Shown: one piece after another, positions 1-64,000 of the stretch
How positions within the stretch are numbered: position 1 is the first letter of the stretch
Layout of the letters: each line of letters starts with the position of its first letter
DNA from: Marinomonas sp. TW1
GTDB taxonomy: Bacteria > Pseudomonadota > Gammaproteobacteria > Pseudomonadales > Marinomonadaceae
DNA length: 64,000 nucleotides
NCBI RefSeq assembly: GCF_001625355.1
Contig: NZ_JSEE01000009.1
Coordinates: 124,001 to 188,000, forward strand
Direction of reading: 5' to 3'
The notes under the pieces: generated by a model
What the model saw: the letters and a program-made list of their open reading frames with translations, nothing else
Told to the model about the DNA's origin: nothing
The model's database searches: none
Translations under genes and position numbers: made by a program

Positions 1-518
1 GTGTGGTTGCTCAATTCTTTAACGTTGCAGCCCAGACTTGTACTTGGACTTTCACTATCCAATATGTTCAAGAAGCGATTGGCGGTACGGAAGCCAGTGC
101 GGCGGATTACTTACAATACAGTTTGATCATCTTCCTAATCTCGCGTTTTGTGATGACTTGGTTGATGGGGTTCTGTCGTCCGGCTTTGTTGCTTAGCTTA
201 CTGGCAGCCGCAGGGACGGTATTGTGCTTGTATGCGGTATTAACGCCAGATGTATCCGGTGTGTGGGCTATTGTGTCTATTTCAGCTTGTTTGTCACTTA
301 TGTTTCCAACCATTTATGGTGTGGCTTTGAATGGTCTAGGTAGCGATACGAAATTCGGTTCGGCTGGATTGGTTATGGCGATTCTGGGTGGTGCGATTAT
401 GCCATTGGTACAAGGTGCGACGATTGACGCTTACAGTGCAACCGTATCCTATGTGGTGCCGGCGGTTTGTTTCCTAATGGTTGCGGCTTACGGTTTGTTC
501 GCAATGAAGCGTACTTAA
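1..518 (+). CDS. FucP-like sugar:H+ symporter, C-terminal part
   Basis: This is the 3' end of a major facilitator superfamily gene whose 5' part lies outside the window; the frame is open from the first base. About 171 residues are visible, with six hydrophobic segments that would form the second half of a 12-helix transporter. The stretch ending FGSAGLVMAILGGAIMP resembles E. coli FucP (L-fucose:H+ symporter: DTKYGSSFIVMTIIGGGI), and the conserved GLGSDTKFGS loop is present. It should be an inner-membrane proton-driven sugar importer. The substrate (fucose, glucose, galactose or another sugar) cannot be read from the C-terminal half. A strong terminator follows directly. Confidence 0.8.
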   Translation, partial: VVAQFFNVAAQTCTWTFTIQYVQEAIGGTEASAADYLQYSLIIFLISRFVMTWLMGFCRPALLLSLLAAAGTVLCLYAVLTPDVSGVWAIVSISACLSLMFPTIYGVALNGLGSDTKFGSAGLVMAILGGAIMPLVQGATIDAYSATVSYVVPAVCFLMVAAYGLFAMKRT

Positions 519-537
519 TCGCTTATCCGACTTGTTG

Positions 538-566
538 AAAAAAGCCTCGCTTATGCGGGGCTTTTT
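538..566 (+). terminator. Intrinsic terminator after the FucP-like gene
   Basis: A 12-bp stem (AAAAAGCCTCGC pairing with GCGGGGCTTTTT, one G-T pair) closes a TTAT loop and ends in a T run. It lies 20 bases after the stop codon of the symporter gene. Confidence 0.85.
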
Positions 567-606
567 AATGTCTGTAAAATAATTCATACTATGTTTTTAT
601 AAGGAA

Positions 607-936
607 GTGAATGTGTTTGCAAATGATTTTTTTACTCGTCGATCTGTGGTCTTTGCCTCAGCGGTTATTTGTACGTTTCTTTGGGGCAGTTCTTATCCAG
701 GCATTAAGACGGGTTACTTGTTATGGCAAATTGAGGCAGACGATATTGCGTCGCAAATGGTGTTTGCTGGCCTGAGGTTTTTACTCGCAGGGGTATTTTT
801 GCTGATCTTGATGGAAGTGATTGGGCGAAAAAAAGAGACCTTTCAATGGTTCAAATTCCGTCAGGTCTGTTTGCTTGGAATCACACAAACCAGCTTTCAA
901 TACGTATTTTTTTATATTGGAATAGCCATGCATTAA
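607..936 (+). pseudogene. EamA/DMT-family exporter, truncated remnant
   Basis: The frame encodes 109 residues that look like the first third of an EamA (drug/metabolite transporter) protein: a first helix with CTFLWGSSYPGIKTG, a second helix with the FAGLRFLLAGVFLL motif, and the start of a third (YVFFYIGIAMH) where the frame stops. Family members are usually near 300 residues with ten helices, so about two thirds is missing. I could not find the rest elsewhere in the window. The break falls exactly where the siderophore locus begins, so I read it as a gene cut by the insertion or rearrangement that brought the locus in. The start is an unusual GTG or an upstream codon, which also fits a decaying gene. 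Confidence 0.75.
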
Positions 937-989
937 TAATGAGAAGGTTTTACATTTTAATGACAGGTAATTTCCCTGTTTTGAAGTAT

Positions 990-2210
990 TTAAGTCTTCA
1001 ATGGCTGTTTAACCTGCCAAAACAGCAAGCTACCAGAAAGTAGGCCACAACAGGCCAAACCAGTCCAGATATAGGTATGAGAAATATCACTTGATGAGAG
1101 AAGCCAACCTATGGTGATGTTGCCGGTAAAGGCATAGAGGCCGCCTATACAAGAGTACAAACCATAATGGCTGCCAAGTGTTTTAGCTTCACAGAAAGTA
1201 GGGACATGTGCGCCCAATAAAGGAAATACCAGCATGGATCCTAAGCTAAAAAACAATGCACAAAATATAAACGGTATGGCTGGGAAGGTGTCGAAATGCA
1301 GGTTCAACCATAAATAACTGCTGCCCATAATCGACATGCCTAATCCCATGCCCAGTGCGGTGCCAAGTCGATGCTCAACAAAACGACTAACTGGCATCTG
1401 CATGAGGACGCCGGTAATGGATGACGTAGCAAACACCCAAGTAATGATGGTGACATCTTGAGTCACGACTCTTACTTCATGGGGAATGGCGACGTAAAGC
1501 TGGTGGAATAGCAGGTGATAAACAGAAGAACAAAGCACAAAGGCCATAAAAGCTTTGTGCCTGATCATACTGAGCCATTGTTGCCAAAAGGGCGGTTGGG
1601 GGTCTCTCAATGTGTTTTTCTGAGTGTCTAATTCTGGCAAAAAGCGCCACTGAATCACCAGAAGAATGCTGAATAATCCAGCTGAGAATAGACCCACTAG
1701 AGCAAAATCCACTACCAGTAAACTCAGACCAACTAATGGCCCCAATAACATACCGGCTTCAGAGGTCAGGTTTTGTAAAGCAAACACTTTTTGTCGCTGA
1801 TTTCGATGAGGGTATTCTGACGCTAAATAAGCTTGGCTACTAGGCGTAAATAAGGCACCGGCAAAACCGGAACAAAAAGCCCCAAGTAAAAGTACAGGGA
1901 TGCTTTGACCTAACCCCAGTAAAGCAAAACCAATAATGCGTATGGCGCAGCCCATTAAAATCAGCTTCTTATAGCCAAATAGATCCCCCAGTGTGCCACC
2001 GACCAAAAACAGACCTTGTTGGCTTAATACTCTCAAACCTATGATGGCCCCGACAAACCAACCCGTAATGCCCAAATCGTGCTGTAAATGATCTGCCAAA
2101 TACGGCAGCAGCATGTAAAAGCCGAGATTAAAGGTAAAGCCATTTATCACCAGTACTTTGCCTGCTGGTGATAAAAGCCGAGAGTCGTTTATAAAGTGCT
2201 TGAAAAGCAT
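990..2210 (-). CDS. MFS transporter, putative siderophore exporter
   Basis: This 406-residue inner-membrane protein has about twelve hydrophobic segments and the MFS loop motif in LVGGTLGDLFGYKKLILMG. It resembles the MdtH/multidrug-type MFS proteins often found in siderophore loci. It is the last gene of the leftward operon that starts with the iron-siderophore binding protein at 5713, 30 bases after the pseudoazurin gene. A role in export of the catechol siderophore or its breakdown product is inferred from position only; the locus also has a clear EntS at 23725, so this would be a second MFS protein. The ribosome binding site is weak, which suggests translation coupled to the upstream gene. 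Confidence 0.75.
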   Translation of the reverse strand: MLFKHFINDSRLLSPAGKVLVINGFTFNLGFYMLLPYLADHLQHDLGITGWFVGAIIGLRVLSQQGLFLVGGTLGDLFGYKKLILMGCAIRIIGFALLGLGQSIPVLLLGAFCSGFAGALFTPSSQAYLASEYPHRNQRQKVFALQNLTSEAGMLLGPLVGLSLLVVDFALVGLFSAGLFSILLVIQWRFLPELDTQKNTLRDPQPPFWQQWLSMIRHKAFMAFVLCSSVYHLLFHQLYVAIPHEVRVVTQDVTIITWVFATSSITGVLMQMPVSRFVEHRLGTALGMGLGMSIMGSSYLWLNLHFDTFPAIPFIFCALFFSLGSMLVFPLLGAHVPTFCEAKTLGSHYGLYSCIGGLYAFTGNITIGWLLSSSDISHTYIWTGLACCGLLSGSLLFWQVKQPLKT

Positions 2211-2240
2211 GTTGTTGGGTTCTTTAAAGCGTTGTGGTGG

Positions 2241-2693
2241 CTAGCGAATTTGATTTAATAGGGTATCCATTCGCTCGGGCTTAAGGGCCATTTTAGAGCG
2301 TAAACGGGGGGCTTTTTTGTCAATCAAAGCTTGGTTTTTAGCATCGCCAACTTGGATCATACCGACCATGCCCATCATCAAATGTGGCGGGCAATAGTAT
2401 AGGTGTACGCCTTCTGTATCAAGTGTGATGGTATAGGCTTTGTCCAAAGCAGATTTCCACTGTTGACTGCCTTCAGGTACCACATAAGACTGAGCGTTAT
2501 GACCGGAATGATTGGGAAGAAACGTGACGGTGTCACCAACTTGAGCGTGAATAAAAGCGGGCTCGAATATCATGCCACCTTGTTCAGCTGAACCATAATT
2601 TAGCATTTGAATCTGCCATTCTTTGGCATAAGCGGTGTGGCCGAATAGGGTGATGCTAAGCGTCATTATCACGGCGTAAAGTTTAGATCGCAT
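2241..2693 (-). CDS. Pseudoazurin-type blue copper protein
   Basis: The product is 150 residues with a signal peptide (residues 1-23, ending AYA) and a cupredoxin domain. The type-1 copper ligands of pseudoazurin can be matched: His65 in SGHNAQ, Cys101 and His104 in YYCPPHLMMGMVG, and Met109. The C-terminal 30 residues are basic and predicted helical, as in pseudoazurins. Such proteins are periplasmic one-electron carriers, typically to denitrification enzymes, none of which is near. Here the gene overlaps the end of the siderophore ATPase gene by 11 bases and must be co-transcribed with it. A role in reducing ferric-siderophore or in handling copper that binds catechols is inference. Confidence 0.88.
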   Translation of the reverse strand: MRSKLYAVIMTLSITLFGHTAYAKEWQIQMLNYGSAEQGGMIFEPAFIHAQVGDTVTFLPNHSGHNAQSYVVPEGSQQWKSALDKAYTITLDTEGVHLYYCPPHLMMGMVGMIQVGDAKNQALIDKKAPRLRSKMALKPERMDTLLNQIR

Positions 2694-3519
2694 TGGCTAT
2701 TCCTTTGGCTGATTGCGTTACTTTATTGTCTGGCAGTGCGTTTGCTTCTGCGCGGTTTCTACGAATGGTCCGTACGAAGGGTAGACCATGGCTGTCTTTG
2801 GATATTTCAGCTTGTACGCCATACACATTCTTGATTAGCTCAGGGGTGAGAATCTCTTTCGGATGGCCACTCTCCACCAATTGACCCCCTTTTAGCACTA
2901 ACAGATTATCTGCATATTGAGCGGCTAGATTCAGGTCGTGTAACACCATTAAGGTTACCCAACCTTGTTGCTTAGTTTGCTCATCAAGGTGATCCAATAA
3001 AACATGCTGAAAGTGTAAGTCTAGAGCACTGACGGGCTCGTCTAACATGAGAATTTTGGGGTTACGCATCAAGGCTTGAGCGAACAAAATCATCTGGCAT
3101 TGACCACCACTGAGTTTGTTTACTGAACGATTGGCCAAGTGCAACAGGCCGATTTTATCTAACGCCGATAAGGCTTGTTCAATTAAGGCATCATCAAGTC
3201 GTAAACTCAGTGCATCAAGTTGACCTAGCAAAACCACTTCCAACACGCTGAGTTCAACATCCAGTCGGATATCTTGCGGCATGTAGCCGAAGAGTGTACG
3301 CCAAGCTGACAACTGTTTTGTTGATAACGCTTGATCAAAAAAGCGTATGTCGCCAGATTTGGCTTTAATATCGCCAAATAGGGTTTTTAGTAGCGTGCTT
3401 TTGCCTGTGCCATTCGGGCCAATGATGACGTTGACTTTACCCGGTTGCAGAGAAAAAGACATATCTTTTGCGAGCGTTAAAGTATCTAACGTGACATTGA
3501 GTTGATTTATCGTCAGCAT
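2683..3519 (-). CDS. Iron-siderophore ABC transporter ATPase (FecE/FhuC type)
   Basis: This 278-residue cytoplasmic ATPase has Walker A GPNGTGKST (about residues 34-42), a Q-loop region at GYMPQD, the ABC signature LSGGQ, Walker B ILMLDEP and the switch histidine in LMVLHDLN. The pattern is that of the vitamin B12/iron-siderophore importer family. It starts 3 bases after the stop of the permease gene and overlaps the pseudoazurin gene by 11 bases. It should energise the permease encoded just upstream. The C-terminal extension of about 25 residues after the usual end (RTIRRNRAEANAL...) is polar and unremarkable. Confidence 0.9.
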   Translation of the reverse strand: MLTINQLNVTLDTLTLAKDMSFSLQPGKVNVIIGPNGTGKSTLLKTLFGDIKAKSGDIRFFDQALSTKQLSAWRTLFGYMPQDIRLDVELSVLEVVLLGQLDALSLRLDDALIEQALSALDKIGLLHLANRSVNKLSGGQCQMILFAQALMRNPKILMLDEPVSALDLHFQHVLLDHLDEQTKQQGWVTLMVLHDLNLAAQYADNLLVLKGGQLVESGHPKEILTPELIKNVYGVQAEISKDSHGLPFVRTIRRNRAEANALPDNKVTQSAKGIANAI

Positions 3520-3522
3520 AAT

Positions 3523-4578
3523 CTAGCGCCTTTTTCCTAAAATTAACCAGAAGAAGAAAGGCACACCTATGATGGCGGTAACTATGCCAATGGGGAATAA
3601 AGCACCAGGAACGATGACTTTCGATAACACGGATGCACTGGACAGTAAAAAGGCACCAATCAAAAAAGACAGCGGGATGAAAAAACGTTGATCTTCGCCT
3701 ACCAAAATTTTCGCAATATTGGGTGCTACAATACCAATAAAGCCGATGATACCGACAAAGCTAGTCACCGTAGCGGTCATCAAGGCGACGATAAAGAGCG
3801 TTTTGAGACGCAAGCGACTGACATTTACCCCCAAACTTTTTGCTCTTTCTTCCCCTAAGCGTAACGCGGTGAGTTTCCACGCATCTTTCATCAAAAAGAT
3901 CATGCAGACCAGAGTAACGCTACCGACAATCAGCAGATTAGACCAAGATGCTTTAGACAAACTGCCAAATAGCCAAAATAGAATTTGCTGACTTAACTCT
4001 GGCGAAGAAATGAATTGCACCAAAGACAATAATGATTGAAACAAAAACAATAAGGCAATACCGGCCAAAATAAGCTGACCAGAACTGATGTGTTGCATGG
4101 TCGCCAAAGCAAATAAGAAGGCTGCTGCTAGCATGCAGCAAACAAACGCGCCAAGAGGTACGGCCACATTCGCATTTAAACCAAGCGAGCCAACATACAA
4201 GGTCATGGCGGCACCAAACCCGGCCGCCGCGGCCATGCCTAAAGTATAAGGACTGGCCATGGGATTGTTTAACAGGGTCTGCATTTCAGCCCCACCTACC
4301 CCTAAAACACCACCAACGATGACCGCCATGATGGCAATGGGCAACCTTAGGTTTGTCACTATGACTTCTGTAGTGGGATCAACGGGCGTGTCAAAACCAA
4401 TGAGATGAAGCAGGGCGTTTGCCACTTCTTTGACGTTTAATAACGATGGGCCAGTGGCCACATCCAAAATGAAAGAGGTGATTAACACCACGAATAGGAT
4501 ACTCATAACAAACCAGCGACGTTGTTCAGAACGTCGCTGGTTTGAAATAGCATCAGAAAGTAAACCTGATGACTGCAT
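3523..4578 (-). CDS. FecCD-family iron-siderophore permease
   Basis: The protein is 351 residues with about nine to ten hydrophobic helices and the FecCD-family motifs GVLGVGGAEMQTLLNNPMASPYTLGMAAAAG and GFIGIVAPNIAKILVGEDQRF, the latter forming the coupling loop to the ATPase. Only one permease gene is present in this operon, so the channel is probably a homodimer as in BtuC, unlike the FepD/FepG pair of the second operon. It sits between the binding-protein and ATPase genes and acts in the inner membrane. The substrate is presumably a ferric siderophore. Confidence 0.9.
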   Translation of the reverse strand: MQSSGLLSDAISNQRRSEQRRWFVMSILFVVLITSFILDVATGPSLLNVKEVANALLHLIGFDTPVDPTTEVIVTNLRLPIAIMAVIVGGVLGVGGAEMQTLLNNPMASPYTLGMAAAAGFGAAMTLYVGSLGLNANVAVPLGAFVCCMLAAAFLFALATMQHISSGQLILAGIALLFLFQSLLSLVQFISSPELSQQILFWLFGSLSKASWSNLLIVGSVTLVCMIFLMKDAWKLTALRLGEERAKSLGVNVSRLRLKTLFIVALMTATVTSFVGIIGFIGIVAPNIAKILVGEDQRFFIPLSFLIGAFLLSSASVLSKVIVPGALFPIGIVTAIIGVPFFFWLILGKRR

Positions 4579-4612
4579 AGTTAGAATACCGGCTTAAATG
4601 TTAGGCGGTATA

Positions 4613-5713
4613 TTACTCCGAAAGTTGAACAGTAAAAGTACCTGTAGGGGTAACAGGTAAGTATTTCTTATAGAAATCCAGATAAGCCTGCTCAGGATTG
4701 ACGTCTTTGAACTGGTCTGGGTACATGGCTTTGGCCATGAATTGGGCCATAGAAGCATCTAAAATGGTACGGGAAGCACCTTGGTAAAGGCCATAGACTT
4801 GATCATTTTTTACGGCTGGCATTTGCGCCCAGCCTGCACGTTTTGTGAAACCGGCTAAGCGTTGTTCCGCCAAATCACGATCAATACCTTGTCCCATTGG
4901 CAGAGCATCGCCTTTGACACCAGACTCTGTACCTGTGATGAATACAACTTGTGGTTTTGAAGCCAATACTTGTTCTGGGTTCATTGGTCCCCACCACTCG
5001 ACAAAAGGAGTGGCAATGTTATCGCCTTGCAACATGGTTACCATGGCACCCCACATGTTTTTACCGTAGGTAAAACTATATTGACTGGGTCCTTTGTTAC
5101 CAAACTCGACGTAGGTACGTGGTTTTGGTAGCTTCGCTTCTTTAATGCGCTTGATAGTATTTTTAATGGTAGTTTGGTACTCGTTTGCGATTTGATCCGC
5201 GCGTTGTTCTTGACCTGTTAACTGACCAATAATCTGCGTGCTTTTTACGTGGCGTTCCAAGGTTTGTGCGTTGTAATCCACTACAACAATTGGAATACCT
5301 GCGTCTTCTAAGCGCTCAACATCCATTCCCAAGCCTTTGTATTGCCAATCGGATAATAAGACAACACTGGGTCTTAGGCTCACTACTTTTTCAATAGAAA
5401 ACGTTTGGGCTTCCACTTCACCCACATCTGGGATTTGTTTTAGTGAAGGACGGTAGTTGGTGTATAGATTCCAGCTAGCCGGACGCCAAGCTTCCCAAGT
5501 ATCGCGGGATAATCCGACCACATGATCAAAGGCTTTTTCTGTGCCTATCGCCATATAATCTTCAGCATAAAACCCGAGGACAACTCGTTTAGCGGGTAAG
5601 TCAACTTCAACTTGTCTGTCTAAGACATCATTAATAACCGTTACTTTTGCTTGGGCTGTAGCTGTCAATATGGACATTCCAAGAGCCATGGCAAGGAGGG
5701 AGCCGAGTTTCAT
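4613..5713 (-). CDS. Periplasmic iron-siderophore binding protein
   Basis: The 366-residue product has a signal peptide (MKLGSLLAMALG..., cleavage after AQA about residue 22) and a TroA-type two-lobe binding fold: the core VINDVLDRQVEVDLPAKRVV, the long helix region near residues 140-180, and a C-terminal lobe ending in VTPTGTFTVQLSE. I chose the ATG at 5713 over the TTG one codon upstream because AGGA lies about 8 bases before it. It heads the leftward importer operon and faces entC across a 254-base control region with several Fur-box-like sites. It should deliver a ferric siderophore to the FecCD permease. It is only distantly like FepB, so the two importers probably differ in ligand. Confidence 0.87.
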   Translation of the reverse strand: MKLGSLLAMALGMSILTATAQAKVTVINDVLDRQVEVDLPAKRVVLGFYAEDYMAIGTEKAFDHVVGLSRDTWEAWRPASWNLYTNYRPSLKQIPDVGEVEAQTFSIEKVVSLRPSVVLLSDWQYKGLGMDVERLEDAGIPIVVVDYNAQTLERHVKSTQIIGQLTGQEQRADQIANEYQTTIKNTIKRIKEAKLPKPRTYVEFGNKGPSQYSFTYGKNMWGAMVTMLQGDNIATPFVEWWGPMNPEQVLASKPQVVFITGTESGVKGDALPMGQGIDRDLAEQRLAGFTKRAGWAQMPAVKNDQVYGLYQGASRTILDASMAQFMAKAMYPDQFKDVNPEQAYLDFYKKYLPVTPTGTFTVQLSE

Positions 5714-5731
5714 CAATGTGATCCTTTATTT

Positions 5732-5750
5732 GAGAATGATTTTCGCATGT
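5732..5750 (-). promoter_or_regulatory. Fur-box-like site before the importer operon
   Basis: The 19-base sequence GAGAATGATTTTCGCATGT matches the Fur consensus GATAATGATAATCATTATC at 10 positions, all in the left and central part. It lies 18 bases before the start codon of the binding-protein gene. A second partial match (about 11 of 19) lies at 5801-5819. Iron repression of this operon is inferred from these sites and the gene content. Confidence 0.5.
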
Positions 5751-5905
5751 GAATCTTACTCAAATACGATCTTTTTTCAAGAAGTATTCATAGCAAGTAC
5801 CAAAATGATTCTTATTGATAGGATTTTGTCTAAAAAGTTTTCGCTTCCAGCCCCTCTGACCTTTACTTGCAGATTTTTTACATTGAATGACTGGTTTAAT
5901 TAAAT

Positions 5906-5957
5906 GCAATTGATTATCATTCGCCGCGTCATTATAGAGTTAATGATTCTCATTATT
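5906..5957 (+). promoter_or_regulatory. entCEBA promoter with two Fur boxes
   Basis: A sigma-70-type promoter is visible: TTGATT at 5910-5915, a 17-base spacer and TATAGA at 5933-5938. The -35 box is embedded in a Fur-like site (5906-5924, 12 of 19 matches). A stronger Fur site (GTTAATGATTCTCATTATT, 5939-5957, 15 of 19 matches) begins directly after the -10 box. Bound Fur at either site would block RNA polymerase, so strong repression by iron is expected. Confidence 0.75.
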
Positions 5958-5967
5958 GGAGGCTTTT

Positions 5968-7161
5968 ATGGACGTTGCTTTTCCGGACTATGATTATGAT
6001 GCTGATCTTTTGTCGTCGTCAGACCAGCACAAAACCGATTTATTTTTATTCAATTCCAGTCAAAATTTGGTACGAGCTAGAGGCGTGAGTCAAACGTTAG
6101 AGACGCCTCTGTCAGCCAAGACCTTTCAGCATGATGTTCAGAGAGTCTTTGACGCTGAAAAAATGAAAGGCATAGATAACCCTATTTTAGTGGGCGCTAT
6201 TCCATTTGATTTGGATCAACCATGTCACCTTTTAGCCCCTAAATGGTCTGAAAGAGTTAAGCCCTTCTCTGCTAATTTCCCCGCCTTTAAAGACAAAGAT
6301 TTTGCACATCACGTTCTAAGCCATTCGTTTACACCAGATCACAATAACTTCGTGAAAATGATTGAAGAGGCTTTGGTGACACTTGGTCACGATGATTTAA
6401 AGAAGATCGTATTGTCAAAAACCTTAGATTTGACCCTTGATAAGTCCGTAGACATCCCTCGTTTATTAACCAATATCATGGGACAAAACCCGAATGCCTA
6501 TCATTTTAGTGTGCCGCTTGAAACGGGCATTCTGATTGGTGCGAGCCCTGAACTGTTGATCAGGAAAGAAGGTAGCACGCTTTATTCTAACCCGTTAGCA
6601 GGCTCTGCTAAGCGCAGCAAAGATCAGCAAGAGGATCGACGAGTTTCACAAGTATTGCAGCAATCTAAGAAAGATCAATATGAACATCGCATTGTAGTGG
6701 ATGCCATTCGTAGTGCACTAATTCCTATGGTTCAGTCAATGAAGCTAGAGGAACAGCCAAGTCTTATTTCCACCCCGACGATGTGGCATTTATCAACGCA
6801 GATTGAAGCCATATTAGCGAGTGACTCAGGGCTGAGTATTTTTGATGTGATCAAGCGGCTGCATCCAACACCAGCCATGTGTGGCACACCTACAGGTTTA
6901 GCACATGACCATATTGCGGCATTAGAACCACATCAAAGAGGTTTCTTTAGTGGTTTGGTTGGTTGGTGTGATGCGCAAGGTAATGGTGAATGGGCCATTG
7001 CGATTCGCTGTGCTGAAGTGGCCAGTAACAAGGTGAGACTGTTTGCTGGTGCAGGTGTGGTACCGGATTCTTGTGTAGAAAGTGAATGGCGAGAAACCAG
7101 TGCAAAAATGCAAACCATGATTAATGCTTTTGGTATAAAGGATTTTAACAATGACGATTGA
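5968..7161 (+). CDS. entC: Isochorismate synthase
   Basis: EntC-type enzymes convert chorismate to isochorismate, the first committed step to 2,3-dihydroxybenzoate. The 397-residue product shows the chorismate-utilising enzyme motifs: IVLSKTLDL, GASPELLIRKEG, NPLAGSAKR, VVDAIRSAL, HPTPAMCGTP, GFFSGLVGW and FAGAGVVPDS followed by EWRET. The ATG at 5968 was chosen over the in-frame TTG at 5956 because GGAGG lies 5 bases before it. The gene heads the entC-E-B-A operon and its end overlaps entE by 11 bases, so the two are translationally coupled. The enzyme is cytoplasmic and Mg2+-dependent by family. Confidence 0.95.
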   Translation: MDVAFPDYDYDADLLSSSDQHKTDLFLFNSSQNLVRARGVSQTLETPLSAKTFQHDVQRVFDAEKMKGIDNPILVGAIPFDLDQPCHLLAPKWSERVKPFSANFPAFKDKDFAHHVLSHSFTPDHNNFVKMIEEALVTLGHDDLKKIVLSKTLDLTLDKSVDIPRLLTNIMGQNPNAYHFSVPLETGILIGASPELLIRKEGSTLYSNPLAGSAKRSKDQQEDRRVSQVLQQSKKDQYEHRIVVDAIRSALIPMVQSMKLEEQPSLISTPTMWHLSTQIEAILASDSGLSIFDVIKRLHPTPAMCGTPTGLAHDHIAALEPHQRGFFSGLVGWCDAQGNGEWAIAIRCAEVASNKVRLFAGAGVVPDSCVESEWRETSAKMQTMINAFGIKDFNNDD

Positions 7162-8773
7162 GTTTACGGCTTGGCCAGAAGAATTTGCGACAGCATACCG
7201 GGAAAAAGGTTACTGGACGGATCGTCCAATGACGGATTTGATCGATCATGCTCCTAAAGAGAATCTCGCGGTTTTGTGTGGTGAACGCCAATTTACCTAC
7301 GCTGATTTAGGCCAAAAGTCTCAGAACCTAGCCGGTTATTTGCATCATCTAGGTCTTAAACAAGGTGACACGGCACTGGTACAGTTGCCTAATATTGCTG
7401 AGTTTTATGTTGTGTTCTTTGCGTTGTTGCGGATTGGAGTTGTACCAGTTAATGCTCTATTTAGCCACAATGAAAATGAGTTGTCCGCTTACGCAAAACA
7501 GATCAAACCAAGCCTTGTTATCGCCAGTCAACAGCACAGGTTATTTGCAAATGATCAATATTGGTTAACCCTGCAACAGCAAGAGTCTAGCCTGAAGCAC
7601 ATTTTATTGGCCGGAGCTGGCTGGGGGGCATCCTTGGATGAAGCAATGGCAACCTCGTCACAACAATTGGTTGACCACCCTAATGCACCAGACCAAGTGG
7701 CATTTTTCCAGCTCTCAGGTGGTAGTACAGGAACACCAAAGCTGATTCCAAGAACCCATAACGATTACTTTTTCAGCATACGTCGCAGTGTTGAAATATG
7801 TGAATTCTCCTCATCGACTGTGTATTTGTGCGCTTTACCTTGTGCTCATAACTTTCCCATGAGCTCTCCTGGTGCTTTCGGTGTGTTCCACGCTGGTGGC
7901 ACTGTGGTAATGGCCCCTAATCCGGAAGCGAACGTTTGTTTTGATTTAATTGAACGTCATCAAGCCAATGTTGTGGCATTAGTGCCACCGGCGTTGGCTC
8001 TTTGGCTGCAAGTTGCTGTGGATCGGAAGTCCTCTTTAACCTCATTGTCCTTGGTTCAAGTAGGAGGGGCGAAATTAAGTGAAAGCATCGCAAGACAAGT
8101 TCCCGAGACGTTGGGTTGTCAATTGCAGCAAATCTTAGGCATGGCAGAAGGGTTGGTGAATTACACGAGATTGGATGATGACTTTGAAATCATTGCTAAG
8201 ACTCAGGGTTACCCAATGTGCTCAATGGATGAAGTGAAAGTAATTGGGCTGAACGGCCACCCCGTTGCTCCTGGTGAAGAGGGCGAGTTGGTGACACGTG
8301 GGCCATACACCATTCGAGGTTATTACAAGGCAGCAGAACACAATGCCAAAGTGTTTGACCGCGAGGGCTTTTATCATACCGGGGATCTGGTAAGCCAAGA
8401 TACGAATGGCTATCTAACCGTTGTTGGCCGAGATAAAGATCAAATTAACCGTGGTGGTGAAAAAATAGCGGCAGAAGAGATCGAAAATCTATTACTTAAG
8501 CACGAACACATTTTACACAGCGCCCTTGTTGCTATGCCGGACAGTATTATGGGTGAAAAAACCTGTGCTTTTGTTGTGCCTAGGCATGATGGATCAAAGT
8601 TGAAAAGTGTACAACTGAGAAAGTTCTTAAGAGGTTTTGGTATTGCTGATTATAAGGTGCCTGATCGCTTTGAATTCATCGATGCTTTACCGCTAACACC
8701 AGTAGGGAAACCTAATAAAGTGGCGTTACGAGACGTTATTCGTCAGCGTCTTCAGTTAAATAATGTGTCATAA
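7151..8773 (+). CDS. entE: 2,3-dihydroxybenzoate-AMP ligase
   Basis: The enzyme activates 2,3-dihydroxybenzoate with ATP and loads it on the aryl carrier domain of EntB. The 540-residue adenylating protein shows the P-loop FQLSGGSTGTPKLIPRTHNDY, the aryl-acid pocket CALPCAHNFPMSSPG (an Asn in place of the Asp that binds the amino group of amino acids), GMAEGLVNYTR, YHTGDLV, the hinge GRDKDQINRGGEKI and the catalytic lysine in PVGKPNKVAL. These fit EntE/DhbE rather than a salicylate ligase, although that distinction is weaker. The start overlaps the end of entC. Confidence 0.95.
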   Translation: MTIEFTAWPEEFATAYREKGYWTDRPMTDLIDHAPKENLAVLCGERQFTYADLGQKSQNLAGYLHHLGLKQGDTALVQLPNIAEFYVVFFALLRIGVVPVNALFSHNENELSAYAKQIKPSLVIASQQHRLFANDQYWLTLQQQESSLKHILLAGAGWGASLDEAMATSSQQLVDHPNAPDQVAFFQLSGGSTGTPKLIPRTHNDYFFSIRRSVEICEFSSSTVYLCALPCAHNFPMSSPGAFGVFHAGGTVVMAPNPEANVCFDLIERHQANVVALVPPALALWLQVAVDRKSSLTSLSLVQVGGAKLSESIARQVPETLGCQLQQILGMAEGLVNYTRLDDDFEIIAKTQGYPMCSMDEVKVIGLNGHPVAPGEEGELVTRGPYTIRGYYKAAEHNAKVFDREGFYHTGDLVSQDTNGYLTVVGRDKDQINRGGEKIAAEEIENLLLKHEHILHSALVAMPDSIMGEKTCAFVVPRHDGSKLKSVQLRKFLRGFGIADYKVPDRFEFIDALPLTPVGKPNKVALRDVIRQRLQLNNVS

Positions 8774-8783
8774 GGGGAACAAT

Positions 8784-9683
8784 ATGAGCATTCCAACAAT
8801 ACCGTCTTATCCTATGCCAGCGGCCTGTGATTTTCCGCAACAAAAAGTAAATTGGGTGTTAGAGCCCGATAGAGCCGTCTTTTTAATTCATGATATGCAA
8901 GCGTACTTTTTGCGTTTCTATGATGCGGATTCAGAATTAATAAAGGCCTTAAAACAAAACTTATCCGCCATTAAGGCTTACTGTCATGCGCATGGGATTC
9001 CTGTTGTTTACACTGCGCAGCCGAAAGATCAGAAGCCGGAAGACAGAGCTCTGCTGAATGATATGTGGGGAAGTGGATTAAATGATTTTCCACAATTACA
9101 ACATGTGGTTGATGAGCTGACGCCAAGTGAACAAGACACGGTATTAGTGAAGTGGCGATACAGTGCTTTTCATCGCTCTAATTTACAGGAGTTAATGGAA
9201 AGCTGGGGGCGAGATCAGTTATTGATCGGCGGAATCTATGCTCATATTGGTTGTATGATGACGGCTGTTGATGCCTTTATGCGCGATATTCAACCCTTTA
9301 TGATTGGCGACGCCTTAGCAGATTTTAGTGAAAGTGAGCATTATCAAGCCTTGACTTACACTGCTGGACGGGCGGGTAGAGTGATTTCTACCAATGAGGT
9401 TTTGCTTGCCACGAGTGCTCGTTCAAGTGGTCTACATTACGAGCAATTTAAAGCACAAATTTTGAGTTTATTAGACGAAGACGAGCTTGAAGACTTTCAA
9501 GCGGATGATGAGTTGATTGATTATGGTTTGGATTCTATTCAAATTATGAATTTGGTTTCTCAATGGAAAGAATTAGGCGTAGACGTTTCCTTCCAAGAGT
9601 TGGCGTCGGCGGCGACTTTAAATGCGTGGTGGGATCTACTACAAACCAAAATGACAACGAAACCAGTGGATGTCGTGGAATGA
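8784..9683 (+). CDS. entB: Isochorismatase / aryl carrier protein
   Basis: This bifunctional 299-residue protein first hydrolyses isochorismate to 2,3-dihydro-2,3-dihydroxybenzoate. It then carries dihydroxybenzoate on a phosphopantetheine arm to the NRPS. The N-terminal isochorismatase domain (about 1-210) has the catalytic Asp in LIHDMQ, Lys in LVKWRYSAF and the Cys-position motif GGIYAHIGCMMTA. The C-terminal aryl carrier domain (about 220-290) has DYGLDSIQIMNL with the modified serine. The ATG at 8784 follows AGGGGAAC and aligns with E. coli EntB (MAIPKLQAY), so the longer frame from 8763 is rejected. The last bases overlap entA as ATGA. Confidence 0.95.
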   Translation: MSIPTIPSYPMPAACDFPQQKVNWVLEPDRAVFLIHDMQAYFLRFYDADSELIKALKQNLSAIKAYCHAHGIPVVYTAQPKDQKPEDRALLNDMWGSGLNDFPQLQHVVDELTPSEQDTVLVKWRYSAFHRSNLQELMESWGRDQLLIGGIYAHIGCMMTAVDAFMRDIQPFMIGDALADFSESEHYQALTYTAGRAGRVISTNEVLLATSARSSGLHYEQFKAQILSLLDEDELEDFQADDELIDYGLDSIQIMNLVSQWKELGVDVSFQELASAATLNAWWDLLQTKMTTKPVDVVE

Positions 9684-10435
9684 GCCAACTCGATTTTACC
9701 GGAAAAACCGTTTGGGTGACGGGGGCTGGGCGAGGCATTGGGTTAGAAGTGGCAAATCAATTTCTCAGTCTTGGCGCTAATGTCATTGGTTTCGACCTCG
9801 CGTTTGATGGGGCATCCTATGAGTTTGAATGCATTACAGTGGACATCAGTAATGAGCAAAAGGTGAAAAGCCTTATTGGTCATGTATTGTTAAAGCATCC
9901 AGTGCTAGATGTGTTGGTAAATGCGGCCGGCATTCTGCGGATGGCCAGTGTGGATGAGACCAGCTGGCAAGACTTTACTGACTGCATAAATGTTAATGCG
10001 GGTGGTGCATTTTTAATGATTAAGCACACCATGGCGTGTTTTAAACAGCAAAAACACGGTGCTATTGTCACGGTTAGTTCAAATGCAGCAAAAGTACCAA
10101 GAACAAACATGATGGCTTACTGTGCTTCAAAAGCCGCCTTGAGTTCGCTTAGTCATACGGCTGGGTTAGAGCTGGCGCCTTATGGTGTACGTTGTAACTT
10201 GGTGTGCCCAGGCTCAACGGATACGCCGATGCAACGTCAGCTTTGGCAGGATGATCAAGCTGAAGCCAATACCATTAAAGGGTTTCCTGAGCAGTTTAAG
10301 TTAGGCATTCCGTTGGGGAAAATCGCGGCTCCAAGTGATATTGCTCAAGTGGTTGTGTTCTTTGCATCGCCAATGGCAAACCATATAACCATGCAAGATG
10401 TGGTGGTTGACGGTGGCGCAACCTTGAATGCTTAA
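9680..10435 (+). CDS. entA: 2,3-dihydro-2,3-dihydroxybenzoate dehydrogenase
   Basis: This short-chain dehydrogenase uses NAD+ to aromatise the diol to 2,3-dihydroxybenzoate. The 251-residue protein has the Rossmann motif VTGAGRGIGLEV near the start, the NAAGIL motif, the catalytic Ser in VTVSSNAAK, YCASK (Tyr and Lys) and LVCPGSTDTPM. The start codon overlaps the entB stop in an ATGA arrangement, and the protein start aligns with E. coli EntA. The longer frame beginning at 9563 would only add entB sequence in another frame. A terminator follows 23 bases after the stop. Confidence 0.95.
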   Translation: MSQLDFTGKTVWVTGAGRGIGLEVANQFLSLGANVIGFDLAFDGASYEFECITVDISNEQKVKSLIGHVLLKHPVLDVLVNAAGILRMASVDETSWQDFTDCINVNAGGAFLMIKHTMACFKQQKHGAIVTVSSNAAKVPRTNMMAYCASKAALSSLSHTAGLELAPYGVRCNLVCPGSTDTPMQRQLWQDDQAEANTIKGFPEQFKLGIPLGKIAAPSDIAQVVVFFASPMANHITMQDVVVDGGATLNA

Positions 10436-10458
10436 TCGGTTTCTTCAGAAACAGATTG

Positions 10459-10493
10459 AAATGCCCAATATATTTGTTATGTTGGGCATTTTT
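10459..10493 (+). terminator. Intrinsic terminator after entA
   Basis: AATGCCCAA pairs with TTGGGCATT around a 13-base loop and is followed by TTT. It lies between entA and the phosphopantetheinyl transferase gene, only 16 bases before the GTG start of the latter, so it may attenuate rather than end transcription. Confidence 0.75.
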
Positions 10494-10508
10494 ATTGGCT
10501 GTAACTAA

Positions 10509-11192
10509 GTGAAAAATAATAATCGAACTCGTATTCATTTCAAAGGACTGGGTGATGTTCTCGTTCATCATGTGTGTTTTAAGCAAGGCGATCTCATTGC
10601 CAATGAGCATACTTTTAACATCAAAAAGCCCAATGAATATCCGCGCTGGCGGTCAAAGCGAAAAGAAACCTATCTAGCTGGTCGACTTGCTGTTCAACTT
10701 GCTCAATTCTCACAAAATTTTCCGTTATTTGATGTTATTCGTGGCAATGATGGTGCGCCAATTTGGCCGACAAATTACATCGGGAGTATCTCTCATACGG
10801 ATAATGAAGCGGTGGCAATTGTTGTTGAACCTGCTGAGTTGGCGATCAAGGGGGTTGGGATCGATATTGAGAGAGTGCAGAGTGCCGCTCAGTTACAGGA
10901 TAGAGAGTTGATAGGAGAGCCCAAAGAATATGATCTACTAAGGAAAGCCGGTTTTGATGAGAGTATGGCCATTTTAATCTTGTTTTCTTTAAAGGAAAGT
11001 GTCTACAAAGCACTCTATCCATACGTTAAGCGATATTTTGATTTCCTAGACGCTGAACTGGTTGAGCTTGAAGAGCACCATTGTTGTATTCGAACAAAAG
11101 TGACGTTAAGTGATTCAGTGCCTGCAGGATTTTTGGTAAAGGCAAGGTATCAAATACAGAATAGCAATTTATTGTCTGTCGCCTATTGGTAA
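10509..11192 (+). CDS. entD: EntD-type phosphopantetheinyl transferase
   Basis: The 227-residue enzyme transfers phosphopantetheine from CoA to the carrier domains of EntB and the NRPS. It shows the family signatures: RKRK-like basic segment WRSKRKETYLAGRLA, SISHTDN, GIDIERV (Mg2+ ligands) and FSLKESVYKALYP. The start is taken as GTG; no clear Shine-Dalgarno precedes it, but the N-terminus is of EntD length. It sits downstream of the entA terminator in the same direction, so it may be expressed by read-through or from its own weak promoter. It shares a bidirectional terminator with the receptor gene. Confidence 0.92.
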   Translation: MKNNNRTRIHFKGLGDVLVHHVCFKQGDLIANEHTFNIKKPNEYPRWRSKRKETYLAGRLAVQLAQFSQNFPLFDVIRGNDGAPIWPTNYIGSISHTDNEAVAIVVEPAELAIKGVGIDIERVQSAAQLQDRELIGEPKEYDLLRKAGFDESMAILILFSLKESVYKALYPYVKRYFDFLDAELVELEEHHCCIRTKVTLSDSVPAGFLVKARYQIQNSNLLSVAYW

Positions 11193-11277
11193 GGTATAGG
11201 GAATGACTGGACGTTGATGATTGAACACCATAAATGTCTTGTTGATGGCGGTAGTGTCTAACAATAAAAGAAAGTAT

Positions 11278-11311
11278 AAAAAAGACGAATCATGAGTGAT
11301 TCGTCTTTTTT
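11278..11311. terminator. Bidirectional terminator between entD and receptor gene
   Basis: A perfect 15-bp stem (AAAAAAGACGAATCA pairing with TGATTCGTCTTTTTT) closes a TGAG loop. With A and T runs on both sides it serves both convergent genes. Confidence 0.9.
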
Positions 11312-11336
11312 ATTTGAGCTAATACCGCTAAGCGAA

Positions 11337-13379
11337 TTACATGCGGTAAGTCGCGCTTAGACCGATCGTGCGAGTTTGGCCAACTGATGCGCGTGTTCCT
11401 CGGTTAATCAGGTAAACAACGTCTTCATTGGTCAGATTTTTAATGTAACCATCTATCATGAAGTCGCCGATTTCGTATTTAACTCTAGCGTTTGTAATGA
11501 CATAGTCACCCGCTTTATAGTCTTCGGTATTGCCCAAATCCGAGTAATACTCCCCAACGTAGGTAGCGTCTGCTCCAAATGACCAGTTATCGCCGATATA
11601 CTGAGTAAAGCCCAGCCCTAAATTTAAGTCAGGGGAATAAGTGATTTCATTACCATCCCAAGAAGAAGTGTCTGCGTCGGTAGAGTCAACTTTTGTTTGA
11701 AGTGTACCGATAGAGCCACGTATTTCTAAGTTATCTGTGGCAAGTACCGTAGCTTCTAATTCAGCCCCGTAAGTATGTACAGACTTTACATTAACTAGGC
11801 GGTTTGAAGTATAGGCTTGATAACCTGAGTAGTCGTTGTAGAAAATGTTTGCGTTAAGGATGAAGCTATCAAAATGACTTTTACTACTGAATTCGTAGGC
11901 AGTAACTTCTTCTTTGTCATACGTGTAGTAGCTGTTATCACTCCAATCTAAGCCAGCGCCGCCAGCGTTATAGCCTTTACGTATAGAGCCTCCTAATGTT
12001 GTATTGCTTGTTAGAATGTAGGTAGCACTTAATTTTGGTAAAAGTGTTGTCTCTGTTTCATCATGATCAAGGGTGCTACCGTTTGAACGAGCGAGTTTTC
12101 TGTCTTGACTCATGCGCTCAATACGACCGCCTGCTGTAATGGCTAGTTTTTCTGTCGCTTCGAAAGTAGTTTCACCAAAAAACGCAAGGGTTTTTTTGGT
12201 GCCATTTGCATCAAAGTCTGCTGCTGAGTTCCAGTCAACGTCGAGCAGGGTATCTGTTTGAGATAAATAAAGACCAATTAGGCTTGTAGATCGGCTATTT
12301 TGAGGTGTTATTAAGATTCTATTTTCTAAAGCTGTGGTTTCTTCATTTCTCCATGCCTGAGTCTTGCCTGTGTATTCATCAAAATGACTATCTTGCTTAC
12401 TGCTGCTAATTTGCAAGGTATTTTTGATTCCGTCACTAATTTGATAGTCGATATCAAGAGATACCGTATCTGAGGTTGAATCTTGTATACGTGTATTTTC
12501 AGAGCTTAAATCTAATGCTTGGTTATTGTAATCCGATGCCCAATCAAGAAATTCACCTTCATCGTTTCTAGTCGTTATGCTTAGTTTTGCGGATAGGCCA
12601 TCAATATTTGACGGATTCCAAAGTAACTTTCCCCGAAAATTTGTTGATTCAGCATCATCAAGATCAGGTGCATCGCTGTTTACATTTGTGTAGCTCAACC
12701 AACCTTCACCTGTTGTACCATCAAAAGTTAGTCGATAAGCTAATTCGTCCTCGATAAGCGTGCCTGAATTCATAACTGCGATGTTCTTTTTAATATTGCT
12801 GTTGTCATATTTTTCTAGACCTAAGCGAATTGCACTTTCAGAATCAAAAGAAGGGTCGTTAGTCTGAATTACAACAGCTCCACCAATTGCATTGGCGCCT
12901 TGGTACGTTGATTGTGGCCCTCGAAGTACTTCAACGGCTTGAGTATCCCAAAGCCCTGTAGGGGTGTAGTTATATCCGGCCCATGCTTCAGATACACCAT
13001 CTACCGTGGTGGTTATACGAGGACTACTTCCCGTTATATAGGCATTACTTCCTGTAGCTGCGCCAGTACCATTAATGCCACGAATATTTATCGTACCAAA
13101 CCCTGCTGTTGTAACGTTTGGTGCTTGAGTTACTACATCGTTCATTTTTTTAGCTTCACCACTAGCATAACTTTCCCCATCAATAACCGTTACAGCTGTA
13201 GTTGTGTCTTTGATGTCTTTATCAATTTTTTCCCCTGTCACCACTAATGTTTCTAGTTGAGTCGAGTTTTCAGCAAATGTATTGGCTGAAATTAAAGCCG
13301 CATTAATGCTGATGACAGCGATGGCCACAGTAGATAAATGACTTGGAGTGCGAGTGGATGAGTTCTTAGAGAGATACAT
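11337..13379 (-). CDS. TonB-dependent ferric siderophore receptor
   Basis: This 680-residue outer-membrane protein has a signal peptide (hydrophobic segment about 17-36, ending TFAEN), a TonB box around ETLVVTG (residues 43-49), a plug domain with VTQAPNVTTAGFGTINIRGINGTG and VEVLRGPQSTYQGANAIGGAVVIQTN, and a barrel with alternating aromatic strands. It stands convergent to entD and divergent from fes, with a Fur-like site in the shared control region, so it is very probably the receptor for the siderophore made here. The last residue is Met (GLSATYRM) rather than the usual Phe, which is odd because the C-terminal aromatic is part of the BAM signal. A vibriobactin/vanchrobactin-type receptor is likely, but the exact ligand is inferred. 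Confidence 0.92.
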   Translation of the reverse strand: MYLSKNSSTRTPSHLSTVAIAVISINAALISANTFAENSTQLETLVVTGEKIDKDIKDTTTAVTVIDGESYASGEAKKMNDVVTQAPNVTTAGFGTINIRGINGTGAATGSNAYITGSSPRITTTVDGVSEAWAGYNYTPTGLWDTQAVEVLRGPQSTYQGANAIGGAVVIQTNDPSFDSESAIRLGLEKYDNSNIKKNIAVMNSGTLIEDELAYRLTFDGTTGEGWLSYTNVNSDAPDLDDAESTNFRGKLLWNPSNIDGLSAKLSITTRNDEGEFLDWASDYNNQALDLSSENTRIQDSTSDTVSLDIDYQISDGIKNTLQISSSKQDSHFDEYTGKTQAWRNEETTALENRILITPQNSRSTSLIGLYLSQTDTLLDVDWNSAADFDANGTKKTLAFFGETTFEATEKLAITAGGRIERMSQDRKLARSNGSTLDHDETETTLLPKLSATYILTSNTTLGGSIRKGYNAGGAGLDWSDNSYYTYDKEEVTAYEFSSKSHFDSFILNANIFYNDYSGYQAYTSNRLVNVKSVHTYGAELEATVLATDNLEIRGSIGTLQTKVDSTDADTSSWDGNEITYSPDLNLGLGFTQYIGDNWSFGADATYVGEYYSDLGNTEDYKAGDYVITNARVKYEIGDFMIDGYIKNLTNEDVVYLINRGTRASVGQTRTIGLSATYRM

Positions 13380-13422
13380 GATATTCCTTGTTTTGCATCA
13401 GTTTAGTAAAGACTTTGTTAAT

Positions 13423-13441
13423 GTTATTGATAATGAGAACG
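13423..13441. promoter_or_regulatory. Fur-box-like site between receptor and fes
   Basis: GTTATTGATAATGAGAACG matches the Fur consensus at 12 of 19 positions, with the TGATAAT core intact. It lies 44 bases before the receptor start and 64 before fes. A possible fes promoter overlaps it (TTGATA at 13428-13433, 16-base spacer, TAGTAT at 13450-13455). Fur control of both divergent transcripts is expected. Confidence 0.6.
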
Positions 13442-13504
13442 CTTCGCAATAGTATTGGTGAAAATATTTAACAATCTCGTTTTAATTGAATCAAGGAGGA
13501 AGAG

Positions 13505-14803
13505 TTGTTCGATAAAACAGAGCGCCATAGATTGCTGAACAGTGTTGGAATGGATCTCCATCCGATCGGTTGTCGAGCGTGGTGGGAAGTAATTCGTCAA
13601 ACTGGAACTCCTTTTATAAAGCCATTAAACGAATCGAGCAGTCTTGTGGTTTTCATCTGGCAAGATCCCGAGGGAAATGAGCAGACATCAACTACCGCTA
13701 GTGTGTTATTGGATGTGAATTCACTAACGGATCATCATAGTTGGTATCCAAAATGTCTTCACCGCGTACCTGAAACGGATGTTTGGCTAGGTCAATTGGA
13801 AGTGGATTCAAGATGGCGTGGCAGTTACTCCTTTATTCCAATCAAACAACATCAGTTACCAGAAATAGTACGAGAATCACGGTCAGATTCTCGTGAATCG
13901 CAACGTAAATGGTGGATGGAGGTTGCGATTAACCAAATAGCGGACGACTTAAATTTGTTGTCTACTTTGGTTTCTGGCTGGGGAATGAGTTCTCCTTTGC
14001 ATCTCCCTCATGCAAAAAAGGAAGAGGGGTGGAAAGAGTGGGAGCAGGAGCGACTTAATGCCATTCCAGTTGATCGAATTCATACTCTGTACTGGGTAGA
14101 AAAGCTACTTAAAAATCAGCGGCCATGTTGTCTTTTCTCTACCGCGACCGGTGAGGCGCCATTGGTGATTTTACTGGATGGGCAGAAATGGAATGCCGCC
14201 AGTGGCACGCTTTCTGTACTTCAATATTTGACGGACACGCAAAAAATTGCACCAGCGCACTATCTTTTAATTCCATCTATTGACGGTAAGACTCGTTGGC
14301 AAGAGTTAGGTTGTAATCACTCTTTTTGGCTAGCAATAGTCAATAATTTATTTCCGCTCGTTCAGACTCATTTGTCGAAATCTAATCGATCTATTTCGGA
14401 TTATATGGTTGCAGGTCAGAGTCTAGGTGGGCTTTCGGCTCTTTATGCTGGTTTGGTATTTCCGGATTACTTTTCAAACATTATTAGTCTTTCTGGCTCT
14501 TTCTGGTGGCCGGAAGAGAATCGAATGCGCGATTCTAATTCGAGTAAATCTTGCGACATAGTGGTCAATAGTCTGGCAGATCAGATCCTCCAGAAACGTT
14601 TCAGCGTGTCTCATTTAAAGGTTTTTATGACGGTGGGAGCCGGCGAGGGTGATATGCACTTTTACAACGATATTACGTGTAACGCAATTAAACAGAGAGG
14701 AGGCGTTGTGCATTACGACAAGGTTTATGGTGGTCATGATTGGCTATCCTGGCGTTCAGGTCTTATTGATGGCTTACGACACTTAATGCCAGCAAGGTCT
14801 TAA
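13505..14803 (+). CDS. fes: Ferric enterobactin-type esterase
   Basis: Fes-type esterases cut the ester bonds of tri-catechol siderophores in the cytoplasm to release iron. The 432-residue protein has the N-terminal Fes domain (about 1-180) and a C-terminal alpha/beta-hydrolase of the esterase D type. The nucleophile elbow is GQSLGG, and the catalytic histidine lies in YGGHDWLSWR near the C-terminus. The start is a TTG at 13505, supported by AGGAGGA 6 bases upstream. The gene is followed after 28 bases by mbtH and then the NRPS, so the three form one transcript. Its presence implies a siderophore with seryl ester bonds, in agreement with the serine-specific module and thioesterase of the NRPS. 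Confidence 0.92.
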   Translation: MFDKTERHRLLNSVGMDLHPIGCRAWWEVIRQTGTPFIKPLNESSSLVVFIWQDPEGNEQTSTTASVLLDVNSLTDHHSWYPKCLHRVPETDVWLGQLEVDSRWRGSYSFIPIKQHQLPEIVRESRSDSRESQRKWWMEVAINQIADDLNLLSTLVSGWGMSSPLHLPHAKKEEGWKEWEQERLNAIPVDRIHTLYWVEKLLKNQRPCCLFSTATGEAPLVILLDGQKWNAASGTLSVLQYLTDTQKIAPAHYLLIPSIDGKTRWQELGCNHSFWLAIVNNLFPLVQTHLSKSNRSISDYMVAGQSLGGLSALYAGLVFPDYFSNIISLSGSFWWPEENRMRDSNSSKSCDIVVNSLADQILQKRFSVSHLKVFMTVGAGEGDMHFYNDITCNAIKQRGGVVHYDKVYGGHDWLSWRSGLIDGLRHLMPARS

Positions 14804-14831
14804 TTTTATTGAATTTAACAGGGAGTAAACA

Positions 14832-15056
14832 ATGAATAATGAAAGTGTAAATCCATTTGATGATGATTCTTTGACTTTTTTAGTCTTAATAAATGACCTA
14901 CAGCAACATAGTTTGTGGCCTGTTTTTAAAACCATACCGAAAGGTTGGCATTCGACGTTTGGACCAGCTTCTCGTATCGAGTGTTTAGAGTATATTGAAA
15001 AAAATTGGACAGACATTCGTCCTCAAGCCCTTTCTACTCCAGCTAATCGTGTTTAA
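14832..15056 (+). CDS. MbtH-like protein
   Basis: This 74-residue protein (YbdZ type) binds NRPS adenylation domains and helps them fold and work. It carries the family signature almost intact: NPFDDDSLTFLVLINDLQQHSLWP, then PKGWHSTFG, and CLEYIEKNWTDIRP, with the invariant tryptophans. It sits between fes and the NRPS gene, 11 bases before the latter, as ybdZ does in enterobactin loci. Confidence 0.95.
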   Translation: MNNESVNPFDDDSLTFLVLINDLQQHSLWPVFKTIPKGWHSTFGPASRIECLEYIEKNWTDIRPQALSTPANRV

Positions 15057-15067
15057 AGAAGTTCTAT

Positions 15068-18000
15068 ATGAAAAACAATACGGCACCATCAACTAATCAT
15101 CCCGACATGTTTAATAACGAATCTATAAACCTTACTGATGTACAAACCGGTATTTGGCTTGCGGACCAAATCTCTTCACAGCGTAATGTTTTTACGATTG
15201 CTCACAAGGTTCACATTGGTGGTCCTATAGATGAGCCTTGTTTAATGAAATCGATTGAAATGGGATTGAAAGAAGCAGATACAATTAATGCTATTTATCG
15301 AGAGGAAGAAGGTATTCCTGCGCAAACGTTAAATCAACGCGATTTTTGTATTGCGCCAGAATGGTTGGATTTATCGAACGCTGATCACTGCGAATCGACA
15401 ATGGATTTGTTGATTCAAGAGGACTTGGAGGCTGAATTGCGACTTTCCTCTGAAAAGCCTTTGGTTCGACAAATTCTTATTAAGCTCTCTGCACAACATT
15501 ATGTTTGGTATCAACGTTTTCACCACATTATGTTAGATGGCTTCAGCTTCAATATGTTCACGGCAAGAGTGGCGAGTATTTATCAGTCACTTATTGACGG
15601 GAAAGCGGTATCGGATTCGCCATATAGGTCATTCTATGAGGTAGTAAAAGAAGAGCGGCAATACAAAGCATCGGACAAATATCGTTTAGATGGTGAGTTT
15701 TGGCAATCTTATTGTGCTGATTTACCACATGTCATGAGCTTGTCGAATACGGCAAGGTCGCAAACGCAAGTTGAGAAAGACGGTTCCACACCGCAAAGAT
15801 TAATTAGGTTAAATACTCGTGTTCGTGCAGAGGCCTTACAGTCTTGTTTGAGTCTATCTCCATTTTCAAAGTTAACTTCTGCGGACTTAGCCTTGGGATT
15901 AGTGTCAGCGTATTTGATTCGAATTAGCGGACAATGGCGAGTACCCGTTGGCTTCCCATTTATGGGACGAGTTGGCAGTGTCGCATTAAATTCCCTAGGG
16001 CCTGTTGTCAATGTTGTTCCTATGATTGTTGATGGACATATAGACGATAGCATTTTTGATCTTGCACTGCGTATCAAACAAGATTTAAAGAAAATACGAA
16101 AACATCAAAAATACAATGGTGAGCAAATTGCTCGTGATCTTAGTCGGGTGGGAGAGGCGTTATATGGACCTACTCTTAATCTACGTTTGTTTGACTATGA
16201 TTTGTCGTTTGGAGAGGTCAGCGCCAAGATAGAACACCTTGCCGCGGGTCCTGTTGAGGATCTTGATTTTGGAATGCATTTTGAGAAAGGTGATCTTTGT
16301 ATCGAGTGGGTGGCGAATGACCATAAATATGACTTAGCAGCACTGCAAATACATGTCGATCGATTTGAGCAATTTGCTCAGCATTTACTATCTTCGCCAA
16401 GCACTCGTTTGAATACGTTATCAGCTTTACTTTCATCAGAAAAAGCGGATATTCAAGTTTGGCAAAGTGGAGTTGTCGTTTCTCCAGAGCAGGCGTTAGA
16501 CCATCCTTATTCAAGTTTGATTGAGTGTTTCTACAAAAATAATCGTCCTGCTTTAGCGACGACAACCGCCTTGGTAGTCCAGGGGCGAGAAGTATCATTC
16601 GATGAATTACATCTGAAGATTGCGCAATGGATGCAAGTGCTGGCCGATTATGGTGTTGTTAAAGGTTCCTGTGTTGGGCTTGCCTTGCCACGAGATGAAC
16701 GCATGGTTTATGCCATGTTTGCCACAATGGGACTTGGTGCCCATTATTTGCCGATCGATCCTACGTACCCGCAAGAACGTATTAATTGGATGTTAGAAGA
16801 TTCGGCGCCGCAAGTGTTAATTACCAGTGACGGTTTCGGTTTTAAGGTGCCTGACATCATCTCTGTGCTATCTGTTGATGATGATCGTTTTGTTCAATCT
16901 TTGAATCAGAAAGATCCATCAATGGCGATGTTTGATCTCCCTTCATCAAGTGATGTGGCCTATATTATGTACACGTCGGGCTCTACAGGCAGAGCCAAGG
17001 GCGTGGTAATTTCCCATCTGGGGTTGGTCAATCTAGCGCTCGCCCATTGGCTGCGTGATGGCAAACAATTAGCTGACAAGCTAACTCGAGTGAATGCGAT
17101 GCTGACGGCCTCTTTCTCATTTGATACCAGTTGGGATACGTTGTATTGGCTTTGTTTTGGCCACACCTTACATATTGTTGAAGATGAGGTGTGTAAAGAC
17201 CCAGAACTGATTCAGTATTATTGTGAAAAGCATAAAATACACGCAACCGACTTACCGCCGTCTGTGTTAGCACAACTTTTCGATATTGGTGCGACAGAGA
17301 CTGGAAAGCATTTTCCCGAGTTGGTGTATGTGGGCGGGGAGGCCGCTTCTTCTAAGGTGTGGGAGCAAGCGCGTAATCATCCTGAATTAAAAGTGAGAAA
17401 CTATTACGGCCCAACGGAAAATACTGTAGACAGCTTGGGTGCGTCTGTAAATGATTGTGAAAAAGTCATTATTGGTCGCCCTATTGCTAATACCCAAGCC
17501 TATATATTGGATTCTAGTTTGTCGCCTGTTGCGATCGGCATTCCCGGTGAGCTTTATGTTTCAGGACCAGGCCTTGCCCATGGGTATCTAAATCAGCCCT
17601 CAATGACCTCGACTCGATTTATCGCTAACCCATTTATCAATGGCGAAAGAATGTATCGAACAGGGGATTTGGCTCGGTGGTTAGAGAATGGTTTGGTGGA
17701 ATTTATTGGTCGGACTGATCATCAAGTTCAAATACGCGGTCACCGAGTTGAACCGGGTGAAGTGGAAGTTGCACTGAATTCATTACATGGGGTGAAGAGC
17801 AGTATTGTTATTGCTAAAAAGCAAGGCAATACCCATCGTTTAGATGCGTATGTGTTGGTGGAACAATCATTTTTAAGTTTGAGCGATTCTACTGACCAAC
17901 CGTTAGAAAATGCACTCATGTTGTCTTTATCTACCCAGCTGCCAGCTTACATGGTACCAGCCACGCTGACAGTATTAGACAGTTTTCCATTGAATACCAA

Positions 18001-21000
18001 TGGCAAGATAGATCGAACCGCATTACCAGACCCTGTGTCTGTGGGACGTGAAGGGTTAGCGCCTAAAGGCGAAAAAGAGATTTTACTGTGTCAGTTAGTT
18101 CAGCAAGTGTTAAATCTAGACAGGGTGTATGCTGACGATGACTTTTTTGCACTAGGTGGTGACAGCATAGTGGCAATGTCGCTCGGCAGCCTTGCTCGTA
18201 AAAATGGTTATTCGTTACGTGCAAAAGACGTATTTGAAAGCCGAATCATTAGTGTCATGGCTACATGTCTTTCTCCTTCGGATAACATAAAACGAAACCC
18301 GAGTATTCAGTCGGGTCCTGTGGCTGAATTGCCGATTTATCAGTGGATGAAAGGGGCAGGTGGATTAGACCTAGCGTATTTTCAGGCCGTTTGTTTCGCG
18401 TTACCTGATGCGATGACGCTAGTTGAATTTCAGCGGATTGTGGCTGAACTGGTCGCGGCTCATGGTATTTTGAGTTCACAAGTCAATTCGTCTTATTTAG
18501 ATGTAGGTATGGCAAATCAACATACTGTTTCTGTTCAGACGTTTGTCGATGATGGGCCCTTATCATTATTAACCGATCGTGCTTTTGAAGAGCTGATTGA
18601 CGCTCAATCTAAGGTAAAATCAACCCATGCGTTTCCTGCTATGCGTGCTGGCTATTTACAGTCTGGACAGCAGAAAGCCGCCATTATTGCTTTGCATCAT
18701 ACGATTGTTGATGGGGTATCGTGGCGGATTATGTTTTCAGAGCTATCCCTCCTTCTGAATAATCCTAATCATAAACTTCAGTCATGCCCAAATACATTAT
18801 TGGATTGGCAAGCAACCTTACAGAGACATGCTGACCGTTGGCAGTCTCAAAGCCAATATTGGCTAACGCAATTACAAGGTCAATCACTGTTTCCTAGGGA
18901 GGCATCAAGGGAGCGTGGACATCAACGAATAAGGTTAGACGAAACAGTTTCCGACTTGTTACTAGATGCTTTACCTAAGCAATATCGATGTCAACCTCAA
19001 GAAGCTCTGTTAAGTGCGTTGTATCTTGCTCTTGCTCAGCAATACCAAGTTACTGATATTCCGATCATGTTGGAGTCTCATGGGCGAGCCGATATCAGTG
19101 AGCTTGATCTGACACGAACTTTGGGGTGGTTTACGGCCGAATATCCTGTCCGTATGACAGGTAAAAAGACTTTATTGTCTAAGTTAAATACTTTTAAGAC
19201 AGAGGATGTACCTTTCGAAGCCGTTGTTCAATTAGTGCGTCGTACCTTGATCAATGTGCCAGATGAGGGGGTAGGATACGGTGTATTACGTTATTTAGAT
19301 GATGAATGGCGAAATGCATTTGCCCAACAAGAAAAGACATCGTCGCCACAAATTCTTTTTAATTATCTTGGCCGTTTTCAGCAAAATGATCTCTTACTAT
19401 TGCAAGGTGATCAATACTTTAAAGACACCTTTGAAGTGTATCAATCGGATCGATTGGCCTCTAATTATGCTTTGGAATTAAATGTTTTTATTGAGGAGAA
19501 GCAAGGCGTATCAACGTTGGTCGTTCATGTTGGGCACGACGTAAGGCAAATCAAACAGCAAGAAGTAGAAGCGTTATTGAATCGCTTGGCTGATGTTGTA
19601 AGGGAGATGACTTGTTTTGCTGAAAAACATCAAGCGATAGCAGCAGATACCTTAGTTGCAGAGGATTTGAAAGGTTTAGTACTAACAGAACAAAATCTTG
19701 ACAATCTCCGTAGCCAATATGGTGCTTTGCAAGCCGTATTGCCCGCATTGCCTTTGCAGGAAGGTTTACTGTTCCATGCTCAATTGGAGCAGGAAACGCA
19801 GGCAGAGGATGCCGGTTACAGTTCATTAGCACGGTTGTCTTTTTCGGGAGAAATGAATGCTGAACGCTTAAAAGAGTCTTTGGGAGCCGTGATCGAGAAG
19901 CATCCACAGCTTGGTGCCTTATTTGATTTTTCTCAAGGTGATACTGCGTTGCAGATTTTGCCTTGGCGTCGTCGTAGTGAGCGAAAAAATTGGTGGCCAC
20001 TACAAGTGGTGGATTTAAGAGATCAAGACATTGAATCTCAGTTAACTCAATTAAAAGCCATTGAGGAAAGCGAATTAAGTCGGGATTTTATGGCCTTTCA
20101 ATCGGCCGGTATTCCTTTACTGAATGCTGTTTTAGTGACGATGTCAGAGCGTCAGCATTATGTATTTTTGAATGCGCATCATTTGGTCGTAGATGGTTGG
20201 TCAACGCCGATTATGTTACGTGATTTGGTTACCGCATATGGTAGTGAAGGTATAGAGCTTACAACGGCATCGGTTCCTTATACATGGGTCGTTGAGCAAT
20301 TAATGACGCGAGACAAGCAGGCGATGCGAGTGGCCTGGAAAGAGGCCATGAAGGATGCATTACCGACATTGTTGTATGCAGAAACACCGCCATCGGACTT
20401 GGTGACAACGCATACATTAACATTGAAAAGTGCTGAATTTACTAAGCTGAAAGCGATATTCCAAAGTAAGGGGCTTACTTTAAACAGTGTTTTGCAAACC
20501 CTTTGGGCCAATGTGTTATTTACAATGACGGGTCGTTCTGATGTGGTGTTTGGTACCCCAATATCTGGACGTTTTAGTGATGTAATCGGCATTGAAGAAC
20601 ACATAGGTTTGTTCAGTAATACGGTTCCTGTTCGTGTTCAATTACAAGCAGAATTGACTCTATGGCAGCAAATGCTGCAGGTGCAAAATGAACAAGTCGC
20701 TTTATTGGAACACGACGGATTAGGCTTAGCTGAGATTCAGCGGTTAGGCGGACATAATAATTTGTTTGATACTTTGCTTGTGGTTGAAAACTTCCCTGAA
20801 CAGACGAGTTTGTTTAATACAAATTATCACGGATTATCGCTGAACGAGGTTTACAATCGAGGGTTTACGCATTACCCACTGACTGTTCTAGCATTGCCAA
20901 GTGAGCAATTGGATTTGCTGTTTGAATACCGAGGCGGTGACGAAATACAGACGCTCATGTCGCGATTTGACATGCTATTGAAATCGTTAGTGAAGGATGC

Positions 21001-23647
21001 TGCTGAGCAGCAGCACGCATTAGATTTGCGTTTGACAAGCGAAAAAAATGTCATTAAAAATTTGAATGATACATCTAAAATTTTGCCTCAAATGACCCTA
21101 AGAGATGCACTGATAAGGCAAGCTTTAGATGCCCCAGAAAGAGCATGTTTGTCCGATGAAAACGGTCAATTAAGCTATTTACAGGCGCGTTTTGAAGTCG
21201 TTATTTTAGCCCAAAAATTGCAATCATTAGGAGTGCAACCGGGTGATATTGTTGCCGTTGCCTTACCACGATCCGTGAAGTTGAGTCTGGCGTTATGGGC
21301 AATTATTGAAGTCGGGGCAGCCTATCTTCCTCTGGATACTGGCTATCCGGATGAGCGATTAAATTATATGTTAGGTGACGCCAAACCAAGCGCTTTAATT
21401 ACCCTCGAATCAGAAACGTCTCGTTTTGACAGTCAAGCGGCGCGCTATTTTTATGATGGGGATATCACCCCAGCGGAGGATTCTCGTGCCAAGCAAGCGA
21501 TTGCCGAATGGCAAGCGCCAGCATTGAGCAGTCATAACGCGGCGTATTTACTTTATACATCGGGCTCCACCGGTCGACCAAAAGGGGTTTTGGTGTCACA
21601 TCAAGCCATAGTAAACCGTATTCTCTGGATGCAGGATCAATATCCATTAGTAAGTGAGGATGTGGTTTTTCAAAAAACGCCTTGCAGTTTTGATGTGTCG
21701 GTTTGGGAGTTCTTCTGGAGCGCAATGGTCGGAGCAAAGTTGCATATGGCTCCACCAGATGCGCATCGAGATCCTAATCAACTTCAGCAGTTAATTTCAG
21801 ATCACAGGATCACAACACTTCATTTTGTGCCATCGATGTTGGCGGCGTTTGTTGCTTCATTGAGAGACTCCAGTGTTGATACTTGTCGTACATTAGTGCG
21901 CGTATTTTGCAGTGGCGAGGCACTACCTGTGGAATTGTCTAGGCAGTTTGAAGAGGTGGTTGGGTGTGAACTACATAATCTTTATGGGCCAACAGAAGCG
22001 GCGGTGGATGTGACCTACTACCCAGCCTATGGCGATGATTTGGCTCAGGTGAAGGGTGTTGGAGTACCTATTGGTTATCCTGTTTGGAATACCCAGCTAA
22101 GAATTTTAGATGACTTCTTACGACCTGTACCAATTGGTGTGGCGGGAGAACTGTATTTATGCGGTACCCAGCTGGCTGATGGTTATTGGCGTCGACCTGA
22201 GTTATGTGCCACACGGTTTGTCGCAGACCCATTAGGCGATGGGGATCGAATGTATCGAACAGGAGATGTGGTTCGCTGGTTAGATAATGGTGCAGTTGAG
22301 TATCTGGGACGCAGTGATGACCAGCTAAAAATTCGAGGACAACGCATTGAACTAGGTGAGATCGAGCAGGTTTTGTCATCTCAAGAGGGGGTTGACCAAT
22401 CCGTTGTGGTGGCAAAAGCGTGGGGGCACGATCGTGATGTGATGGGGGCTGACGCTCGTCAATTGATTGCCTATGTGACGAGTCTATCTGGTGAGTTAGA
22501 TACTTCTCAAATTCGAACTTTGATGAGTGAAGAATTGCCTACTCATATGGTACCAGTGTTGGTTATCCAATTGGATTCGATGCCGTTAAGCGCCAATGGT
22601 AAATTGGATCGTAAGTCATTGCCACTACCGTCAGATGTAGTGGATTCTAGCCAAGGTAGACAAATTAAATTAGGGATCGAAACGGACATAGCAAACGCTT
22701 TTTCTAAGGTGTTGGGGGTAACAAAGTTAACTGCCAGCGACGATTTTTTCAGTTTAGGTGGACATTCTATTTTAGCCGTACGCCTAGTTTCAGAGTTGCG
22801 TAGAACGCTCAAACTTAATGTGACGGTTGGGCAAGTGATGGTATCGCCAAGTATTGAAAAGCTCGCGCATGTTCTGGGAAATCAGAACTTGACTAGTAGT
22901 CGAGAATTGTCTGGTTTTGGAGCAGTGCTTCCTATTAAACAAGGCGATGGTACACCGATTTTCTGTATTCATTCTGCATCTGGCTTTGCTTGGCAGTACA
23001 CTGGTTTATTGCGTTATATTTCAGGGGGTTATCCTTTAATTGGATTGCAGTCACCACGTCCAGATGGTCCGATTGCCGCGCAACAAGATATGGAGGGCGT
23101 GATTGCTCAGCATTTAAGGGTGTTGAAAGAGCGTCAGCCAACAGGACCTTATCGACTCATTGGTTATTCGCTTGGTGGTGTCATTGCGCATGGTCTAGCC
23201 GTCCGTTTACAAGAAATGGGGGATGACGTTAGCTTCTTAGGTCTTTTGGATACCTATCCGCCAGATGAGCAAGATTGGTCAGGGTCGACAGAAACAGAAG
23301 CACAAGATGAAGTTGAGCGAGAAAAAGCGCAATTCATGGCGACGTCGGAAGAGATGCTAGATGAACAAATGGAGGTGGAACGCGATGCCATGTTTGCTGA
23401 TATTGTGAAGAATTATGCAGACTCAGTCACCTTACTTTCTAAGGCGAAATCACAGCGTTATCAAGGTAAAGCTGTCTTGTTTGTGGCGGATAAAACTGTG
23501 CCTGATGGTATGGATATTCAAGCAACTTGGGCGCCTTACCTGGATTCACTGGAAGAGCATCACGTTGATTTTGCTCATGAAGATATTTTATCGCCAGAGG
23601 CCTTGGTGGTGTTGGGTCCTTTATTTAATCAATTGATTTCAGAATAG
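15068..23647 (+). CDS. Two-module siderophore NRPS, C-A-T-E-C-A-T-TE
   Basis: The 2859-residue synthetase assembles a dihydroxybenzoyl dipeptide and joins copies of it. Domains in order: condensation (HHIMLDG near 152), adenylation 1 (YTSGSTGRAKG near 634, YYGPTENTVD near 779), carrier (LGGDSI near 1030), epimerase (HHTIVDGVSWRI near 1211, ESHGRADIS, FNYLGRF), condensation (HHLVVDGWS near 1703), adenylation 2 (YTSGSTGRPKG near 2163, LYGPTEAAVD near 2305), carrier (LGGHSI near 2564) and thioesterase (GYSLGG near 2698). The second pocket reads DVWHFSLVDK, the EntF serine code. The first reads DTDDYGYVDK; its two acidic residues point to a basic amino acid (Arg, Lys or Orn), which the epimerase makes D. 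Expected product: an oligoester of DHB-D-(basic)-L-Ser. Assignment of the first residue is inference. Confidence 0.95.
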   Translation: MKNNTAPSTNHPDMFNNESINLTDVQTGIWLADQISSQRNVFTIAHKVHIGGPIDEPCLMKSIEMGLKEADTINAIYREEEGIPAQTLNQRDFCIAPEWLDLSNADHCESTMDLLIQEDLEAELRLSSEKPLVRQILIKLSAQHYVWYQRFHHIMLDGFSFNMFTARVASIYQSLIDGKAVSDSPYRSFYEVVKEERQYKASDKYRLDGEFWQSYCADLPHVMSLSNTARSQTQVEKDGSTPQRLIRLNTRVRAEALQSCLSLSPFSKLTSADLALGLVSAYLIRISGQWRVPVGFPFMGRVGSVALNSLGPVVNVVPMIVDGHIDDSIFDLALRIKQDLKKIRKHQKYNGEQIARDLSRVGEALYGPTLNLRLFDYDLSFGEVSAKIEHLAAGPVEDLDFGMHFEKGDLCIEWVANDHKYDLAALQIHVDRFEQFAQHLLSSPSTRLNTLSALLSSEKADIQVWQSGVVVSPEQALDHPYSSLIECFYKNNRPALATTTALVVQGREVSFDELHLKIAQWMQVLADYGVVKGSCVGLALPRDERMVYAMFATMGLGAHYLPIDPTYPQERINWMLEDSAPQVLITSDGFGFKVPDIISVLSVDDDRFVQSLNQKDPSMAMFDLPSSSDVAYIMYTSGSTGRAKGVVISHLGLVNLALAHWLRDGKQLADKLTRVNAMLTASFSFDTSWDTLYWLCFGHTLHIVEDEVCKDPELIQYYCEKHKIHATDLPPSVLAQLFDIGATETGKHFPELVYVGGEAASSKVWEQARNHPELKVRNYYGPTENTVDSLGASVNDCEKVIIGRPIANTQAYILDSSLSPVAIGIPGELYVSGPGLAHGYLNQPSMTSTRFIANPFINGERMYRTGDLARWLENGLVEFIGRTDHQVQIRGHRVEPGEVEVALNSLHGVKSSIVIAKKQGNTHRLDAYVLVEQSFLSLSDSTDQPLENALMLSLSTQLPAYMVPATLTVLDSFPLNTNGKIDRTALPDPVSVGREGLAPKGEKEILLCQLVQQVLNLDRVYADDDFFALGGDSIVAMSLGSLARKNGYSLRAKDVFESRIISVMATCLSPSDNIKRNPSIQSGPVAELPIYQWMKGAGGLDLAYFQAVCFALPDAMTLVEFQRIVAELVAAHGILSSQVNSSYLDVGMANQHTVSVQTFVDDGPLSLLTDRAFEELIDAQSKVKSTHAFPAMRAGYLQSGQQKAAIIALHHTIVDGVSWRIMFSELSLLLNNPNHKLQSCPNTLLDWQATLQRHADRWQSQSQYWLTQLQGQSLFPREASRERGHQRIRLDETVSDLLLDALPKQYRCQPQEALLSALYLALAQQYQVTDIPIMLESHGRADISELDLTRTLGWFTAEYPVRMTGKKTLLSKLNTFKTEDVPFEAVVQLVRRTLINVPDEGVGYGVLRYLDDEWRNAFAQQEKTSSPQILFNYLGRFQQNDLLLLQGDQYFKDTFEVYQSDRLASNYALELNVFIEEKQGVSTLVVHVGHDVRQIKQQEVEALLNRLADVVREMTCFAEKHQAIAADTLVAEDLKGLVLTEQNLDNLRSQYGALQAVLPALPLQEGLLFHAQLEQETQAEDAGYSSLARLSFSGEMNAERLKESLGAVIEKHPQLGALFDFSQGDTALQILPWRRRSERKNWWPLQVVDLRDQDIESQLTQLKAIEESELSRDFMAFQSAGIPLLNAVLVTMSERQHYVFLNAHHLVVDGWSTPIMLRDLVTAYGSEGIELTTASVPYTWVVEQLMTRDKQAMRVAWKEAMKDALPTLLYAETPPSDLVTTHTLTLKSAEFTKLKAIFQSKGLTLNSVLQTLWANVLFTMTGRSDVVFGTPISGRFSDVIGIEEHIGLFSNTVPVRVQLQAELTLWQQMLQVQNEQVALLEHDGLGLAEIQRLGGHNNLFDTLLVVENFPEQTSLFNTNYHGLSLNEVYNRGFTHYPLTVLALPSEQLDLLFEYRGGDEIQTLMSRFDMLLKSLVKDAAEQQHALDLRLTSEKNVIKNLNDTSKILPQMTLRDALIRQALDAPERACLSDENGQLSYLQARFEVVILAQKLQSLGVQPGDIVAVALPRSVKLSLALWAIIEVGAAYLPLDTGYPDERLNYMLGDAKPSALITLESETSRFDSQAARYFYDGDITPAEDSRAKQAIAEWQAPALSSHNAAYLLYTSGSTGRPKGVLVSHQAIVNRILWMQDQYPLVSEDVVFQKTPCSFDVSVWEFFWSAMVGAKLHMAPPDAHRDPNQLQQLISDHRITTLHFVPSMLAAFVASLRDSSVDTCRTLVRVFCSGEALPVELSRQFEEVVGCELHNLYGPTEAAVDVTYYPAYGDDLAQVKGVGVPIGYPVWNTQLRILDDFLRPVPIGVAGELYLCGTQLADGYWRRPELCATRFVADPLGDGDRMYRTGDVVRWLDNGAVEYLGRSDDQLKIRGQRIELGEIEQVLSSQEGVDQSVVVAKAWGHDRDVMGADARQLIAYVTSLSGELDTSQIRTLMSEELPTHMVPVLVIQLDSMPLSANGKLDRKSLPLPSDVVDSSQGRQIKLGIETDIANAFSKVLGVTKLTASDDFFSLGGHSILAVRLVSELRRTLKLNVTVGQVMVSPSIEKLAHVLGNQNLTSSRELSGFGAVLPIKQGDGTPIFCIHSASGFAWQYTGLLRYISGGYPLIGLQSPRPDGPIAAQQDMEGVIAQHLRVLKERQPTGPYRLIGYSLGGVIAHGLAVRLQEMGDDVSFLGLLDTYPPDEQDWSGSTETEAQDEVEREKAQFMATSEEMLDEQMEVERDAMFADIVKNYADSVTLLSKAKSQRYQGKAVLFVADKTVPDGMDIQATWAPYLDSLEEHHVDFAHEDILSPEALVVLGPLFNQLISE

Positions 23648-23724
23648 CGTCTTAGAATCGCTTATTGGTAATCGTCTGTGCGCGGCTGTTGTCGCGCCAT
23701 ATTTAATCTTTTTAAAGAGTTATT

Positions 23725-25014
23725 ATGTCAAAATCAAATATCATGTTGGACTTTAGCTTGCTGAAAACCAACGCCAATTTTCGCGCTATCTTCATTGCTC
23801 GTTTGATGTCTGTATTGGGCATTGGCATGTTAAATGTTGCGGTGCCTGTGCAAATATACGAATTAACTGGGTCCAGTTTACAAGTCGGTTTTGCCGTGGC
23901 GTTAGATGGCATCGGTATGTTTATTGGTCTGATGTTGGGTGGGGTGTTAGCCGATAGAATGGATCGTAAGTGGTTAATATTGTTTTCCCGTTCCATTTGT
24001 GGGGTTGGTTTTGTGCTGCTCGCGGCGAATGCGTACTTGTCTGAACCAAGTCTTTGGGCGGTGTATGCGATCTCTCTTTGGGATGGCTTTTTCAGTGCGA
24101 TCGGTATGACGGCATTAATGGCGTCGATACCGCATTTGGTTGGACGGGAAAATCTGCCCACAGCCGGTGCATTGAGTATGTTGATTGTGCGTATCGGTTC
24201 GGTGATATCGCCAGCGGTGGCCGGTGTGGTGATTGTGTCGTTTGGGGTGACATGGAACTACACGTTAGCGGCCATTGGGACCTTCTGCACCTTGATTACC
24301 CTGGTCACTTTGCCAAACATGAAGCCGCAACAAGGCGGTCCTCAAGAGCATCCGATGAGATCCTTAGTGGATGGTTTTCGGTTTGTGTTTACGCACAAAG
24401 TCATTCGCGCCGTAGTGGCATTAGGCACATTGGAAGCGGTCACGAAATCCATTCGCATCTTATTTCCTGCTTTGGCGGCCACGGCATTTGGCGGTGGGGC
24501 GTTTGAAGTGGGTCTTATGTATGCCGCGGTGCCCGTTGGATCGACATTAGGTGCGCTGACCAGTGGTTGGGTTCGTTATACAGCACGACCGGGCGTGGTG
24601 ATGCTGGTCACGGCATTCTTATCATTTTTCTGTGTTGCTGCCTTGGGCTTTATGGGTCATCTGATATGGATGTTGTTGGCGTTAGCGGTATTCGGTTACC
24701 TCGGTTCGATCGGAGGCTTATTGCAATATACGATTGTCCAAGGCCATACCCCAGATCATATGCTAGGTCGCATTGGCAGTTTCTGGACGGCACAAGATGT
24801 GGTGGGCGATTCCGCTGGCGCACTTGGCATTGGGGTAATTGTAAAAGTACTCTCGCCCGTCATGGGATTGGTGGCGCTTGGTTTTGGGTGCGCGGCGGCC
24901 ACTCTATTGCTAGGGGCTGGTGTGCGTTCGTTGCGGGACACCAAGTTGATTGATGCAAACTTATTTCCGGCAGAGGAGTCAAGCGAGAGTTCTTCCAAGA
25001 GCGTTGCTGCGTAA
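23725..25014 (+). CDS. entS: EntS-type siderophore exporter
   Basis: This 429-residue MFS protein with about twelve helices aligns closely with E. coli EntS: LLKTNANFRAIFIARLMSV, VQVGF...GLMLGGVLADRMDRK, LWDGFFSAIGMTALMA, LVGRENLPTAGALSMLIVRIGSVISP and LLQYTIVQGHTPDHMLGRIGSFWTAQDVVGD. It should export the finished siderophore across the inner membrane. It lies 77 bases after the NRPS in the same direction and is probably co-transcribed. The C-terminal tail (PAEESSESSSKSVAA) is low-complexity. A bidirectional terminator follows. Confidence 0.93.
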   Translation: MSKSNIMLDFSLLKTNANFRAIFIARLMSVLGIGMLNVAVPVQIYELTGSSLQVGFAVALDGIGMFIGLMLGGVLADRMDRKWLILFSRSICGVGFVLLAANAYLSEPSLWAVYAISLWDGFFSAIGMTALMASIPHLVGRENLPTAGALSMLIVRIGSVISPAVAGVVIVSFGVTWNYTLAAIGTFCTLITLVTLPNMKPQQGGPQEHPMRSLVDGFRFVFTHKVIRAVVALGTLEAVTKSIRILFPALAATAFGGGAFEVGLMYAAVPVGSTLGALTSGWVRYTARPGVVMLVTAFLSFFCVAALGFMGHLIWMLLALAVFGYLGSIGGLLQYTIVQGHTPDHMLGRIGSFWTAQDVVGDSAGALGIGVIVKVLSPVMGLVALGFGCAAATLLLGAGVRSLRDTKLIDANLFPAEESSESSSKSVAA

Positions 25015-25037
25015 TCCGTATTGGATCACAGAAAACG

Positions 25038-25072
25038 AAAAAATGGCGGGGTCTTGTGACCGCGCCATTTTT
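25038..25072. terminator. Bidirectional terminator between entS and fepC
   Basis: AAAAATGGCG pairs with CGCCATTTTT, with a further GGTC/GACC stem inside. A and T runs on either side allow it to serve both convergent operons. Confidence 0.88.
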
Positions 25073-25081
25073 ATTCAAGTG

Positions 25082-25882
25082 TTAACATTGGCGGCTTTTC
25101 GGTATGACCAAAGGTGTACCAGAAATAGGGTCTTCTATAATCAGACAAGGTAAACCAAATACCGATTCAATTAAGTCCTCAGTGACGATCTCGTTTGGCT
25201 TGCCCGTGGCGACAATATGGCCATCTTTCATGGCTATGAGATTATCGGCATAGCGACAGGCGTGGTTCAGGTCATGTAATACGGCCACCATGGTATGGCC
25301 ATTCTTTTGGTTTAAATCCTGAAATAAATCCAGTAATTCCATTTGGTGAGCAATGTCTAAGTAAGTGGTAGGCTCGTCTAACAAAAGCACAGGCGTTTGC
25401 TGTGCTAACGCCATGGCCACCCATACACGCTGTCTCTGTCCGCCAGAAAGCTGGTCTACATGATGTTGAGCAAAGTCGGTAATGTGTGTCGCCGCCATGG
25501 CCGCGTCGACGGCGTTTTGGTCTTCTTCACGCCAAGGTTGGAACCATTTTTGATGAGGGAAGCGGCCCCGTGAAACCAAATCCATCACCTTAATACCGTC
25601 TGGGGCAATGGCGCTTTGCGGCAACAGTCCTAACTGTTTGGCGACGTCTTTTGTGGTTTGTTCGTGGATGTTGCGACCATTTAACAATACCTTGCCCGAT
25701 TCTGGTACCAATAAGCGGCTCATGGCACGCAATAAGGTAGATTTACCACAGCCATTTGGGCCGACAATCACACTGAATTTGCCTTCCGGAATCTGTACGG
25801 ATAAATCTTTGGCAATGATGGTTTGATCGTAGCTAAGAGTGACGGACTCAGCCGCTAATAAAGTGGATGAATTCAGGCTCAT
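25082..25882 (-). CDS. fepC: Ferric siderophore ABC transporter ATPase
   Basis: The 266-residue ATPase has Walker A GPNGCGKST, signature LSGGQRQR, Walker B VLLLDEPTTYLD and switch histidine in VAVLHDLNHACRYAD, in the form typical of FepC. The ATG at 25882 overlaps the fepG stop (ATGA) and gives the usual family N-terminus, so the longer frame to 25972 is rejected. It is the last gene of the leftward fepB-D-G-C operon and powers ferric siderophore uptake through FepD/FepG. Confidence 0.92.
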   Translation of the reverse strand: MSLNSSTLLAAESVTLSYDQTIIAKDLSVQIPEGKFSVIVGPNGCGKSTLLRAMSRLLVPESGKVLLNGRNIHEQTTKDVAKQLGLLPQSAIAPDGIKVMDLVSRGRFPHQKWFQPWREEDQNAVDAAMAATHITDFAQHHVDQLSGGQRQRVWVAMALAQQTPVLLLDEPTTYLDIAHQMELLDLFQDLNQKNGHTMVAVLHDLNHACRYADNLIAMKDGHIVATGKPNEIVTEDLIESVFGLPCLIIEDPISGTPLVIPKSRQC

Positions 25883-26868
25883 AGTCTTCCTTCTCGTACA
25901 ATTAAATAAACCAAATAGAGGCCGCCTAAACTGATGGTGACGAGACCAACAGGAAGGGTGATGCCTTGCCAAGCATGTTGCGCTAAGAAGTCTGCCGCCA
26001 GTAATAGCATGGCACCAACCAATGCGGATGCGGTAAGTGAAATGGACGCATTATTCTCCAAACGACGAGCGATTTGTGGTGCGGCCAGAGAGATAAAGGC
26101 AATGGGGCCGGTAATCGCGGTCGCCACAGCGGTCAGTGATACACCGACAAACATGAGCGCTAAGCGGCTCTTGTTCACAGAAACCCCGAGAGCGGCGGCG
26201 GTGTCGTCTCCCATTTCCAGTAATTTCATACGACTGTTCATCGCCAGAGCAACACACATCAGCAATATTAATAAGATGGCGGCGGGTAAAATCCTAGACC
26301 AGGTCATACCGTTCAGCGAGCCCGCACTCCAAAGTGCGGCGGTCATGGCGGTTTCAAGGGACACGGATAAGGATAACCACTGATTAAAAGCGGTTAGAGT
26401 CGCGCTGATAGCAATACCAACAATAATCAGACGAAAGCCGGAATGACCGTCTCGATAAGCAAACAAATAGACTAAAAGGGCGGCGCAGAGTCCCCCCAAA
26501 ATGGCTCCTAAAACGCTCATCCAATAGACATTACCAAACCAAGCAATAGAGAGTAGAACGCCAGTAAAGGCACCGACATTAAAGCCCGTAATATCAGGAC
26601 TACCTAATGGATTGCGAACCAAGGATTGGAAGACCGCGCCGCTGACACCCAAGCCTGCCCCAATAATTAAAGCCCCTAAGGCCCGAGACGCTCGCCATTG
26701 CCAGACGACAATGGATTGGTATGGGCTGGCTTCTCCGGTGAGCAATTGCCAGATGCCTGTCATACCTTGAGCGACTTGTTGGCCTGTAAACAAGGTCGCC
26801 ACTAGAACCACCAGTGTCAAAATAAATGCGACAGGAACGAGAGAAGGTTTGTACTGACGTGGCATCAT
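25879..26868 (-). CDS. fepG: Ferric siderophore permease, FepG type
   Basis: The 329-residue FecCD-family protein has about nine to ten helices, with GLGVSGAVFQSLVRNPLGSPDITGFNVGAFTG and the coupling segment GPIAFISLAAPQIARRL. It is 2 bases downstream of the other permease gene and overlaps fepC by 4 bases. With FepD it should form the heterodimeric inner-membrane channel for the ferric siderophore. Confidence 0.9.
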   Translation of the reverse strand: MMPRQYKPSLVPVAFILTLVVLVATLFTGQQVAQGMTGIWQLLTGEASPYQSIVVWQWRASRALGALIIGAGLGVSGAVFQSLVRNPLGSPDITGFNVGAFTGVLLSIAWFGNVYWMSVLGAILGGLCAALLVYLFAYRDGHSGFRLIIVGIAISATLTAFNQWLSLSVSLETAMTAALWSAGSLNGMTWSRILPAAILLILLMCVALAMNSRMKLLEMGDDTAAALGVSVNKSRLALMFVGVSLTAVATAITGPIAFISLAAPQIARRLENNASISLTASALVGAMLLLAADFLAQHAWQGITLPVGLVTISLGGLYLVYLIVREGRL

Positions 26869-26870
26869 AA

Positions 26871-27860
26871 TTAAGATGCCCCCTTTCGTCTGACAAGATA
26901 GATGAGAATCGGTGCACCAATAAAGGCGGTGACAATGGAAACCCTGAGTTCACCGACAATCAAGACTCGTCCAACAATGTCGGCGAAGAGCAGTAAGCAA
27001 GGAGTCAAAATAATACAGAATGGCATGACCCAGCGTTGATCTGGGCCCACCATCCAGCGGGCAATGTGAGGTATCATTAGACTGACAAAGCCAATCGGTC
27101 CGGCCGCCGCCGTTGCCGCCCCGCATAATAAGGTAATGGCAATGAGAGCGAGAATCTGTGCACGGGCTGGCTGACTCCCAAGCGCCGTGGCGAGTGAATC
27201 TCCTAACCCAAACGCATTCAGGGCTGGGGTAATGGCCAAAGCAATAAGGCAGCCAATGATCACCACAGGCGCAATGAAGAAGGGGATGGCAAGATTGCGA
27301 ATGTCTAAACTGCCAACCGACCAAAAACGAATTTGATCAAAGGCGCTAGGATTAAACAGTGTGAGTGCTGAACTTAAACCGCCAAATACGGCCCCAATGG
27401 CCACACCAGCAAGGGTGAGTTTTAATGGATCAACTCGACCACCACCTAAGCGGCCAACATAGTAAACCAGTAAACTGGCTAGCAAAGCGCCAATGGCGGC
27501 GTAGATAAAAAACTCACTGAGTTGTGTCGCACCGAGAAAGACAATGCTGATGGCGATGGCCAAACTGGCGCCTAGATTGACGCCCAAAATACCAGGATCG
27601 GCCAACGGATTGCGGGTAATGGCTTGGATCAAGGCTCCTGAGGTGCCTAACGCCATCCCCACAAACAAACCATTGAGCGTTCTAGGCAGCCGTCCTTCAA
27701 AAATGATGGTTTTTGCCAGGCCAGTGTCATCACCAGAGGCGATGTTCCAAAGTTGCTGAAGCGGTATGGCTTTGGCACCAAAACACAGGCTAGCGAGCAT
27801 AATAATGCACAAACAAATCAAGGCGAAGGTTAGCCAAATGAGTCTTTGTTTAGTTTGCAT
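26871..27860 (-). CDS. fepD: Ferric siderophore permease, FepD type
   Basis: The 329-residue FecCD-family protein has GMALGTSGALIQAITRNPLADPGILGVNLGASLAI and the coupling loop GPIGFVSLMIPHIARWMVGPDQRWVMP. The start is uncertain: ATG at 27860 is preferred, while a TTG at 27875 is also in frame; neither has a clear Shine-Dalgarno. Both lie inside the end of fepB, which points to translational coupling. It pairs with FepG. Confidence 0.9.
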   Translation of the reverse strand: MQTKQRLIWLTFALICLCIIMLASLCFGAKAIPLQQLWNIASGDDTGLAKTIIFEGRLPRTLNGLFVGMALGTSGALIQAITRNPLADPGILGVNLGASLAIAISIVFLGATQLSEFFIYAAIGALLASLLVYYVGRLGGGRVDPLKLTLAGVAIGAVFGGLSSALTLFNPSAFDQIRFWSVGSLDIRNLAIPFFIAPVVIIGCLIALAITPALNAFGLGDSLATALGSQPARAQILALIAITLLCGAATAAAGPIGFVSLMIPHIARWMVGPDQRWVMPFCIILTPCLLLFADIVGRVLIVGELRVSIVTAFIGAPILIYLVRRKGAS

Positions 27861-28878
27861 GCTTGGGCTGTCCAAAAAGCGTTTGTAGGCGGTGTAATAG
27901 GTTCGTAGCGCTGTAGTAATCTAGCCGAAACGTGTCATTGCCCACGGCATAAACCTGATGGTTTATGACCGCTTGAGTGGCTTGTAAATAAGGGGTGTGA
28001 ATGAAATCCTTTACTCTTTCTTTGGCGGCCGCAAAAAGCAACACACTTTGGCCCGTAATGGCATCTGGAAAGCGCTCTCCTGTGGCAATGATAATGTCAT
28101 TGCGTTGCCCCATACTGTTGTCGCCCTTCACGGAGTCTGGGACTTCAGCCAGTTGAAAGCCTAACTCCGTCAGCAGTTGACCTTGGGCCGATTCATGTGT
28201 CCAGATATTGCCGCCGGTATTGTCTTGGTAATACACCATTGCCGTCGTTGGTTGTGGTGGTAGTTGAATCATTGCTTTGGTTTTCTGAACGTCTTGTTCA
28301 AACTGGGCAATAACAGATTGGGCTTGTTCTTCTAGTCCAAGAAATTGGCCAAAAATGTTCGCTAATTGCATCCAGCTTTTATCGTCGTAGCCAATAATCA
28401 GGGTGGGGGCGATGTCTTTTAATTGCGCATACAATTTTCGTGCAGAATCACCGCCAGTCGCAGAGATAATAATAAGATCTGGTCTGGCTTCAACAATGGC
28501 TTCGGCGTTGGCTTCGGTCTGGTACAGAGGGATAAGTTTTCGCTGTTTGGCAACGCTTTCCCATTGGCGCATAAATCCGTATTCACCGGCGACGTCAGTA
28601 TTTGCCATGGTGCCACCGGTGGCGATAACTGGCGCATTAATGGCGAGAAGGGTGCCGGTCAGCGTGACGCTGGTGGAAACGATTCGCTTAGGAGGTTGTG
28701 TTAATGTTAGTCGGCCTTGTTCGGTCTGAATGCTTCGTGGCCAGCCAGTTTCAGCTTGAGAGACTTGCCAAAGAGCGAGGTCTGATTCAGTGTTATGTTC
28801 TTGTTCACAGCCTGTTAAGACAACCAAGCAGACAACAGACAACAGCATATAACGAACCAACCCAGTCATGCCGACCAT
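27850..28878 (-). CDS. fepB: Ferric siderophore-binding lipoprotein, FepB type
   Basis: The 342-residue protein begins with a lipoprotein signal peptide (hydrophobic stretch ending VVLTGC, cysteine about residue 24) and has a TroA-type iron-siderophore binding fold: LTLTQPPKRIVSTSVTLTGTLLAINAPVIATGG matches the FepB start, with SATGGDSARKLYAQLKDIAPTLIIGYDDKSW further on. It should be anchored to the periplasmic face of the inner membrane, unlike E. coli FepB, which is soluble. It is the first gene of the second importer operon and overlaps fepD. Confidence 0.9.
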   Translation of the reverse strand: MVGMTGLVRYMLLSVVCLVVLTGCEQEHNTESDLALWQVSQAETGWPRSIQTEQGRLTLTQPPKRIVSTSVTLTGTLLAINAPVIATGGTMANTDVAGEYGFMRQWESVAKQRKLIPLYQTEANAEAIVEARPDLIIISATGGDSARKLYAQLKDIAPTLIIGYDDKSWMQLANIFGQFLGLEEQAQSVIAQFEQDVQKTKAMIQLPPQPTTAMVYYQDNTGGNIWTHESAQGQLLTELGFQLAEVPDSVKGDNSMGQRNDIIIATGERFPDAITGQSVLLFAAAKERVKDFIHTPYLQATQAVINHQVYAVGNDTFRLDYYSATNLLHRLQTLFGQPKHAN

Positions 28879-28938
28879 GATACACCTCTTCCATTAAGAT
28901 AAAGGCGGCATTATAGCGAGGTAGATTGAAATTTTACA

Positions 28939-28957
28939 GTATTGATAATTGTTTTTA
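28939..28957 (-). promoter_or_regulatory. Fur-box-like site upstream of fepB
   Basis: GTATTGATAATTGTTTTTA keeps the TGATAAT core and matches the Fur consensus at about 11 of 19 positions. It lies 61 bases before fepB. It is the weakest of the Fur sites listed and is supported mainly by its position. Confidence 0.4.
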
Positions 28958-28971
28958 TTTGCGTTTGTGAT

Positions 28972-30417
28972 CTATACCGTAAAACACCAAAAATTAATGC
29001 TGTATGGACTGATCAGGTTGAGCTTGGATAGTTTTGGAAAATCACTGAGCTTCACCTTACCGTTGCGGAATTTGGGTCGTATGCCATTGATGCGAACTTT
29101 TTTGGCGGTTAAGGAATCGGCTGTAATTTCAAAGCGTTTCTTTTTCAAGCCAAAGTGGTGGCAGTGAATCATTCGAAATTGCGATGTCATATTGATGATG
29201 AGAAGTGTGCATTTGCCCGTTTTTTTGGTGTTATGACAATACACTAAAATAGACGAGTCACTGCTTTTTACCTGATAGACTTCATTGCCCATGAGTTTTT
29301 CCCATAACCAGCTGACCCAAAAATCTGGATTGGGTTTGAGCGTTTGTCGGTTAATCAAAGCGTAATCGCCTCCAATCAGGCTTTGTCTAATCATCACTTG
29401 TTGACCAAGCTTTGCGCCTCGTCCTAGTTGGTCGGCCCACCAAAAAGAGGAAATGAAGCGATCAGACAGTTTGGCTTGACCACCACATTGTGCCGAGCCG
29501 CTTTCACCTGTCCACACTTGCGCTTGAGTCTGGTATTGGCGGCGATAGTCATCCAGTTTTATAGCGTACTTTTCAAAGCTATCCAGTGCGTTTAATGACA
29601 GTAAGTTACGAGGTGTGGCGGCACGGGTTTTGACTGGTGAACGGCTGCTCTGGAACGGGTAATAGTGCCAGTCGACTATGTCTAATGTTTCCGTTAAGTT
29701 CTCTAAAAATGGCACGGTGATGTTGCTAAAGGGTTTAACCGCTTCGCCAATCCTTGGCCAAAAGGCGCTGCCTGGCCCGGCGACTAAACTGGTTGGACTG
29801 TGTTGTTTGATGCAGCGAATGAATCGGTCATAATCTTTAGCCAGTTTTTTGGCACTGGGCTGAGCCGTGATGCCATGAAAGGCCCAGTAAGCATTGAGTT
29901 CGTTGCCCAGTTCACAAACGGCGATGTGTTGATTGTTTTGTTGGCTGTAGGTGAGTAAGTCGACGACCTCGTTTGCTTGCCATTGACCTTGTAGACGGCG
30001 TTCAAATAAGCCGTATTTAAAGGTGAACATAAGCCATAGATCATTGCGTTGGCAAAAATCATGTAGCTGGTGCCAGGTGACTTGAGTTAATGGCAGTGCG
30101 TCTTGGCTGGGGGCATTGTGGCTAGTGAAATAGTGGAGTTTATCCGCTTCTGATCCGCCCACGCGGACATAGGAAGGCCCAAGAGATTGGACCAGTTTGT
30201 CGAGTTTCTCTTGTTGTAAATCCAGTGGCGGTGTCTTTTCTGTGCCTAACCCTTGTTGAGTGCCTTTGCTGCCTTCCCACCAAAATCCCCCTGCGAGAAC
30301 GGAGATATCAATTGAAAAGGATAAATACCTAGGGCTGATGCAATGCATGGGGGTCGGTGAGGTGAGACTGACCGACACCTGTTTGTTGAGTCGCTTGATG
30401 TTCGTTTGGCGGCCCAT
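28972..30417 (-). CDS. Heparanase-like glycoside hydrolase, family 79 type
   Basis: The 481-residue protein has a (beta/alpha)8-barrel pattern of the heparanase kind: an opening RYLSFSIDISVLAGGFWW, then GPSYVRVGGSEAD, the acid/base segment CELGNELNAYWAFHG (Glu in LGNE) and the nucleophile segment QVWTGESGSAQCGGQ (compare GETSSAYGGG in human heparanase). Family 79 enzymes cut glucuronide bonds in heparan sulfate and related glycans. The visible N-terminus has no signal peptide. The ATG at 30417 is preferred to a TTG at 30444, but a later start is also possible. The gene lies upstream of fepB on the same strand with no terminator between them, though the Fur-like site separates them. Exact substrate unknown. 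Confidence 0.8.
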   Translation of the reverse strand: MGRQTNIKRLNKQVSVSLTSPTPMHCISPRYLSFSIDISVLAGGFWWEGSKGTQQGLGTEKTPPLDLQQEKLDKLVQSLGPSYVRVGGSEADKLHYFTSHNAPSQDALPLTQVTWHQLHDFCQRNDLWLMFTFKYGLFERRLQGQWQANEVVDLLTYSQQNNQHIAVCELGNELNAYWAFHGITAQPSAKKLAKDYDRFIRCIKQHSPTSLVAGPGSAFWPRIGEAVKPFSNITVPFLENLTETLDIVDWHYYPFQSSRSPVKTRAATPRNLLSLNALDSFEKYAIKLDDYRRQYQTQAQVWTGESGSAQCGGQAKLSDRFISSFWWADQLGRGAKLGQQVMIRQSLIGGDYALINRQTLKPNPDFWVSWLWEKLMGNEVYQVKSSDSSILVYCHNTKKTGKCTLLIINMTSQFRMIHCHHFGLKKKRFEITADSLTAKKVRINGIRPKFRNGKVKLSDFPKLSKLNLISPYSINFWCFTV

Positions 30418-30522
30418 TGAGCGCTTTAAATTGATGGCAAGCAAGGCGTTATTCCGATCTTTGGTTGCCTATAGACTGCCGGATAAATATGACAGTTTCG
30501 TGATCGGGCCAAACTTGTGGTT

Positions 30523-31065
30523 CTAAAGGAAAGAGCAAGTTTGGGTTTGTTTTAATGCTTCGTTATGACAGACGGCCGAATAAGCCTCTGGATTTTGAAT
30601 AAACGCATAGTGCTGATTGGAGTTACGGCAACGCATTTGGAAGCGAGCGAGCTTTTGTTCATAGTCATCGCGAATCAGTTCATAGGAATAAAGACTGACA
30701 CTTTCTTCTTCATCGAGTAAGGCTTGTTTAGTTTCTCGGATCAGTTGGTTTAATTGTTGATGTTGGTCTCGTACCTTATGGCAATATGGGGTGTTTTTAC
30801 TGGCCTGTTGGCATTCTTCTAGGCTGGTTACGAGTCTGGCCTGCTGTGTTTCATAGTGTTGAATTTGCTGTTTAATACCTTGGCTCACTTGCTGAGCTTG
30901 TTGGTGGTTTTGCTGACGTTGGTTAACTTGCATGGCCACTTGGTTTAATTGTTGTTCTGCGATTAAGCAGCGTTTGCCAAATTCAATCAGAGGATTACCA
31001 AAGGTGTGTGTTGACCACATAATCACAAGGGCGGCACCCATTAAATTTCGTTTTATTGACCACAT
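30523..31065 (-). CDS. Exported coiled-coil protein of unknown function
   Basis: The 180-residue product has a signal peptide (MWSIKRNLMGAALVIMW..., cleavage near residue 23, TFG-NP), a Gln-rich region about residues 35-85 that is strongly coiled-coil in character (LNQVAMQVNQRQQNHQQAQQ), and four to six cysteines, some perhaps paired (EECQQ...TPYCHK, RCRNS, AVCHN, TCSFL). I do not recognise a family. It is probably periplasmic. It lies 106 bases upstream of the heparanase-like gene on the same strand, with which it could be co-transcribed. Confidence 0.6.
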   Translation of the reverse strand: MWSIKRNLMGAALVIMWSTHTFGNPLIEFGKRCLIAEQQLNQVAMQVNQRQQNHQQAQQVSQGIKQQIQHYETQQARLVTSLEECQQASKNTPYCHKVRDQHQQLNQLIRETKQALLDEEESVSLYSYELIRDDYEQKLARFQMRCRNSNQHYAFIQNPEAYSAVCHNEALKQTQTCSFL

Positions 31066-31154
31066 AGTTCCATTCTTTCTGTTTTCTTAAACGTGCTAGA
31101 AAATTTGTTGATCTAGAGCATGGCTTCCAAATTCACTTTGGTTGAATCCACAAA

Positions 31155-31170
31155 CTGAGTATACACTCAG
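31155..31170. promoter_or_regulatory. Short palindrome upstream of the pepsin-like gene
   Basis: CTGAGT and ACTCAG form a perfect 6-bp inverted repeat around ATAC, 33 bases before the pepsin-like start codon. It could be an operator; no known site is recognised. Confidence 0.3.
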
Positions 31171-31202
31171 ATCCATCAAATGGATAAAAGGATGAATTTG
31201 AT

Positions 31203-32354
31203 ATGTCTAAGGATTACAAAATGGGATTTTCCGTACCACTTTATCGTGGACCTTTCCAAAACAATGGGGCGTCTCCTTGGTTCGCTCGAGTTGGCTTTGG
31301 CACGCCTGCGCAATCTCTGAAGATCTGTTTTGATACAGGCAGTGACTTTAATTGGGTGACTTCAAGTTTGTGTGCCAGCGACACTTGCCATCATTATGGC
31401 GGTGAGCAATTTAACTTTCAGGCATCAAATACTTTTCGTTGGTTAAGTCAGGAGCCACAGTCGGTTAGCTTTGGACCTTGGGGCACCATGGAAGTAGAAG
31501 CTGGGCAAGATATCGTTAGGTTGCAGCCTTCGTCACCTACCTCAGAGATTGATCTCATCAGCGATCTCTATTTGGCTCAATCGTACAGCAGTCGGCATTT
31601 TGCTGAGCTTGATTGGGATGGCGGCATCGGCTTGCCCAGCGTGGTGACTTATTCCGCAAAAGTGGGGGGCTCGACAGAGCAAGCGGCATCCTTTCACTTT
31701 TTTGAAAGTCTTATTCAACAAGGCAAAGTGAATCCAGATTCACCTTTTGTCGGCTTTTTGACAGACATTCCAGAACGACAAGGACGATTAGAGTTTGGTT
31801 TGCTTAATCAAGCTTATCGTGACAGTCGCGAATATTTGTTTTTGCCTTGGCAAGAATATCAAGCGAACTATCTTTGGACTACGCCATTGCTGTCTCTCTC
31901 AATGGGGGGAAAGCACTTGTTAGAGGCCAAAGACGGTTTCTTTTTTGCTCTCGACTCTGGTTCTTCTCAGTTTAAAGGCGATGAAAATTTGATGAATTCA
32001 TTGCTGTCGTTGGCAATGGATAAAGAGACTTTGTCGATTCAAATTGGGGAAACGGATAAGGGAGAAGCGGGCGAAATAACCGTAAATTCGACATTATACG
32101 ATGTGCTCATCGAAGAAGGGCAAGATAAGGGGCAAGTGATTAGTCAATTTGATCCTATGGAAGGCGCTGATGACATTGCTTTAGTTGGTTCCATCATCAT
32201 GGATCACCTTTATACCCTTTATCAATATAAAGCTGAGCTGGTGGATAAAGTTTGGCAATTAAAACCCCTTGGTGTGTGGATTTTTAACAAACCGGATGGG
32301 CCGAAAATTATTACCAGCCGACAAAGTAAACGGGCAAGTCTGTTTGATGCATAG
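31203..32354 (+). CDS. Pepsin-type aspartic protease (family A1) homologue
   Basis: The 383-residue protein has the two-lobe layout of eukaryotic pepsins: WFARVGFGTPAQSLKICFDTGSDFNWV with catalytic Asp44, and FFFALDSGSSQFKG with Asp251. The N-lobe flap maps to FGPWGTM (residues 90-96), where the usual flap tyrosine is not evident. There is no signal peptide, so the protein would be cytoplasmic, as reported for the shewasins of Shewanella. There is no propeptide either. AAAGGA precedes the start. Thirty-six bases downstream on the same strand is the avidin-like gene, so the two form an operon. Bacterial pepsin homologues are rare and were described from a few marine genera, including Marinomonas as I recall. 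Confidence 0.88.
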   Translation: MSKDYKMGFSVPLYRGPFQNNGASPWFARVGFGTPAQSLKICFDTGSDFNWVTSSLCASDTCHHYGGEQFNFQASNTFRWLSQEPQSVSFGPWGTMEVEAGQDIVRLQPSSPTSEIDLISDLYLAQSYSSRHFAELDWDGGIGLPSVVTYSAKVGGSTEQAASFHFFESLIQQGKVNPDSPFVGFLTDIPERQGRLEFGLLNQAYRDSREYLFLPWQEYQANYLWTTPLLSLSMGGKHLLEAKDGFFFALDSGSSQFKGDENLMNSLLSLAMDKETLSIQIGETDKGEAGEITVNSTLYDVLIEEGQDKGQVISQFDPMEGADDIALVGSIIMDHLYTLYQYKAELVDKVWQLKPLGVWIFNKPDGPKIITSRQSKRASLFDA

Positions 32355-32390
32355 GCTTTTACAGCAATGGTTTATCTTAAGGAGTAAAGA

Positions 32391-33155
32391 ATGGCGTTCA
32401 TTTTACATGGTGTTTGGCAAAACGAGTACGGTTCTAGAATGACCTTAGATGTCAGTGAAACGGGACAAATTGTCGGTGAATATCAGTCCACCACAGGCGC
32501 GTCGGGCACCTATTTTCTCGTTGGACATTGCCGTCCACAAGATCCCGATCCTCAACAAGGTCAGCCGTTGGTCTTATCCATTTTCTGGCGACCATTTGAT
32601 GTTGAAGCTGAGGACGATGGTGTTCATTGGGTGTCGACTTATTGCGGGCAATTAAACGCGAATGGGGAGATGACGGTGATCAATACTTTGCTAACAACCA
32701 CGCCTTATCAAGCCTTTGAACCAGGGGATTACATTGATAACTTGGTCTTTAAGAAGTCAGACAGTGTCACTGTTTTAGCGGATTCAACAGCGTGGCAAGA
32801 AACCTCTCAACAGAATGACAATCCAATTAATGGTGTTTGGTCGTCCGATGATAAGACCATCCAGTTAGCGCTGGCGGTGCAGAATCAAAAGTATGGTGTG
32901 TTGGCTGGGGAACTGTCTTATCAAGGTGAAAAAATTCAGCTCATTGGTTTCACGGACACCTATGCGAATAACAATATATTACAAAGTCTAACGCTAAGTG
33001 GATATATGCTGACGTCTTTACAACCTATTTCGTTAGTTGGCCGGATGGATGCGACGAGAAGTCGTTTGTCTTTATCGCGATGGCTGGCCAATGGAACAGA
33101 TAGCAATAATGCGTATTTTCAAGCGAATTCAATGAACTGGCAATTCGCGAAGTAA
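32391..33155 (+). CDS. Tandem avidin-like domain protein
   Basis: The 254-residue protein appears to hold two avidin-type beta-barrels. Domain 1 (about 5-125) starts HGVWQNEYGSRMTL and continues GQIVGEYQSTTG; its Asn11, Ser15, Tyr31 and Ser33 line up with streptavidin biotin ligands Asn23, Ser27, Tyr43 and Ser45, while the later tryptophans are altered (the WSGQ motif is YCGQ). Domain 2 (about 144-254) starts INGVWSSDDKTIQL and ends SRWLANGTDSNNAYFQANS, like the avidin end (W..TSGT..ANAW), but lacks the polar ligands. No signal peptide is visible. It follows the pepsin-like gene by 36 bases, with AAGGAG before the start. Biotin or another small ligand could bind to domain 1; that is inference. 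Confidence 0.78.
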   Translation: MAFILHGVWQNEYGSRMTLDVSETGQIVGEYQSTTGASGTYFLVGHCRPQDPDPQQGQPLVLSIFWRPFDVEAEDDGVHWVSTYCGQLNANGEMTVINTLLTTTPYQAFEPGDYIDNLVFKKSDSVTVLADSTAWQETSQQNDNPINGVWSSDDKTIQLALAVQNQKYGVLAGELSYQGEKIQLIGFTDTYANNNILQSLTLSGYMLTSLQPISLVGRMDATRSRLSLSRWLANGTDSNNAYFQANSMNWQFAK

Positions 33156-33192
33156 TCAATTGATTGACGTGATGGACTGTGAGGGATAACAC

Positions 33193-35532
33193 ATGAAGTT
33201 GAGCCATACCTATGATAAACATGAGCACGATCAAACCATCTTAGATTGTTTTCGACAGCTTTGGCGTTATTCTGCAGACTTAATGTTCATTATGTCGGTT
33301 GAAGCGGACGGTGAATTTGCTCTTTATGATAATAATCCGGCTTCCAAAAAAGTCATGGGGCTGGAGCAAGATTCAACCATTCATCGATTAAATTTGCGTG
33401 AGCAGTTCGGCGATGAAATGGCTGAGCAAGTGTATGCCACATATCATGAAGTGCTTGCGGCAGGCACCCCTATTTCTGTCGAGCAAAATGGTGTGCGAGG
33501 GGATGGCTCTAAGATTTATTTTGATACCCTTTTTGTGCCCATCTATGATGCTTCTAATGCGCCTATTTTTGTGTGCGGTGTGAGTCGTGACATTACCAAA
33601 ATCAAAGACGCTGAAAAAGTTGCTCTTCAAGCCAATGAAAAGCTTACTGAGTACAGTCTTGCTTTAGAGTCAGTTAATCATGATCTAGATCAGAAAGTAC
33701 GAGAGCGAACAGCGGAACTTGAACGTGCTAAGTTGATTGCTGAAGAAGCTTTAGAAGCGAAGTCTTCTTTTGTTGCGCGCATGAGTCATGAAATTCGAAC
33801 CCCAATCAATGCGGTGATTGGACTCAGTTATTTATGTCTAAAAACGCCTTTAAATAAAGAGCAAACCGACTCTCTTTCAAAAATACTATCGGCTGGTGAA
33901 TCCCTACTGGGAATCGTTAATGATGTCTTGGATTTTTCGAAAGCAGAAGCGGGGAAAATGACCCTTGAAGAGAGCCCTTTCCATATTCATAGTCTGCTAG
34001 AGCATGCCATTAATATTAATGCGGTTCAGGCAAAAGCAAAGCAAATCAGCCTCAGTAGTGATGTATCGCCCTATATTCCAGCAAGTCTCTTAGGGGATCC
34101 GTTAAAGATTCAGCAACTATTGGTGAATTTGATCACCAATGCCGTCAAGTTTACTGAACGTGGTGGCATTACGGTTCGCCTGTCCTGTTCACCCATATCG
34201 GAACAAGAGATCCTGTTAACTGGAGAAGTAATTGATACTGGCATTGGTATTTCAGTAAAAGATCAAGCCCGTTTGTTTCTGTCGTTTCAGCAGGCAGATG
34301 ACAGTATCACGAGGGTGTTTGGTGGCACTGGATTGGGGTTGGCTATCTGCCAACAAATATGCCATTTAATGAATGGTTCGATCTCGGTTGAAAGTGATAT
34401 AGGTAAAGGTGCGACATTTCGCTTTAATATACCATTGAAAATACATCAAGAAACCTTGGCGCAATCGAAATCGTCAATGAAAACCAGTGTGACGATTCCA
34501 GATTGTCAGGCTTGTAAAATACTTTTGGTGGAAGATAACCTAATTAATCAAAAGGTCATGCTAGGTTATTTAAATGAAACGAAAGCGCATGTTGTGATTG
34601 CAAATAATGGGCAAGAAGCGATCGATAAAGTATTGCACGAACATTTTGATTTGATCTTGATGGATATTCAAATGCCAGTCATGGACGGGCTAACGGCTAC
34701 TCAAAAATTGCGAGAGTTGGATGCCAGTAAACACATTCCTATTTTTGCGATGACAGCCCATGTTTCCGATGATGCAAAATGTAAATCCGCTCAGGCTGGC
34801 ATGAATGGACATCTGGATAAACCGATTGACAAGAATGAATTGTACAAAATTTTACAAATTCACTTACAAAAGGTTAAGCAATCTAATTCATTGGAATGTA
34901 AGAAAAAAATATTATCCGATCAGTTTTCTCATGAGCAGGAAGTATTGTCTAATATTTCGGCTATCGATACATTAGATGTTTGGCACGCTATTGAAAAACT
35001 TGATGGTAAATACGAACTTTATTTAGATTTACTTATATCTTTTTATGGAAGGTATAAGCACTTTTCATTTAGTGGTGTGTCTCAATCTGACACCTTACTT
35101 AATATTCATTCACTGAAATCCAGTTTGGCCTATATTGGCGCGATTAAGCTTTCTAATGATTGTGCTGAGTTAGAGCAAAGTGCAGCGATGAAGAGCATTT
35201 CTTCTCAACAGTTGAAAGAAATTGAGTCCAGTATTAATGCCTTAATTACGGCATTAACGGGGAAATTATCACCACGTTTAAAAGATGGTGAATTGCAAGT
35301 TAATCTTGATCAACAACAAATAGTGATTGAAAAGCTCGAGAACATTCATAGCTTATTAATACAGTCCGATTTTGTTGTAGAGGGTCAATTACAAGATGTC
35401 CAGCAAATGCTGATGGGCACCAAATACGCTTTATCAATCGAAAATATACTTTACTCTGTTTCGAGCATTGAATTTGAGTATGCCGCCTCTCAAGTAGCCG
35501 AACTCATGTTTGATTTGCAAGGTGATAAATAA
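33193..35532 (+). CDS. Hybrid sensor histidine kinase (PAS-HisKA-HATPase-REC-Hpt)
   Basis: The 779-residue protein has a PAS-type sensor (about 15-140, ending CGVSRDITKIKDAE), a coiled linker, a HisKA domain with phospho-His199 in MSHEIRTPINAV, an ATPase domain (NLITNAVKF, DTGIGIS, GGTGLGLA), a receiver with Asp491 in LILMDIQMPVMDG, and a C-terminal Hpt-like domain with His639 in HSLKSSLAYIGA. No membrane segment is visible, so it senses a cytoplasmic signal. It follows the avidin-like gene by 37 bases and overlaps the next gene by one base, so it should phosphorylate the GGDEF response regulator encoded there. Confidence 0.93.
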   Translation: MKLSHTYDKHEHDQTILDCFRQLWRYSADLMFIMSVEADGEFALYDNNPASKKVMGLEQDSTIHRLNLREQFGDEMAEQVYATYHEVLAAGTPISVEQNGVRGDGSKIYFDTLFVPIYDASNAPIFVCGVSRDITKIKDAEKVALQANEKLTEYSLALESVNHDLDQKVRERTAELERAKLIAEEALEAKSSFVARMSHEIRTPINAVIGLSYLCLKTPLNKEQTDSLSKILSAGESLLGIVNDVLDFSKAEAGKMTLEESPFHIHSLLEHAININAVQAKAKQISLSSDVSPYIPASLLGDPLKIQQLLVNLITNAVKFTERGGITVRLSCSPISEQEILLTGEVIDTGIGISVKDQARLFLSFQQADDSITRVFGGTGLGLAICQQICHLMNGSISVESDIGKGATFRFNIPLKIHQETLAQSKSSMKTSVTIPDCQACKILLVEDNLINQKVMLGYLNETKAHVVIANNGQEAIDKVLHEHFDLILMDIQMPVMDGLTATQKLRELDASKHIPIFAMTAHVSDDAKCKSAQAGMNGHLDKPIDKNELYKILQIHLQKVKQSNSLECKKKILSDQFSHEQEVLSNISAIDTLDVWHAIEKLDGKYELYLDLLISFYGRYKHFSFSGVSQSDTLLNIHSLKSSLAYIGAIKLSNDCAELEQSAAMKSISSQQLKEIESSINALITALTGKLSPRLKDGELQVNLDQQQIVIEKLENIHSLLIQSDFVVEGQLQDVQQMLMGTKYALSIENILYSVSSIEFEYAASQVAELMFDLQGDK

Positions 35533-36467
35533 TGGCAATGACCAATCAACAACGCGTTTTAGTCATTGATGACGAAAAAATTAATTTGAAAGTTATCAGC
35601 GATATTTTAAGAGAAGATGTAGAGGTTATTCTTGCCGTTAATGGTGAGCAAGGCATTCGTAAAGCCGTTGAGTTGCAGCCTGATCTTATTTTGCTCGATG
35701 TGCTTATGCCTGGTATGGATGGTTATGACACCATGGCACGTCTTCGTCATGATGTCAGAACCAGTGCCATTCCGGTGATTTTTATCACCGCCTTGAATGA
35801 TTCGAGTCATGAAGAAAAAGCCCTCTTGATGGGCGCTTGTGACTACATACAAAAACCGCTTTATACCAATATTGTACAGGCTAGGGTGCGTTTGCATTTG
35901 CAGCTGACTAAACAAAGGAAACTGTTAGAAGAATTGGCTAACATTGATCCGTTAACGTCGTTGGCCAATCGTCGTAAATACGAAGACGTCATTTCATCAG
36001 AATGGCAGTCCGCGATAGAGCATCAAGAATGCTTGTCTCTCTTGGTGATTGATATTGATAACTTCAAACACTTCAACGATTGTTATGGCCATGCGACAGG
36101 CGATAAGGTTCTTAAACAGGTGGCGTCTGTTTTGGCTATGCAGGTCAGTCCTGGTGAAGGCTTGGTGGCGCGTTATGGTGGCGAAGAATTTGTCGTGCTA
36201 CTGCCGCGTTTTTCTCAGCATGAGGCAACGAAAGTAGCGCATCAGTGTATGTTGGAGATTGAACGTCTTAATCTCAGTTACCATCATGGTGGTCAAACGG
36301 GTCAAGTGACTGTCAGTGTCGGAGGGGCGACATGCTATCCGCAGAATTCAGATTTACTCTGCGAATTTTTTGATCGTGCTGACAATAAGCTTGTTCAGGC
36401 AAAAAATACGGGAAAGAACAAGATATTATGGGATGTGTCTGATAAATTAGACGTCCCAATGAAGTGA
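35532..36467 (+). CDS. Response regulator with diguanylate cyclase domain
   Basis: The 311-residue protein has an N-terminal receiver (VIDDE at the acidic pocket, Asp56 in LILLDVLMPGMDG, Thr and Lys of the switch in FITAL and IQKPL) and a C-terminal GGDEF domain with an intact GGEEF active site (about 216-220). The inhibitory RxxD site is absent (PGEG in its place), so product inhibition is not expected. It makes cyclic di-GMP when phosphorylated, by family. Its start codon overlaps the stop of the hybrid kinase by one base. Confidence 0.94.
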   Translation: MAMTNQQRVLVIDDEKINLKVISDILREDVEVILAVNGEQGIRKAVELQPDLILLDVLMPGMDGYDTMARLRHDVRTSAIPVIFITALNDSSHEEKALLMGACDYIQKPLYTNIVQARVRLHLQLTKQRKLLEELANIDPLTSLANRRKYEDVISSEWQSAIEHQECLSLLVIDIDNFKHFNDCYGHATGDKVLKQVASVLAMQVSPGEGLVARYGGEEFVVLLPRFSQHEATKVAHQCMLEIERLNLSYHHGGQTGQVTVSVGGATCYPQNSDLLCEFFDRADNKLVQAKNTGKNKILWDVSDKLDVPMK

Positions 36468-36512
36468 TAGGCTTCGTTACATTCGCAACGATTGAATGAT
36501 AAATTAGTCAAA

Positions 36513-37838
36513 ATGAATTTAAATAGTACCAACCCGTTACACGGTTTAGATGTGCATCCGTTGCGAGATTCTCTCTATGACGAACTGCACTCTCGACCTT
36601 TTCAGGTGATTTCCAGCCCTGCTCGCATCAGTTATTTGGCGATTATGCTCGACAGTCAGCAAAAGCAGACGGAGTTTGAGCATTTTTGTCTACTGCACCA
36701 ATCCTTCGACCTTACACCGCCACAGCACGACAGTGCTTGTATTGAAGTGGATTTCGGTCCGTTCATGATTCGACGTGACAAGCATCTCGAATTTATTTCT
36801 TACATGATTAGCACCCATCAGATAACAGAAGACTTTGGGGTGTTTGATCAAGATGCCTTGTCTTGCTTGCCGAGTGCTTGGCTGTCTGAATTGCCTGGTA
36901 AGGTGATGGTCGCATTTCATGTGGCGGTTGAAGACGCGATCACCAAGGCTGAACCTGATCTAGCCGAGGTTAAACGTCATTTTGAAGGCATGCGAATGGT
37001 GGGCAGTCGACCGCAAAATGGCGATGTTCAAGTCTGGACCAGCTTTAAACTGCACAGTGATGGTTGTGGGCGCTTCCTGATTTATAATAAGAGAATGAGT
37101 GACAGCCAGTTAGGTCGCTTGGTGCAGCGATTAGTAGAGATTGAAACCTATCGTTTGATGGCGTTATTAGCCCTGCCTATGGCTCGTCAATACAATGCTG
37201 AGCTGGTTAATATGGATAATCAATTAGCTCAAACCACGGCTAGGTTATCAGATGATAATGCGCAACTGGATGAAACCTCTTTGCTCGCAGAGCTGATTGA
37301 TATGGCCGCTTGGGTCGAGGCGACCAGGGCCAAAGTGGCGTTTCGTTTTAGTGCAGCAAAAGCCTACCATGAACTGGTGTTAAACCGTTTAGAAGAGTTA
37401 AAAGAAGATGAGGTGTCGGGGCATCTGACCATCACCGAGTTTATGACTCGACGTTTAACCCCAGCGGTAAGAACGTGTGTGACGACCAGTGATCATTTAG
37501 AAAGTTTGTCTACGCGAATAGATCGGGTCTCAGATATGATGCGAACCCGAGTGGATATGTCGATTCAGTCGCAAAACCAAGAGTTACTTTCCTCAATGGA
37601 TCGACGTTCAAAAATACAATTGGCGATGCAGCACACAGTAGAAGGTTTGTCTGTGGCCGCCATTAGCTACTACAGTGTGGGCTTGCTGAAATTTTTAATA
37701 GAAGCGGCGTACGATAAAGGCTTTCAATTTGATAAAAGCCTTGTGATTGGATTGACTGTGCCGCTTGTTGTGGCGGGTGTTTGGTTAGCAACACGAAAAA
37801 TTCATAAGCGCTTTTTGCGTTTGGCGAAAGAGAAATAA
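36513..37838 (+). CDS. DUF3422-family membrane protein
   Basis: The 441-residue protein begins HPLRDSLYDELHSRPFQVISSPARISYLA, the mark of the DUF3422 family found in marine and alpha/gammaproteobacteria. The long middle part is helical (about residues 200-370), and the C-terminus has two hydrophobic helices (VAAISYYSVGLLKFLIEAAYDKGF and LVIGLTVPLVVAGVWLA) with a basic tail, so it is probably anchored in the inner membrane. No function is established that I know of. The ATG at 36513 was chosen; a TTG at 36492 is in frame and neither has a clear ribosome binding site. It may be co-transcribed with the two-component genes. Confidence 0.7.
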   Translation: MNLNSTNPLHGLDVHPLRDSLYDELHSRPFQVISSPARISYLAIMLDSQQKQTEFEHFCLLHQSFDLTPPQHDSACIEVDFGPFMIRRDKHLEFISYMISTHQITEDFGVFDQDALSCLPSAWLSELPGKVMVAFHVAVEDAITKAEPDLAEVKRHFEGMRMVGSRPQNGDVQVWTSFKLHSDGCGRFLIYNKRMSDSQLGRLVQRLVEIETYRLMALLALPMARQYNAELVNMDNQLAQTTARLSDDNAQLDETSLLAELIDMAAWVEATRAKVAFRFSAAKAYHELVLNRLEELKEDEVSGHLTITEFMTRRLTPAVRTCVTTSDHLESLSTRIDRVSDMMRTRVDMSIQSQNQELLSSMDRRSKIQLAMQHTVEGLSVAAISYYSVGLLKFLIEAAYDKGFQFDKSLVIGLTVPLVVAGVWLATRKIHKRFLRLAKEK

Positions 37839-37866
37839 GGCTTTTCGGCCGATTTTCCCTGAGTTA

Positions 37867-38634
37867 TTACTGCTCTTCCGCTCGTAATGTGAGGACTTCA
37901 TAGCCTGTCTTGGTGACGAGAATGGTGTGTTCCCATTGCGCGGACAGTTTTTTGTCGGCGGTGACCACCGTCCAGCTGTCTTTGCGAGTCTTGGTTTTGG
38001 CTTTGCCTTGGTTGATCATGGGCTCAATGGTGAAGGTCATTCCTTCTTTTAATACCAAGCCTGTACTAGGTTTGCCGTAATGAAGGACATTGGGCTCTTC
38101 GTGCATTTCCCTTCCAATACCGTGACCACAATATTCTTTTACAATAGAGTAGCCTTTACTTTCTGCTAGCCTTTGAATGGCGAAACCGATATCGCCTAAG
38201 GTCGCGCCGGGTTTGACGGTTTTAATGCCAGCCCACATAGCCTCATAAGTGGTTTTAACAAGCCGTTTGGCCATTAAACTGGCATTGCTCATTACGTACA
38301 TTTTACTGGAGTCTGCAATAAAGCCGTTCTTTTCAAGAGTAATGTCGAGATTAACAATGTCACTGCCTTTGAGGATTTTATTGGCATTAGGGACGCCGTG
38401 ACACACCACCTCATTTATGGAAGAATTCAATACAAACTGATAGCCGTATTGACCTAAGCTGGCCGGTCTAGCATTGAGTTCATCACGAATATAATGTTCG
38501 ACCTTATCATTGATCTCTAACGTCGAAATGCCTTCTTTGACAATGCCATCCAGCATCGTAAATACTTTGGCTAATAAAGCACCTGATTCGCGCATAAACG
38601 CAATTTCTTCTGCATTTTTAATCTTTACTTGCAT
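37867..38634 (-). CDS. map: Methionine aminopeptidase, type I
   Basis: The 255-residue metalloprotease removes the initiator methionine from new proteins. All five metal ligands of the family are visible: the two aspartates in NLDITLEKNGFIADSSKMY, His in CGHGIGREMHEEPNVLHYG, Glu in FTIEPMI and Glu in QWEHTILVT. It lies one base after the stop of a ParD-like gene and is surely co-transcribed with it, away from rpsB/tsf where the housekeeping map gene usually sits. I therefore read it as a second, accessory copy, though the rest of the genome is not visible. The tail (GYEVLTLRAEEQ) is of normal length. Confidence 0.92.
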   Translation of the reverse strand: MQVKIKNAEEIAFMRESGALLAKVFTMLDGIVKEGISTLEINDKVEHYIRDELNARPASLGQYGYQFVLNSSINEVVCHGVPNANKILKGSDIVNLDITLEKNGFIADSSKMYVMSNASLMAKRLVKTTYEAMWAGIKTVKPGATLGDIGFAIQRLAESKGYSIVKEYCGHGIGREMHEEPNVLHYGKPSTGLVLKEGMTFTIEPMINQGKAKTKTRKDSWTVVTADKKLSAQWEHTILVTKTGYEVLTLRAEEQ

Positions 38635-38635
38635 G

Positions 38636-38845
38636 TCATTTCACGCCGATAGAGGGGATGTCTTGATCTATCGTGCTGGCAAGCTCCTGAGCAATGAGCT
38701 CAGCAAACGTCAAGGTTGGATTGAGCTCTGCCAAGCGGCCCATTTTTATCCAGAATTCGGCCTGCGCGTTAATAGAGCGAGACATCACTTGACTGCTTTT
38801 GCGAATGTCACCGTGAAGTTGATCAGAGATTTTAATAATACCCAT
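38636..38845 (-). CDS. ParD-like protein (antitoxin-type)
   Basis: The 69-residue product starts MGIIKISDQLHGDIRKSSQVMSRSINAQAEFWIKMGRLAE, the pattern of the ParD-like family with a ribbon-helix-helix N-terminus (beta strand IIKIS, two helices). Such proteins bind DNA as dimers and often regulate their own operon. No ParE toxin is encoded nearby; instead the partner gene is a methionine aminopeptidase, two bases downstream. Its start codon overlaps the left arm of a 45-base palindrome, the expected autoregulatory operator. Confidence 0.75.
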   Translation of the reverse strand: MGIIKISDQLHGDIRKSSQVMSRSINAQAEFWIKMGRLAELNPTLTFAELIAQELASTIDQDIPSIGVK

Positions 38846-38888
38846 AATATATGATCCGTATATGATTTATATATGGATCGTATATTAT
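38844..38888. promoter_or_regulatory. 45-base palindromic operator before the ParD-like gene
   Basis: ATAATATATGATCC (38844-38857) and GGATCGTATATTAT (38875-38888) are inverted repeats matching at 13 of 14 positions, separated by a 17-base AT-rich spacer that itself repeats TATATGAT. The left arm overlaps the start codon of the ParD-like gene. Length and symmetry fit binding of a ribbon-helix-helix repressor. The AT-rich spacer may also hold the promoter. Confidence 0.75.
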
Positions 38889-38935
38889 GAGAAAGAAATT
38901 TACAAGAGAGGTTGTTGGTAAGAGGAACGGGGCAA

Positions 38936-39721
38936 CTAATGAAACAATTCCTTGATCAGTTCGATGCCCGCGTTTTGACCACCTTGGTTGTAGGCATCGA
39001 GCAGTGCCGAACCTAATATCGCGATGTCTGCTTTACCGATAAGTTGCTCTATCTGGGAACGTTTACGCAAGCCAAAACCAACCCCAATGGGAGCACTGGC
39101 GTGTTGTTTGATTAGAGCTAAATAATCATCCAAAGAGGCATCTTTTGCTTTACTCTCGTGACTGGAGTGACCGGTTACCCCAGACCTTGCGACACAGTAC
39201 AAGAAGCCACTGGCTTGACTGGCTAACATAGTCAGTCGCTCAGTCGGTGTCACTGGTGTCACCAACCAAACTGGATCAATATTATGTCGCTGGCAAGCTT
39301 GTTGGTACTGTGAGGCCGCCTCAATTGGTAAGTCTGGTAAAATTAGGCCTTGAATGTTCTCTTCGGAGGCGCGTTTAGCAAGCTTTTCTAAACCGAAACG
39401 GTACATTGGATTAAGGTAACTCATGAGGACGATGCGGCTTTCTGGGAAATCTCGTGCCAGTTCTCCCAATTGGGACAAACAAGTGTCAACGTCCAATGTT
39501 TGTTCCAGTGCCTTGTGACAAGCGGCGACAATACTTGGGCCGTCTGCCACCGGGTCTGAGAACGGAAATTGTACTTCAATGAAGTCAACGCTTTCTTCTA
39601 ATAATCGTCTCATCCAAGATAGGCTTTCCGTGACGCTTGGATAACCATATACCACATGGGTCATGGCCAAAATGGGTTTACGGATGAGTTTTTGCTGGGT
39701 AAATTCGGCTAATTGGCTCAT
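38936..39721 (-). CDS. trpA: Tryptophan synthase alpha chain, divergent
   Basis: The 261-residue protein is a TIM-barrel of the TrpA family, which cleaves indole-3-glycerol phosphate to indole. The catalytic residues are present: Glu in FIEVQFPFSD and Asp in DPVADGP. The phosphate-binding segments CVARSGVTG and GVGFGLRKRSQ are also clear. It is noticeably divergent: MTHVVYGYPS in place of the usual VPFVTLGDP, and EVQFPFSD in place of ELGVPFSD. It overlaps trpB by one base (TGATG). No other trp gene is near, so this may be a second, specialised trpBA pair. Confidence 0.88.
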   Translation of the reverse strand: MSQLAEFTQQKLIRKPILAMTHVVYGYPSVTESLSWMRRLLEESVDFIEVQFPFSDPVADGPSIVAACHKALEQTLDVDTCLSQLGELARDFPESRIVLMSYLNPMYRFGLEKLAKRASEENIQGLILPDLPIEAASQYQQACQRHNIDPVWLVTPVTPTERLTMLASQASGFLYCVARSGVTGHSSHESKAKDASLDDYLALIKQHASAPIGVGFGLRKRSQIEQLIGKADIAILGSALLDAYNQGGQNAGIELIKELFH

Positions 39722-40980
39722 CAGTTTTGCTCCTGATTATCAAGATGACGAGTAGGGTAAGACGCAAGGTAATCGTTCAAAAATTCAGGAAAGGTTTCAT
39801 CTTGCACGGCTTTCGCGACATTAAAAATATCTTTGTCACCACGGCCCGATAAGTTAATGACGATCTTTGAATCTTTCGGCAAATTTGGTGCGTCTTTAAA
39901 GGCACCAGCGAGGGCATGAGAGGATTCAAGCGCAGGAATGATGCCTTCTTTTTTCAACAACAGAGTACAAGCGGCAATGACTTCATCGTCCATGGCGTAG
40001 GTCATTTTGATACGACCTGTTTCGGCCAAATGGGCGATAATAGGTGAAACACCTACATAATCTAAACCCGCCGCGATGGAGTGTGTTTCTTGCAGTTGTC
40101 CGGCATTGTCTTGTAAAAACATGGTGGCAAAGCCTTGTGCGATACCTGGTTGACCAAGGTTGTGAGATAAGCGAATCGAGTGTTCGCCTAATGCTAAGCC
40201 TTTTCCGCCCGCTTCCACGCCAATCATTTCCACTTCTTTGTTGTCAAGGAAAGGCAGGAACAAGCCGCATGCATTGGAGCCACCACCAACACAAGCGTAA
40301 AGGCGGTCTGGGAATTGGTCGAATTGGGCGACACTTTGCTGACGCACTTCATTGCCTATGACCGACTGGAAAAAAGCCACCATTTCAGGGAAGGGCGCAC
40401 AACCACAGGATGTGCCGATCAGATAATGGCTGTCTTCATGGCTGGAAGACCAATCCCGTAATGCTTCATCTAAGGCATCGCGCAGGGTTTGTGCGCCAGT
40501 GGTAACCGGCACCACTTCGGCACCGAGTTGTTTCATCCAAAACACATTTGGGTACTGACGCTCGATGTCTTTTGCGCCCATATAAATGGTGCATTCTAAG
40601 CCCAAACGAGCGGCAACCAGTGCCGTTGCAATACCATGTTGACCGGCTCCGGTTTCGGCGATAACGCGTTTTTTGCCCATGTGTTTAACCAATAAACCTT
40701 GGCCGATGACGTTATTCATTTTGTGCGCGCCACTGTGATTCAAATCTTCACGCTTTAGATAGATTTGCGCACCACCAAAATGCTCGGTCAGGTTAGCGCA
40801 AAACGTGAGGGGAGTGGGGCGGCCTGAGAATTGTTGCCACTGTTTATTCAATTCCGCTAAGAAGCTTTCATCCTGCTTCGCTTCCTCAAAGGCGGTTAAG
40901 ATTTGCTGCTGACTGGCAAACAGAATTTCAGGAATGTAGCTGCCGCCATATTGGCCGTAGAAACCATTTTCGCTTTGCAT
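39721..40980 (-). CDS. trpB: Tryptophan synthase beta chain, divergent
   Basis: The 419-residue PLP enzyme joins indole and serine. It has the PLP lysine in KREDLNHSGAHKMNN, the catalytic Glu in ETGAGQHGIATA, the phosphate loop GGGSNA and LSGRGDKD near the end. Two highly conserved stretches are changed: GPHPYPTIV is CAPFPEMV here, and the VGP.HAYL segment of the COMM domain is VSPIIAHL. Together with the isolated trpBA arrangement, this points to a paralogue rather than the biosynthetic operon copy. No leader peptide or attenuator is visible upstream. Confidence 0.9.
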   Translation of the reverse strand: MQSENGFYGQYGGSYIPEILFASQQQILTAFEEAKQDESFLAELNKQWQQFSGRPTPLTFCANLTEHFGGAQIYLKREDLNHSGAHKMNNVIGQGLLVKHMGKKRVIAETGAGQHGIATALVAARLGLECTIYMGAKDIERQYPNVFWMKQLGAEVVPVTTGAQTLRDALDEALRDWSSSHEDSHYLIGTSCGCAPFPEMVAFFQSVIGNEVRQQSVAQFDQFPDRLYACVGGGSNACGLFLPFLDNKEVEMIGVEAGGKGLALGEHSIRLSHNLGQPGIAQGFATMFLQDNAGQLQETHSIAAGLDYVGVSPIIAHLAETGRIKMTYAMDDEVIAACTLLLKKEGIIPALESSHALAGAFKDAPNLPKDSKIVINLSGRGDKDIFNVAKAVQDETFPEFLNDYLASYPTRHLDNQEQN

Positions 40981-41353
40981 GGCTTGCTCCTAATAATTTA
41001 TTAACTAAACGGTATGGTAAATAAATTAAATCATGCGGAGATCAACGTCAAGCTATTCGCGTCATCAACATGGCTTTTTGACGGAGTCTTAATGCTGTAA
41101 GAGAGGATTTAAATCACGAAATAATGGCGTTAATCGTTTTGAAACAGGGACTTAACTTAGGGAGGATAGAGCATTTTTCAACAAGGCAGACGTTCAAAAG
41201 ATTTATTCGTAGCATCGCTAGATATTTGGCGTTAGCTAAGAGCCAACAAGATATATAGAAAATTGCTGGAAAAAAGAAATTGCTGAAAAAAGAAAAGCCA
41301 AAATTCGCAATGGATTTGGCTTTATCGTCTTTTAAGAGAAGTGCATGATTTTT
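40981..41353. other. Intergenic region between trpB and bactofilin
   Basis: No reading frame with a plausible ribosome binding site was found in these 373 bases. The part next to trpB is AT-rich and probably holds its promoter. The part next to the bactofilin gene holds the terminator listed separately. A partly repeated AAATTGCTG-AAAAAAG motif occurs at about 41256-41290. Confidence 0.5.
41293..41325 (-). terminator. Intrinsic terminator after the bactofilin gene
   Basis: Read leftward, AAAGCCAAA pairs with TTTGGCTTT around a 12-base loop and is followed by a T-rich run (TCTTTTTTC). It lies 29 bases after the bactofilin stop. Confidence 0.75.
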
Positions 41354-41776
41354 CTAAACCGCATCACTGCTAATCAAGGTCACTTTTTCATCTAGGTCTA
41401 ATGCTTCTTGTTGGGCGACGTTCTTTTCGGCAGGGTTGGTAATACCGGTAAATTTACCGCCAGGTTCGATGCTCAAATTGTCGCTATAAACGGTGCCACT
41501 CACGCGTCCGCAACTTAAAATTTCGATATAAGTTGCATAGCAAATGCCTTCAAAGTGGCCATTTATAATCAATTTTTCCGTGTTGATTTCACCCAACACC
41601 TTGCCGGACTCACTAATTTTTATCTGCTTAATAGCATCAATTTGCCCTTCAACGTGACCATCGATTTGCAACTGGCTCGCTACTTGGATGTGTCCATTAA
41701 TAGTGCAACCTTCTGCGATGAGAGTTGTAGCTGACGACTGACTCTTAACTGTACTTGACCCACCAAAGATTCCCAT
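41354..41776 (-). CDS. Bactofilin (CcmA-like polymerising protein)
   Basis: Bactofilins form beta-helical cytoskeletal filaments that place cell-wall enzymes. The 140-residue protein has the repeating beta-helix core about residues 18-110 (LIAEGCTINGHIQVASQLQI, DGHVEGQIDAIKQIKISESG, KVLGEINTEKLIINGHFEG...) with short disordered ends. The ATG at 41776 is supported by AGAGG about 8 bases before it. The first 97 bases overlap the end of the M23 peptidase gene in another frame, so the two are tightly coupled, as M23 peptidase and bactofilin genes are in Caulobacter and Helicobacter. Confidence 0.93.
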   Translation of the reverse strand: MGIFGGSSTVKSQSSATTLIAEGCTINGHIQVASQLQIDGHVEGQIDAIKQIKISESGKVLGEINTEKLIINGHFEGICYATYIEILSCGRVSGTVYSDNLSIEPGGKFTGITNPAEKNVAQQEALDLDEKVTLISSDAV

Positions 41777-42630
41777 CCTATACCTCTTACACTTTCAAAT
41801 ATTGTATCGAAATTATCTACATTCCAACTTATAAAGGGTTTCGGGTTTAGAGCTCGTCCAACAAACCTAACTTCATAGTGAAGATGAGGGCCAGAAGATA
41901 AACCACTGTTTCCTGAATAGGCGATCAAATCCCCTTTTTTCACAAAGTCACCGCGTTTAACGGCAAATTTGCTTAAATGAGAGTAGGAACTCGAAAAACC
42001 ATAAGCATGAAATATTCTTAAATAGTTGCCAGAGCCTTTGTTGCTTGGACGAATCACTTCGACCGCACCGTCTGCCGGTGCATAGATTGGTGTTCCGGTA
42101 TTGACCGCAAAATCTTGACCGCGATGGAACTTTACAATCCCTGTTACTGGGTGTTTACGCTTACCGTATCCTGATGACGTTCGAGCATTGATGACCGGTG
42201 GACCACTAGGGATTTGCGTTAACATCATGACGCGCATCGATGTGGTTATAGTAGCGGTATCTAAACGAGATTCCAACTCGGCACCATTTTGATCACTCAT
42301 GCCAAGTACGTTTTCTAAATCATTAAGCCTGTCGGAGACCAGCTGCATGCGCTCCTCACGCTCTGATAAATCGTGCTCAAGGGTGGACTTTAAGGCCGTT
42401 AAGGCAGTGAGTTCACGATTTACCGATGAATATTTTGTTTCAAGCTCTTTCTGTTTAAGTTTGGCAAACTCGGCCTCATGGACGAGATAATAAATAACAA
42501 TGCCTGTGACGATCACACCAACAAACACTATGTAACTCAACACTTTCATAGTGTGTCGAAACTTCTTTCCAAAGCTAAAATGCTTACTTCCATGAATAGA
42601 AGAGACTGATATTGTTACATTATCTTTCAT
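41680..42630 (-). CDS. M23-family peptidoglycan endopeptidase, membrane-anchored
   Basis: The 316-residue protein has one transmembrane helix (about 29-51, LSYIVFVGVIVTGIVIYYL), a coiled coil (about 55-110) and a LytM/M23 domain (about 150-262) with the zinc ligands in FHRGQDF and GPHLHYEVRF. All catalytic histidines look intact, so it should be an active DD-endopeptidase in the periplasm. A further tail of about 55 residues (NVDNFDTIFESV... to DTSK) is encoded partly in the region shared with the bactofilin gene. Expected role: local wall cutting directed by bactofilin in cell shape. Confidence 0.92.
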   Translation of the reverse strand: MKDNVTISVSSIHGSKHFSFGKKFRHTMKVLSYIVFVGVIVTGIVIYYLVHEAEFAKLKQKELETKYSSVNRELTALTALKSTLEHDLSEREERMQLVSDRLNDLENVLGMSDQNGAELESRLDTATITTSMRVMMLTQIPSGPPVINARTSSGYGKRKHPVTGIVKFHRGQDFAVNTGTPIYAPADGAVEVIRPSNKGSGNYLRIFHAYGFSSSYSHLSKFAVKRGDFVKKGDLIAYSGNSGLSSGPHLHYEVRFVGRALNPKPFISWNVDNFDTIFESVRGIGWESLVGQVQLRVSRQLQLSSQKVALLMDTSK

Positions 42631-43312
42631 TGCTTACTTGTATCCCAACATCATGACCGCTTGACCGAAAGAAGATTTGAATAGAAAGCATACGATTTAC
42701 ATCATATTGCTAATCTTTGTATACGGCTTCCTTGTTTTTAGGCAGTTTTCATACCTAAAGTACCTTTTCTTTCTTACATAAATGTTTCATTTTGTAAGTA
42801 AGGTTTTTGATTGTAACAACTCGAAGCTAAGTCGGATAGTGTTTGCGTTCACAATTGTCTACCGTCAGTAGAGATGACAATGTGATTGTGACAGAGTAAT
42901 GCGATTTGACAGTGGTTTTAAATGGCTTGTCTATAAGCTGTCTTGTCTGTCTGTCTGTCTTGTCTGTTTTGTCATGTGGAAGCAGGTTTGCCGCTTGGCT
43001 TGAAGGCGTTCAAAGTAAGGGGTGGGCGGTATAAAGCATTGTGGGATTGATTCAGTTATGAATCAGTCGGATTTATTGGTAATACATGCTATTCGATTTA
43101 TCTTATATCCTAATTGCTGAGCTAAATACCGCAAGTTTATAGTGGTTAACCTCTTGGCGTGTTCCTTTAGGGCCATTTATTGCTTTTAGTTTGCCTATTG
43201 TCGGAGGTATTCTATCGTTTGTCGTGTATGAAGTGATGGTTAAATGCTTGACTGATATCTGTTTTTATCAATTTGGTGCGACTTAAAAGACGTGGTTCAA
43301 AAGGAGTGACTT
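42631..43312. other. 682-base intergenic region
   Basis: I found no convincing gene. It should contain the promoter of the M23-bactofilin operon on the left and that of the GFA-type gene on the right. It also contains a TGTC tetranucleotide repeat (42944-42967) and an imperfect inverted repeat, CACAATTGTC at 42850-42859 with GACAATGTG at 42876-42884. A small RNA cannot be excluded. Confidence 0.5.
42944..42967. repeat. TGTC tetranucleotide repeat
   Basis: Four perfect tandem copies of TGTC, then a one-base slip and one and a half more. It lies in a non-coding region, so length changes would affect at most a promoter. Confidence 0.6.
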
Positions 43313-43729
43313 ATGAGTGATGCAAAATACCCAGTTCGTGGTGCTTGTCAGTGTGGCAGCGTTCAGTATCAACTGTTGTCAGCACCCAAAATGATCGTGG
43401 CGTGTCACTGTAAAGAGTGTCAAAAGCTTTCTACAAGTGCGTTTAGTATTACCGCCATGGTGGATAAAGAGCAGTTGCTAATTGAAGGCGAGTTGGCTGA
43501 TTGGCAACGCGGTTCGGACAGTGGTAATGTTTCCGCCGCTAAATTCTGTGTGACATGCGGTAATCGGATTTATCATTTTGATCCGGCTAAACCAGATCTA
43601 CTTAAGTTAAAACCCAGTACCTTAGAGGACACCTCCATCATCCAACCCTCTGCTCACATTTGGGTGTCGGAAAAACAAGATTGGTATGATATCCCAGAAG
43701 GCATGACCGTTTTTCAAGGGCAACCATAG
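43313..43729 (+). CDS. GFA/CENP-V-domain zinc protein
   Basis: The 138-residue cytoplasmic protein has the zinc-binding cysteines of the GFA (glutathione-dependent formaldehyde-activating-like) fold: RGACQCGSVQY, IVACHCKECQKLS and FCVTCGNRIYHF. The family is broad and most members have no proven activity, so formaldehyde metabolism should not be assumed. It stands alone, followed after 108 bases by a TetR gene in the same direction. An AAGGAG lies 8-13 bases before the ATG. Confidence 0.85.
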   Translation: MSDAKYPVRGACQCGSVQYQLLSAPKMIVACHCKECQKLSTSAFSITAMVDKEQLLIEGELADWQRGSDSGNVSAAKFCVTCGNRIYHFDPAKPDLLKLKPSTLEDTSIIQPSAHIWVSEKQDWYDIPEGMTVFQGQP

Positions 43730-43837
43730 TGTGTTGACTGATAAGTCATTTTCTTGGATGAAGGCCTATTTGGCGGCGTATTAAAATTAATTGGTTAGAA
43801 TGAGGCATGACATGCTTCAACTAAGGTTAGAGGAAAC

Positions 43838-44401
43838 ATGGCTAGGGGAAGACCCAGTAAAAAACACCATATTGTGTCGGCGGCTTGTGAGTTGTTTACT
43901 ATACAAGGCTATCAAGGTACGAGTATTGATCAAGTCGTAAATGCCGCCGCCGTTTCTAAACCGACGGTTTACAGTAACTTTCCGACCAAATTGGTTTTGT
44001 GGGAGCAGGTGCTAGAAAGCGTATCTGAGGCCGCTGAGCAAAGCTTGTCGGCAACCTTCGACGCGTGTCAGCAATCCGCATCACAAGAGGCTTTGACAGC
44101 TTGGCTGAACCTTTGGAATACGTGGGTTTCGAAACCTGAGAGGCTGGCTGTGTATCGTATTTTCATTGGTGAACAGCATAAAATGTCGGCCACCTCGATG
44201 GCACTTTTTGCGCAATTTGAAGGGCAGCTTGAAATTATACTGGTGCGTTGGAAAGACGTTTATCAAGTGCCAGATGACATCTATCGATTGCTGGATGCCG
44301 TCACGCGGCGATCTTTGCTGTTGCCAGCTTTACTAAAACAACCGGCCATTTCGAAAGCGGAGTTGTTGTCCGAGTTACAGCCGATTATTGGCAACCACTA
44401 G
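43838..44401 (+). CDS. TetR-family transcriptional regulator
   Basis: The 187-residue protein has the TetR helix-turn-helix at residues 10-55 (IVSAACELFTIQGYQGTSIDQVVNAAAVSKPTVYSNFPTK in outline) and a helical ligand domain of the AcrR C-terminal kind. It faces the Bcr/CflA exporter gene convergently, so it may control that gene, itself or the preceding GFA gene. Its ligand is unknown. An AGAGGAAA precedes the ATG. Confidence 0.88.
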   Translation: MARGRPSKKHHIVSAACELFTIQGYQGTSIDQVVNAAAVSKPTVYSNFPTKLVLWEQVLESVSEAAEQSLSATFDACQQSASQEALTAWLNLWNTWVSKPERLAVYRIFIGEQHKMSATSMALFAQFEGQLEIILVRWKDVYQVPDDIYRLLDAVTRRSLLLPALLKQPAISKAELLSELQPIIGNH

Positions 44402-44414
44402 AGTAACAAAACAG

Positions 44415-44456
44415 AAAAGCTCGCAACGATTGCCTATTCATCGTGCGAGCTTGTTT
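44415..44456. terminator. Bidirectional terminator between tetR and MFS genes
   Basis: AAGCTCGCA pairs with TGCGAGCTT, extended inside by CGAT/ATCG after a one-base bulge, around a loop of about 9 bases. It lies between two convergent genes. Confidence 0.7.
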
Positions 44457-44480
44457 GGTTCATGAGGTGTTCGTGAAGTG

Positions 44481-45725
44481 TTAGGCCGAGGCGCTTCCGA
44501 CTTCCGGTAGGTCTTCGATACGACCTTTTTCAGCCCAAAACATAATGGCGAGGGCAAGAGAGCCCATGATCACAAAGCCTGCTGAAATAGGAATCAATGT
44601 ATTGTCATACAATTGGCCTATCACGGTGCCGATTGACATGGACATGATAGAAGAGACGGAACCAATGATGGCTGAGGCGATTCCAGCGACGTGCCCCATA
44701 GGCTCCATGGCCAGGGCATTGACGTTACCAAACAGCAAACCAAAGCAGAAAAATAAGACGCTGGCGTAGAGCATAAACATCCACAGATTAATGTCCACAA
44801 AGGCATGTAGGCTTAAGAAAATCGCTGACGCCACCACGACTAAGCAAATGGCGCGAAAGGCAATGTGTCGAGCACCATAGCTTTCCACCACTCTCGCGTT
44901 GATTAGGGATGATACGCCTAGGACCAAAGCCAATAAGCCAAAGTAGAGTGAAAACATATTGCCTGTTTCAAATTGCACCTGAAAAATTTGCTGAGACGAG
45001 TTCAAATAGCCAATAAAGCTACCAAAAAATAACCCCATACAAATCGTATAGCTTGCGGTGATTCGGTTGGTGATAACTTCTTTAAAGCCGTCATAAAAGC
45101 CTTTCGTCGAAAACGCAATGCGCTGTTCTTTAGGTAGGGTTTCTTTTAAACGGAAGAAGATCCACAGCATCAAAATGATGGCGTAAACGAGATACAGCTC
45201 AAAAATACCACGCCAGTCAGAGATCAGCATAATGCCTTGGCCGAGTGTCGGCGCAATGGCCGGTACCAGTACAAAAATCATCATTACCAACGACATGATG
45301 CGGGCCATTTGCGCACCGTGAAATAAATCACGTACAAGTGAAATGGCTGAAATATACGGTCCAGCAACGCCTAAACCTTGTATAAATCGACCGATCATTA
45401 GCATTTCAAGGTTATTTGCTTGATAGCAAATTAAGGTACCAATAAGGTAAAGGGCGAAGCCTGAAAATAAGACTGGACGGCGACCTAGAGCATCTGAAAG
45501 CGGGCCGCAAATCAGTTGTCCTAATGCCATACCCAAAAATAACATGCTGATCAGCAACTGTGGTTGGTTAGCCGTGACGGCACCAAGGTCATTGCCGATA
45601 ATACCCAAAGCCGGTAAGAGAGCATCAATTGAGATGGCAACAATTGACATAAGAAGGGCGACCAGAATAGTGAATTCCTTTGCCTGCATGCCAGAAGCCT
45701 GAGTATTGTTATGGGCGTTTTCCAT
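44481..45725 (-). CDS. Bcr/CflA-type MFS multidrug exporter
   Basis: The 414-residue protein has about twelve helices and the family's early motif ISIDALLPALGIIGNDLGA, then LGMALGQLICGPLSDALGRRPVLFSG (MFS motif A) and GQGIMLISDWRGIFELYLVYA. It should export drugs or small metabolites by proton antiport. The ATG at 45725 follows GGAATCTCT and gives the normal N-terminus; the longer frame to 45881 adds 52 polar residues with no homology. A TetR gene lies convergently next to it. Confidence 0.88.
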   Translation of the reverse strand: MENAHNNTQASGMQAKEFTILVALLMSIVAISIDALLPALGIIGNDLGAVTANQPQLLISMLFLGMALGQLICGPLSDALGRRPVLFSGFALYLIGTLICYQANNLEMLMIGRFIQGLGVAGPYISAISLVRDLFHGAQMARIMSLVMMIFVLVPAIAPTLGQGIMLISDWRGIFELYLVYAIILMLWIFFRLKETLPKEQRIAFSTKGFYDGFKEVITNRITASYTICMGLFFGSFIGYLNSSQQIFQVQFETGNMFSLYFGLLALVLGVSSLINARVVESYGARHIAFRAICLVVVASAIFLSLHAFVDINLWMFMLYASVLFFCFGLLFGNVNALAMEPMGHVAGIASAIIGSVSSIMSMSIGTVIGQLYDNTLIPISAGFVIMGSLALAIMFWAEKGRIEDLPEVGSASA

Positions 45726-45880
45726 AGAGATTCCATTGGGGTGGTTTAAGCTGGTGAACCCACTGGAAATGAGTTCAGATAATTTAATATTATACTTAGG
45801 ATTTATGACGTTCCGTTGGCGTTTATGTGTACAAAATAAGGAAGTGGACAATCGCTTAATGTCGTATCTAGGAGGTGTCA

Positions 45881-46384
45881 ATGCAAGACAGTGAGAGAGA
45901 GAAAATCGAGCTAGAGCATCAAGCCGCTAAACTCTTTATGCGTTGTTATGAAAGAAACACCGGCAAGCCGATTCGTCACATATGGCACAATGATCCAATG
46001 CGCCCAGATGTTTCGTGTGTATTTGAAGGGGAGCGGCTCGATTTGGAAATTGCGCATTTATATGGTTCCGAAGAAGAGGCGATGGAAATCCTTGGACGGC
46101 ATTTGACGCCTCAGACCCATCAGGTACTTGCGCAATTAAAACAAGAACCAGTGGAAGAGCGGTTATTAAAAGCCCTGAATAAGATTTTAGAAAATAAAGC
46201 GGGCAAACGTTATCAAACCGAGCGCGTGTGGTTAGTCATTCGCAATGCGCATCCGGCTTGGCGACAAGAAGACATTAAAGCCGTAGAGCATTTAATCTGT
46301 ATTCCAGAACCTCATGTGTTTGAAAAAGTTTGGATACTGGGGGATTTTGAAGGCAAAACGGGCATTGTGCGGCTGTATCCTTAA
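45881..46384 (+). CDS. Conserved-looking cytoplasmic protein of unknown function
   Basis: The 167-residue protein has no signal peptide or membrane segment. AGGAGG 6 bases before the ATG at 45881 sets the start. The middle has the pattern PDVSCVFEGERLDLEIAHLYG, which could be the beta-hairpin of a nuclease-like (PD-D/ExK) fold with Asp and Glu but without the usual Lys; this is only a resemblance. The C-terminal half is WLVIRNAHPAWRQEDI...VWILGDFEG. I do not recognise the family. It is transcribed away from the Bcr-type gene and converges with the small membrane peptide gene. Confidence 0.7.
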   Translation: MQDSEREKIELEHQAAKLFMRCYERNTGKPIRHIWHNDPMRPDVSCVFEGERLDLEIAHLYGSEEEAMEILGRHLTPQTHQVLAQLKQEPVEERLLKALNKILENKAGKRYQTERVWLVIRNAHPAWRQEDIKAVEHLICIPEPHVFEKVWILGDFEGKTGIVRLYP

Positions 46385-46413
46385 TGACAAGGTCAACTGT
46401 GTTTCTTTACGGC

Positions 46414-46572
46414 CTAATGATTTTTCTGATTATCTGAACTTGCTGCCGTTGGTGTCTTTTTATTGGCATTTTGCTGGCGCATTTTTTTCACTGTCACCAA
46501 GCAAATGGTTAACGCAATGCCAACAAAAAAAATGGCAAAAGCGCCCAGAGCAATGACGGCTTGAGAGTGCAT
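46414..46572 (-). CDS. 52-residue single-span membrane peptide
   Basis: A short frame encodes MHSQAVIALGAFAIFFVGIA, continuing through LTICLVTVKKMRQQ to a polar tail ending SSDNQKNH. It has one clear transmembrane helix (about residues 5-27) followed by a positive cluster (KKMRQ), so the C-terminus should be cytoplasmic. AAGGAG lies 10-15 bases before the ATG. It is 91 bases downstream of guaD on the same strand, with no terminator seen between. Small proteins of this form include accessory subunits of transporters, but no partner is evident. Confidence 0.6.
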   Translation of the reverse strand: MHSQAVIALGAFAIFFVGIALTICLVTVKKMRQQNANKKTPTAASSDNQKNH

Positions 46573-46663
46573 ACTAGCTTGGCTCCTTCGTTATATTGAG
46601 GGAAAAAGTCGTCATGAATAATACCTCTTGTTTCATCCTATTCATGACGTCTGTGACCTGGTT

Positions 46664-47968
46664 TTAAGTTCGACGATGAACGCATTGGCCAGCTGAGAAG
46701 GTGGCTTGAATCGCTCGATCATCTCCTATGGTCATGAAAACAAATAGGCTTTCTTCTATGTTCTTCGACAAGGCCAAGCGTGAACGAAGTAAAGGCGTGG
46801 CCTGCTTGTCTAATAAGATAAAATCCGCTTCACTGCCTACCGTAAGGTTACCAATTTTATCTTCCAGTCGCAGTGCTTTAGCGCCACCTAAGGTGGATAA
46901 GTACAATGATTTGATTGGGTTTAGGTTTTCATTCTGCAGCTGAATGACTTTGTAGGCTTCGTTCATTGTCTGCAGCATTGAAAAGCTGGTGCCGCCGCCG
47001 ACGTCCGTTCCTAAACCCACATTGACGTTATGCTGCTCGGCTTTGCTGAGTTTGAATAAACCGCTGCCAATAAACAGATTGGAGGTGGGGCAGAAGGCGA
47101 TGGCCGATCCGGTTTCGTTCAATCGTTGGTATTCGTGATCACACAAATGAATGCCATGAGCAAACACAGAGCGTTCACTGAGCAGTTGATTTTGATCGTA
47201 GACATCAAGATAGTGCTGACTGTTTGGAAAGAGTTCTTGTACCCAAGCACACTCGTCTTTGTTCTCAGATAAGTGCGTGTGCAGGTAAACATCATCGTAT
47301 TCGCTGAGTAATTTGCCGGCTAACGCCAGCTGCTGATCTGAGCTGGTTGGCGCAAATCTTGGCGTGATGGCATAGTGTAAGCGACCTTTATTATGCCATT
47401 TTTCAATCAGTTGTTTGCTTTCTTGATAACTCGTTTCAGGTGTATCGGTCAGGTAATCAGGGGCGTTACGATCCATCATGACCTTGCCACAAATCATACG
47501 CAAGTTATGTACTTGGCTGGCTTCAAAAAAAGCATCCACAGACACCTTATGAACCGTCCCAAAGACTAAGGCCGTGGTGGTGCCATTACGTAATAACTCC
47601 GCTAAAAAGCGGTCTGCGACATCACGAGCATGATCTTTATCGCTGAATTTGGACTCTTCTGGGAAGGTATAGGTATTGAGCCAAGTCAGCAATTGTTCGC
47701 CATAAGAACCAATCATATCCGTTTGTGGATAATGAATATGAGTGTCAATAAAGCCCGGCGTTATGATGGCGTTCGGATGATGCTCAATTTGAAGAGAGTC
47801 TGGCAAATTCGGTATTAAGGTATTGGCATCACCCAAAGCGTGAATCTGATCGCCATCGACCACCAATAAGCCATCTTCAAAATATTCGTAAGCGGCTTCT
47901 GTACCCACGTCTTTTGGGTCTGCAATACAGTGAACAATGGCCGCACGCCAAGCTTTTAATTGCGTCAT
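46664..47968 (-). CDS. guaD: Guanine deaminase
   Basis: The 434-residue amidohydrolase converts guanine to xanthine in purine salvage and breakdown. It shows the metal-binding HxH in FIDTHIHYPQTDMIGSYGEQLL (the PQ.D.I motif is typical of GuaD), then TALVFGT, His in YLHTHLSENKDE, FAHGIHL and Asp in LGTDVGGGTSFSML. Length is normal for the family. It is followed by a VanZ-type gene upstream on the same strand but with 42 bases between. No purine-responsive site was recognised. Confidence 0.93.
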   Translation of the reverse strand: MTQLKAWRAAIVHCIADPKDVGTEAAYEYFEDGLLVVDGDQIHALGDANTLIPNLPDSLQIEHHPNAIITPGFIDTHIHYPQTDMIGSYGEQLLTWLNTYTFPEESKFSDKDHARDVADRFLAELLRNGTTTALVFGTVHKVSVDAFFEASQVHNLRMICGKVMMDRNAPDYLTDTPETSYQESKQLIEKWHNKGRLHYAITPRFAPTSSDQQLALAGKLLSEYDDVYLHTHLSENKDECAWVQELFPNSQHYLDVYDQNQLLSERSVFAHGIHLCDHEYQRLNETGSAIAFCPTSNLFIGSGLFKLSKAEQHNVNVGLGTDVGGGTSFSMLQTMNEAYKVIQLQNENLNPIKSLYLSTLGGAKALRLEDKIGNLTVGSEADFILLDKQATPLLRSRLALSKNIEESLFVFMTIGDDRAIQATFSAGQCVHRRT

Positions 47969-48010
47969 CTTGTCTCTCTCTAAAATATTTGACCGAACGG
48001 TTATACTTTA

Positions 48011-48400
48011 TCAGTTCTTGTCTTGGCTTTCACTAAGTTGGCGAATTTTGACGCGATAGAATAGGGTGGCTCGGAGGATGACAACGAGGCAAACTCCCAG
48101 CGTATCGGCATAGAAATCTAACCATTCGCCATATCGATTGACACTGGGTTGAATCAATTCAACGGCGCCGCCCCATAGAATAATGAACACAGACAGGTAA
48201 AAAAAGCGTTTAAAAGGGCCAAATGCACACATCAAGGCCCAGCCCCCAAAACCAATGACATGATGCAACTTGTCTGACCCTGGGACAGCAGGCAGTTGTT
48301 CCATTGGTGTTAAGGTGGCAAGACTGATGACAATAAAGCCGACCAAGAAGCCAACGAGTTGCAACCAAGGGGCTTGAATAAGAGCGTACATCCTTGTCAT
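48011..48400 (-). CDS. VanZ-like membrane protein
   Basis: The 129-residue protein has three to four hydrophobic segments and the VanZ-like pattern GSDKLHHVIGFGGWALMCAF, with AVELIQPSVNRYGEWLDFYADTLGV. VanZ-like domains are common in small inner-membrane proteins of unknown function in Gammaproteobacteria, and no glycopeptide resistance should be inferred. It starts 5 bases after the dbpA stop and is probably co-transcribed with it. Confidence 0.82.
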   Translation of the reverse strand: MTRMYALIQAPWLQLVGFLVGFIVISLATLTPMEQLPAVPGSDKLHHVIGFGGWALMCAFGPFKRFFYLSVFIILWGGAVELIQPSVNRYGEWLDFYADTLGVCLVVILRATLFYRVKIRQLSESQDKN

Positions 48401-48405
48401 GGTGA

Positions 48406-49788
48406 TTACCTTAAAATACGCGCACGAATATTACGGCCTTTAATCTTTTTGTTTTCTAGTGCTTTCACGACTTTTTTCGCGACTTGGTTATCAACGGCCA
48501 CGTAAGCATGGAAATCAAAAATATCGATTTTGCCCACTTGCTGTTTGTCTAACCCCAAACCTGCGGTTAACGCCCCTAGAATATCACCTGGACGAAGCTT
48601 ATTTTTGCGTCCAGCATCAAAGGCGATGGTGGTTTTTTCCGGTACTAACCGATACGTCAGATCCGCTTCCTCTAATTCAATAAAGTTGGCTTTGGTGTCA
48701 AAACGACTTTCAATGTCACGCACTTTGTAATCGTCTTTTGAGGTAATTAAATTGACCGCAATACCTGCGGCACCCGCACGGCCAGTTCGCCCAATACGGT
48801 GAGTATGAACGTCAGTGTCTCGGGTGGTGTCATAGTTGACGACCAGATCAATCTCTTTCACATCGATGCCACGGGCCGCCACATCGGTTGCGACTAAAAT
48901 ACAGCTGCTTTGATTACTAAAACGCACTAATACTTGATCTCGCTGTTTTTGCTCCAAATCACCGTGGATGGCTTGTGCGGCCACTTTGTGATCATCTAAC
49001 CAGTCCGCCACGACTTGTGATTCGGCTTTGGTGTTACAAAACACAATGGCTTGGCGCGGGGCAAAATGTTGCAAACAACTTAATAAGGTAGTGGTCTTGT
49101 TCGCGTTTTCGCTGCGTACGAAGAATTGTTCTATGTTGGGTTTTAAGTCTTCCTGTACTTCGACCTTGATATTGATTGGCTGGCGTTGAAATTCAGCACT
49201 CAGCGCTTCAATGTTGTCACCATAGGTGGCAGAGAAGAGTAAGGTTTGTTTTTCTTTTGGGGTGAGCTCAACGACTTCACGAATGCTGTCAACAAAGCCC
49301 ATGTCTAACATGCGATCCGCTTCGTCTAAAACCAAGGTGTTCAATGCGTTTAAACGCAATGTGCCTTTACGCAAATGCTCCATTAAGCGGCCGGGCGTGC
49401 CGACGACAATGTGAGCGCCATGTTCTAACGAGTTAATTTGCGGGCCGAATGGCATGCCGCCACACAGACTCAATACTTTGATGTTTTCTTGAAATCGAGC
49501 CACTTTGCGGATTTCTTTTGATACTTGATCGGCCAGTTCGCGAGTCGGGCACATGACCAAAGCTTGGACGCCAAAAAAACGTGGATTGATTTTAAGCAAC
49601 ACGCCGATAGCGAACGCAAGTGTTTTACCACTGCCGGTTTGAGCCTGAGCCAGAATGTCTTTGCCATCCATAATTGGGGGCAAACTTTGCTCCTGAATCG
49701 GCGTGAATCGGGTAAACCCCATGTCTGAAAGCAGACTGGTTAGTTTAGTGGGTAATTGTTGCTTAAGAGTATCTTGGAATTGGGTCAC
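48406..49788 (-). CDS. dbpA: ATP-dependent RNA helicase DbpA
   Basis: The 460-residue DEAD-box helicase acts in large ribosomal subunit assembly. Helicase motifs are all visible: Q motif GFTRFTPIQEQSL, AQTGSGKT, PTRELADQ, VLDEADRMLD, SAT, IVFCNTK, ATDVAARGID and HRIGRTGRAG. The C-terminal domain (about 385-460, KNKLRPGDILGALTAGLGLDKQQVGKIDIFD) is the DbpA-specific RNA-binding domain that recognises hairpin 92 of 23S rRNA. The start codon is GTG. It is probably the first gene of a unit with the VanZ-like gene. Confidence 0.96.
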   Translation of the reverse strand: MTQFQDTLKQQLPTKLTSLLSDMGFTRFTPIQEQSLPPIMDGKDILAQAQTGSGKTLAFAIGVLLKINPRFFGVQALVMCPTRELADQVSKEIRKVARFQENIKVLSLCGGMPFGPQINSLEHGAHIVVGTPGRLMEHLRKGTLRLNALNTLVLDEADRMLDMGFVDSIREVVELTPKEKQTLLFSATYGDNIEALSAEFQRQPINIKVEVQEDLKPNIEQFFVRSENANKTTTLLSCLQHFAPRQAIVFCNTKAESQVVADWLDDHKVAAQAIHGDLEQKQRDQVLVRFSNQSSCILVATDVAARGIDVKEIDLVVNYDTTRDTDVHTHRIGRTGRAGAAGIAVNLITSKDDYKVRDIESRFDTKANFIELEEADLTYRLVPEKTTIAFDAGRKNKLRPGDILGALTAGLGLDKQQVGKIDIFDFHAYVAVDNQVAKKVVKALENKKIKGRNIRARILR

Positions 49789-49949
49789 AAAAGGCCTGTC
49801 TAATCGAATAAAATTTTGCCAGAGAATAGCAGAAAAATAGTATAAATGCCCTTTTCAATGAGATATTCCGTGTTCGAGTTAGGGTTTTTAGGTAGAGTTA
49901 ATGGAATTCAAGGAAAAGTGTTAAGAATGGCATACGTGACGGCGGTGGA

Positions 49950-51569
49950 ATGAATAAGGTTGTGAGTAACAAGTCTCCATTTTTTATGTTTGGGTTGGTC
50001 TTTTTTTGTGGTTTGTTAACTAGCCTAACCATTTATTTGGCGGAAATCCGTCATGTCGAAGAGGATATGGAATTGCTTGACTATGTCTTGCAAACAACCT
50101 CTCATGCGCTGCCGATGGAAGGACGATTGGCTGGCGTAAATTGGCTGTTTGTTATCACGCCTGGTTTGATCTTTACCTTGCTGGGCATTGGTTTTGGTCT
50201 CTTTGTTCATTGCTTGAATCGCTCTCATCGACAAGCATTAGTGCTTGCCAATCAAGATTTTGAAATAGACCCAATGACGGGGTTATTAAGTCGTTACAAA
50301 GTACAGCAGCTATTAACAGAGCGGCTTGTGGTGTGCGAGAAGGAATCAAAATGGCTAGCGACCTTTGTATTGGATCTGGATTACTTTAAAACCATTAATG
50401 AAGCCTTTGGTCATGAGGTGGGTGATAAGTTGTTGGCCAAGGTCGCTCAGCGTTTAACGTCAGTGTTTCCTGATCAGGCTTTACTTGGTTATTTTGGTGG
50501 CGATGCCTTTTTAGTGGCGTTGGAAGCTCAGCCGGATCAGCCGATTTCGCATTTAGAGTCTCTTTCAAAAGAAGTCATTCAACAGGTCAGTCAGACGTAT
50601 TTTATTGATGGCCTGACGTTAAACATTGGTTGTTCGATCGGTGTGGCCTGGTACCCAGAGTTTGGTACCAATGCCATGACCTTGATTAAAAATGCCGATT
50701 TGGCTGTCTATGAAGCGAAGCGTTCAGGCCGAGCGACCTATCATTTCTACGATGGTGAGATGGGGCGTCGTTTTGCGCGCAATGTTCGGATTGAAACCCG
50801 TTTACGCCTTGCCATTGAAAATCAACAGTTAGAGATGCATTTTCAACCTAAAGTGGACCTTGTGACACAACAATGTGTTGGTTTAGAAGCGTTGTTGCGT
50901 TGGGAGGACGAGGAGTTAGGCAGCGTATCTCCCGCGGAATTTGTGCCCATTGCAGAGCAGTCAGGCATTATCTTGTCTTTGGGTGAATGGGTGTTCGAAC
51001 AGACCTTTCGTCATATCGTAGAGTGGCAAAATCAGGGGTTGAAAGTACCGCCTATTGCCGTCAATTGTTCTGCGGCTCAGTTGAAGCGTGAGGATTTTCT
51101 GCCCAATTTATTAACCTTATTAGAGCGTTATCAGGTCAATCCGAAATCCCTTGAAATTGAAGTGACAGAGTCGATTCTAATAGAGGATGCCGTCGGCTGT
51201 GCTGAGTTGTTACGAAAAATGAGCCAGCTTGGTTTTAGTCTAGCCATTGATGACTTTGGTACGGGTTACTCAAGCCTCAGTTATTTGAAAGATCTGCCTT
51301 TCCATTCGATTAAAATTGATCAGGTCTTTATTCGCGATATCATTGAAGATCAAAGTCATGCCGCGTTGACCAATGCCATTATCAGTCTGAGCCACAAGTT
51401 AGGCTTAAAGGTGATTGCAGAAGGGATTGCCAATGAAGATCAACTCAACTTATTGTGTCAGTTTGGCTGCGATGTTGGTCAAGGTTACTTATTCAGTAAG
51501 GCGTTTGGTGCCAGTTCCATGAGCAGTGACCCGATGATTCTGGCATTAAACGAATCCAACGATGCTTAA
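49950..51569 (+). CDS. GGDEF-EAL membrane protein, likely c-di-GMP phosphodiesterase
   Basis: The 539-residue protein has two membrane helices (about 10-30 and 64-88) around a short periplasmic loop, then a GGDEF domain and an EAL domain. The GGDEF motif is GGDAF, lacking the catalytic Glu, so cyclase activity is doubtful; it may still bind GTP. The EAL domain keeps EALLRWED, the metal-binding DDFGTGYSS and the EGI segment, so hydrolysis of cyclic di-GMP is expected. It ends convergently with the LysR gene, overlapping it by 4 bases at the stop codons. Confidence 0.92.
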   Translation: MNKVVSNKSPFFMFGLVFFCGLLTSLTIYLAEIRHVEEDMELLDYVLQTTSHALPMEGRLAGVNWLFVITPGLIFTLLGIGFGLFVHCLNRSHRQALVLANQDFEIDPMTGLLSRYKVQQLLTERLVVCEKESKWLATFVLDLDYFKTINEAFGHEVGDKLLAKVAQRLTSVFPDQALLGYFGGDAFLVALEAQPDQPISHLESLSKEVIQQVSQTYFIDGLTLNIGCSIGVAWYPEFGTNAMTLIKNADLAVYEAKRSGRATYHFYDGEMGRRFARNVRIETRLRLAIENQQLEMHFQPKVDLVTQQCVGLEALLRWEDEELGSVSPAEFVPIAEQSGIILSLGEWVFEQTFRHIVEWQNQGLKVPPIAVNCSAAQLKREDFLPNLLTLLERYQVNPKSLEIEVTESILIEDAVGCAELLRKMSQLGFSLAIDDFGTGYSSLSYLKDLPFHSIKIDQVFIRDIIEDQSHAALTNAIISLSHKLGLKVIAEGIANEDQLNLLCQFGCDVGQGYLFSKAFGASSMSSDPMILALNESNDA

Positions 51570-52504
51570 TCTAATAATCCATCACGTGCAATGCGTTGTT
51601 TCAATGCTTCCCAGAACTGGGTTAAATTCGGGTTTTGATTGAACTTAGAGCGATACAAACGTATCTCTAATGGTATGTGCCAATGCTCTTCTCCGGCCAG
51701 TGCGACCTTGCCATAATTCAACGTATCCATCATTAATCGGCGTGGAATCCAACCAATACCATAGCCTTCTTTTACCATGGCTTTGATACTCACTGAGTGA
51801 TAATTCTCGGACAGAGTTTGCAGCTGAGGTATGTCTCGCTGACGCTGTAGGTGATGGTGTATCACCGACTGTAAGAATGAATTTTCATAATAGCCAATAT
51901 AAGGCAAAGGCTTTCTTTTCGCGCCTGGTAAGGTGAATTTGGGTTCACCTGTTGGTTCCGTGGCGCTGCAAGGAATGAGGGTTTCTTTGGCAATGACGAG
52001 GTGTTCGTATTGTTCGTCATCAAGGGTGCGAATGAAGTTGATGGCGGGGTGCCAATAGCACATCATGATGTCGGATTGTTGATTTACCAGCGAATTGACA
52101 AAGTCGTTGCCCAGCCAAGAGCTGGATTTCATATTAATGTCTAAGTCTAATTCGATGTTCTGACAAAAAGGCTCAATGACTTCTTTATAAAAACTCAAGA
52201 ATAGGGTCTGAGTGGTCACAAAGCGAACCTGTGATTCCTCCTGTTTACGGATTTCTTGGCAGCGCTCTTTGGTGTCTCGTATTTGACGAGTAATTAGTTC
52301 TGCTGTCTGCAAGAAGACTTCGCCTGCTGGCGTAAGAGACAGAGGTAAGGTGTTGCGATCAATGAGCGTCACGCGCATTTCTTCTTCTAACAATTTAATA
52401 CGACGACTAAAGGTCGGTTGCGTCACATTCTGTTCGTCAGCGGCCCGTGAAAAATGGCGTGTTTTGGCCAATGCGATAAAGTCTTCAAGCCATCTTATTT
52501 CCAT
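51566..52504 (-). CDS. LysR-family transcriptional regulator
   Basis: The 312-residue protein has the LysR helix-turn-helix at residues 1-60 (WLEDFIALAKTRHFSRAADEQNVTQPTFSRRI in outline) and a substrate-binding regulatory domain. The ATG at 52504 follows GGAGGGT and gives the standard N-terminus; the longer frame to 52591 is rejected. It starts 37 bases after the last dpp-type gene on the same strand, so it may belong to that operon and respond to a product of peptide or amino acid breakdown. That link is inference. Confidence 0.9.
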   Translation of the reverse strand: MEIRWLEDFIALAKTRHFSRAADEQNVTQPTFSRRIKLLEEEMRVTLIDRNTLPLSLTPAGEVFLQTAELITRQIRDTKERCQEIRKQEESQVRFVTTQTLFLSFYKEVIEPFCQNIELDLDINMKSSSWLGNDFVNSLVNQQSDIMMCYWHPAINFIRTLDDEQYEHLVIAKETLIPCSATEPTGEPKFTLPGAKRKPLPYIGYYENSFLQSVIHHHLQRQRDIPQLQTLSENYHSVSIKAMVKEGYGIGWIPRRLMMDTLNYGKVALAGEEHWHIPLEIRLYRSKFNQNPNLTQFWEALKQRIARDGLLD

Positions 52505-52541
52505 AACATGACCCTCCGAGCGAGAATAAGGCGAGGCGACA

Positions 52542-53552
52542 TCATAAACGACTCTCCTCAATGGCATGACAAGCGACGCTGCTGCCGTCACTTTGTAATC
52601 TCATCTCTGGTGATTCGCTGTAACAACGTGGATTGGCATAGGGGCAGCGAGCTTGGAAAACACAGCCGATGGGTTTTTCGGTTGGGGTTGGCACCTCACC
52701 AATCAAGCGAATAGGGTCGGCGGCCGTACTATCCAGTCTTGGAATGGCTGACAACAAGGCTTGGGTGTAAGGGTGTTTGGGGGCGCTAAACAAGGTGCTG
52801 GTATTGGCCAATTCGCAGATGCGACCTAGGTACATGACAGCGACTCGGTTGGCAAAGTGTTCAACCACCGCCAGATCATGAGTAATGAAAAGGTAGCTAA
52901 GATTGTATTCTTCCTGCTTGTCCATCATCAGGTTCAGTACTTGCGCCTGAACCGAAACGTCTAATGCCGAGAGAGGTTCATCCGCGACAATAAATTCTGG
53001 CTCGACCGACAAGGCTCGCGCCAAGCTGATTCGCTGACGTTGCCCCCCAGAGAACTCATGAGGATAGCGGTCGGAGCTGTTGGCGCTGATGCCAACGGAC
53101 TCAAGCAAGGTTTCCACCTGTTCGTCGACATCGAGACGAGACAATTGCGGATTATGGAAGGCAATGGGCTCACTCAGTGTCTGATATACCGTCATACGCG
53201 GGTTTAACGAGGCATAAGGGTTTTGAAACACCATTTGCATGCGCCGACGGAACAGCATTCTTTGACGATTGTTAAGGTGATCAATGCGCTGATCCAAGTA
53301 ATGGATTTCGCCAGCGCTTGGCTCATCTAACCCCATGATAGACCGAGCTAAAGTGGATTTTCCGCAACCAGTTTCGCCAACCACACAAAGTGTTTCGCCC
53401 TGATAAATGGTGAGGTTAACGCCATTCAGTGCGTAAATTTGATCGGTTTTTCCGCGACCTTTAAAGCCAGGTAAGTGCCATTGACCGAACCAACCCGTTT
53501 CCGATGAGAAGGTTTTTTCTAGGCCGCTGATTTGAATGAGTGGATGCGTCAT
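52542..53552 (-). CDS. Peptide ABC transporter ATPase, DppF/OppF type
   Basis: The 336-residue ATPase has Walker A GETGCGKST, signature FSGGQRQRISLARAL, Walker B FIVADEPLSALDVSVQAQVLNL and the oligopeptide-family C-terminal cysteine-rich motif GCVFQARCPYANPRCYSESPEM, which binds an iron-sulfur cluster in studied homologues. It overlaps the DppD gene by 4 bases and forms the second ATPase of the transporter. Confidence 0.92.
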   Translation of the reverse strand: MTHPLIQISGLEKTFSSETGWFGQWHLPGFKGRGKTDQIYALNGVNLTIYQGETLCVVGETGCGKSTLARSIMGLDEPSAGEIHYLDQRIDHLNNRQRMLFRRRMQMVFQNPYASLNPRMTVYQTLSEPIAFHNPQLSRLDVDEQVETLLESVGISANSSDRYPHEFSGGQRQRISLARALSVEPEFIVADEPLSALDVSVQAQVLNLMMDKQEEYNLSYLFITHDLAVVEHFANRVAVMYLGRICELANTSTLFSAPKHPYTQALLSAIPRLDSTAADPIRLIGEVPTPTEKPIGCVFQARCPYANPRCYSESPEMRLQSDGSSVACHAIEESRL

Positions 53553-54547
53553 AGTTGCCCCTCATCATCTTGGCTAAATTCACTGAGCATGTCTTCCACC
53601 ATGAAACAGGCGACACTGGAGACACCGCTGTAAATGAATTCAGGCTGTTGAGTACGACATTTGTCGGTGGCATACGGACAACGCGGATGAAAGGCACAAC
53701 CACTAGGCCGTTCAGCCAAAGAAGGCATACTGCCTTTAATCTGGTTTAATCTTTGCCCTGGTAAGGCCATTTGCGGGAGCGCATTTAACAGGCCTTGGGT
53801 GTAAGGGGGCTGGGGATCATTGATGATTTCTAAGGTTGGCCCTTCTTCCACTATTTGACCCGCGTACATCACCAAGGTGCGCTCCGCGACTTTGGATACC
53901 ACGCCGAGATCGTGGCTAATCAGAATCAAGGCCACGCCATTGTCTCGGCAGATGGCTAACAGTAGTTGCAGTATTTCCGCTTGAATGGTGACATCCAGCG
54001 CGGTGGTGGGTTCGTCGGCAATGATAATGTCTGGGTTTAACAGCAATACAGAGGCAATGATAACGCGTTGGCGCATACCACCGGATAACTCATGTGGGTA
54101 CTGATCAAAGCGTCTTTCAGGCGAAGCAATTTGAACATTTCTCAGCTTTTCAATGGCAATGTTTTTTGCATCTTTATAATTGATTTTAGTGTGGCTACGA
54201 ATGGTCTCGACTAACTGATCACCGATTGTGATGACGGGGTTTAATGTCATCATTGGATCTTGGAAAATCATCGCAATTCGTTTGCCTCGAATGTCTTGCA
54301 GTTGGCGCAAGCTCATCTTGGTAATGTCTTTGTTTTCTAACTTAATGGCGCCTGAGTGAATGTACCCAGGTTTACCAATTAAGTTGACGATGGAAAAGCC
54401 CAAAATGGACTTTCCTGCCCCAGACTCGCCGACAATGGCGATACGCTCGCCTCGTTTTAAATTAAAGCTAACATCAATCAGCGCTGTGAGTTCCCGCTTC
54501 TTAAAATGAAAATTGACGTTTAAATGGTCGACACTTAACAAATTCAT
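53549..54547 (-). CDS. Peptide ABC transporter ATPase, DppD/OppD type
   Basis: The 332-residue ATPase has Walker A GESGAGKS, signature [16 protein letters not shown], Walker [21 protein letters not shown] and the C-terminal motif [22 protein letters not shown]. The ATG at 54547 starts the protein 2 bases after the stop of the permease gene; the longer frame to 54592 is rejected. It partners the DppF-type ATPase. Confidence 0.92.
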
Positions 54548-54549
54548 AA

Positions 54550-55488
54550 TCAGTCTTTGTAAGCCCTTGGGTTGAGGTGGTCGCGCAACCAATCACCCAG
54601 TAAGTTCATGGCCAGTATTAAAATGATCAGGGTGGTGCTTGGAATCACACAGATCCACCAAGAGCCCGCAAACATGTAAGACACGCCTTCTGAAATAAGC
54701 GAACCTAAAGACGGCTCGGTAGACGGCATGCCTAACCCTAAGAAAGACAACGCGGCTTCGGCGACAATGGCGTTGGCAATTTGAACGGTAAAAATGACCA
54801 ACACTGGAGACAGAGTATTGGGCAAAATGTGACGAAACATGATGCGCTTCTGACTGATGCCCATGACTCGCGCCGCATCCACATACTCTTTTTGCTTTTC
54901 AGCCAGTACTGAGGCACGAATGGTTCGGGCAAACAGTGGCCATTCGGTTAGCCCGATGACCAAAATCAGCACCAGCATGGCCAGTTGTTGGTACATGGCG
55001 ACACCGAAAATAGACTGGAAAACCGCTAAGAAAACGATGGCCACCATCATATTGGAAAACGACAGCTGGATGTCGGCACAACGCATTAAGAAGTTATCGA
55101 CTCGTCCTCCTAAATAGCCGGCAATTAAGCCAATGCAAATGCCAATACTGGCTTGCAAAATAACCGCGCAAACGCCAATGGTAAGTGACAGTCTGGTGCC
55201 ATATAAAATGATTGATAAGAGGTCTCGGCCTTGCCCATCTGTGCCCAGTAAAAAACGATAATCGTGACTGATCCAGCTTGGGGCAATTTCGGCATTCAAT
55301 AGATCCATAAAGGCAGGATCATCGACATCAAACGGTGCAACCAGAGGGGCCAATAAGGCCACTAGGCAATAAAATAAAAAGATGAACAAAGCCAGCATAG
55401 CCAACTTGTCACCGGCAAAACCGCTGAGCATATGACGCCAGCGACTGCCAGGAATGGGCGCAGCTAAATCGGGTTTAATGTGCTTCAT
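54550..55488 (-). CDS. Peptide ABC transporter permease, DppC type
   Basis: The 312-residue inner-membrane protein has six hydrophobic helices and the coupling motif EYVDAARVMGISQKRIMFRHILPNTLSPVLV (EAA loop in outline), with LLGTDGQGRDLLSIILYGTRLSL near the N-terminal half. It overlaps the DppB gene by 4 bases and should form a heterodimer with DppB. Confidence 0.92.
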   Translation of the reverse strand: MKHIKPDLAAPIPGSRWRHMLSGFAGDKLAMLALFIFLFYCLVALLAPLVAPFDVDDPAFMDLLNAEIAPSWISHDYRFLLGTDGQGRDLLSIILYGTRLSLTIGVCAVILQASIGICIGLIAGYLGGRVDNFLMRCADIQLSFSNMMVAIVFLAVFQSIFGVAMYQQLAMLVLILVIGLTEWPLFARTIRASVLAEKQKEYVDAARVMGISQKRIMFRHILPNTLSPVLVIFTVQIANAIVAEAALSFLGLGMPSTEPSLGSLISEGVSYMFAGSWWICVIPSTTLIILILAMNLLGDWLRDHLNPRAYKD

Positions 55489-56465
55489 AGGCCATGACTC
55501 GCTAAGCGAACAGTTGGGTTAACCAAGCCATAGATCAGATCTACGAAGGTATTCATTACCACGAACATACCGCCGACCACCATCAAGTAGGCTGAAATTA
55601 AGGGCGTGTCGACTCGGCTCACGGCATCCATGAACAGAAACCCCATACCGGGCCATTGGAAGATGGTTTCGGTCAGAATGGTGTAAGCCACTAAGGTACC
55701 TGCTTGAATACCGCCAATGGTAATAATGGGCAGCATGGTGTTTTTCAGGGCATGAAAGAAATAAATGCGCGGTGCGGACAGGCCTTTTGACCAAGCAAAT
55801 CGAATGTATTCGGATTGCAGTACTTCGCTCATTTCAGAGCGAATCAGGCGCACAAAAATCGGGATCAGGGCAATCGCTAAAGACAGGCTGGGTAACAGTA
55901 AATGACTCAGACCATCCTTAGTAAATAGGCCGCTTTCCCAAAAACCAAATAAGACGGTTGTTTCACCTCGACCAAAGCTTGGCGCAAGATTCCACTGAAT
56001 GGAAAAGACGTACACCATAAAGATGGCGATGATAAAGATTGGGATGGAAAGGCCAATCGAACTGACCAACATGATCAAACGTGAAACAAGGTGCTTAGGA
56101 TGAATCGCGGTGATCACACCAAAGGGGGTTGCGATGCATACCACCAGTAAAATGGCGCAAAAAGCCAGCTCGAATGTGGCGGGCAATTTTTTCAGAATGA
56201 CATCAATGGTGGGCTCTTTATAGTAGTAAGAGGTGCCGAAATCTCCAGCCAATGCGTTTTTAGCAAATCTTGTGTATTGGGTAATAAAGCCATCATTGAG
56301 CCCCAACTCTTCTCTAAGTTGTTCTCGCACTTCAGGCGTCGTTGTCATACCGACCATTTGTCTGACGGGGTCACCTAATTTGTCTTGGATGGCAAAGCTA
56401 ATTAAGCTGATGACAATTAAGACAAAACAGGCTTGTATTAAACGGCGTAGTAAAAACGCTAACAT
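55485..56465 (-). CDS. Peptide ABC transporter permease, DppB type
   Basis: The 326-residue protein has six helices, the N-terminal LLRRLIQACFVLIVISLISF and the coupling loop EVLQSEYIRFAWSKGLSAPRIYFFHALKNTMLPIIT in outline, followed by TETIFQWPGMGFLF, typical of DppB/OppB. It starts 73 bases after the binding-protein gene in the same direction. Confidence 0.92.
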   Translation of the reverse strand: MLAFLLRRLIQACFVLIVISLISFAIQDKLGDPVRQMVGMTTTPEVREQLREELGLNDGFITQYTRFAKNALAGDFGTSYYYKEPTIDVILKKLPATFELAFCAILLVVCIATPFGVITAIHPKHLVSRLIMLVSSIGLSIPIFIIAIFMVYVFSIQWNLAPSFGRGETTVLFGFWESGLFTKDGLSHLLLPSLSLAIALIPIFVRLIRSEMSEVLQSEYIRFAWSKGLSAPRIYFFHALKNTMLPIITIGGIQAGTLVAYTILTETIFQWPGMGFLFMDAVSRVDTPLISAYLMVVGGMFVVMNTFVDLIYGLVNPTVRLASHGL

Positions 56466-56538
56466 GGATTAGATTAACTCTCCGCTGGTGAATGTGCCGT
56501 TGGACAGCAAGGCATGCATCATGAGCTGTAAGGATACA

Positions 56539-58068
56539 TTATTCTTCAATGATCAGATCTCCAATATAAGGGTAGTTTCGGTCATTGATGACGTCTTGTA
56601 TTTTGACCTTATCTTTGGCCGCCCAAGTCAGAAATTGCCAATAAAGAGGCACAATGGCAGAGTCTTGATAGAGTGTCTTTTCAATGCCCTGTAACAAGCG
56701 TAAACGTCTTTCAGGGTTGAGCTCTTGGTTGGCTTGGCGAATATCATCGGTGATGCTTGGGTTGCAATATTCACTGGCATTATAAGCGCCAAGGCCGGTT
56801 TTGGCATCCGTGCAAGCGATAATAAATTCAAATAAGTTGTTGGAATCCATAGTGTCCGACTGCCAGCCCAACATCATCATGTCCGCACTTCGGTCATCGA
56901 ATTCTTTAAAGTACTGTGCTTTTGGTAGGGTTTTTAAATCGGCTTTGATGTTGATCTTTGCCAGCATGGCCGCCACGGCTTGAGCGACTTTTTCATCATT
57001 AGTATAACGATTGTTTGGTGCCATCATACTGATTCGAAAGCCCTGTTCGTAACCGGCTGCTTTCATCAGCTGACGAGCTTGTTGAAGATCGTAGTCAGGT
57101 TGTAATTCAGCCACATGGCCAAGGAAACGGTTAGGGCTGAGCTGACCCGCTGGCGTGGCATAGCCGCGTAAAATCTTATCCACGATCAATGACTGATTAA
57201 TGGCAAGGTTAATGGCTTTACGCACCCGAACATCCCTAAATTCTTTGCGCCTTGTCTGATTCATATGCAATAGCAAGATGCGAGTACTGGGCATGGTGAC
57301 CAATTGAATGCCCGTTGTCTGTTGAGTACGCTGGATGTCGATGGGGGAGATGGGGAAGATGAAATCCACATCGCCGGACAACAAGGCCGCTAAGCGCGTT
57401 GCATCGGTATGAATGGGCGTGGAAATCAATGTGTCGACATTACCAGGCGACGCGGTATCCCAATAATTTGGGTTGCGCTTGAATTCCATTCGTGAGCCTA
57501 ACTCACGCTTTTCTAAAATGAAGGGGCCAGTACCCGATACATGACGAGAAGCAAAGGTTTCACCGTATTTTACAATTTCATCTTTGCCTTGATAAAAGGC
57601 TTTATCCATTGGAAACACATAGGTCATGATGTTGAGTATGAGCGGATTGGGTTTGGCGCTGATAACATCAAACGTATAGTCATCAATGATTTTGGCGGAT
57701 TGTATGGTGTCAAACATGGCTCGAAAATCCGCCGAATGCTTTAGTCGGTTAATGGTGTAGACCACATCGGCCGAAGTCAGTGGATGGCCAGAATGGAAGG
57801 TTACGCCTTGGCGTAAGAAAAAACGCGTGGTGGAGGGCGTCATGGCCTGCCAATGCGTCGCTAACCTTGCTTCAAAGGTGCCGTTTTGTTGCCATCTTAA
57901 CAGTGGATCAAATGCCAAATGGGAGAATTGCAGCGTCCCTTCAGATAATTGTTCATGCGGGTCGAGGGAAATCGGGTCGGCGTCAAACGCCATTCTAAGA
58001 GTGGCAGATAAGGTGTGACTGCTGAGGAGAATACTCAAGCAAGCAACTATAATAACCGTTGGTTTCAT
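56539..58068 (-). CDS. Periplasmic peptide-binding protein, DppA type
   Basis: The 509-residue protein has a signal peptide (MKPTVIIVACLSILLSSHTLSA) and the SBP_bac_5 family pattern: LRMAFDADPISLDPHEQLSEGTLQFSHLAFDPLLRW, GVTFHSGHPLTSADVVYTINR, HVSGTGPFILEKRE and an end YPYIGDLIIEE. It should bind dipeptides, oligopeptides or related solutes and pass them to DppBCDF. It heads the five-gene transporter operon that ends with a LysR gene. The ligand cannot be told from sequence. Confidence 0.92.
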   Translation of the reverse strand: MKPTVIIVACLSILLSSHTLSATLRMAFDADPISLDPHEQLSEGTLQFSHLAFDPLLRWQQNGTFEARLATHWQAMTPSTTRFFLRQGVTFHSGHPLTSADVVYTINRLKHSADFRAMFDTIQSAKIIDDYTFDVISAKPNPLILNIMTYVFPMDKAFYQGKDEIVKYGETFASRHVSGTGPFILEKRELGSRMEFKRNPNYWDTASPGNVDTLISTPIHTDATRLAALLSGDVDFIFPISPIDIQRTQQTTGIQLVTMPSTRILLLHMNQTRRKEFRDVRVRKAINLAINQSLIVDKILRGYATPAGQLSPNRFLGHVAELQPDYDLQQARQLMKAAGYEQGFRISMMAPNNRYTNDEKVAQAVAAMLAKINIKADLKTLPKAQYFKEFDDRSADMMMLGWQSDTMDSNNLFEFIIACTDAKTGLGAYNASEYCNPSITDDIRQANQELNPERRLRLLQGIEKTLYQDSAIVPLYWQFLTWAAKDKVKIQDVINDRNYPYIGDLIIEE

Positions 58069-58300
58069 TCTTATATGGTCTCTTTTGTGATGCCTTTGAA
58101 AGCGATGCTTCCTCCTTCTATTGACGTAAGTTGTCGAGTGAAGGTGTCTGTTTGGTCTGAATGTTGGCGTTTAATTATTAGATTTTGACCATATAGACAA
58201 GAGAGTATTCTGACAAAAATGACGAAAAAAAGACAGGACGAGATCGACTTATGACGCATTTAGACAAGTTTGCTTGTCTGCCAACTGGGAGAAAAGTGAT

Positions 58301-58909
58301 ATGAATTACTTTGCTCACCTGCATATCGCCAGCCTGACGAACACCTCTTGGGCCGGTAATTTGCTGGGGGATTTTCCTGTGGTTGCTTCTCAACTAGATG
58401 AAGACTTATACCGAGGTTGGCGTTTGCATCAAATGGTGGACGTGATGGTCGATGAACATCCTGCTAGTGTGGCCTTTCGAGTCATGCCAAGGCAAGGCAG
58501 GCGACGTTTTGCTGGCATAGTGCAAGACATCGCAATGGATTATTGGTTGATACAGTACTGGTCAAGGTTCAGTGATGAGTCGTTAGCCTCATTTTGTCAG
58601 CGCGCCGTTGACGGTTTGGTGGAAGATAAATCCAGAACGCCAGAGCGCTTAAAGCGCATGATTGAGTCTCTAGAAGACTATAATTGGTTAGCGAATTTAG
58701 GTCAGGTGGACGGCGTTGAAAAGGCGATTCATTCCATCATGAGGCGTTGGCGACATGGTCATCACTTGCAAGATTTTGTCGACGAGTTACCGCAAGTGAT
58801 TGAACAGGCTGAGCAGCCGTTTCTTAAGTTGTATCCGGATTTGCTGGAATTTGTTGCCCTGCAAACGAAAAAAGCCGAGGTTATCACACACATAACCTCG
58901 GCAGAATGA
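58301..58909 (+). CDS. acpH: Acyl carrier protein phosphodiesterase
   Basis: The 202-residue protein matches AcpH (DUF479), which removes phosphopantetheine from ACP: MNYFAHLHIASLTNTSWAGNLLGDF, RGWRLHQMVDVMVDEHP, DIAMDYWLIQYWSRFSD and FLKLYPDLLEFVA. The HD-like residues (His6/8, Asp in GDF and IAMDYW) look intact. GGGAG precedes the ATG at 58301; a TTG at 58274 is rejected. Its last codons contain a hairpin with a T run on the opposite strand, listed separately. Confidence 0.9.
   Translation: MNYFAHLHIASLTNTSWAGNLLGDFPVVASQLDEDLYRGWRLHQMVDVMVDEHPASVAFRVMPRQGRRRFAGIVQDIAMDYWLIQYWSRFSDESLASFCQRAVDGLVEDKSRTPERLKRMIESLEDYNWLANLGQVDGVEKAIHSIMRRWRHGHHLQDFVDELPQVIEQAEQPFLKLYPDLLEFVALQTKKAEVITHITSAE
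58868..58902 (-). terminator. Minus-strand terminator inside the 3' end of acpH
   Basis: GCCGAGGTTAT (58874-58884) and ATAACCTCGGC (58892-58902) form a perfect 11-bp stem with a 7-base loop. On the minus strand the stem is followed by TTTTTT, the form of an intrinsic terminator. On the plus strand no T run follows. No minus-strand gene is seen upstream of it, so the transcript it would end is unknown. Confidence 0.65.
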
Positions 58910-59151
58910 GCCTTAAATGGCTCGATCGAGAGAACAGTCATCAAAATACAATGCGTCAGGTGCAGAAGCCATAACGCTCATTTAGATGACGCTTGCAGTA
59001 TAGGCGGAATCGTTACTTGAGGGTGTTGACCTAGGTCAGGCTCTTGCTCATTGAGGCAGCAATCAGATTATTCAGGAATGTGTCATTCTTAGTGTGAACT
59101 TGTGCTAGAATCCGCAGCCAGCAAGAAACAGATAAAGAAAGGGGAATAAGG

Positions 59152-60129
59152 GTGGGCGTTCAGTGGTATCCAGGACACATGAACAAGGCGCGTCGAGAAA
59201 TCGAAGAGGTGATGACGCAAGTTGACATAGTGATCGAAGTATTGGATGCACGCATCCCAGACTCCAGTCAAAATCCTATGCTTAATACCCTTCGTGGCGA
59301 CGTTCCAGTGCTGCGTTTATTGAATAAAAAAGATTTGGCGGATAAAGCCCGTTTAGATTTATGGCTGGCTCATTGGCGCGGTAGCGAAACCATTCTAGCG
59401 CACCCATTTTCCACATTGGACAAAAGTGATGTCGCTAAAATCAGTCAATGGGTTGCCCAGATGGTGCCTCATCGAGGGTCAGCGGAAAAACCCATTCGAG
59501 CCATGATTGCAGGCATTCCTAATGTGGGTAAATCCAGCTTGATGAATGCTTTGCTAGGACGTCGAGTGGCGAAAGTTGGTGATGAGCCAGCGGTAACGAA
59601 AGCTCAACAAAAGTTAAAAGTGAAAGAAGGCTTTCAGCTGTTAGACACCCCAGGCATCTTGTGGCCTAAAATTGAAAATCCAGATGCCAGCTATCGTTTG
59701 GCGGTCACGGGCGCGGTGCGCGACACAGCGATTGACTATGAAGATGTGGCCTTGGCGGGATTGAAATTTTTTATCGCCGACTACTTAGATGCACTGACAA
59801 CACGTTACAAGCTGAAAGAAGTGCAAAGCGATCCTTATGAAACCTTAAAAGTGATTGGTTCAAAGCGAGGGGCTTTGCGTTCTGGTGGCAAGGTAGACAT
59901 GCATAAAGCCGCGGAAGTGTTTCTGAACGACGTACGTACTGGTGCAATCGGCCCATACGTGATGGAAACACCCGAAATGATCGCCCATGAAGAGCGTTTA
60001 GTAGAAGAAGCGAAAGCGAAAAAAGAAGCAGAGCGTTTAGCGCGTTTGGCGGCCGCTGTGCCACAGCGTCAGCAAGCGAACAATCAAGAATATCGAAGAC
60101 AGCAGCAACAACATGAAGACAAAGAGTGA
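59152..60129 (+). CDS. Circularly permuted GTPase, RbgA/YlqF family
   Basis: The 325-residue GTPase has the permuted motif order of the YlqF/RbgA family: G4 LLNKKDLADK near residue 60, then G1 AGIPNVGKSSLMNALLG near 125 and G3 LLDTPGILWP near 165. The opening VQWYPGHMNKARREI is also diagnostic. By family it helps 50S ribosome assembly (RbgA in Bacillus). The C-terminal tail (about 280-325) is rich in Glu, Lys, Arg and Gln (EEAKAKKEAERLARLAAA). The start is GTG, after AAAGGGGAATAA. It overlaps no gene but is followed by yacL after 11 bases. Confidence 0.93.
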   Translation: MGVQWYPGHMNKARREIEEVMTQVDIVIEVLDARIPDSSQNPMLNTLRGDVPVLRLLNKKDLADKARLDLWLAHWRGSETILAHPFSTLDKSDVAKISQWVAQMVPHRGSAEKPIRAMIAGIPNVGKSSLMNALLGRRVAKVGDEPAVTKAQQKLKVKEGFQLLDTPGILWPKIENPDASYRLAVTGAVRDTAIDYEDVALAGLKFFIADYLDALTTRYKLKEVQSDPYETLKVIGSKRGALRSGGKVDMHKAAEVFLNDVRTGAIGPYVMETPEMIAHEERLVEEAKAKKEAERLARLAAAVPQRQQANNQEYRRQQQQHEDKE

Positions 60130-60140
60130 GGTTCAAGGCC

Positions 60141-60521
60141 ATGGATTATGAAATAGCCTTTGATCAAGAAGAAAGCAATTATCGTATTTACACGGGTTAC
60201 GAATTCGCAGCGATCGGTGAATGGGTAAGCGAATTTGTGCGCGAACTGGAGATGATTCAGCGTGTGCTCATGGCCGCTCGTTTAGCTGAGACAGAAAAAG
60301 AAACCACTGAATTTTCCCATGGTCCTTTTCGTGTTGTGATCAGTGAAGAAGGCGTTAATGTGGCCAGGCAAGTGGATCTAAATGCGGCGGAAGAAGAAAT
60401 CAAAGCCATGTTTGATTCGCAAGACAGCTTCTATCAAACCTCAACCGATGGAATTCAGGCCGAATGTGGTTTGGAAGACTTGGTTGAAATGATAGAAAAC
60501 TGGCATGACGTGCTGCAATAG
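60141..60521 (+). CDS. YacL/UPF0231-family protein
   Basis: The 126-residue acidic cytoplasmic protein opens MDYEIAFDQEESNYRIYTGYEFAAIGEWVSEF in outline, matching E. coli YacL (MDYEFLRD...MGHEVVGHWF), and ends CGLEDLVEMIENWHDVL like its SLCGVEDFLQVV. Function is unknown. The ATG at 60141 was chosen by this alignment over the in-frame GTG at 60126, which overlaps the GTPase gene. Confidence 0.82.
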   Translation: MDYEIAFDQEESNYRIYTGYEFAAIGEWVSEFVRELEMIQRVLMAARLAETEKETTEFSHGPFRVVISEEGVNVARQVDLNAAEEEIKAMFDSQDSFYQTSTDGIQAECGLEDLVEMIENWHDVLQ

Positions 60522-60589
60522 TTGTTCCACGCGCTGGCTAGGTTTACACTAATAGGTGTTTGAAATTTACGTATTTTTAGGGAGCCGAT

Positions 60590-61192
60590 ATGCTCATTGA
60601 GTTGGAAAAAGCCCGTACTCGAAAAAATGTAGTGCGCATTTTTCGTGAAGAACTGGATGGCCCAGACAGCTGGTCAGACGGTTTTGTCGTGGATGCCAAT
60701 GAAGAAATGGTTTTGCTCCAACTAGTAGATGACAGTGTGCGTCTCAACGGTTATCAAATTCTGTTTTTAGAAGACATAAGTGACTTCGCTCATCCGGCTC
60801 CTTTTAATGATTTTCAAAAACGTGTCTTAGCCCTTCGAGAAGAAGACGTGGCGGATCCCGAGGTGGATTTAGACGACTTGGCGGTGTTGCTGATGGACAT
60901 CAGCGAAGAATATGGCCTTGTCACGTTGCACCGTGAAGAAGTCGAACCGGACAGTTGTGAGATTGGTCGCGTTATCCGTGCCGATGCCGTGACTTATGAG
61001 CTGGAAGAAATTGGCTCCGATGCTCGTTGGTTTGATGACACCTTTGAATACGATTTATATGACATCACTCGTATTGAGTTTGGTGGTGCTTACGAAGAAG
61101 CCTTGCTCATGGCAAACGAAGACATGGGGGAAGATTCTTATGAATTATCAGATGACTACCCTGATGATGATCGGGCTGAAGACGAGCAATAA
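60590..61192 (+). CDS. Acidic protein of unknown function
   Basis: The 200-residue cytoplasmic protein has no membrane segment. It seems to hold two similar beta-rich units: residues about 5-60 (RKNVVRIFREELDGPDSWSDGFVVDANEEMVLLQLVDD) and about 110-165 (YGLVTLHREEVEPDSCEIGRVIRADAVTYELEEI), both with the pattern REE(L/V)(D/E)PDS...G.V..A....L. The C-terminal 25 residues are almost all acidic. I do not recognise the family. It lies 68 bases after yacL and has a strong terminator. GGGAG precedes the ATG. Confidence 0.72.
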   Translation: MLIELEKARTRKNVVRIFREELDGPDSWSDGFVVDANEEMVLLQLVDDSVRLNGYQILFLEDISDFAHPAPFNDFQKRVLALREEDVADPEVDLDDLAVLLMDISEEYGLVTLHREEVEPDSCEIGRVIRADAVTYELEEIGSDARWFDDTFEYDLYDITRIEFGGAYEEALLMANEDMGEDSYELSDDYPDDDRAEDEQ

Positions 61193-61208
61193 AGAATAAA
61201 TTGACCTT

Positions 61209-61237
61209 AAAAAAACGCCAGCAGTGGCGTTTTTTTT
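61209..61237 (+). terminator. Intrinsic terminator after the acidic-protein gene
   Basis: A run AAAAAAACGCCA pairs with TGGCGTTTTTTTT around a GCAG loop, 16 bases after the stop codon. Confidence 0.92.
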
Positions 61238-61301
61238 ATGAGGTTTCATTGAACACCTCGAACGCTATTTAGAATACTAAGTAAAAAAGGAATGAAGGAT
61301 T

Positions 61302-63650
61302 ATGTCTCGTTGGCTGATGGTGTTGCTGAGTTTGATTGTTGTGACAGGCTGTGCGGCTTATGCCACGCAACAATTGGACTCCGTGTTTGGTTCCGCCACG
61401 CCAGAGAATCGAGAGCAATCCGTTTCCAGTCAAGAAGCCGAATTTTACCAGCAGCAAGTGAAACCCATTTTAGATTCACGCTGTGTTTCCTGCCATGCTT
61501 GTTACGATGCCCCTTGCCAGCTTAAGTTAACCGCCTCCGAAGGCATCGAGCGCGGTGGATCAAAAGATTTGGTTTATGATGGCACACGTTTACTTGCGGC
61601 CACGCCGTCACGCTTATTCATTGATGGTAAAACCACAGATGAATGGCGTCAGAAAGGCTTTCACCCCGTACTTAACGAACGAGGTCAATCACCAGCGGCT
61701 AACTTAGAAGGCAGTTTGTTGTATCGAGCCATTGCTTTGCGTAAGCAGCAAGGCGAGTTTACTCAGCCGGTATTAGATGAGGATTATGACTTTAGTCTCG
61801 CCCGTGATCAGCAATGTGTGAGTATCGAGGAATACGACCAATTTGAGAAGGATTACCCGAAGTGGGGAATGCCTTATGGTTTACCGCAATTAACGGATGC
61901 GGAATACGATGTACTAAGCCGTTGGTTGGCGAGCGGTGGCAAAATGCCAGCGCCCACCCCAGTTGCAGAAGCATTACAGCAGCAGGTTGACCTTTGGGAA
62001 AGTCGTCTAAATGGCGATAGTCTGAAAGACCAGCTGGTGGCGCGATACATCTATGAACATTTGTACCTTTACTCAATGTATTTGGACGATGGTGAGGCGT
62101 TTCGTTTTCGTCTAGTGCGCTCTAGCACGCCGCCAGGTGAACCAATAGACCGTATCGCCACGCGACGCCCTTACGATGATCCGGGTGTGAAACGAGTTTA
62201 CTATCGTTTGTGGTCAGACCCTGAAGTGAAGGTACAGAAAAATCACATCCCCATGCGTTTGGATGATGCTCGCTACCAACGTTGGCAGTCTTTCTTCTAT
62301 GGTGTGGACTATCAGGTTACCGCCTTACCTAGCTATGAGCCCGAAGTGGCCACCAATCCTTTCATGGCGTTCCGAGACATTCCACCTTACGCTCGCTATC
62401 GTTTCTTGCTGGATCATGCCCAGAAAACCATCATGGCCTTCATTAAAGGGCCAGTATGTCGTGGTCAAGTGGCGGTAAATGTTATCAACGAACAGTTCTG
62501 GGTGTATTTCCTTGACCCTGAAGTCGCCTACAACAAAAGCTCCGCAGACTTCTTAGAAAATCAGGTGAAAGACTTAGACATGCCGGCGGTGGAATCCAGT
62601 AATACCTTATCTATCGCTTCTTGGGTGATGTTTTCCGAGCAGCAAAAATCCTATTTGTCGGCGAAAGCCAAGTTGATGCAAAAGGAAGTCAAAAATCGTA
62701 TCTCGTTGGATTTGGATTTAATCTGGGACGGGGATGGCGGCAACCAAAATGCCGCTTTGACCATTTTCCGTCACTTCGATAACGCCTCGGTAGTACGTGG
62801 TATGGTGGGGCAGCATCCAAAAACGGCTTGGGTGATCGATTACCCATTATTAGAGCGTATTCATTATTTGTTGGTGGCGGGCTTTGACGTGTATGGCAAC
62901 GTGGGTCACCAATTGGTCACCCGTTTGTACATGGATTTCTTGCGGATGGAAGGGGAAATGAACTTCCTTATGTTGCTACCAAAAGAAGACCGAGAGCGTA
63001 TTCGTCAGTATTGGTATCGTGATGCCAACCAGATTATCAAAGATTACATTTTCAGTGATTACATCAAGGTTGGGATTCAGTCTGACATCCAATACAGTCG
63101 TTCCGATCACCAAGCCGAGCTGTATGAAATGCTGCGGACTAAGTTAAGCGACATTTTGGATCAGAGTTATGACCTTCAGCAAAGTCAGCTGGCTGCGGAC
63201 GATGTAACGGCATTATTGTCATTACAGCAAGTGCAAGGTGGTGGTATCCAGTATTTGCCCAATGTGGTCACAGTATTAGTGACGCGCCAAGGCGAACCGC
63301 TTGAGGTACTGAGTGTGATTCACAATAAAGCTCACGCCAACATTTCCAGTTTGTTGGATGAAGAATCGACCCGTTTACCACAAGAAGACGGTGTGACCAT
63401 AGTGAAAGGCGTATTGGGGGATTACCCAAATGTGCTGATGCAAGTGGAAGCGTCGGAATTACAAAGTTGGTCAGCGCAAATTGCCGCGATGCAAACTCGA
63501 CAAGATTACCTAGAATTACTGAACGGTTTTGGTATTCGTCGGACTCATCCAAATTTCTGGTCAGTCAGTGACGCTATCGCACGCTTAAACAAACAAGATC
63601 GACCTAGAGAAAGTGGTATTCTGGACTTCAACCGTTTGGAAAATCGTTAA
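61302..63650 (+). CDS. cti: Fatty acid cis/trans isomerase, haem-binding lipoprotein
   Basis: Cti turns cis-unsaturated membrane phospholipid acyl chains into trans, a rapid response to solvents, heat or other membrane stress. The 782-residue protein has an N-terminal signal with a lipoprotein-like box (LIVVTGC, Cys17) and the single c-type haem motif CVSCH (residues 61-65) in the diagnostic context CVSCHACYDAPCQLKLTASEG. Other family marks are GMPYGLPQLTDAEYDVLSRWLASGG and PICRGQVALNVI-like GPVCRGQVAVNVINEQFWVYF. It is periplasmic. Length matches the family. It is alone in its transcript, preceded by a terminator. Confidence 0.95.
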   Translation: MSRWLMVLLSLIVVTGCAAYATQQLDSVFGSATPENREQSVSSQEAEFYQQQVKPILDSRCVSCHACYDAPCQLKLTASEGIERGGSKDLVYDGTRLLAATPSRLFIDGKTTDEWRQKGFHPVLNERGQSPAANLEGSLLYRAIALRKQQGEFTQPVLDEDYDFSLARDQQCVSIEEYDQFEKDYPKWGMPYGLPQLTDAEYDVLSRWLASGGKMPAPTPVAEALQQQVDLWESRLNGDSLKDQLVARYIYEHLYLYSMYLDDGEAFRFRLVRSSTPPGEPIDRIATRRPYDDPGVKRVYYRLWSDPEVKVQKNHIPMRLDDARYQRWQSFFYGVDYQVTALPSYEPEVATNPFMAFRDIPPYARYRFLLDHAQKTIMAFIKGPVCRGQVAVNVINEQFWVYFLDPEVAYNKSSADFLENQVKDLDMPAVESSNTLSIASWVMFSEQQKSYLSAKAKLMQKEVKNRISLDLDLIWDGDGGNQNAALTIFRHFDNASVVRGMVGQHPKTAWVIDYPLLERIHYLLVAGFDVYGNVGHQLVTRLYMDFLRMEGEMNFLMLLPKEDRERIRQYWYRDANQIIKDYIFSDYIKVGIQSDIQYSRSDHQAELYEMLRTKLSDILDQSYDLQQSQLAADDVTALLSLQQVQGGGIQYLPNVVTVLVTRQGEPLEVLSVIHNKAHANISSLLDEESTRLPQEDGVTIVKGVLGDYPNVLMQVEASELQSWSAQIAAMQTRQDYLELLNGFGIRRTHPNFWSVSDAIARLNKQDRPRESGILDFNRLENR

Positions 63651-63761
63651 GCAAGGCGCTCATTAAATGGGTTTCAGTATTTGCTGCATGATTGATGACT
63701 TGTAACTGAGCGGCTCAGGGCCAACTATCAAGGTATTGTTTACATTCTTTGAGTAGGTTTT

Positions 63762-64000
63762 ATGATTCCTTTCTCCATTCTCGATCTTGCGCCCGTTGCT
63801 GATGGCTTTTCGGTCGCAGATTCACTAAAAATGAGCGTCAAAATGGCGCAAACAGCGGAAGCTTTGGGCTACAAGCGCTTTTGGCTCGCTGAACATCATG
63901 GCATGGCTGGTGTGGCCAGTTCCGCCACCTCCGTGGTGCTGTCGCACCTTGGCGCGCACACAAAAGACATTCGTCTTGGTTCCGGTGGCGTCATGCTGCC
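63762..64000 (+). CDS. Luciferase-like flavin oxidoreductase, N-terminal part
   Basis: The gene runs off the window. The visible 79 residues begin MIPFSILDLAPVADGFSVAD and continue SLKMSVKMAQTAEALGYKRFWLAEHHGM, then DIRLGSGGVMLP. This is the start of an LLM-class flavin-dependent monooxygenase of the YhbW/MsnO8 type. The substrate is unknown. Confidence 0.9.
   Translation, partial: MIPFSILDLAPVADGFSVADSLKMSVKMAQTAEALGYKRFWLAEHHGMAGVASSATSVVLSHLGAHTKDIRLGSGGVML

Follow-up and report, generated by a model that had tools for sequence, protein, structure and literature searches.

A pepsin homologue and a tandem avidin protein encoded side by side in Marinomonas sp. TW1: a candidate ligand-addressed protease

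In Marinomonas sp. TW1, a gene for a pepsin-type aspartic protease homologue is directly followed by a gene for an avidin-type protein. This raises the question whether both proteins work together and, if so, which ligand the avidin part recognizes. Here, the locus was analyzed within a stretch of 64,000 nucleotides (hereafter the window), together with its relatives in other bacterial genomes.

A preliminary description of the locus knew of no described system of this kind. This was too strong, since A1 peptidase-avidin fusions of 'Extended' + beta6 bacterial avidins were described in 2021 (Laitinen et al., 2021; PMC8033661), and the pairing itself is therefore not new. The accessible part of that paper lists a fusion from Pseudomonas veronii (a P. 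veronii fusion, L062, is also present in our data), as well as one fusion in reverse order from Flexibacter, and suggests a defence role for bacterial avidins. The same two protein families are found in the window, but as separate genes with a 36-base gap in place of the one chain of the Extended-avidin fusions. In the same part of the paper, neither a neighboring pepsin gene nor a hydantoinase cluster is mentioned. A previous report of the split operon or of a link to hydantoinases was not found, nor was an avidin in a hydantoin operon or beside a hydantoinase in the open-access literature, subscription journals lying outside the search.

The gene pair and the pepsin homologue

The first gene of the pair (31203–32354, plus strand) encodes an A1 aspartic protease homologue of 383 amino acids, which scores 64.6 bits for PF00026 (E 1.4e-17) against a curated cut-off of 19.9. 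Its N-terminus reads MSKDYKMGFSVPL..., and by eye neither a hydrophobic leader nor a segment of propeptide length is seen upstream of the domain, in agreement with the preliminary description. As also described there, the avidin gene (32391–33155, plus strand) follows after 36 bases; the motif AAGGAG within this gap (32379–32384, plus strand) was read from the sequence as its likely ribosome-binding site. It encodes a leaderless single-chain protein of 254 amino acids, of which PF01382 covers residues 5–100 only (36.7 bits, cut-off 24; E 6.1e-9). Since a leader is absent, the pair is likely cytoplasmic. The cytoplasmic location proposed before thus probably holds for the window, but it is not general, because the fused relatives L091 and L130 start with an apparent signal peptide (by eye).

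Beyond the pair, the same-strand run continues with genes for a hybrid histidine kinase of the architecture PAS-HisKA-HATPase-REC-Hpt (33193–35532, plus strand, 779 amino acids) and a REC-GGDEF diguanylate cyclase (35532–36467, plus strand, 311 amino acids), both assigned by Pfam. The latter overlaps the stop of the kinase gene by one base and ends the run at 36467. A promoter scan gave 16 candidates versus 14.8 in shuffles and hence no excess, and a terminator scan gave 8 versus 5.8 (sd 2.3), neither of them decisive. Two pairs of closely related genomes could be measured for selection; in these, both genes and both avidin barrels described below are under purifying selection, with dN/dS values of 0.11 and 0.22 for the pepsin homologue, 0.10 for barrel 1 and 0.20–0.21 for barrel 2.

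The active-site motifs of the window protein are DTGS (residues 44–47) and DSGS (residues 251–254), with the catalytic aspartates Asp44 and Asp251 encoded at 31332–31334 and 31953–31955 on the plus strand. In 30/30 aligned homologues (30 of 42 pepsins; the 12 omitted are similar ones and the interrupted L076), D44, G46, D251, G253, S255 and the second psi-loop motif LVG do not vary, while the middle residue of the first motif is Asn in L077 and L078. The flap Tyr75 of the A1 family is replaced by Phe90 in the window and by Phe in all 30 homologues. A model of the fused Vibrio homologue L072 shows the bilobed pepsin fold (Z 31.8, rmsd 2.8 over 311 residues to 5n7q), the window protein being known from its sequence. 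Its PF00026 score and the two motifs place it in the A1 family as a putative protease.

A related protein, Mmwyl1_1642 of Marinomonas sp. MWYL1, was judged to be probably inactive (Rawlings and Bateman, 2009; PMC2761423). According to the accessible text, this doubt rested on missing hydrophobic-hydrophobic-Gly motifs; Phe in place of the flap Tyr is named there as a common replacement in the A1 family, and the alignment is called uncertain. This protein shares with the window protein the genus, the family, the flap Phe, a Ser at position 303, the first Cys pair and the lack of a signal peptide. In contrast to that report, the second motif is found here as the invariant LVG, and the first one aligns near WDGGIG. 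Neither avidin nor an operon or a neighbor is mentioned in the accessible text. The shewasins A and D of Shewanella are likewise bacterial A1 proteases, and the title of the shewasin D paper reports expression in vivo and intracellular localization (PMC4814920); avidin is not mentioned in its accessible part. In the 2009 tree the shewasins form a separate group, the Marinomonas protein being 15.5% identical to the one of S. denitrificans (PMC2761423).

Two avidin barrels in one chain and the ligand pocket

Marinomonas avidins carry about 150 extra C-terminal residues, for which no identifiable domain is given in the accessible part of the 2021 paper (Laitinen et al., 2021; PMC8033661). In the window protein, this extension comprises residues 125–254. 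A profile-profile comparison (hhalign) of the two halves of the protein yielded a probability of 94, an E-value of 2.2e-8 and a score of 45; as controls, 30 shuffles of the columns scored no higher than 6.9 and the reversed half scored 2.4. An AF2 model of the protein displays two barrels (pLDDT 91.7, pTM 0.90) and matches the engineered single-chain dimeric streptavidin 6s4q from end to end (VIA Z 27.2, 224/254 residues), whereas ordinary streptavidin structures score Z ≤12.0. Barrel 1 alone, an eight-stranded avidin barrel, scores Z 11–12. Profile and model identify the extension as a second, degenerate avidin barrel. The double avidin-type protein of the preliminary description was thereby confirmed, although Pfam detects the first half only. 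Barrel 1 corresponds to residues 1–124 (32391–32762, plus strand) and barrel 2, which has lost the ligand residues, to residues 143–254 (32817–33152, plus strand). The engineered proteins 6s4q and 6s50 likewise hold two barrels per chain (rmsd 2.4–2.5), but they are man-made from two streptavidin copies, whereas barrel 2 of the window protein lacks the ligand residues. A natural tandem avidin was not found in the open-access literature (titles and beginnings of abstracts, among the matches listed), and neither was a previous report that the protein is a single-chain dimer.

In streptavidin, biotin is contacted by N23, S27, Y43, S45, D128 and W79, and at its tail end by S88, W92 and W108. The former six correspond to N11, S15, Y31, S33, D116 and W66 in barrel 1 and are invariant in 29/29 aligned proteins (29 of 39 avidins; the 10 omitted are similar ones and the interrupted L053). 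For the five ureido contacts among them, such invariance has a probability of 1.9e-5 if the invariant positions were randomly placed within barrel 1. At the tail end, the position of S88 is Trp (W80) in 29/29, that of W92 is Y, L or M (residue 84) and that of W108 is not Trp, with L, I or M at residue 100 and V, L or I at 101. As judged from the alignment, barrel 1 retains the ureido-ring contacts of a biotin pocket and not its tail end. The secreted fusions L091 and L130, which are included in the tree and absent from the avidin and pepsin alignments, have apparently changed the position of D116 (by eye; outside the 29 rows). The separate alignment of Marinomonas avidins holds 14/15 proteins, the one of G023 being omitted as it is split over two contigs.

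Pairing and gene neighborhoods in other bacteria

The preliminary description had proposed to search other genomes for the pair and had named its absence there as an argument against a joint role. The opposite was found. A full pepsin homologue is present in 15/48 Marinomonas genomes, with the avidin gene directly downstream in 15/15, and in a wider scan 37/41 loci are paired (28/32 outside Marinomonas); the remaining 4/41 contain pepsin without avidin. Among the 37 pairs, avidin lies directly downstream in 20 and on the same chain in 17, one of which is interrupted. The order is pepsin before avidin in 37/37, L071 having an additional avidin upstream. On a tree of 36 rows, 32 of them labeled as fused or split, this state changed at least 4 times, and still 4 times without the interrupted L044 of Vibrio albus. 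In L044 a stop is located at the start of barrel 1, so that this locus is either a fusion that was interrupted or the result of a sequencing or assembly-type error in the sequence. The pair is retained across Marinomonas, Vibrionaceae, Psychromonas, Celerinatantimonas, Pseudomonas and Sphingomonadales in differing surroundings, and the avidin profile matches 2/369 genomes of the class, the window included.

That both proteins are adjacent or fused in many related bacteria suggests that they act as one machine. A fused pepsin-avidin model reached a pTM of 0.64, and therefore no fixed interface between them is predicted. Since avidin alone occurs in hydantoinase clusters and pepsin alone in the 4/41 loci, neither strictly requires the other. 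Stop-codon readthrough as a way to join the genes was rejected: it would be in phase in several loci but out of phase in others, and 19/19 checked separate avidin genes start with ATG before barrel 1. A phage or plasmid origin was also rejected: the window pepsin matched none of 50,697 phage records and none of 72,556 plasmid records. Scans of viral contigs with a few conserved peptides confirmed no relatives of either protein, and among the plasmids avidin matched a single record, a Novosphingobium replicon that carries a hydantoinase cluster and has no match to pepsin.

In Marinomonas, the kinase gene directly follows the pair in 15/15 genomes that have it (in G023 they meet across a contig break) and the REC-GGDEF gene is present in 13/15. 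The kinase is retained where the pair was lost (G032, G030) and is present without it in G007 and G028. Diguanylate cyclases adjoin the pair in Marinomonas, Vibrio and others; between two clades, the adjoining cyclase genes are different ones and stand on different sides of the pair. Neighbors were called by tblastn with named neighbor genes. This replaced a longest-ORF scan, which picked up antisense shadows where loci are GC-rich and grouped kinases on general similarity. The REC-GGDEF and PAS-GGDEF genes, mixed in one ORF cluster (c1), were told apart by Pfam.

In Pseudomonas and Sphingomonadales, the neighbors are hydantoinase/racemase/transporter clusters, as also seen in the annotated record of the Novosphingobium plasmid NZ_CP039697. 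Here, avidin also occurs without pepsin, namely in G968 (L119), in G756 (L120), in the Sphingomonadales lineage L154/L156 (95% identical) and in the interrupted L155. HyuA/HyuB lie within the same 13–20 kb in 10/12 Pseudomonas genomes with a full avidin protein (the weak match G891, E 6.9e-4, was excluded, and G681 and G877, apparently the same genome, were counted once) and in 4/4 genomes of Sphingomonadales that match avidin (one of these matches is partial and interrupted). In 9 of the 10 Pseudomonas genomes, this HyuB is the sole copy found. The Pseudomonas loci look orthologous and thus represent few independent events. Proximity also carries less weight for L077 and L078, as their genomes contain 4 and 6 copies of HyuB. 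HyuB (PF02538) has no match in the whole genome of the window, and in G426 and G499, the fused secreted relatives, the single HyuB lies on another contig. Some clusters contain a gene of the peptidase family M24, and at one Pseudomonas locus a carbon-nitrogen hydrolase (PF00795) adjoins. The PF00795 family includes biotinidase as well as N-carbamoylases. No biotin-named gene was seen among the neighbors scanned with Pfam or NCBIfam. In these lineages, the hydantoinase neighbors make a different cyclic ureide or a lactam at least as good a candidate for the ligand as biotin. Cleavage of a biotinylated partner, as proposed in the preliminary description, is a conceivable role.

A proposed ligand-addressed protease and other readings

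Taken as a working model, both genes may form one functional unit, in which a pepsin-fold protease would be guided or gated by a single-chain pseudo-dimeric avidin in contact with it as its ligand-binding part; we consider this a serious possibility that still falls somewhat short of probable. Barrel 1 would recognize a biotin-like ligand by its cyclic-ureide end. This ligand could be biotin itself, a hydantoin or a related lactam, and it could occur on its own or linked to a peptide. Barrel 2 would take the place that a second subunit has in an avidin dimer. Once the ligand is bound, the peptide that carries it would be delivered to the protease, or the protease would be turned on. The unit would be part of clusters for the uptake and breakdown of such compounds in Pseudomonas and Sphingomonadales. 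In Marinomonas and Vibrio, where a PAS hybrid kinase and a diguanylate cyclase are encoded alongside, it would probably take part in a signaling response. The more specific version appears doubtful at present: a natural single-chain avidin re-tooled for a non-biotin cyclic ureide, such as a hydantoin or lactam cap, would guide or gate the pepsin-type protease, serving catabolic recognition in the former and c-di-GMP signaling in the latter groups.

Alternatively, the avidin part could be an inhibitor or folding partner that replaces the missing propeptide, with the ligand acting as a signal which releases the protease and not as a part of the substrate. The lack of a propeptide in the window protein, the constant order of the pairs throughout the changes between fused and separate genes and the signaling genes that adjoin the pairs of two clades would fit to this. 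However, avidin is retained without pepsin in several hydantoinase clusters, pepsin stands without avidin at four loci, the Flexibacter fusion has the reverse order (PMC8033661) and the fused model shows no confident interface, which makes this explanation unlikely. We give a similarly low chance to the possibility that the pepsin fold has ceased to act as a protease and that both proteins are small-molecule binders, a sensor or store of the ligand for the adjoining catabolic or signaling genes. The flap Phe in 30/30 homologues, the published doubt on the activity of the Marinomonas protein (PMC2761423) and the avidins without pepsin in the same clusters are in line with it. Nevertheless, an inactive enzyme is not expected to retain both catalytic aspartates, which are invariant together with G46, G253, S255 and LVG, and the M24 gene in some clusters also speaks against it.

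Sequestration of biotin in competition or defence, a role put forward for bacterial avidins at large, with the protease freeing biotin from biotinylated proteins, would agree with the avidin family membership, the intact ureido site, the PF00795 gene at one Pseudomonas locus and the defence role suggested for bacterial avidins (PMC8033661). We regard it as quite improbable, since the window proteins are leaderless and therefore would not form a secreted biotin trap, the positions of W108 and W92 are not Trp while that of S88 is Trp in 29/29, and biotin-named genes are absent among the scanned neighbors. The pair could also consist of unrelated genes co-inherited without a joint function: within Marinomonas alone, adjacency could reflect shared ancestry, the kinase is also retained without the pair, and avidin and pepsin each stand alone in some relatives. 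Such hitch-hiking is already disfavored and has hardly any likelihood left, given a pair retained across the groups named above in differing surroundings with at least 4 changes between fused and split, and purifying selection on both genes.

If the more specific version with a non-biotin cyclic ureide is true, it would provide, to our knowledge, the first case of an avidin whose physiological ligand is not biotin as well as the first ligand-addressed pepsin. The pair links the question of what bacterial pepsins do to that of what leaderless bacterial avidins bind, and its neighbors (hydantoinase, racemase, LuxR-STAND regulator and diguanylate cyclases) point to a ligand class that can be tested. 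Furthermore, a natural avidin dimer on a single chain, in which one barrel is conserved, the other degenerate and the tail pocket remodeled, would be useful as a scaffold, given that with streptavidin such a form was only obtained by engineering.

The gene pair and its proteins

In the window, the gene of an A1 pepsin-type aspartic protease homologue of 383 aa (31203-32354, plus strand; PF00026 (Asp), E 1.4e-17) is followed by that of a tandem avidin protein of 254 aa (32391-33155, plus strand; PF01382, E 6.1e-9, residues 5-100). The two open reading frames are separated by 36 bases, AAGGAG precedes the start of the avidin gene, and no hydrophobic leader is seen by eye at the N-terminus of either protein; the preliminary description of frames, gap and absent leader was thereby confirmed. 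Among solved structures, the nearest in sequence are pepsinogen/pepsin (E 4e-13) for the first protein and the streptavidins (E about 1e-4) for the second. The same-strand run continues with a hybrid histidine kinase (33193-35532, plus strand) and a REC-GGDEF protein (35532-36467, plus strand).

Across 30 of 30 pepsin homologues there is no variation in the catalytic Asp44 and Asp251 and their Gly residues, in the flap FGxWG, in the WD of WDGGIG or in the LVGS of the second psi-loop, and the position of the flap Tyr75 is Phe in all those aligned. The model of a fused Vibrio homologue (locus L072 of the genome scan) shows both lobes of a complete pepsin (Z 31.8 over 311 residues against tick cathepsin D). 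The first disulphide pair of pepsin, Cys57 and Cys62 in the window protein, is retained in each of the 15 Marinomonas proteins aligned, which appear cytoplasmic nonetheless.

The second half of the avidin protein was described in a 2021 survey as a conserved extension with no identifiable domain (PMC8033661). Here, a profile comparison matched the two halves to each other (probability 94, E 2.2e-8, score 45, against 6.9 at most for 30 shuffled controls and 2.4 for the reversed half), and an HMM of barrel 1 (residues 1-124) weakly matches the second half of a distant fused relative (L080, E 0.0016). The AlphaFold2 model displays two barrels (pLDDT 91.7, pTM 0.90). When the two-barrel model was used and Foldseek hits were re-ranked, the top PDB matches by far were the engineered single-chain dimeric streptavidins 6s4q and 6s50 (Z 27.2, rmsd 2.4-2.5, 224 residues, model 2-254), likewise two barrels in one chain, while ordinary streptavidin chains aligned with barrel 1 and did not exceed Z 12.0. 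The double avidin proposed initially is thus supported, and, judged from the model, the protein looks like a natural single-chain pseudo-dimer.

In streptavidin, biotin is contacted at its ureido ring by N23, S27, Y43, S45 and D128, and also by W79, S88, W92 and W108. By phmmer alignment (D116, beyond the aligned stretch, by inspection), the ureido contacts correspond to N11, S15, Y31, S33 and D116 of barrel 1, and W66 takes the place of W79. None of these six residues varies among the aligned homologues (29 of 29); the chance that all five ureido contacts fall among the 16 invariant barrel-1 positions is P 1.9e-5. The tail end of the pocket is altered, with Trp80 at the S88 position in 29/29, Tyr, Leu or Met at W92, and Leu, Val or alike at W108. 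This suggests that the ring-recognising end is kept and the side-chain end remodelled. Barrel 2 (residues 143-254) is by inspection devoid of the ureido/W66-type ligand residues. Outside the 29 rows, the D116 position looks by eye changed in two apparently secreted fusions.

Conservation and fusion of the pair

The closest named relatives are from Marinomonas. Among 48 genomes of this genus, 16 have a pepsin and 17 an avidin match, and in none is just one of the two genes complete. In 15 the pepsin is near full-length, and in all 15 the avidin gene lies directly downstream on the same strand, 3 to 55 bases away (ATG taken as avidin start; in G023 the gene leaves the contig end and resumes on another contig). 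In two other genomes only remnants are left, namely 39 N-terminal pepsin residues with 65 C-terminal avidin residues in G032 and stop-containing pieces of avidin in G030, a pattern consistent with joint loss.

Beyond the genus, 84,980 species genomes were scanned with patterns from Marinomonas pepsins, resulting in 41 loci (nine from Marinomonas), at which avidin barrels were sought with HMMs built from Marinomonas proteins. Two barrels directly follow the pepsin in 37 of 41 loci (28/32 outside Marinomonas), so that the adjacency which the preliminary description had proposed to look for was found. Separate genes are present in 20 loci (Marinomonas, Vibrio Of7-15, Motilimonas, Psychromonas, Enterovibrio, Celerinatantimonas, Aliagarivorans, Sphingomonadales and one MAG), including L039, truncated at the end of its contig, and two loci with one interrupted gene each, L053 and L076. 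In L053, from Celerinatantimonas diazotrophica, this is the avidin gene (6088-7234), while the frames of pepsin, kinase and GGDEF protein are uninterrupted. One chain is encoded in 16 loci, namely 13 Pseudomonas and Vibrio L052, L072 and L073. In Vibrio albus (L044), a stop around 6204 at the start of barrel 1 indicates an interrupted fusion or a sequence error, and in a Sphingomonadales MAG (L071) double avidin genes (4015-4800 and 6130-6942) flank the pepsin gene on both sides.

Pepsin without avidin occurs in four loci, all MAGs (L051, L070, L077, L078), and no avidin of the pair type was found elsewhere in these genomes. One of them (L070, 893-2047), titled Bifidobacteriaceae, is the only locus outside Pseudomonadota by title, possibly a binning error. 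Pepsins of this group are uncommon, being present in 4 of 299 genomes drawn from across the phylum (the window's genome among them). In the pepsin tree (36 rows, 10 of 33 inner branches open), at least four changes between fused and split are required to explain the 32 labelled rows, with or without L044. A signal-peptide-like start is seen by eye in the pepsin-only L077 and L078 and the pepsin-avidin-avidin fusions L091 (8592-10730) and L130 (8770-11055), which together form one side of this tree, and none is visible in the window pepsin or the other proteins of the 30-row alignment. From their sequences, L091 and L130 look like a secreted branch of the family.

Diguanylate cyclases and hydantoinase clusters

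Within Marinomonas, the hybrid kinase is next after the pair in 15/15 genomes and REC-GGDEF follows in 13/15 (counted in 14 genomes and in the window itself). An intact kinase gene remains in G032 and G030, which lost the pair, and G007 and G028 have the kinase without it, so kinase and pair can part. A PF03662 GH79-type glycosidase gene (window 28972-30444, minus strand) adjoins the pair in the majority of Marinomonas genomes and, in G032 and G030, what is left of it; a DUF3422 gene (36492-37838) follows REC-GGDEF in many, including these two, probably as genus synteny. Among the 41 loci, the kinase follows the pair in 14 (six outside Marinomonas: four Vibrio, Celerinatantimonas and Aliagarivorans), with REC-GGDEF after it in 12. 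In another clade (Motilimonas, Psychromonas, Enterovibrio, Aliivibrio, Vibrio Of7-15; five loci), a PAS-GGDEF gene lies directly upstream of pepsin.

The hydantoinase-cluster protein HyuB (PF02538) is encoded within the fetched stretch in 17 of 41 loci, some copies being cut by the stretch end. In Pseudomonas, the order is LuxR-STAND regulator, HyuA, HyuB, sometimes an M24 Xaa-Pro peptidase, an outer-membrane-channel-like protein (named by eye, no Pfam match), Asp/Glu/hydantoin racemase, MFS transporter and pepsin-avidin fusion; in Sphingomonadales, it is TonB receptor, HyuA, HyuB, pepsin, avidin. Among 249 Pseudomonas genomes, 12 encode the full avidin protein and ten the pepsin, fused in 10/10. 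The avidin gene lies inside the hydantoinase cluster in 10 of these 12, with the lone avidins of G968 and G756 at the corresponding position of that cluster, and the cluster HyuB is the sole copy found genome-wide in 9 of the 10; the two exceptions among the 12, G939 and G985, have no HyuB anywhere in their genomes.

Avidin matches were obtained in four of 296 Sphingomonadales genomes, at full length in three and, in G992, partially and with two stops; each of the four has HyuA/HyuB within the same 20 kb, and those stretches of G1168 and G992 show no pepsin. The annotated Novosphingobium plasmid NZ_CP039697 (in succession avidin, LuxR regulator, TonB receptor, racemase, HyuA, HyuB, Xaa-Pro peptidase) is 95% identical there to G1168, so the two count as one case. 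The avidin-less pepsins L077 and L078 also lie among HyuB, racemase and TonB receptor genes (in L078 also an NCS1 permease), in genomes with four and six HyuB copies. The fused genes of G426 and G499 lie away from their single HyuB. The genome of the window has no HyuB, hence the pair in Marinomonas does not serve it. M24 Xaa-Pro peptidase family genes in two hydantoinase-avidin clusters (L119, 4030-5415; L156, 25706-26896) would fit the gap in others; this family also includes creatinase, and the protein might act on a ring-opened ureide.

Function of the pair

The preliminary description knew of no such system, yet the pairing is in print as a fusion in the survey (PMC8033661). No report of the split operon, second barrel, or hydantoinase and GGDEF links was found in open-access article text, where Marinomonas and avidin occur together in one paper, and avidin with hydantoinase, or with hydantoin and operon, in none.

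Several roles have to be weighed. The pepsin homologue could be a dead protease used for binding; a 2009 paper noted Phe75 in the MWYL1 protein and regarded it as probably inactive, the hydrophobic-hydrophobic-Gly motifs being absent (PMC2761423). Our deeper alignment recovers the second motif, which makes loss of activity less likely. For the avidin part, biotin sequestration is a rival, and the pocket is compatible with biotin; the kept ring end and remodelled tail end also fit a ligand different from free biotin, namely another cyclic ureide or a lactam. The avidin part could also be an inhibitor or chaperone of the protease. Repeated switching between fused and split genes is classically taken as a sign that the proteins act together, although it is not a contact test.

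The best supported reading, held tentatively and at somewhat less than even confidence, is that pepsin and avidin form one unit. The gene context, as association and not proof, argues for cyclic ureides or lactams as the ligand class. The avidin part would recognise a ureide-bearing ligand and, having read it, would guide or gate the protease.
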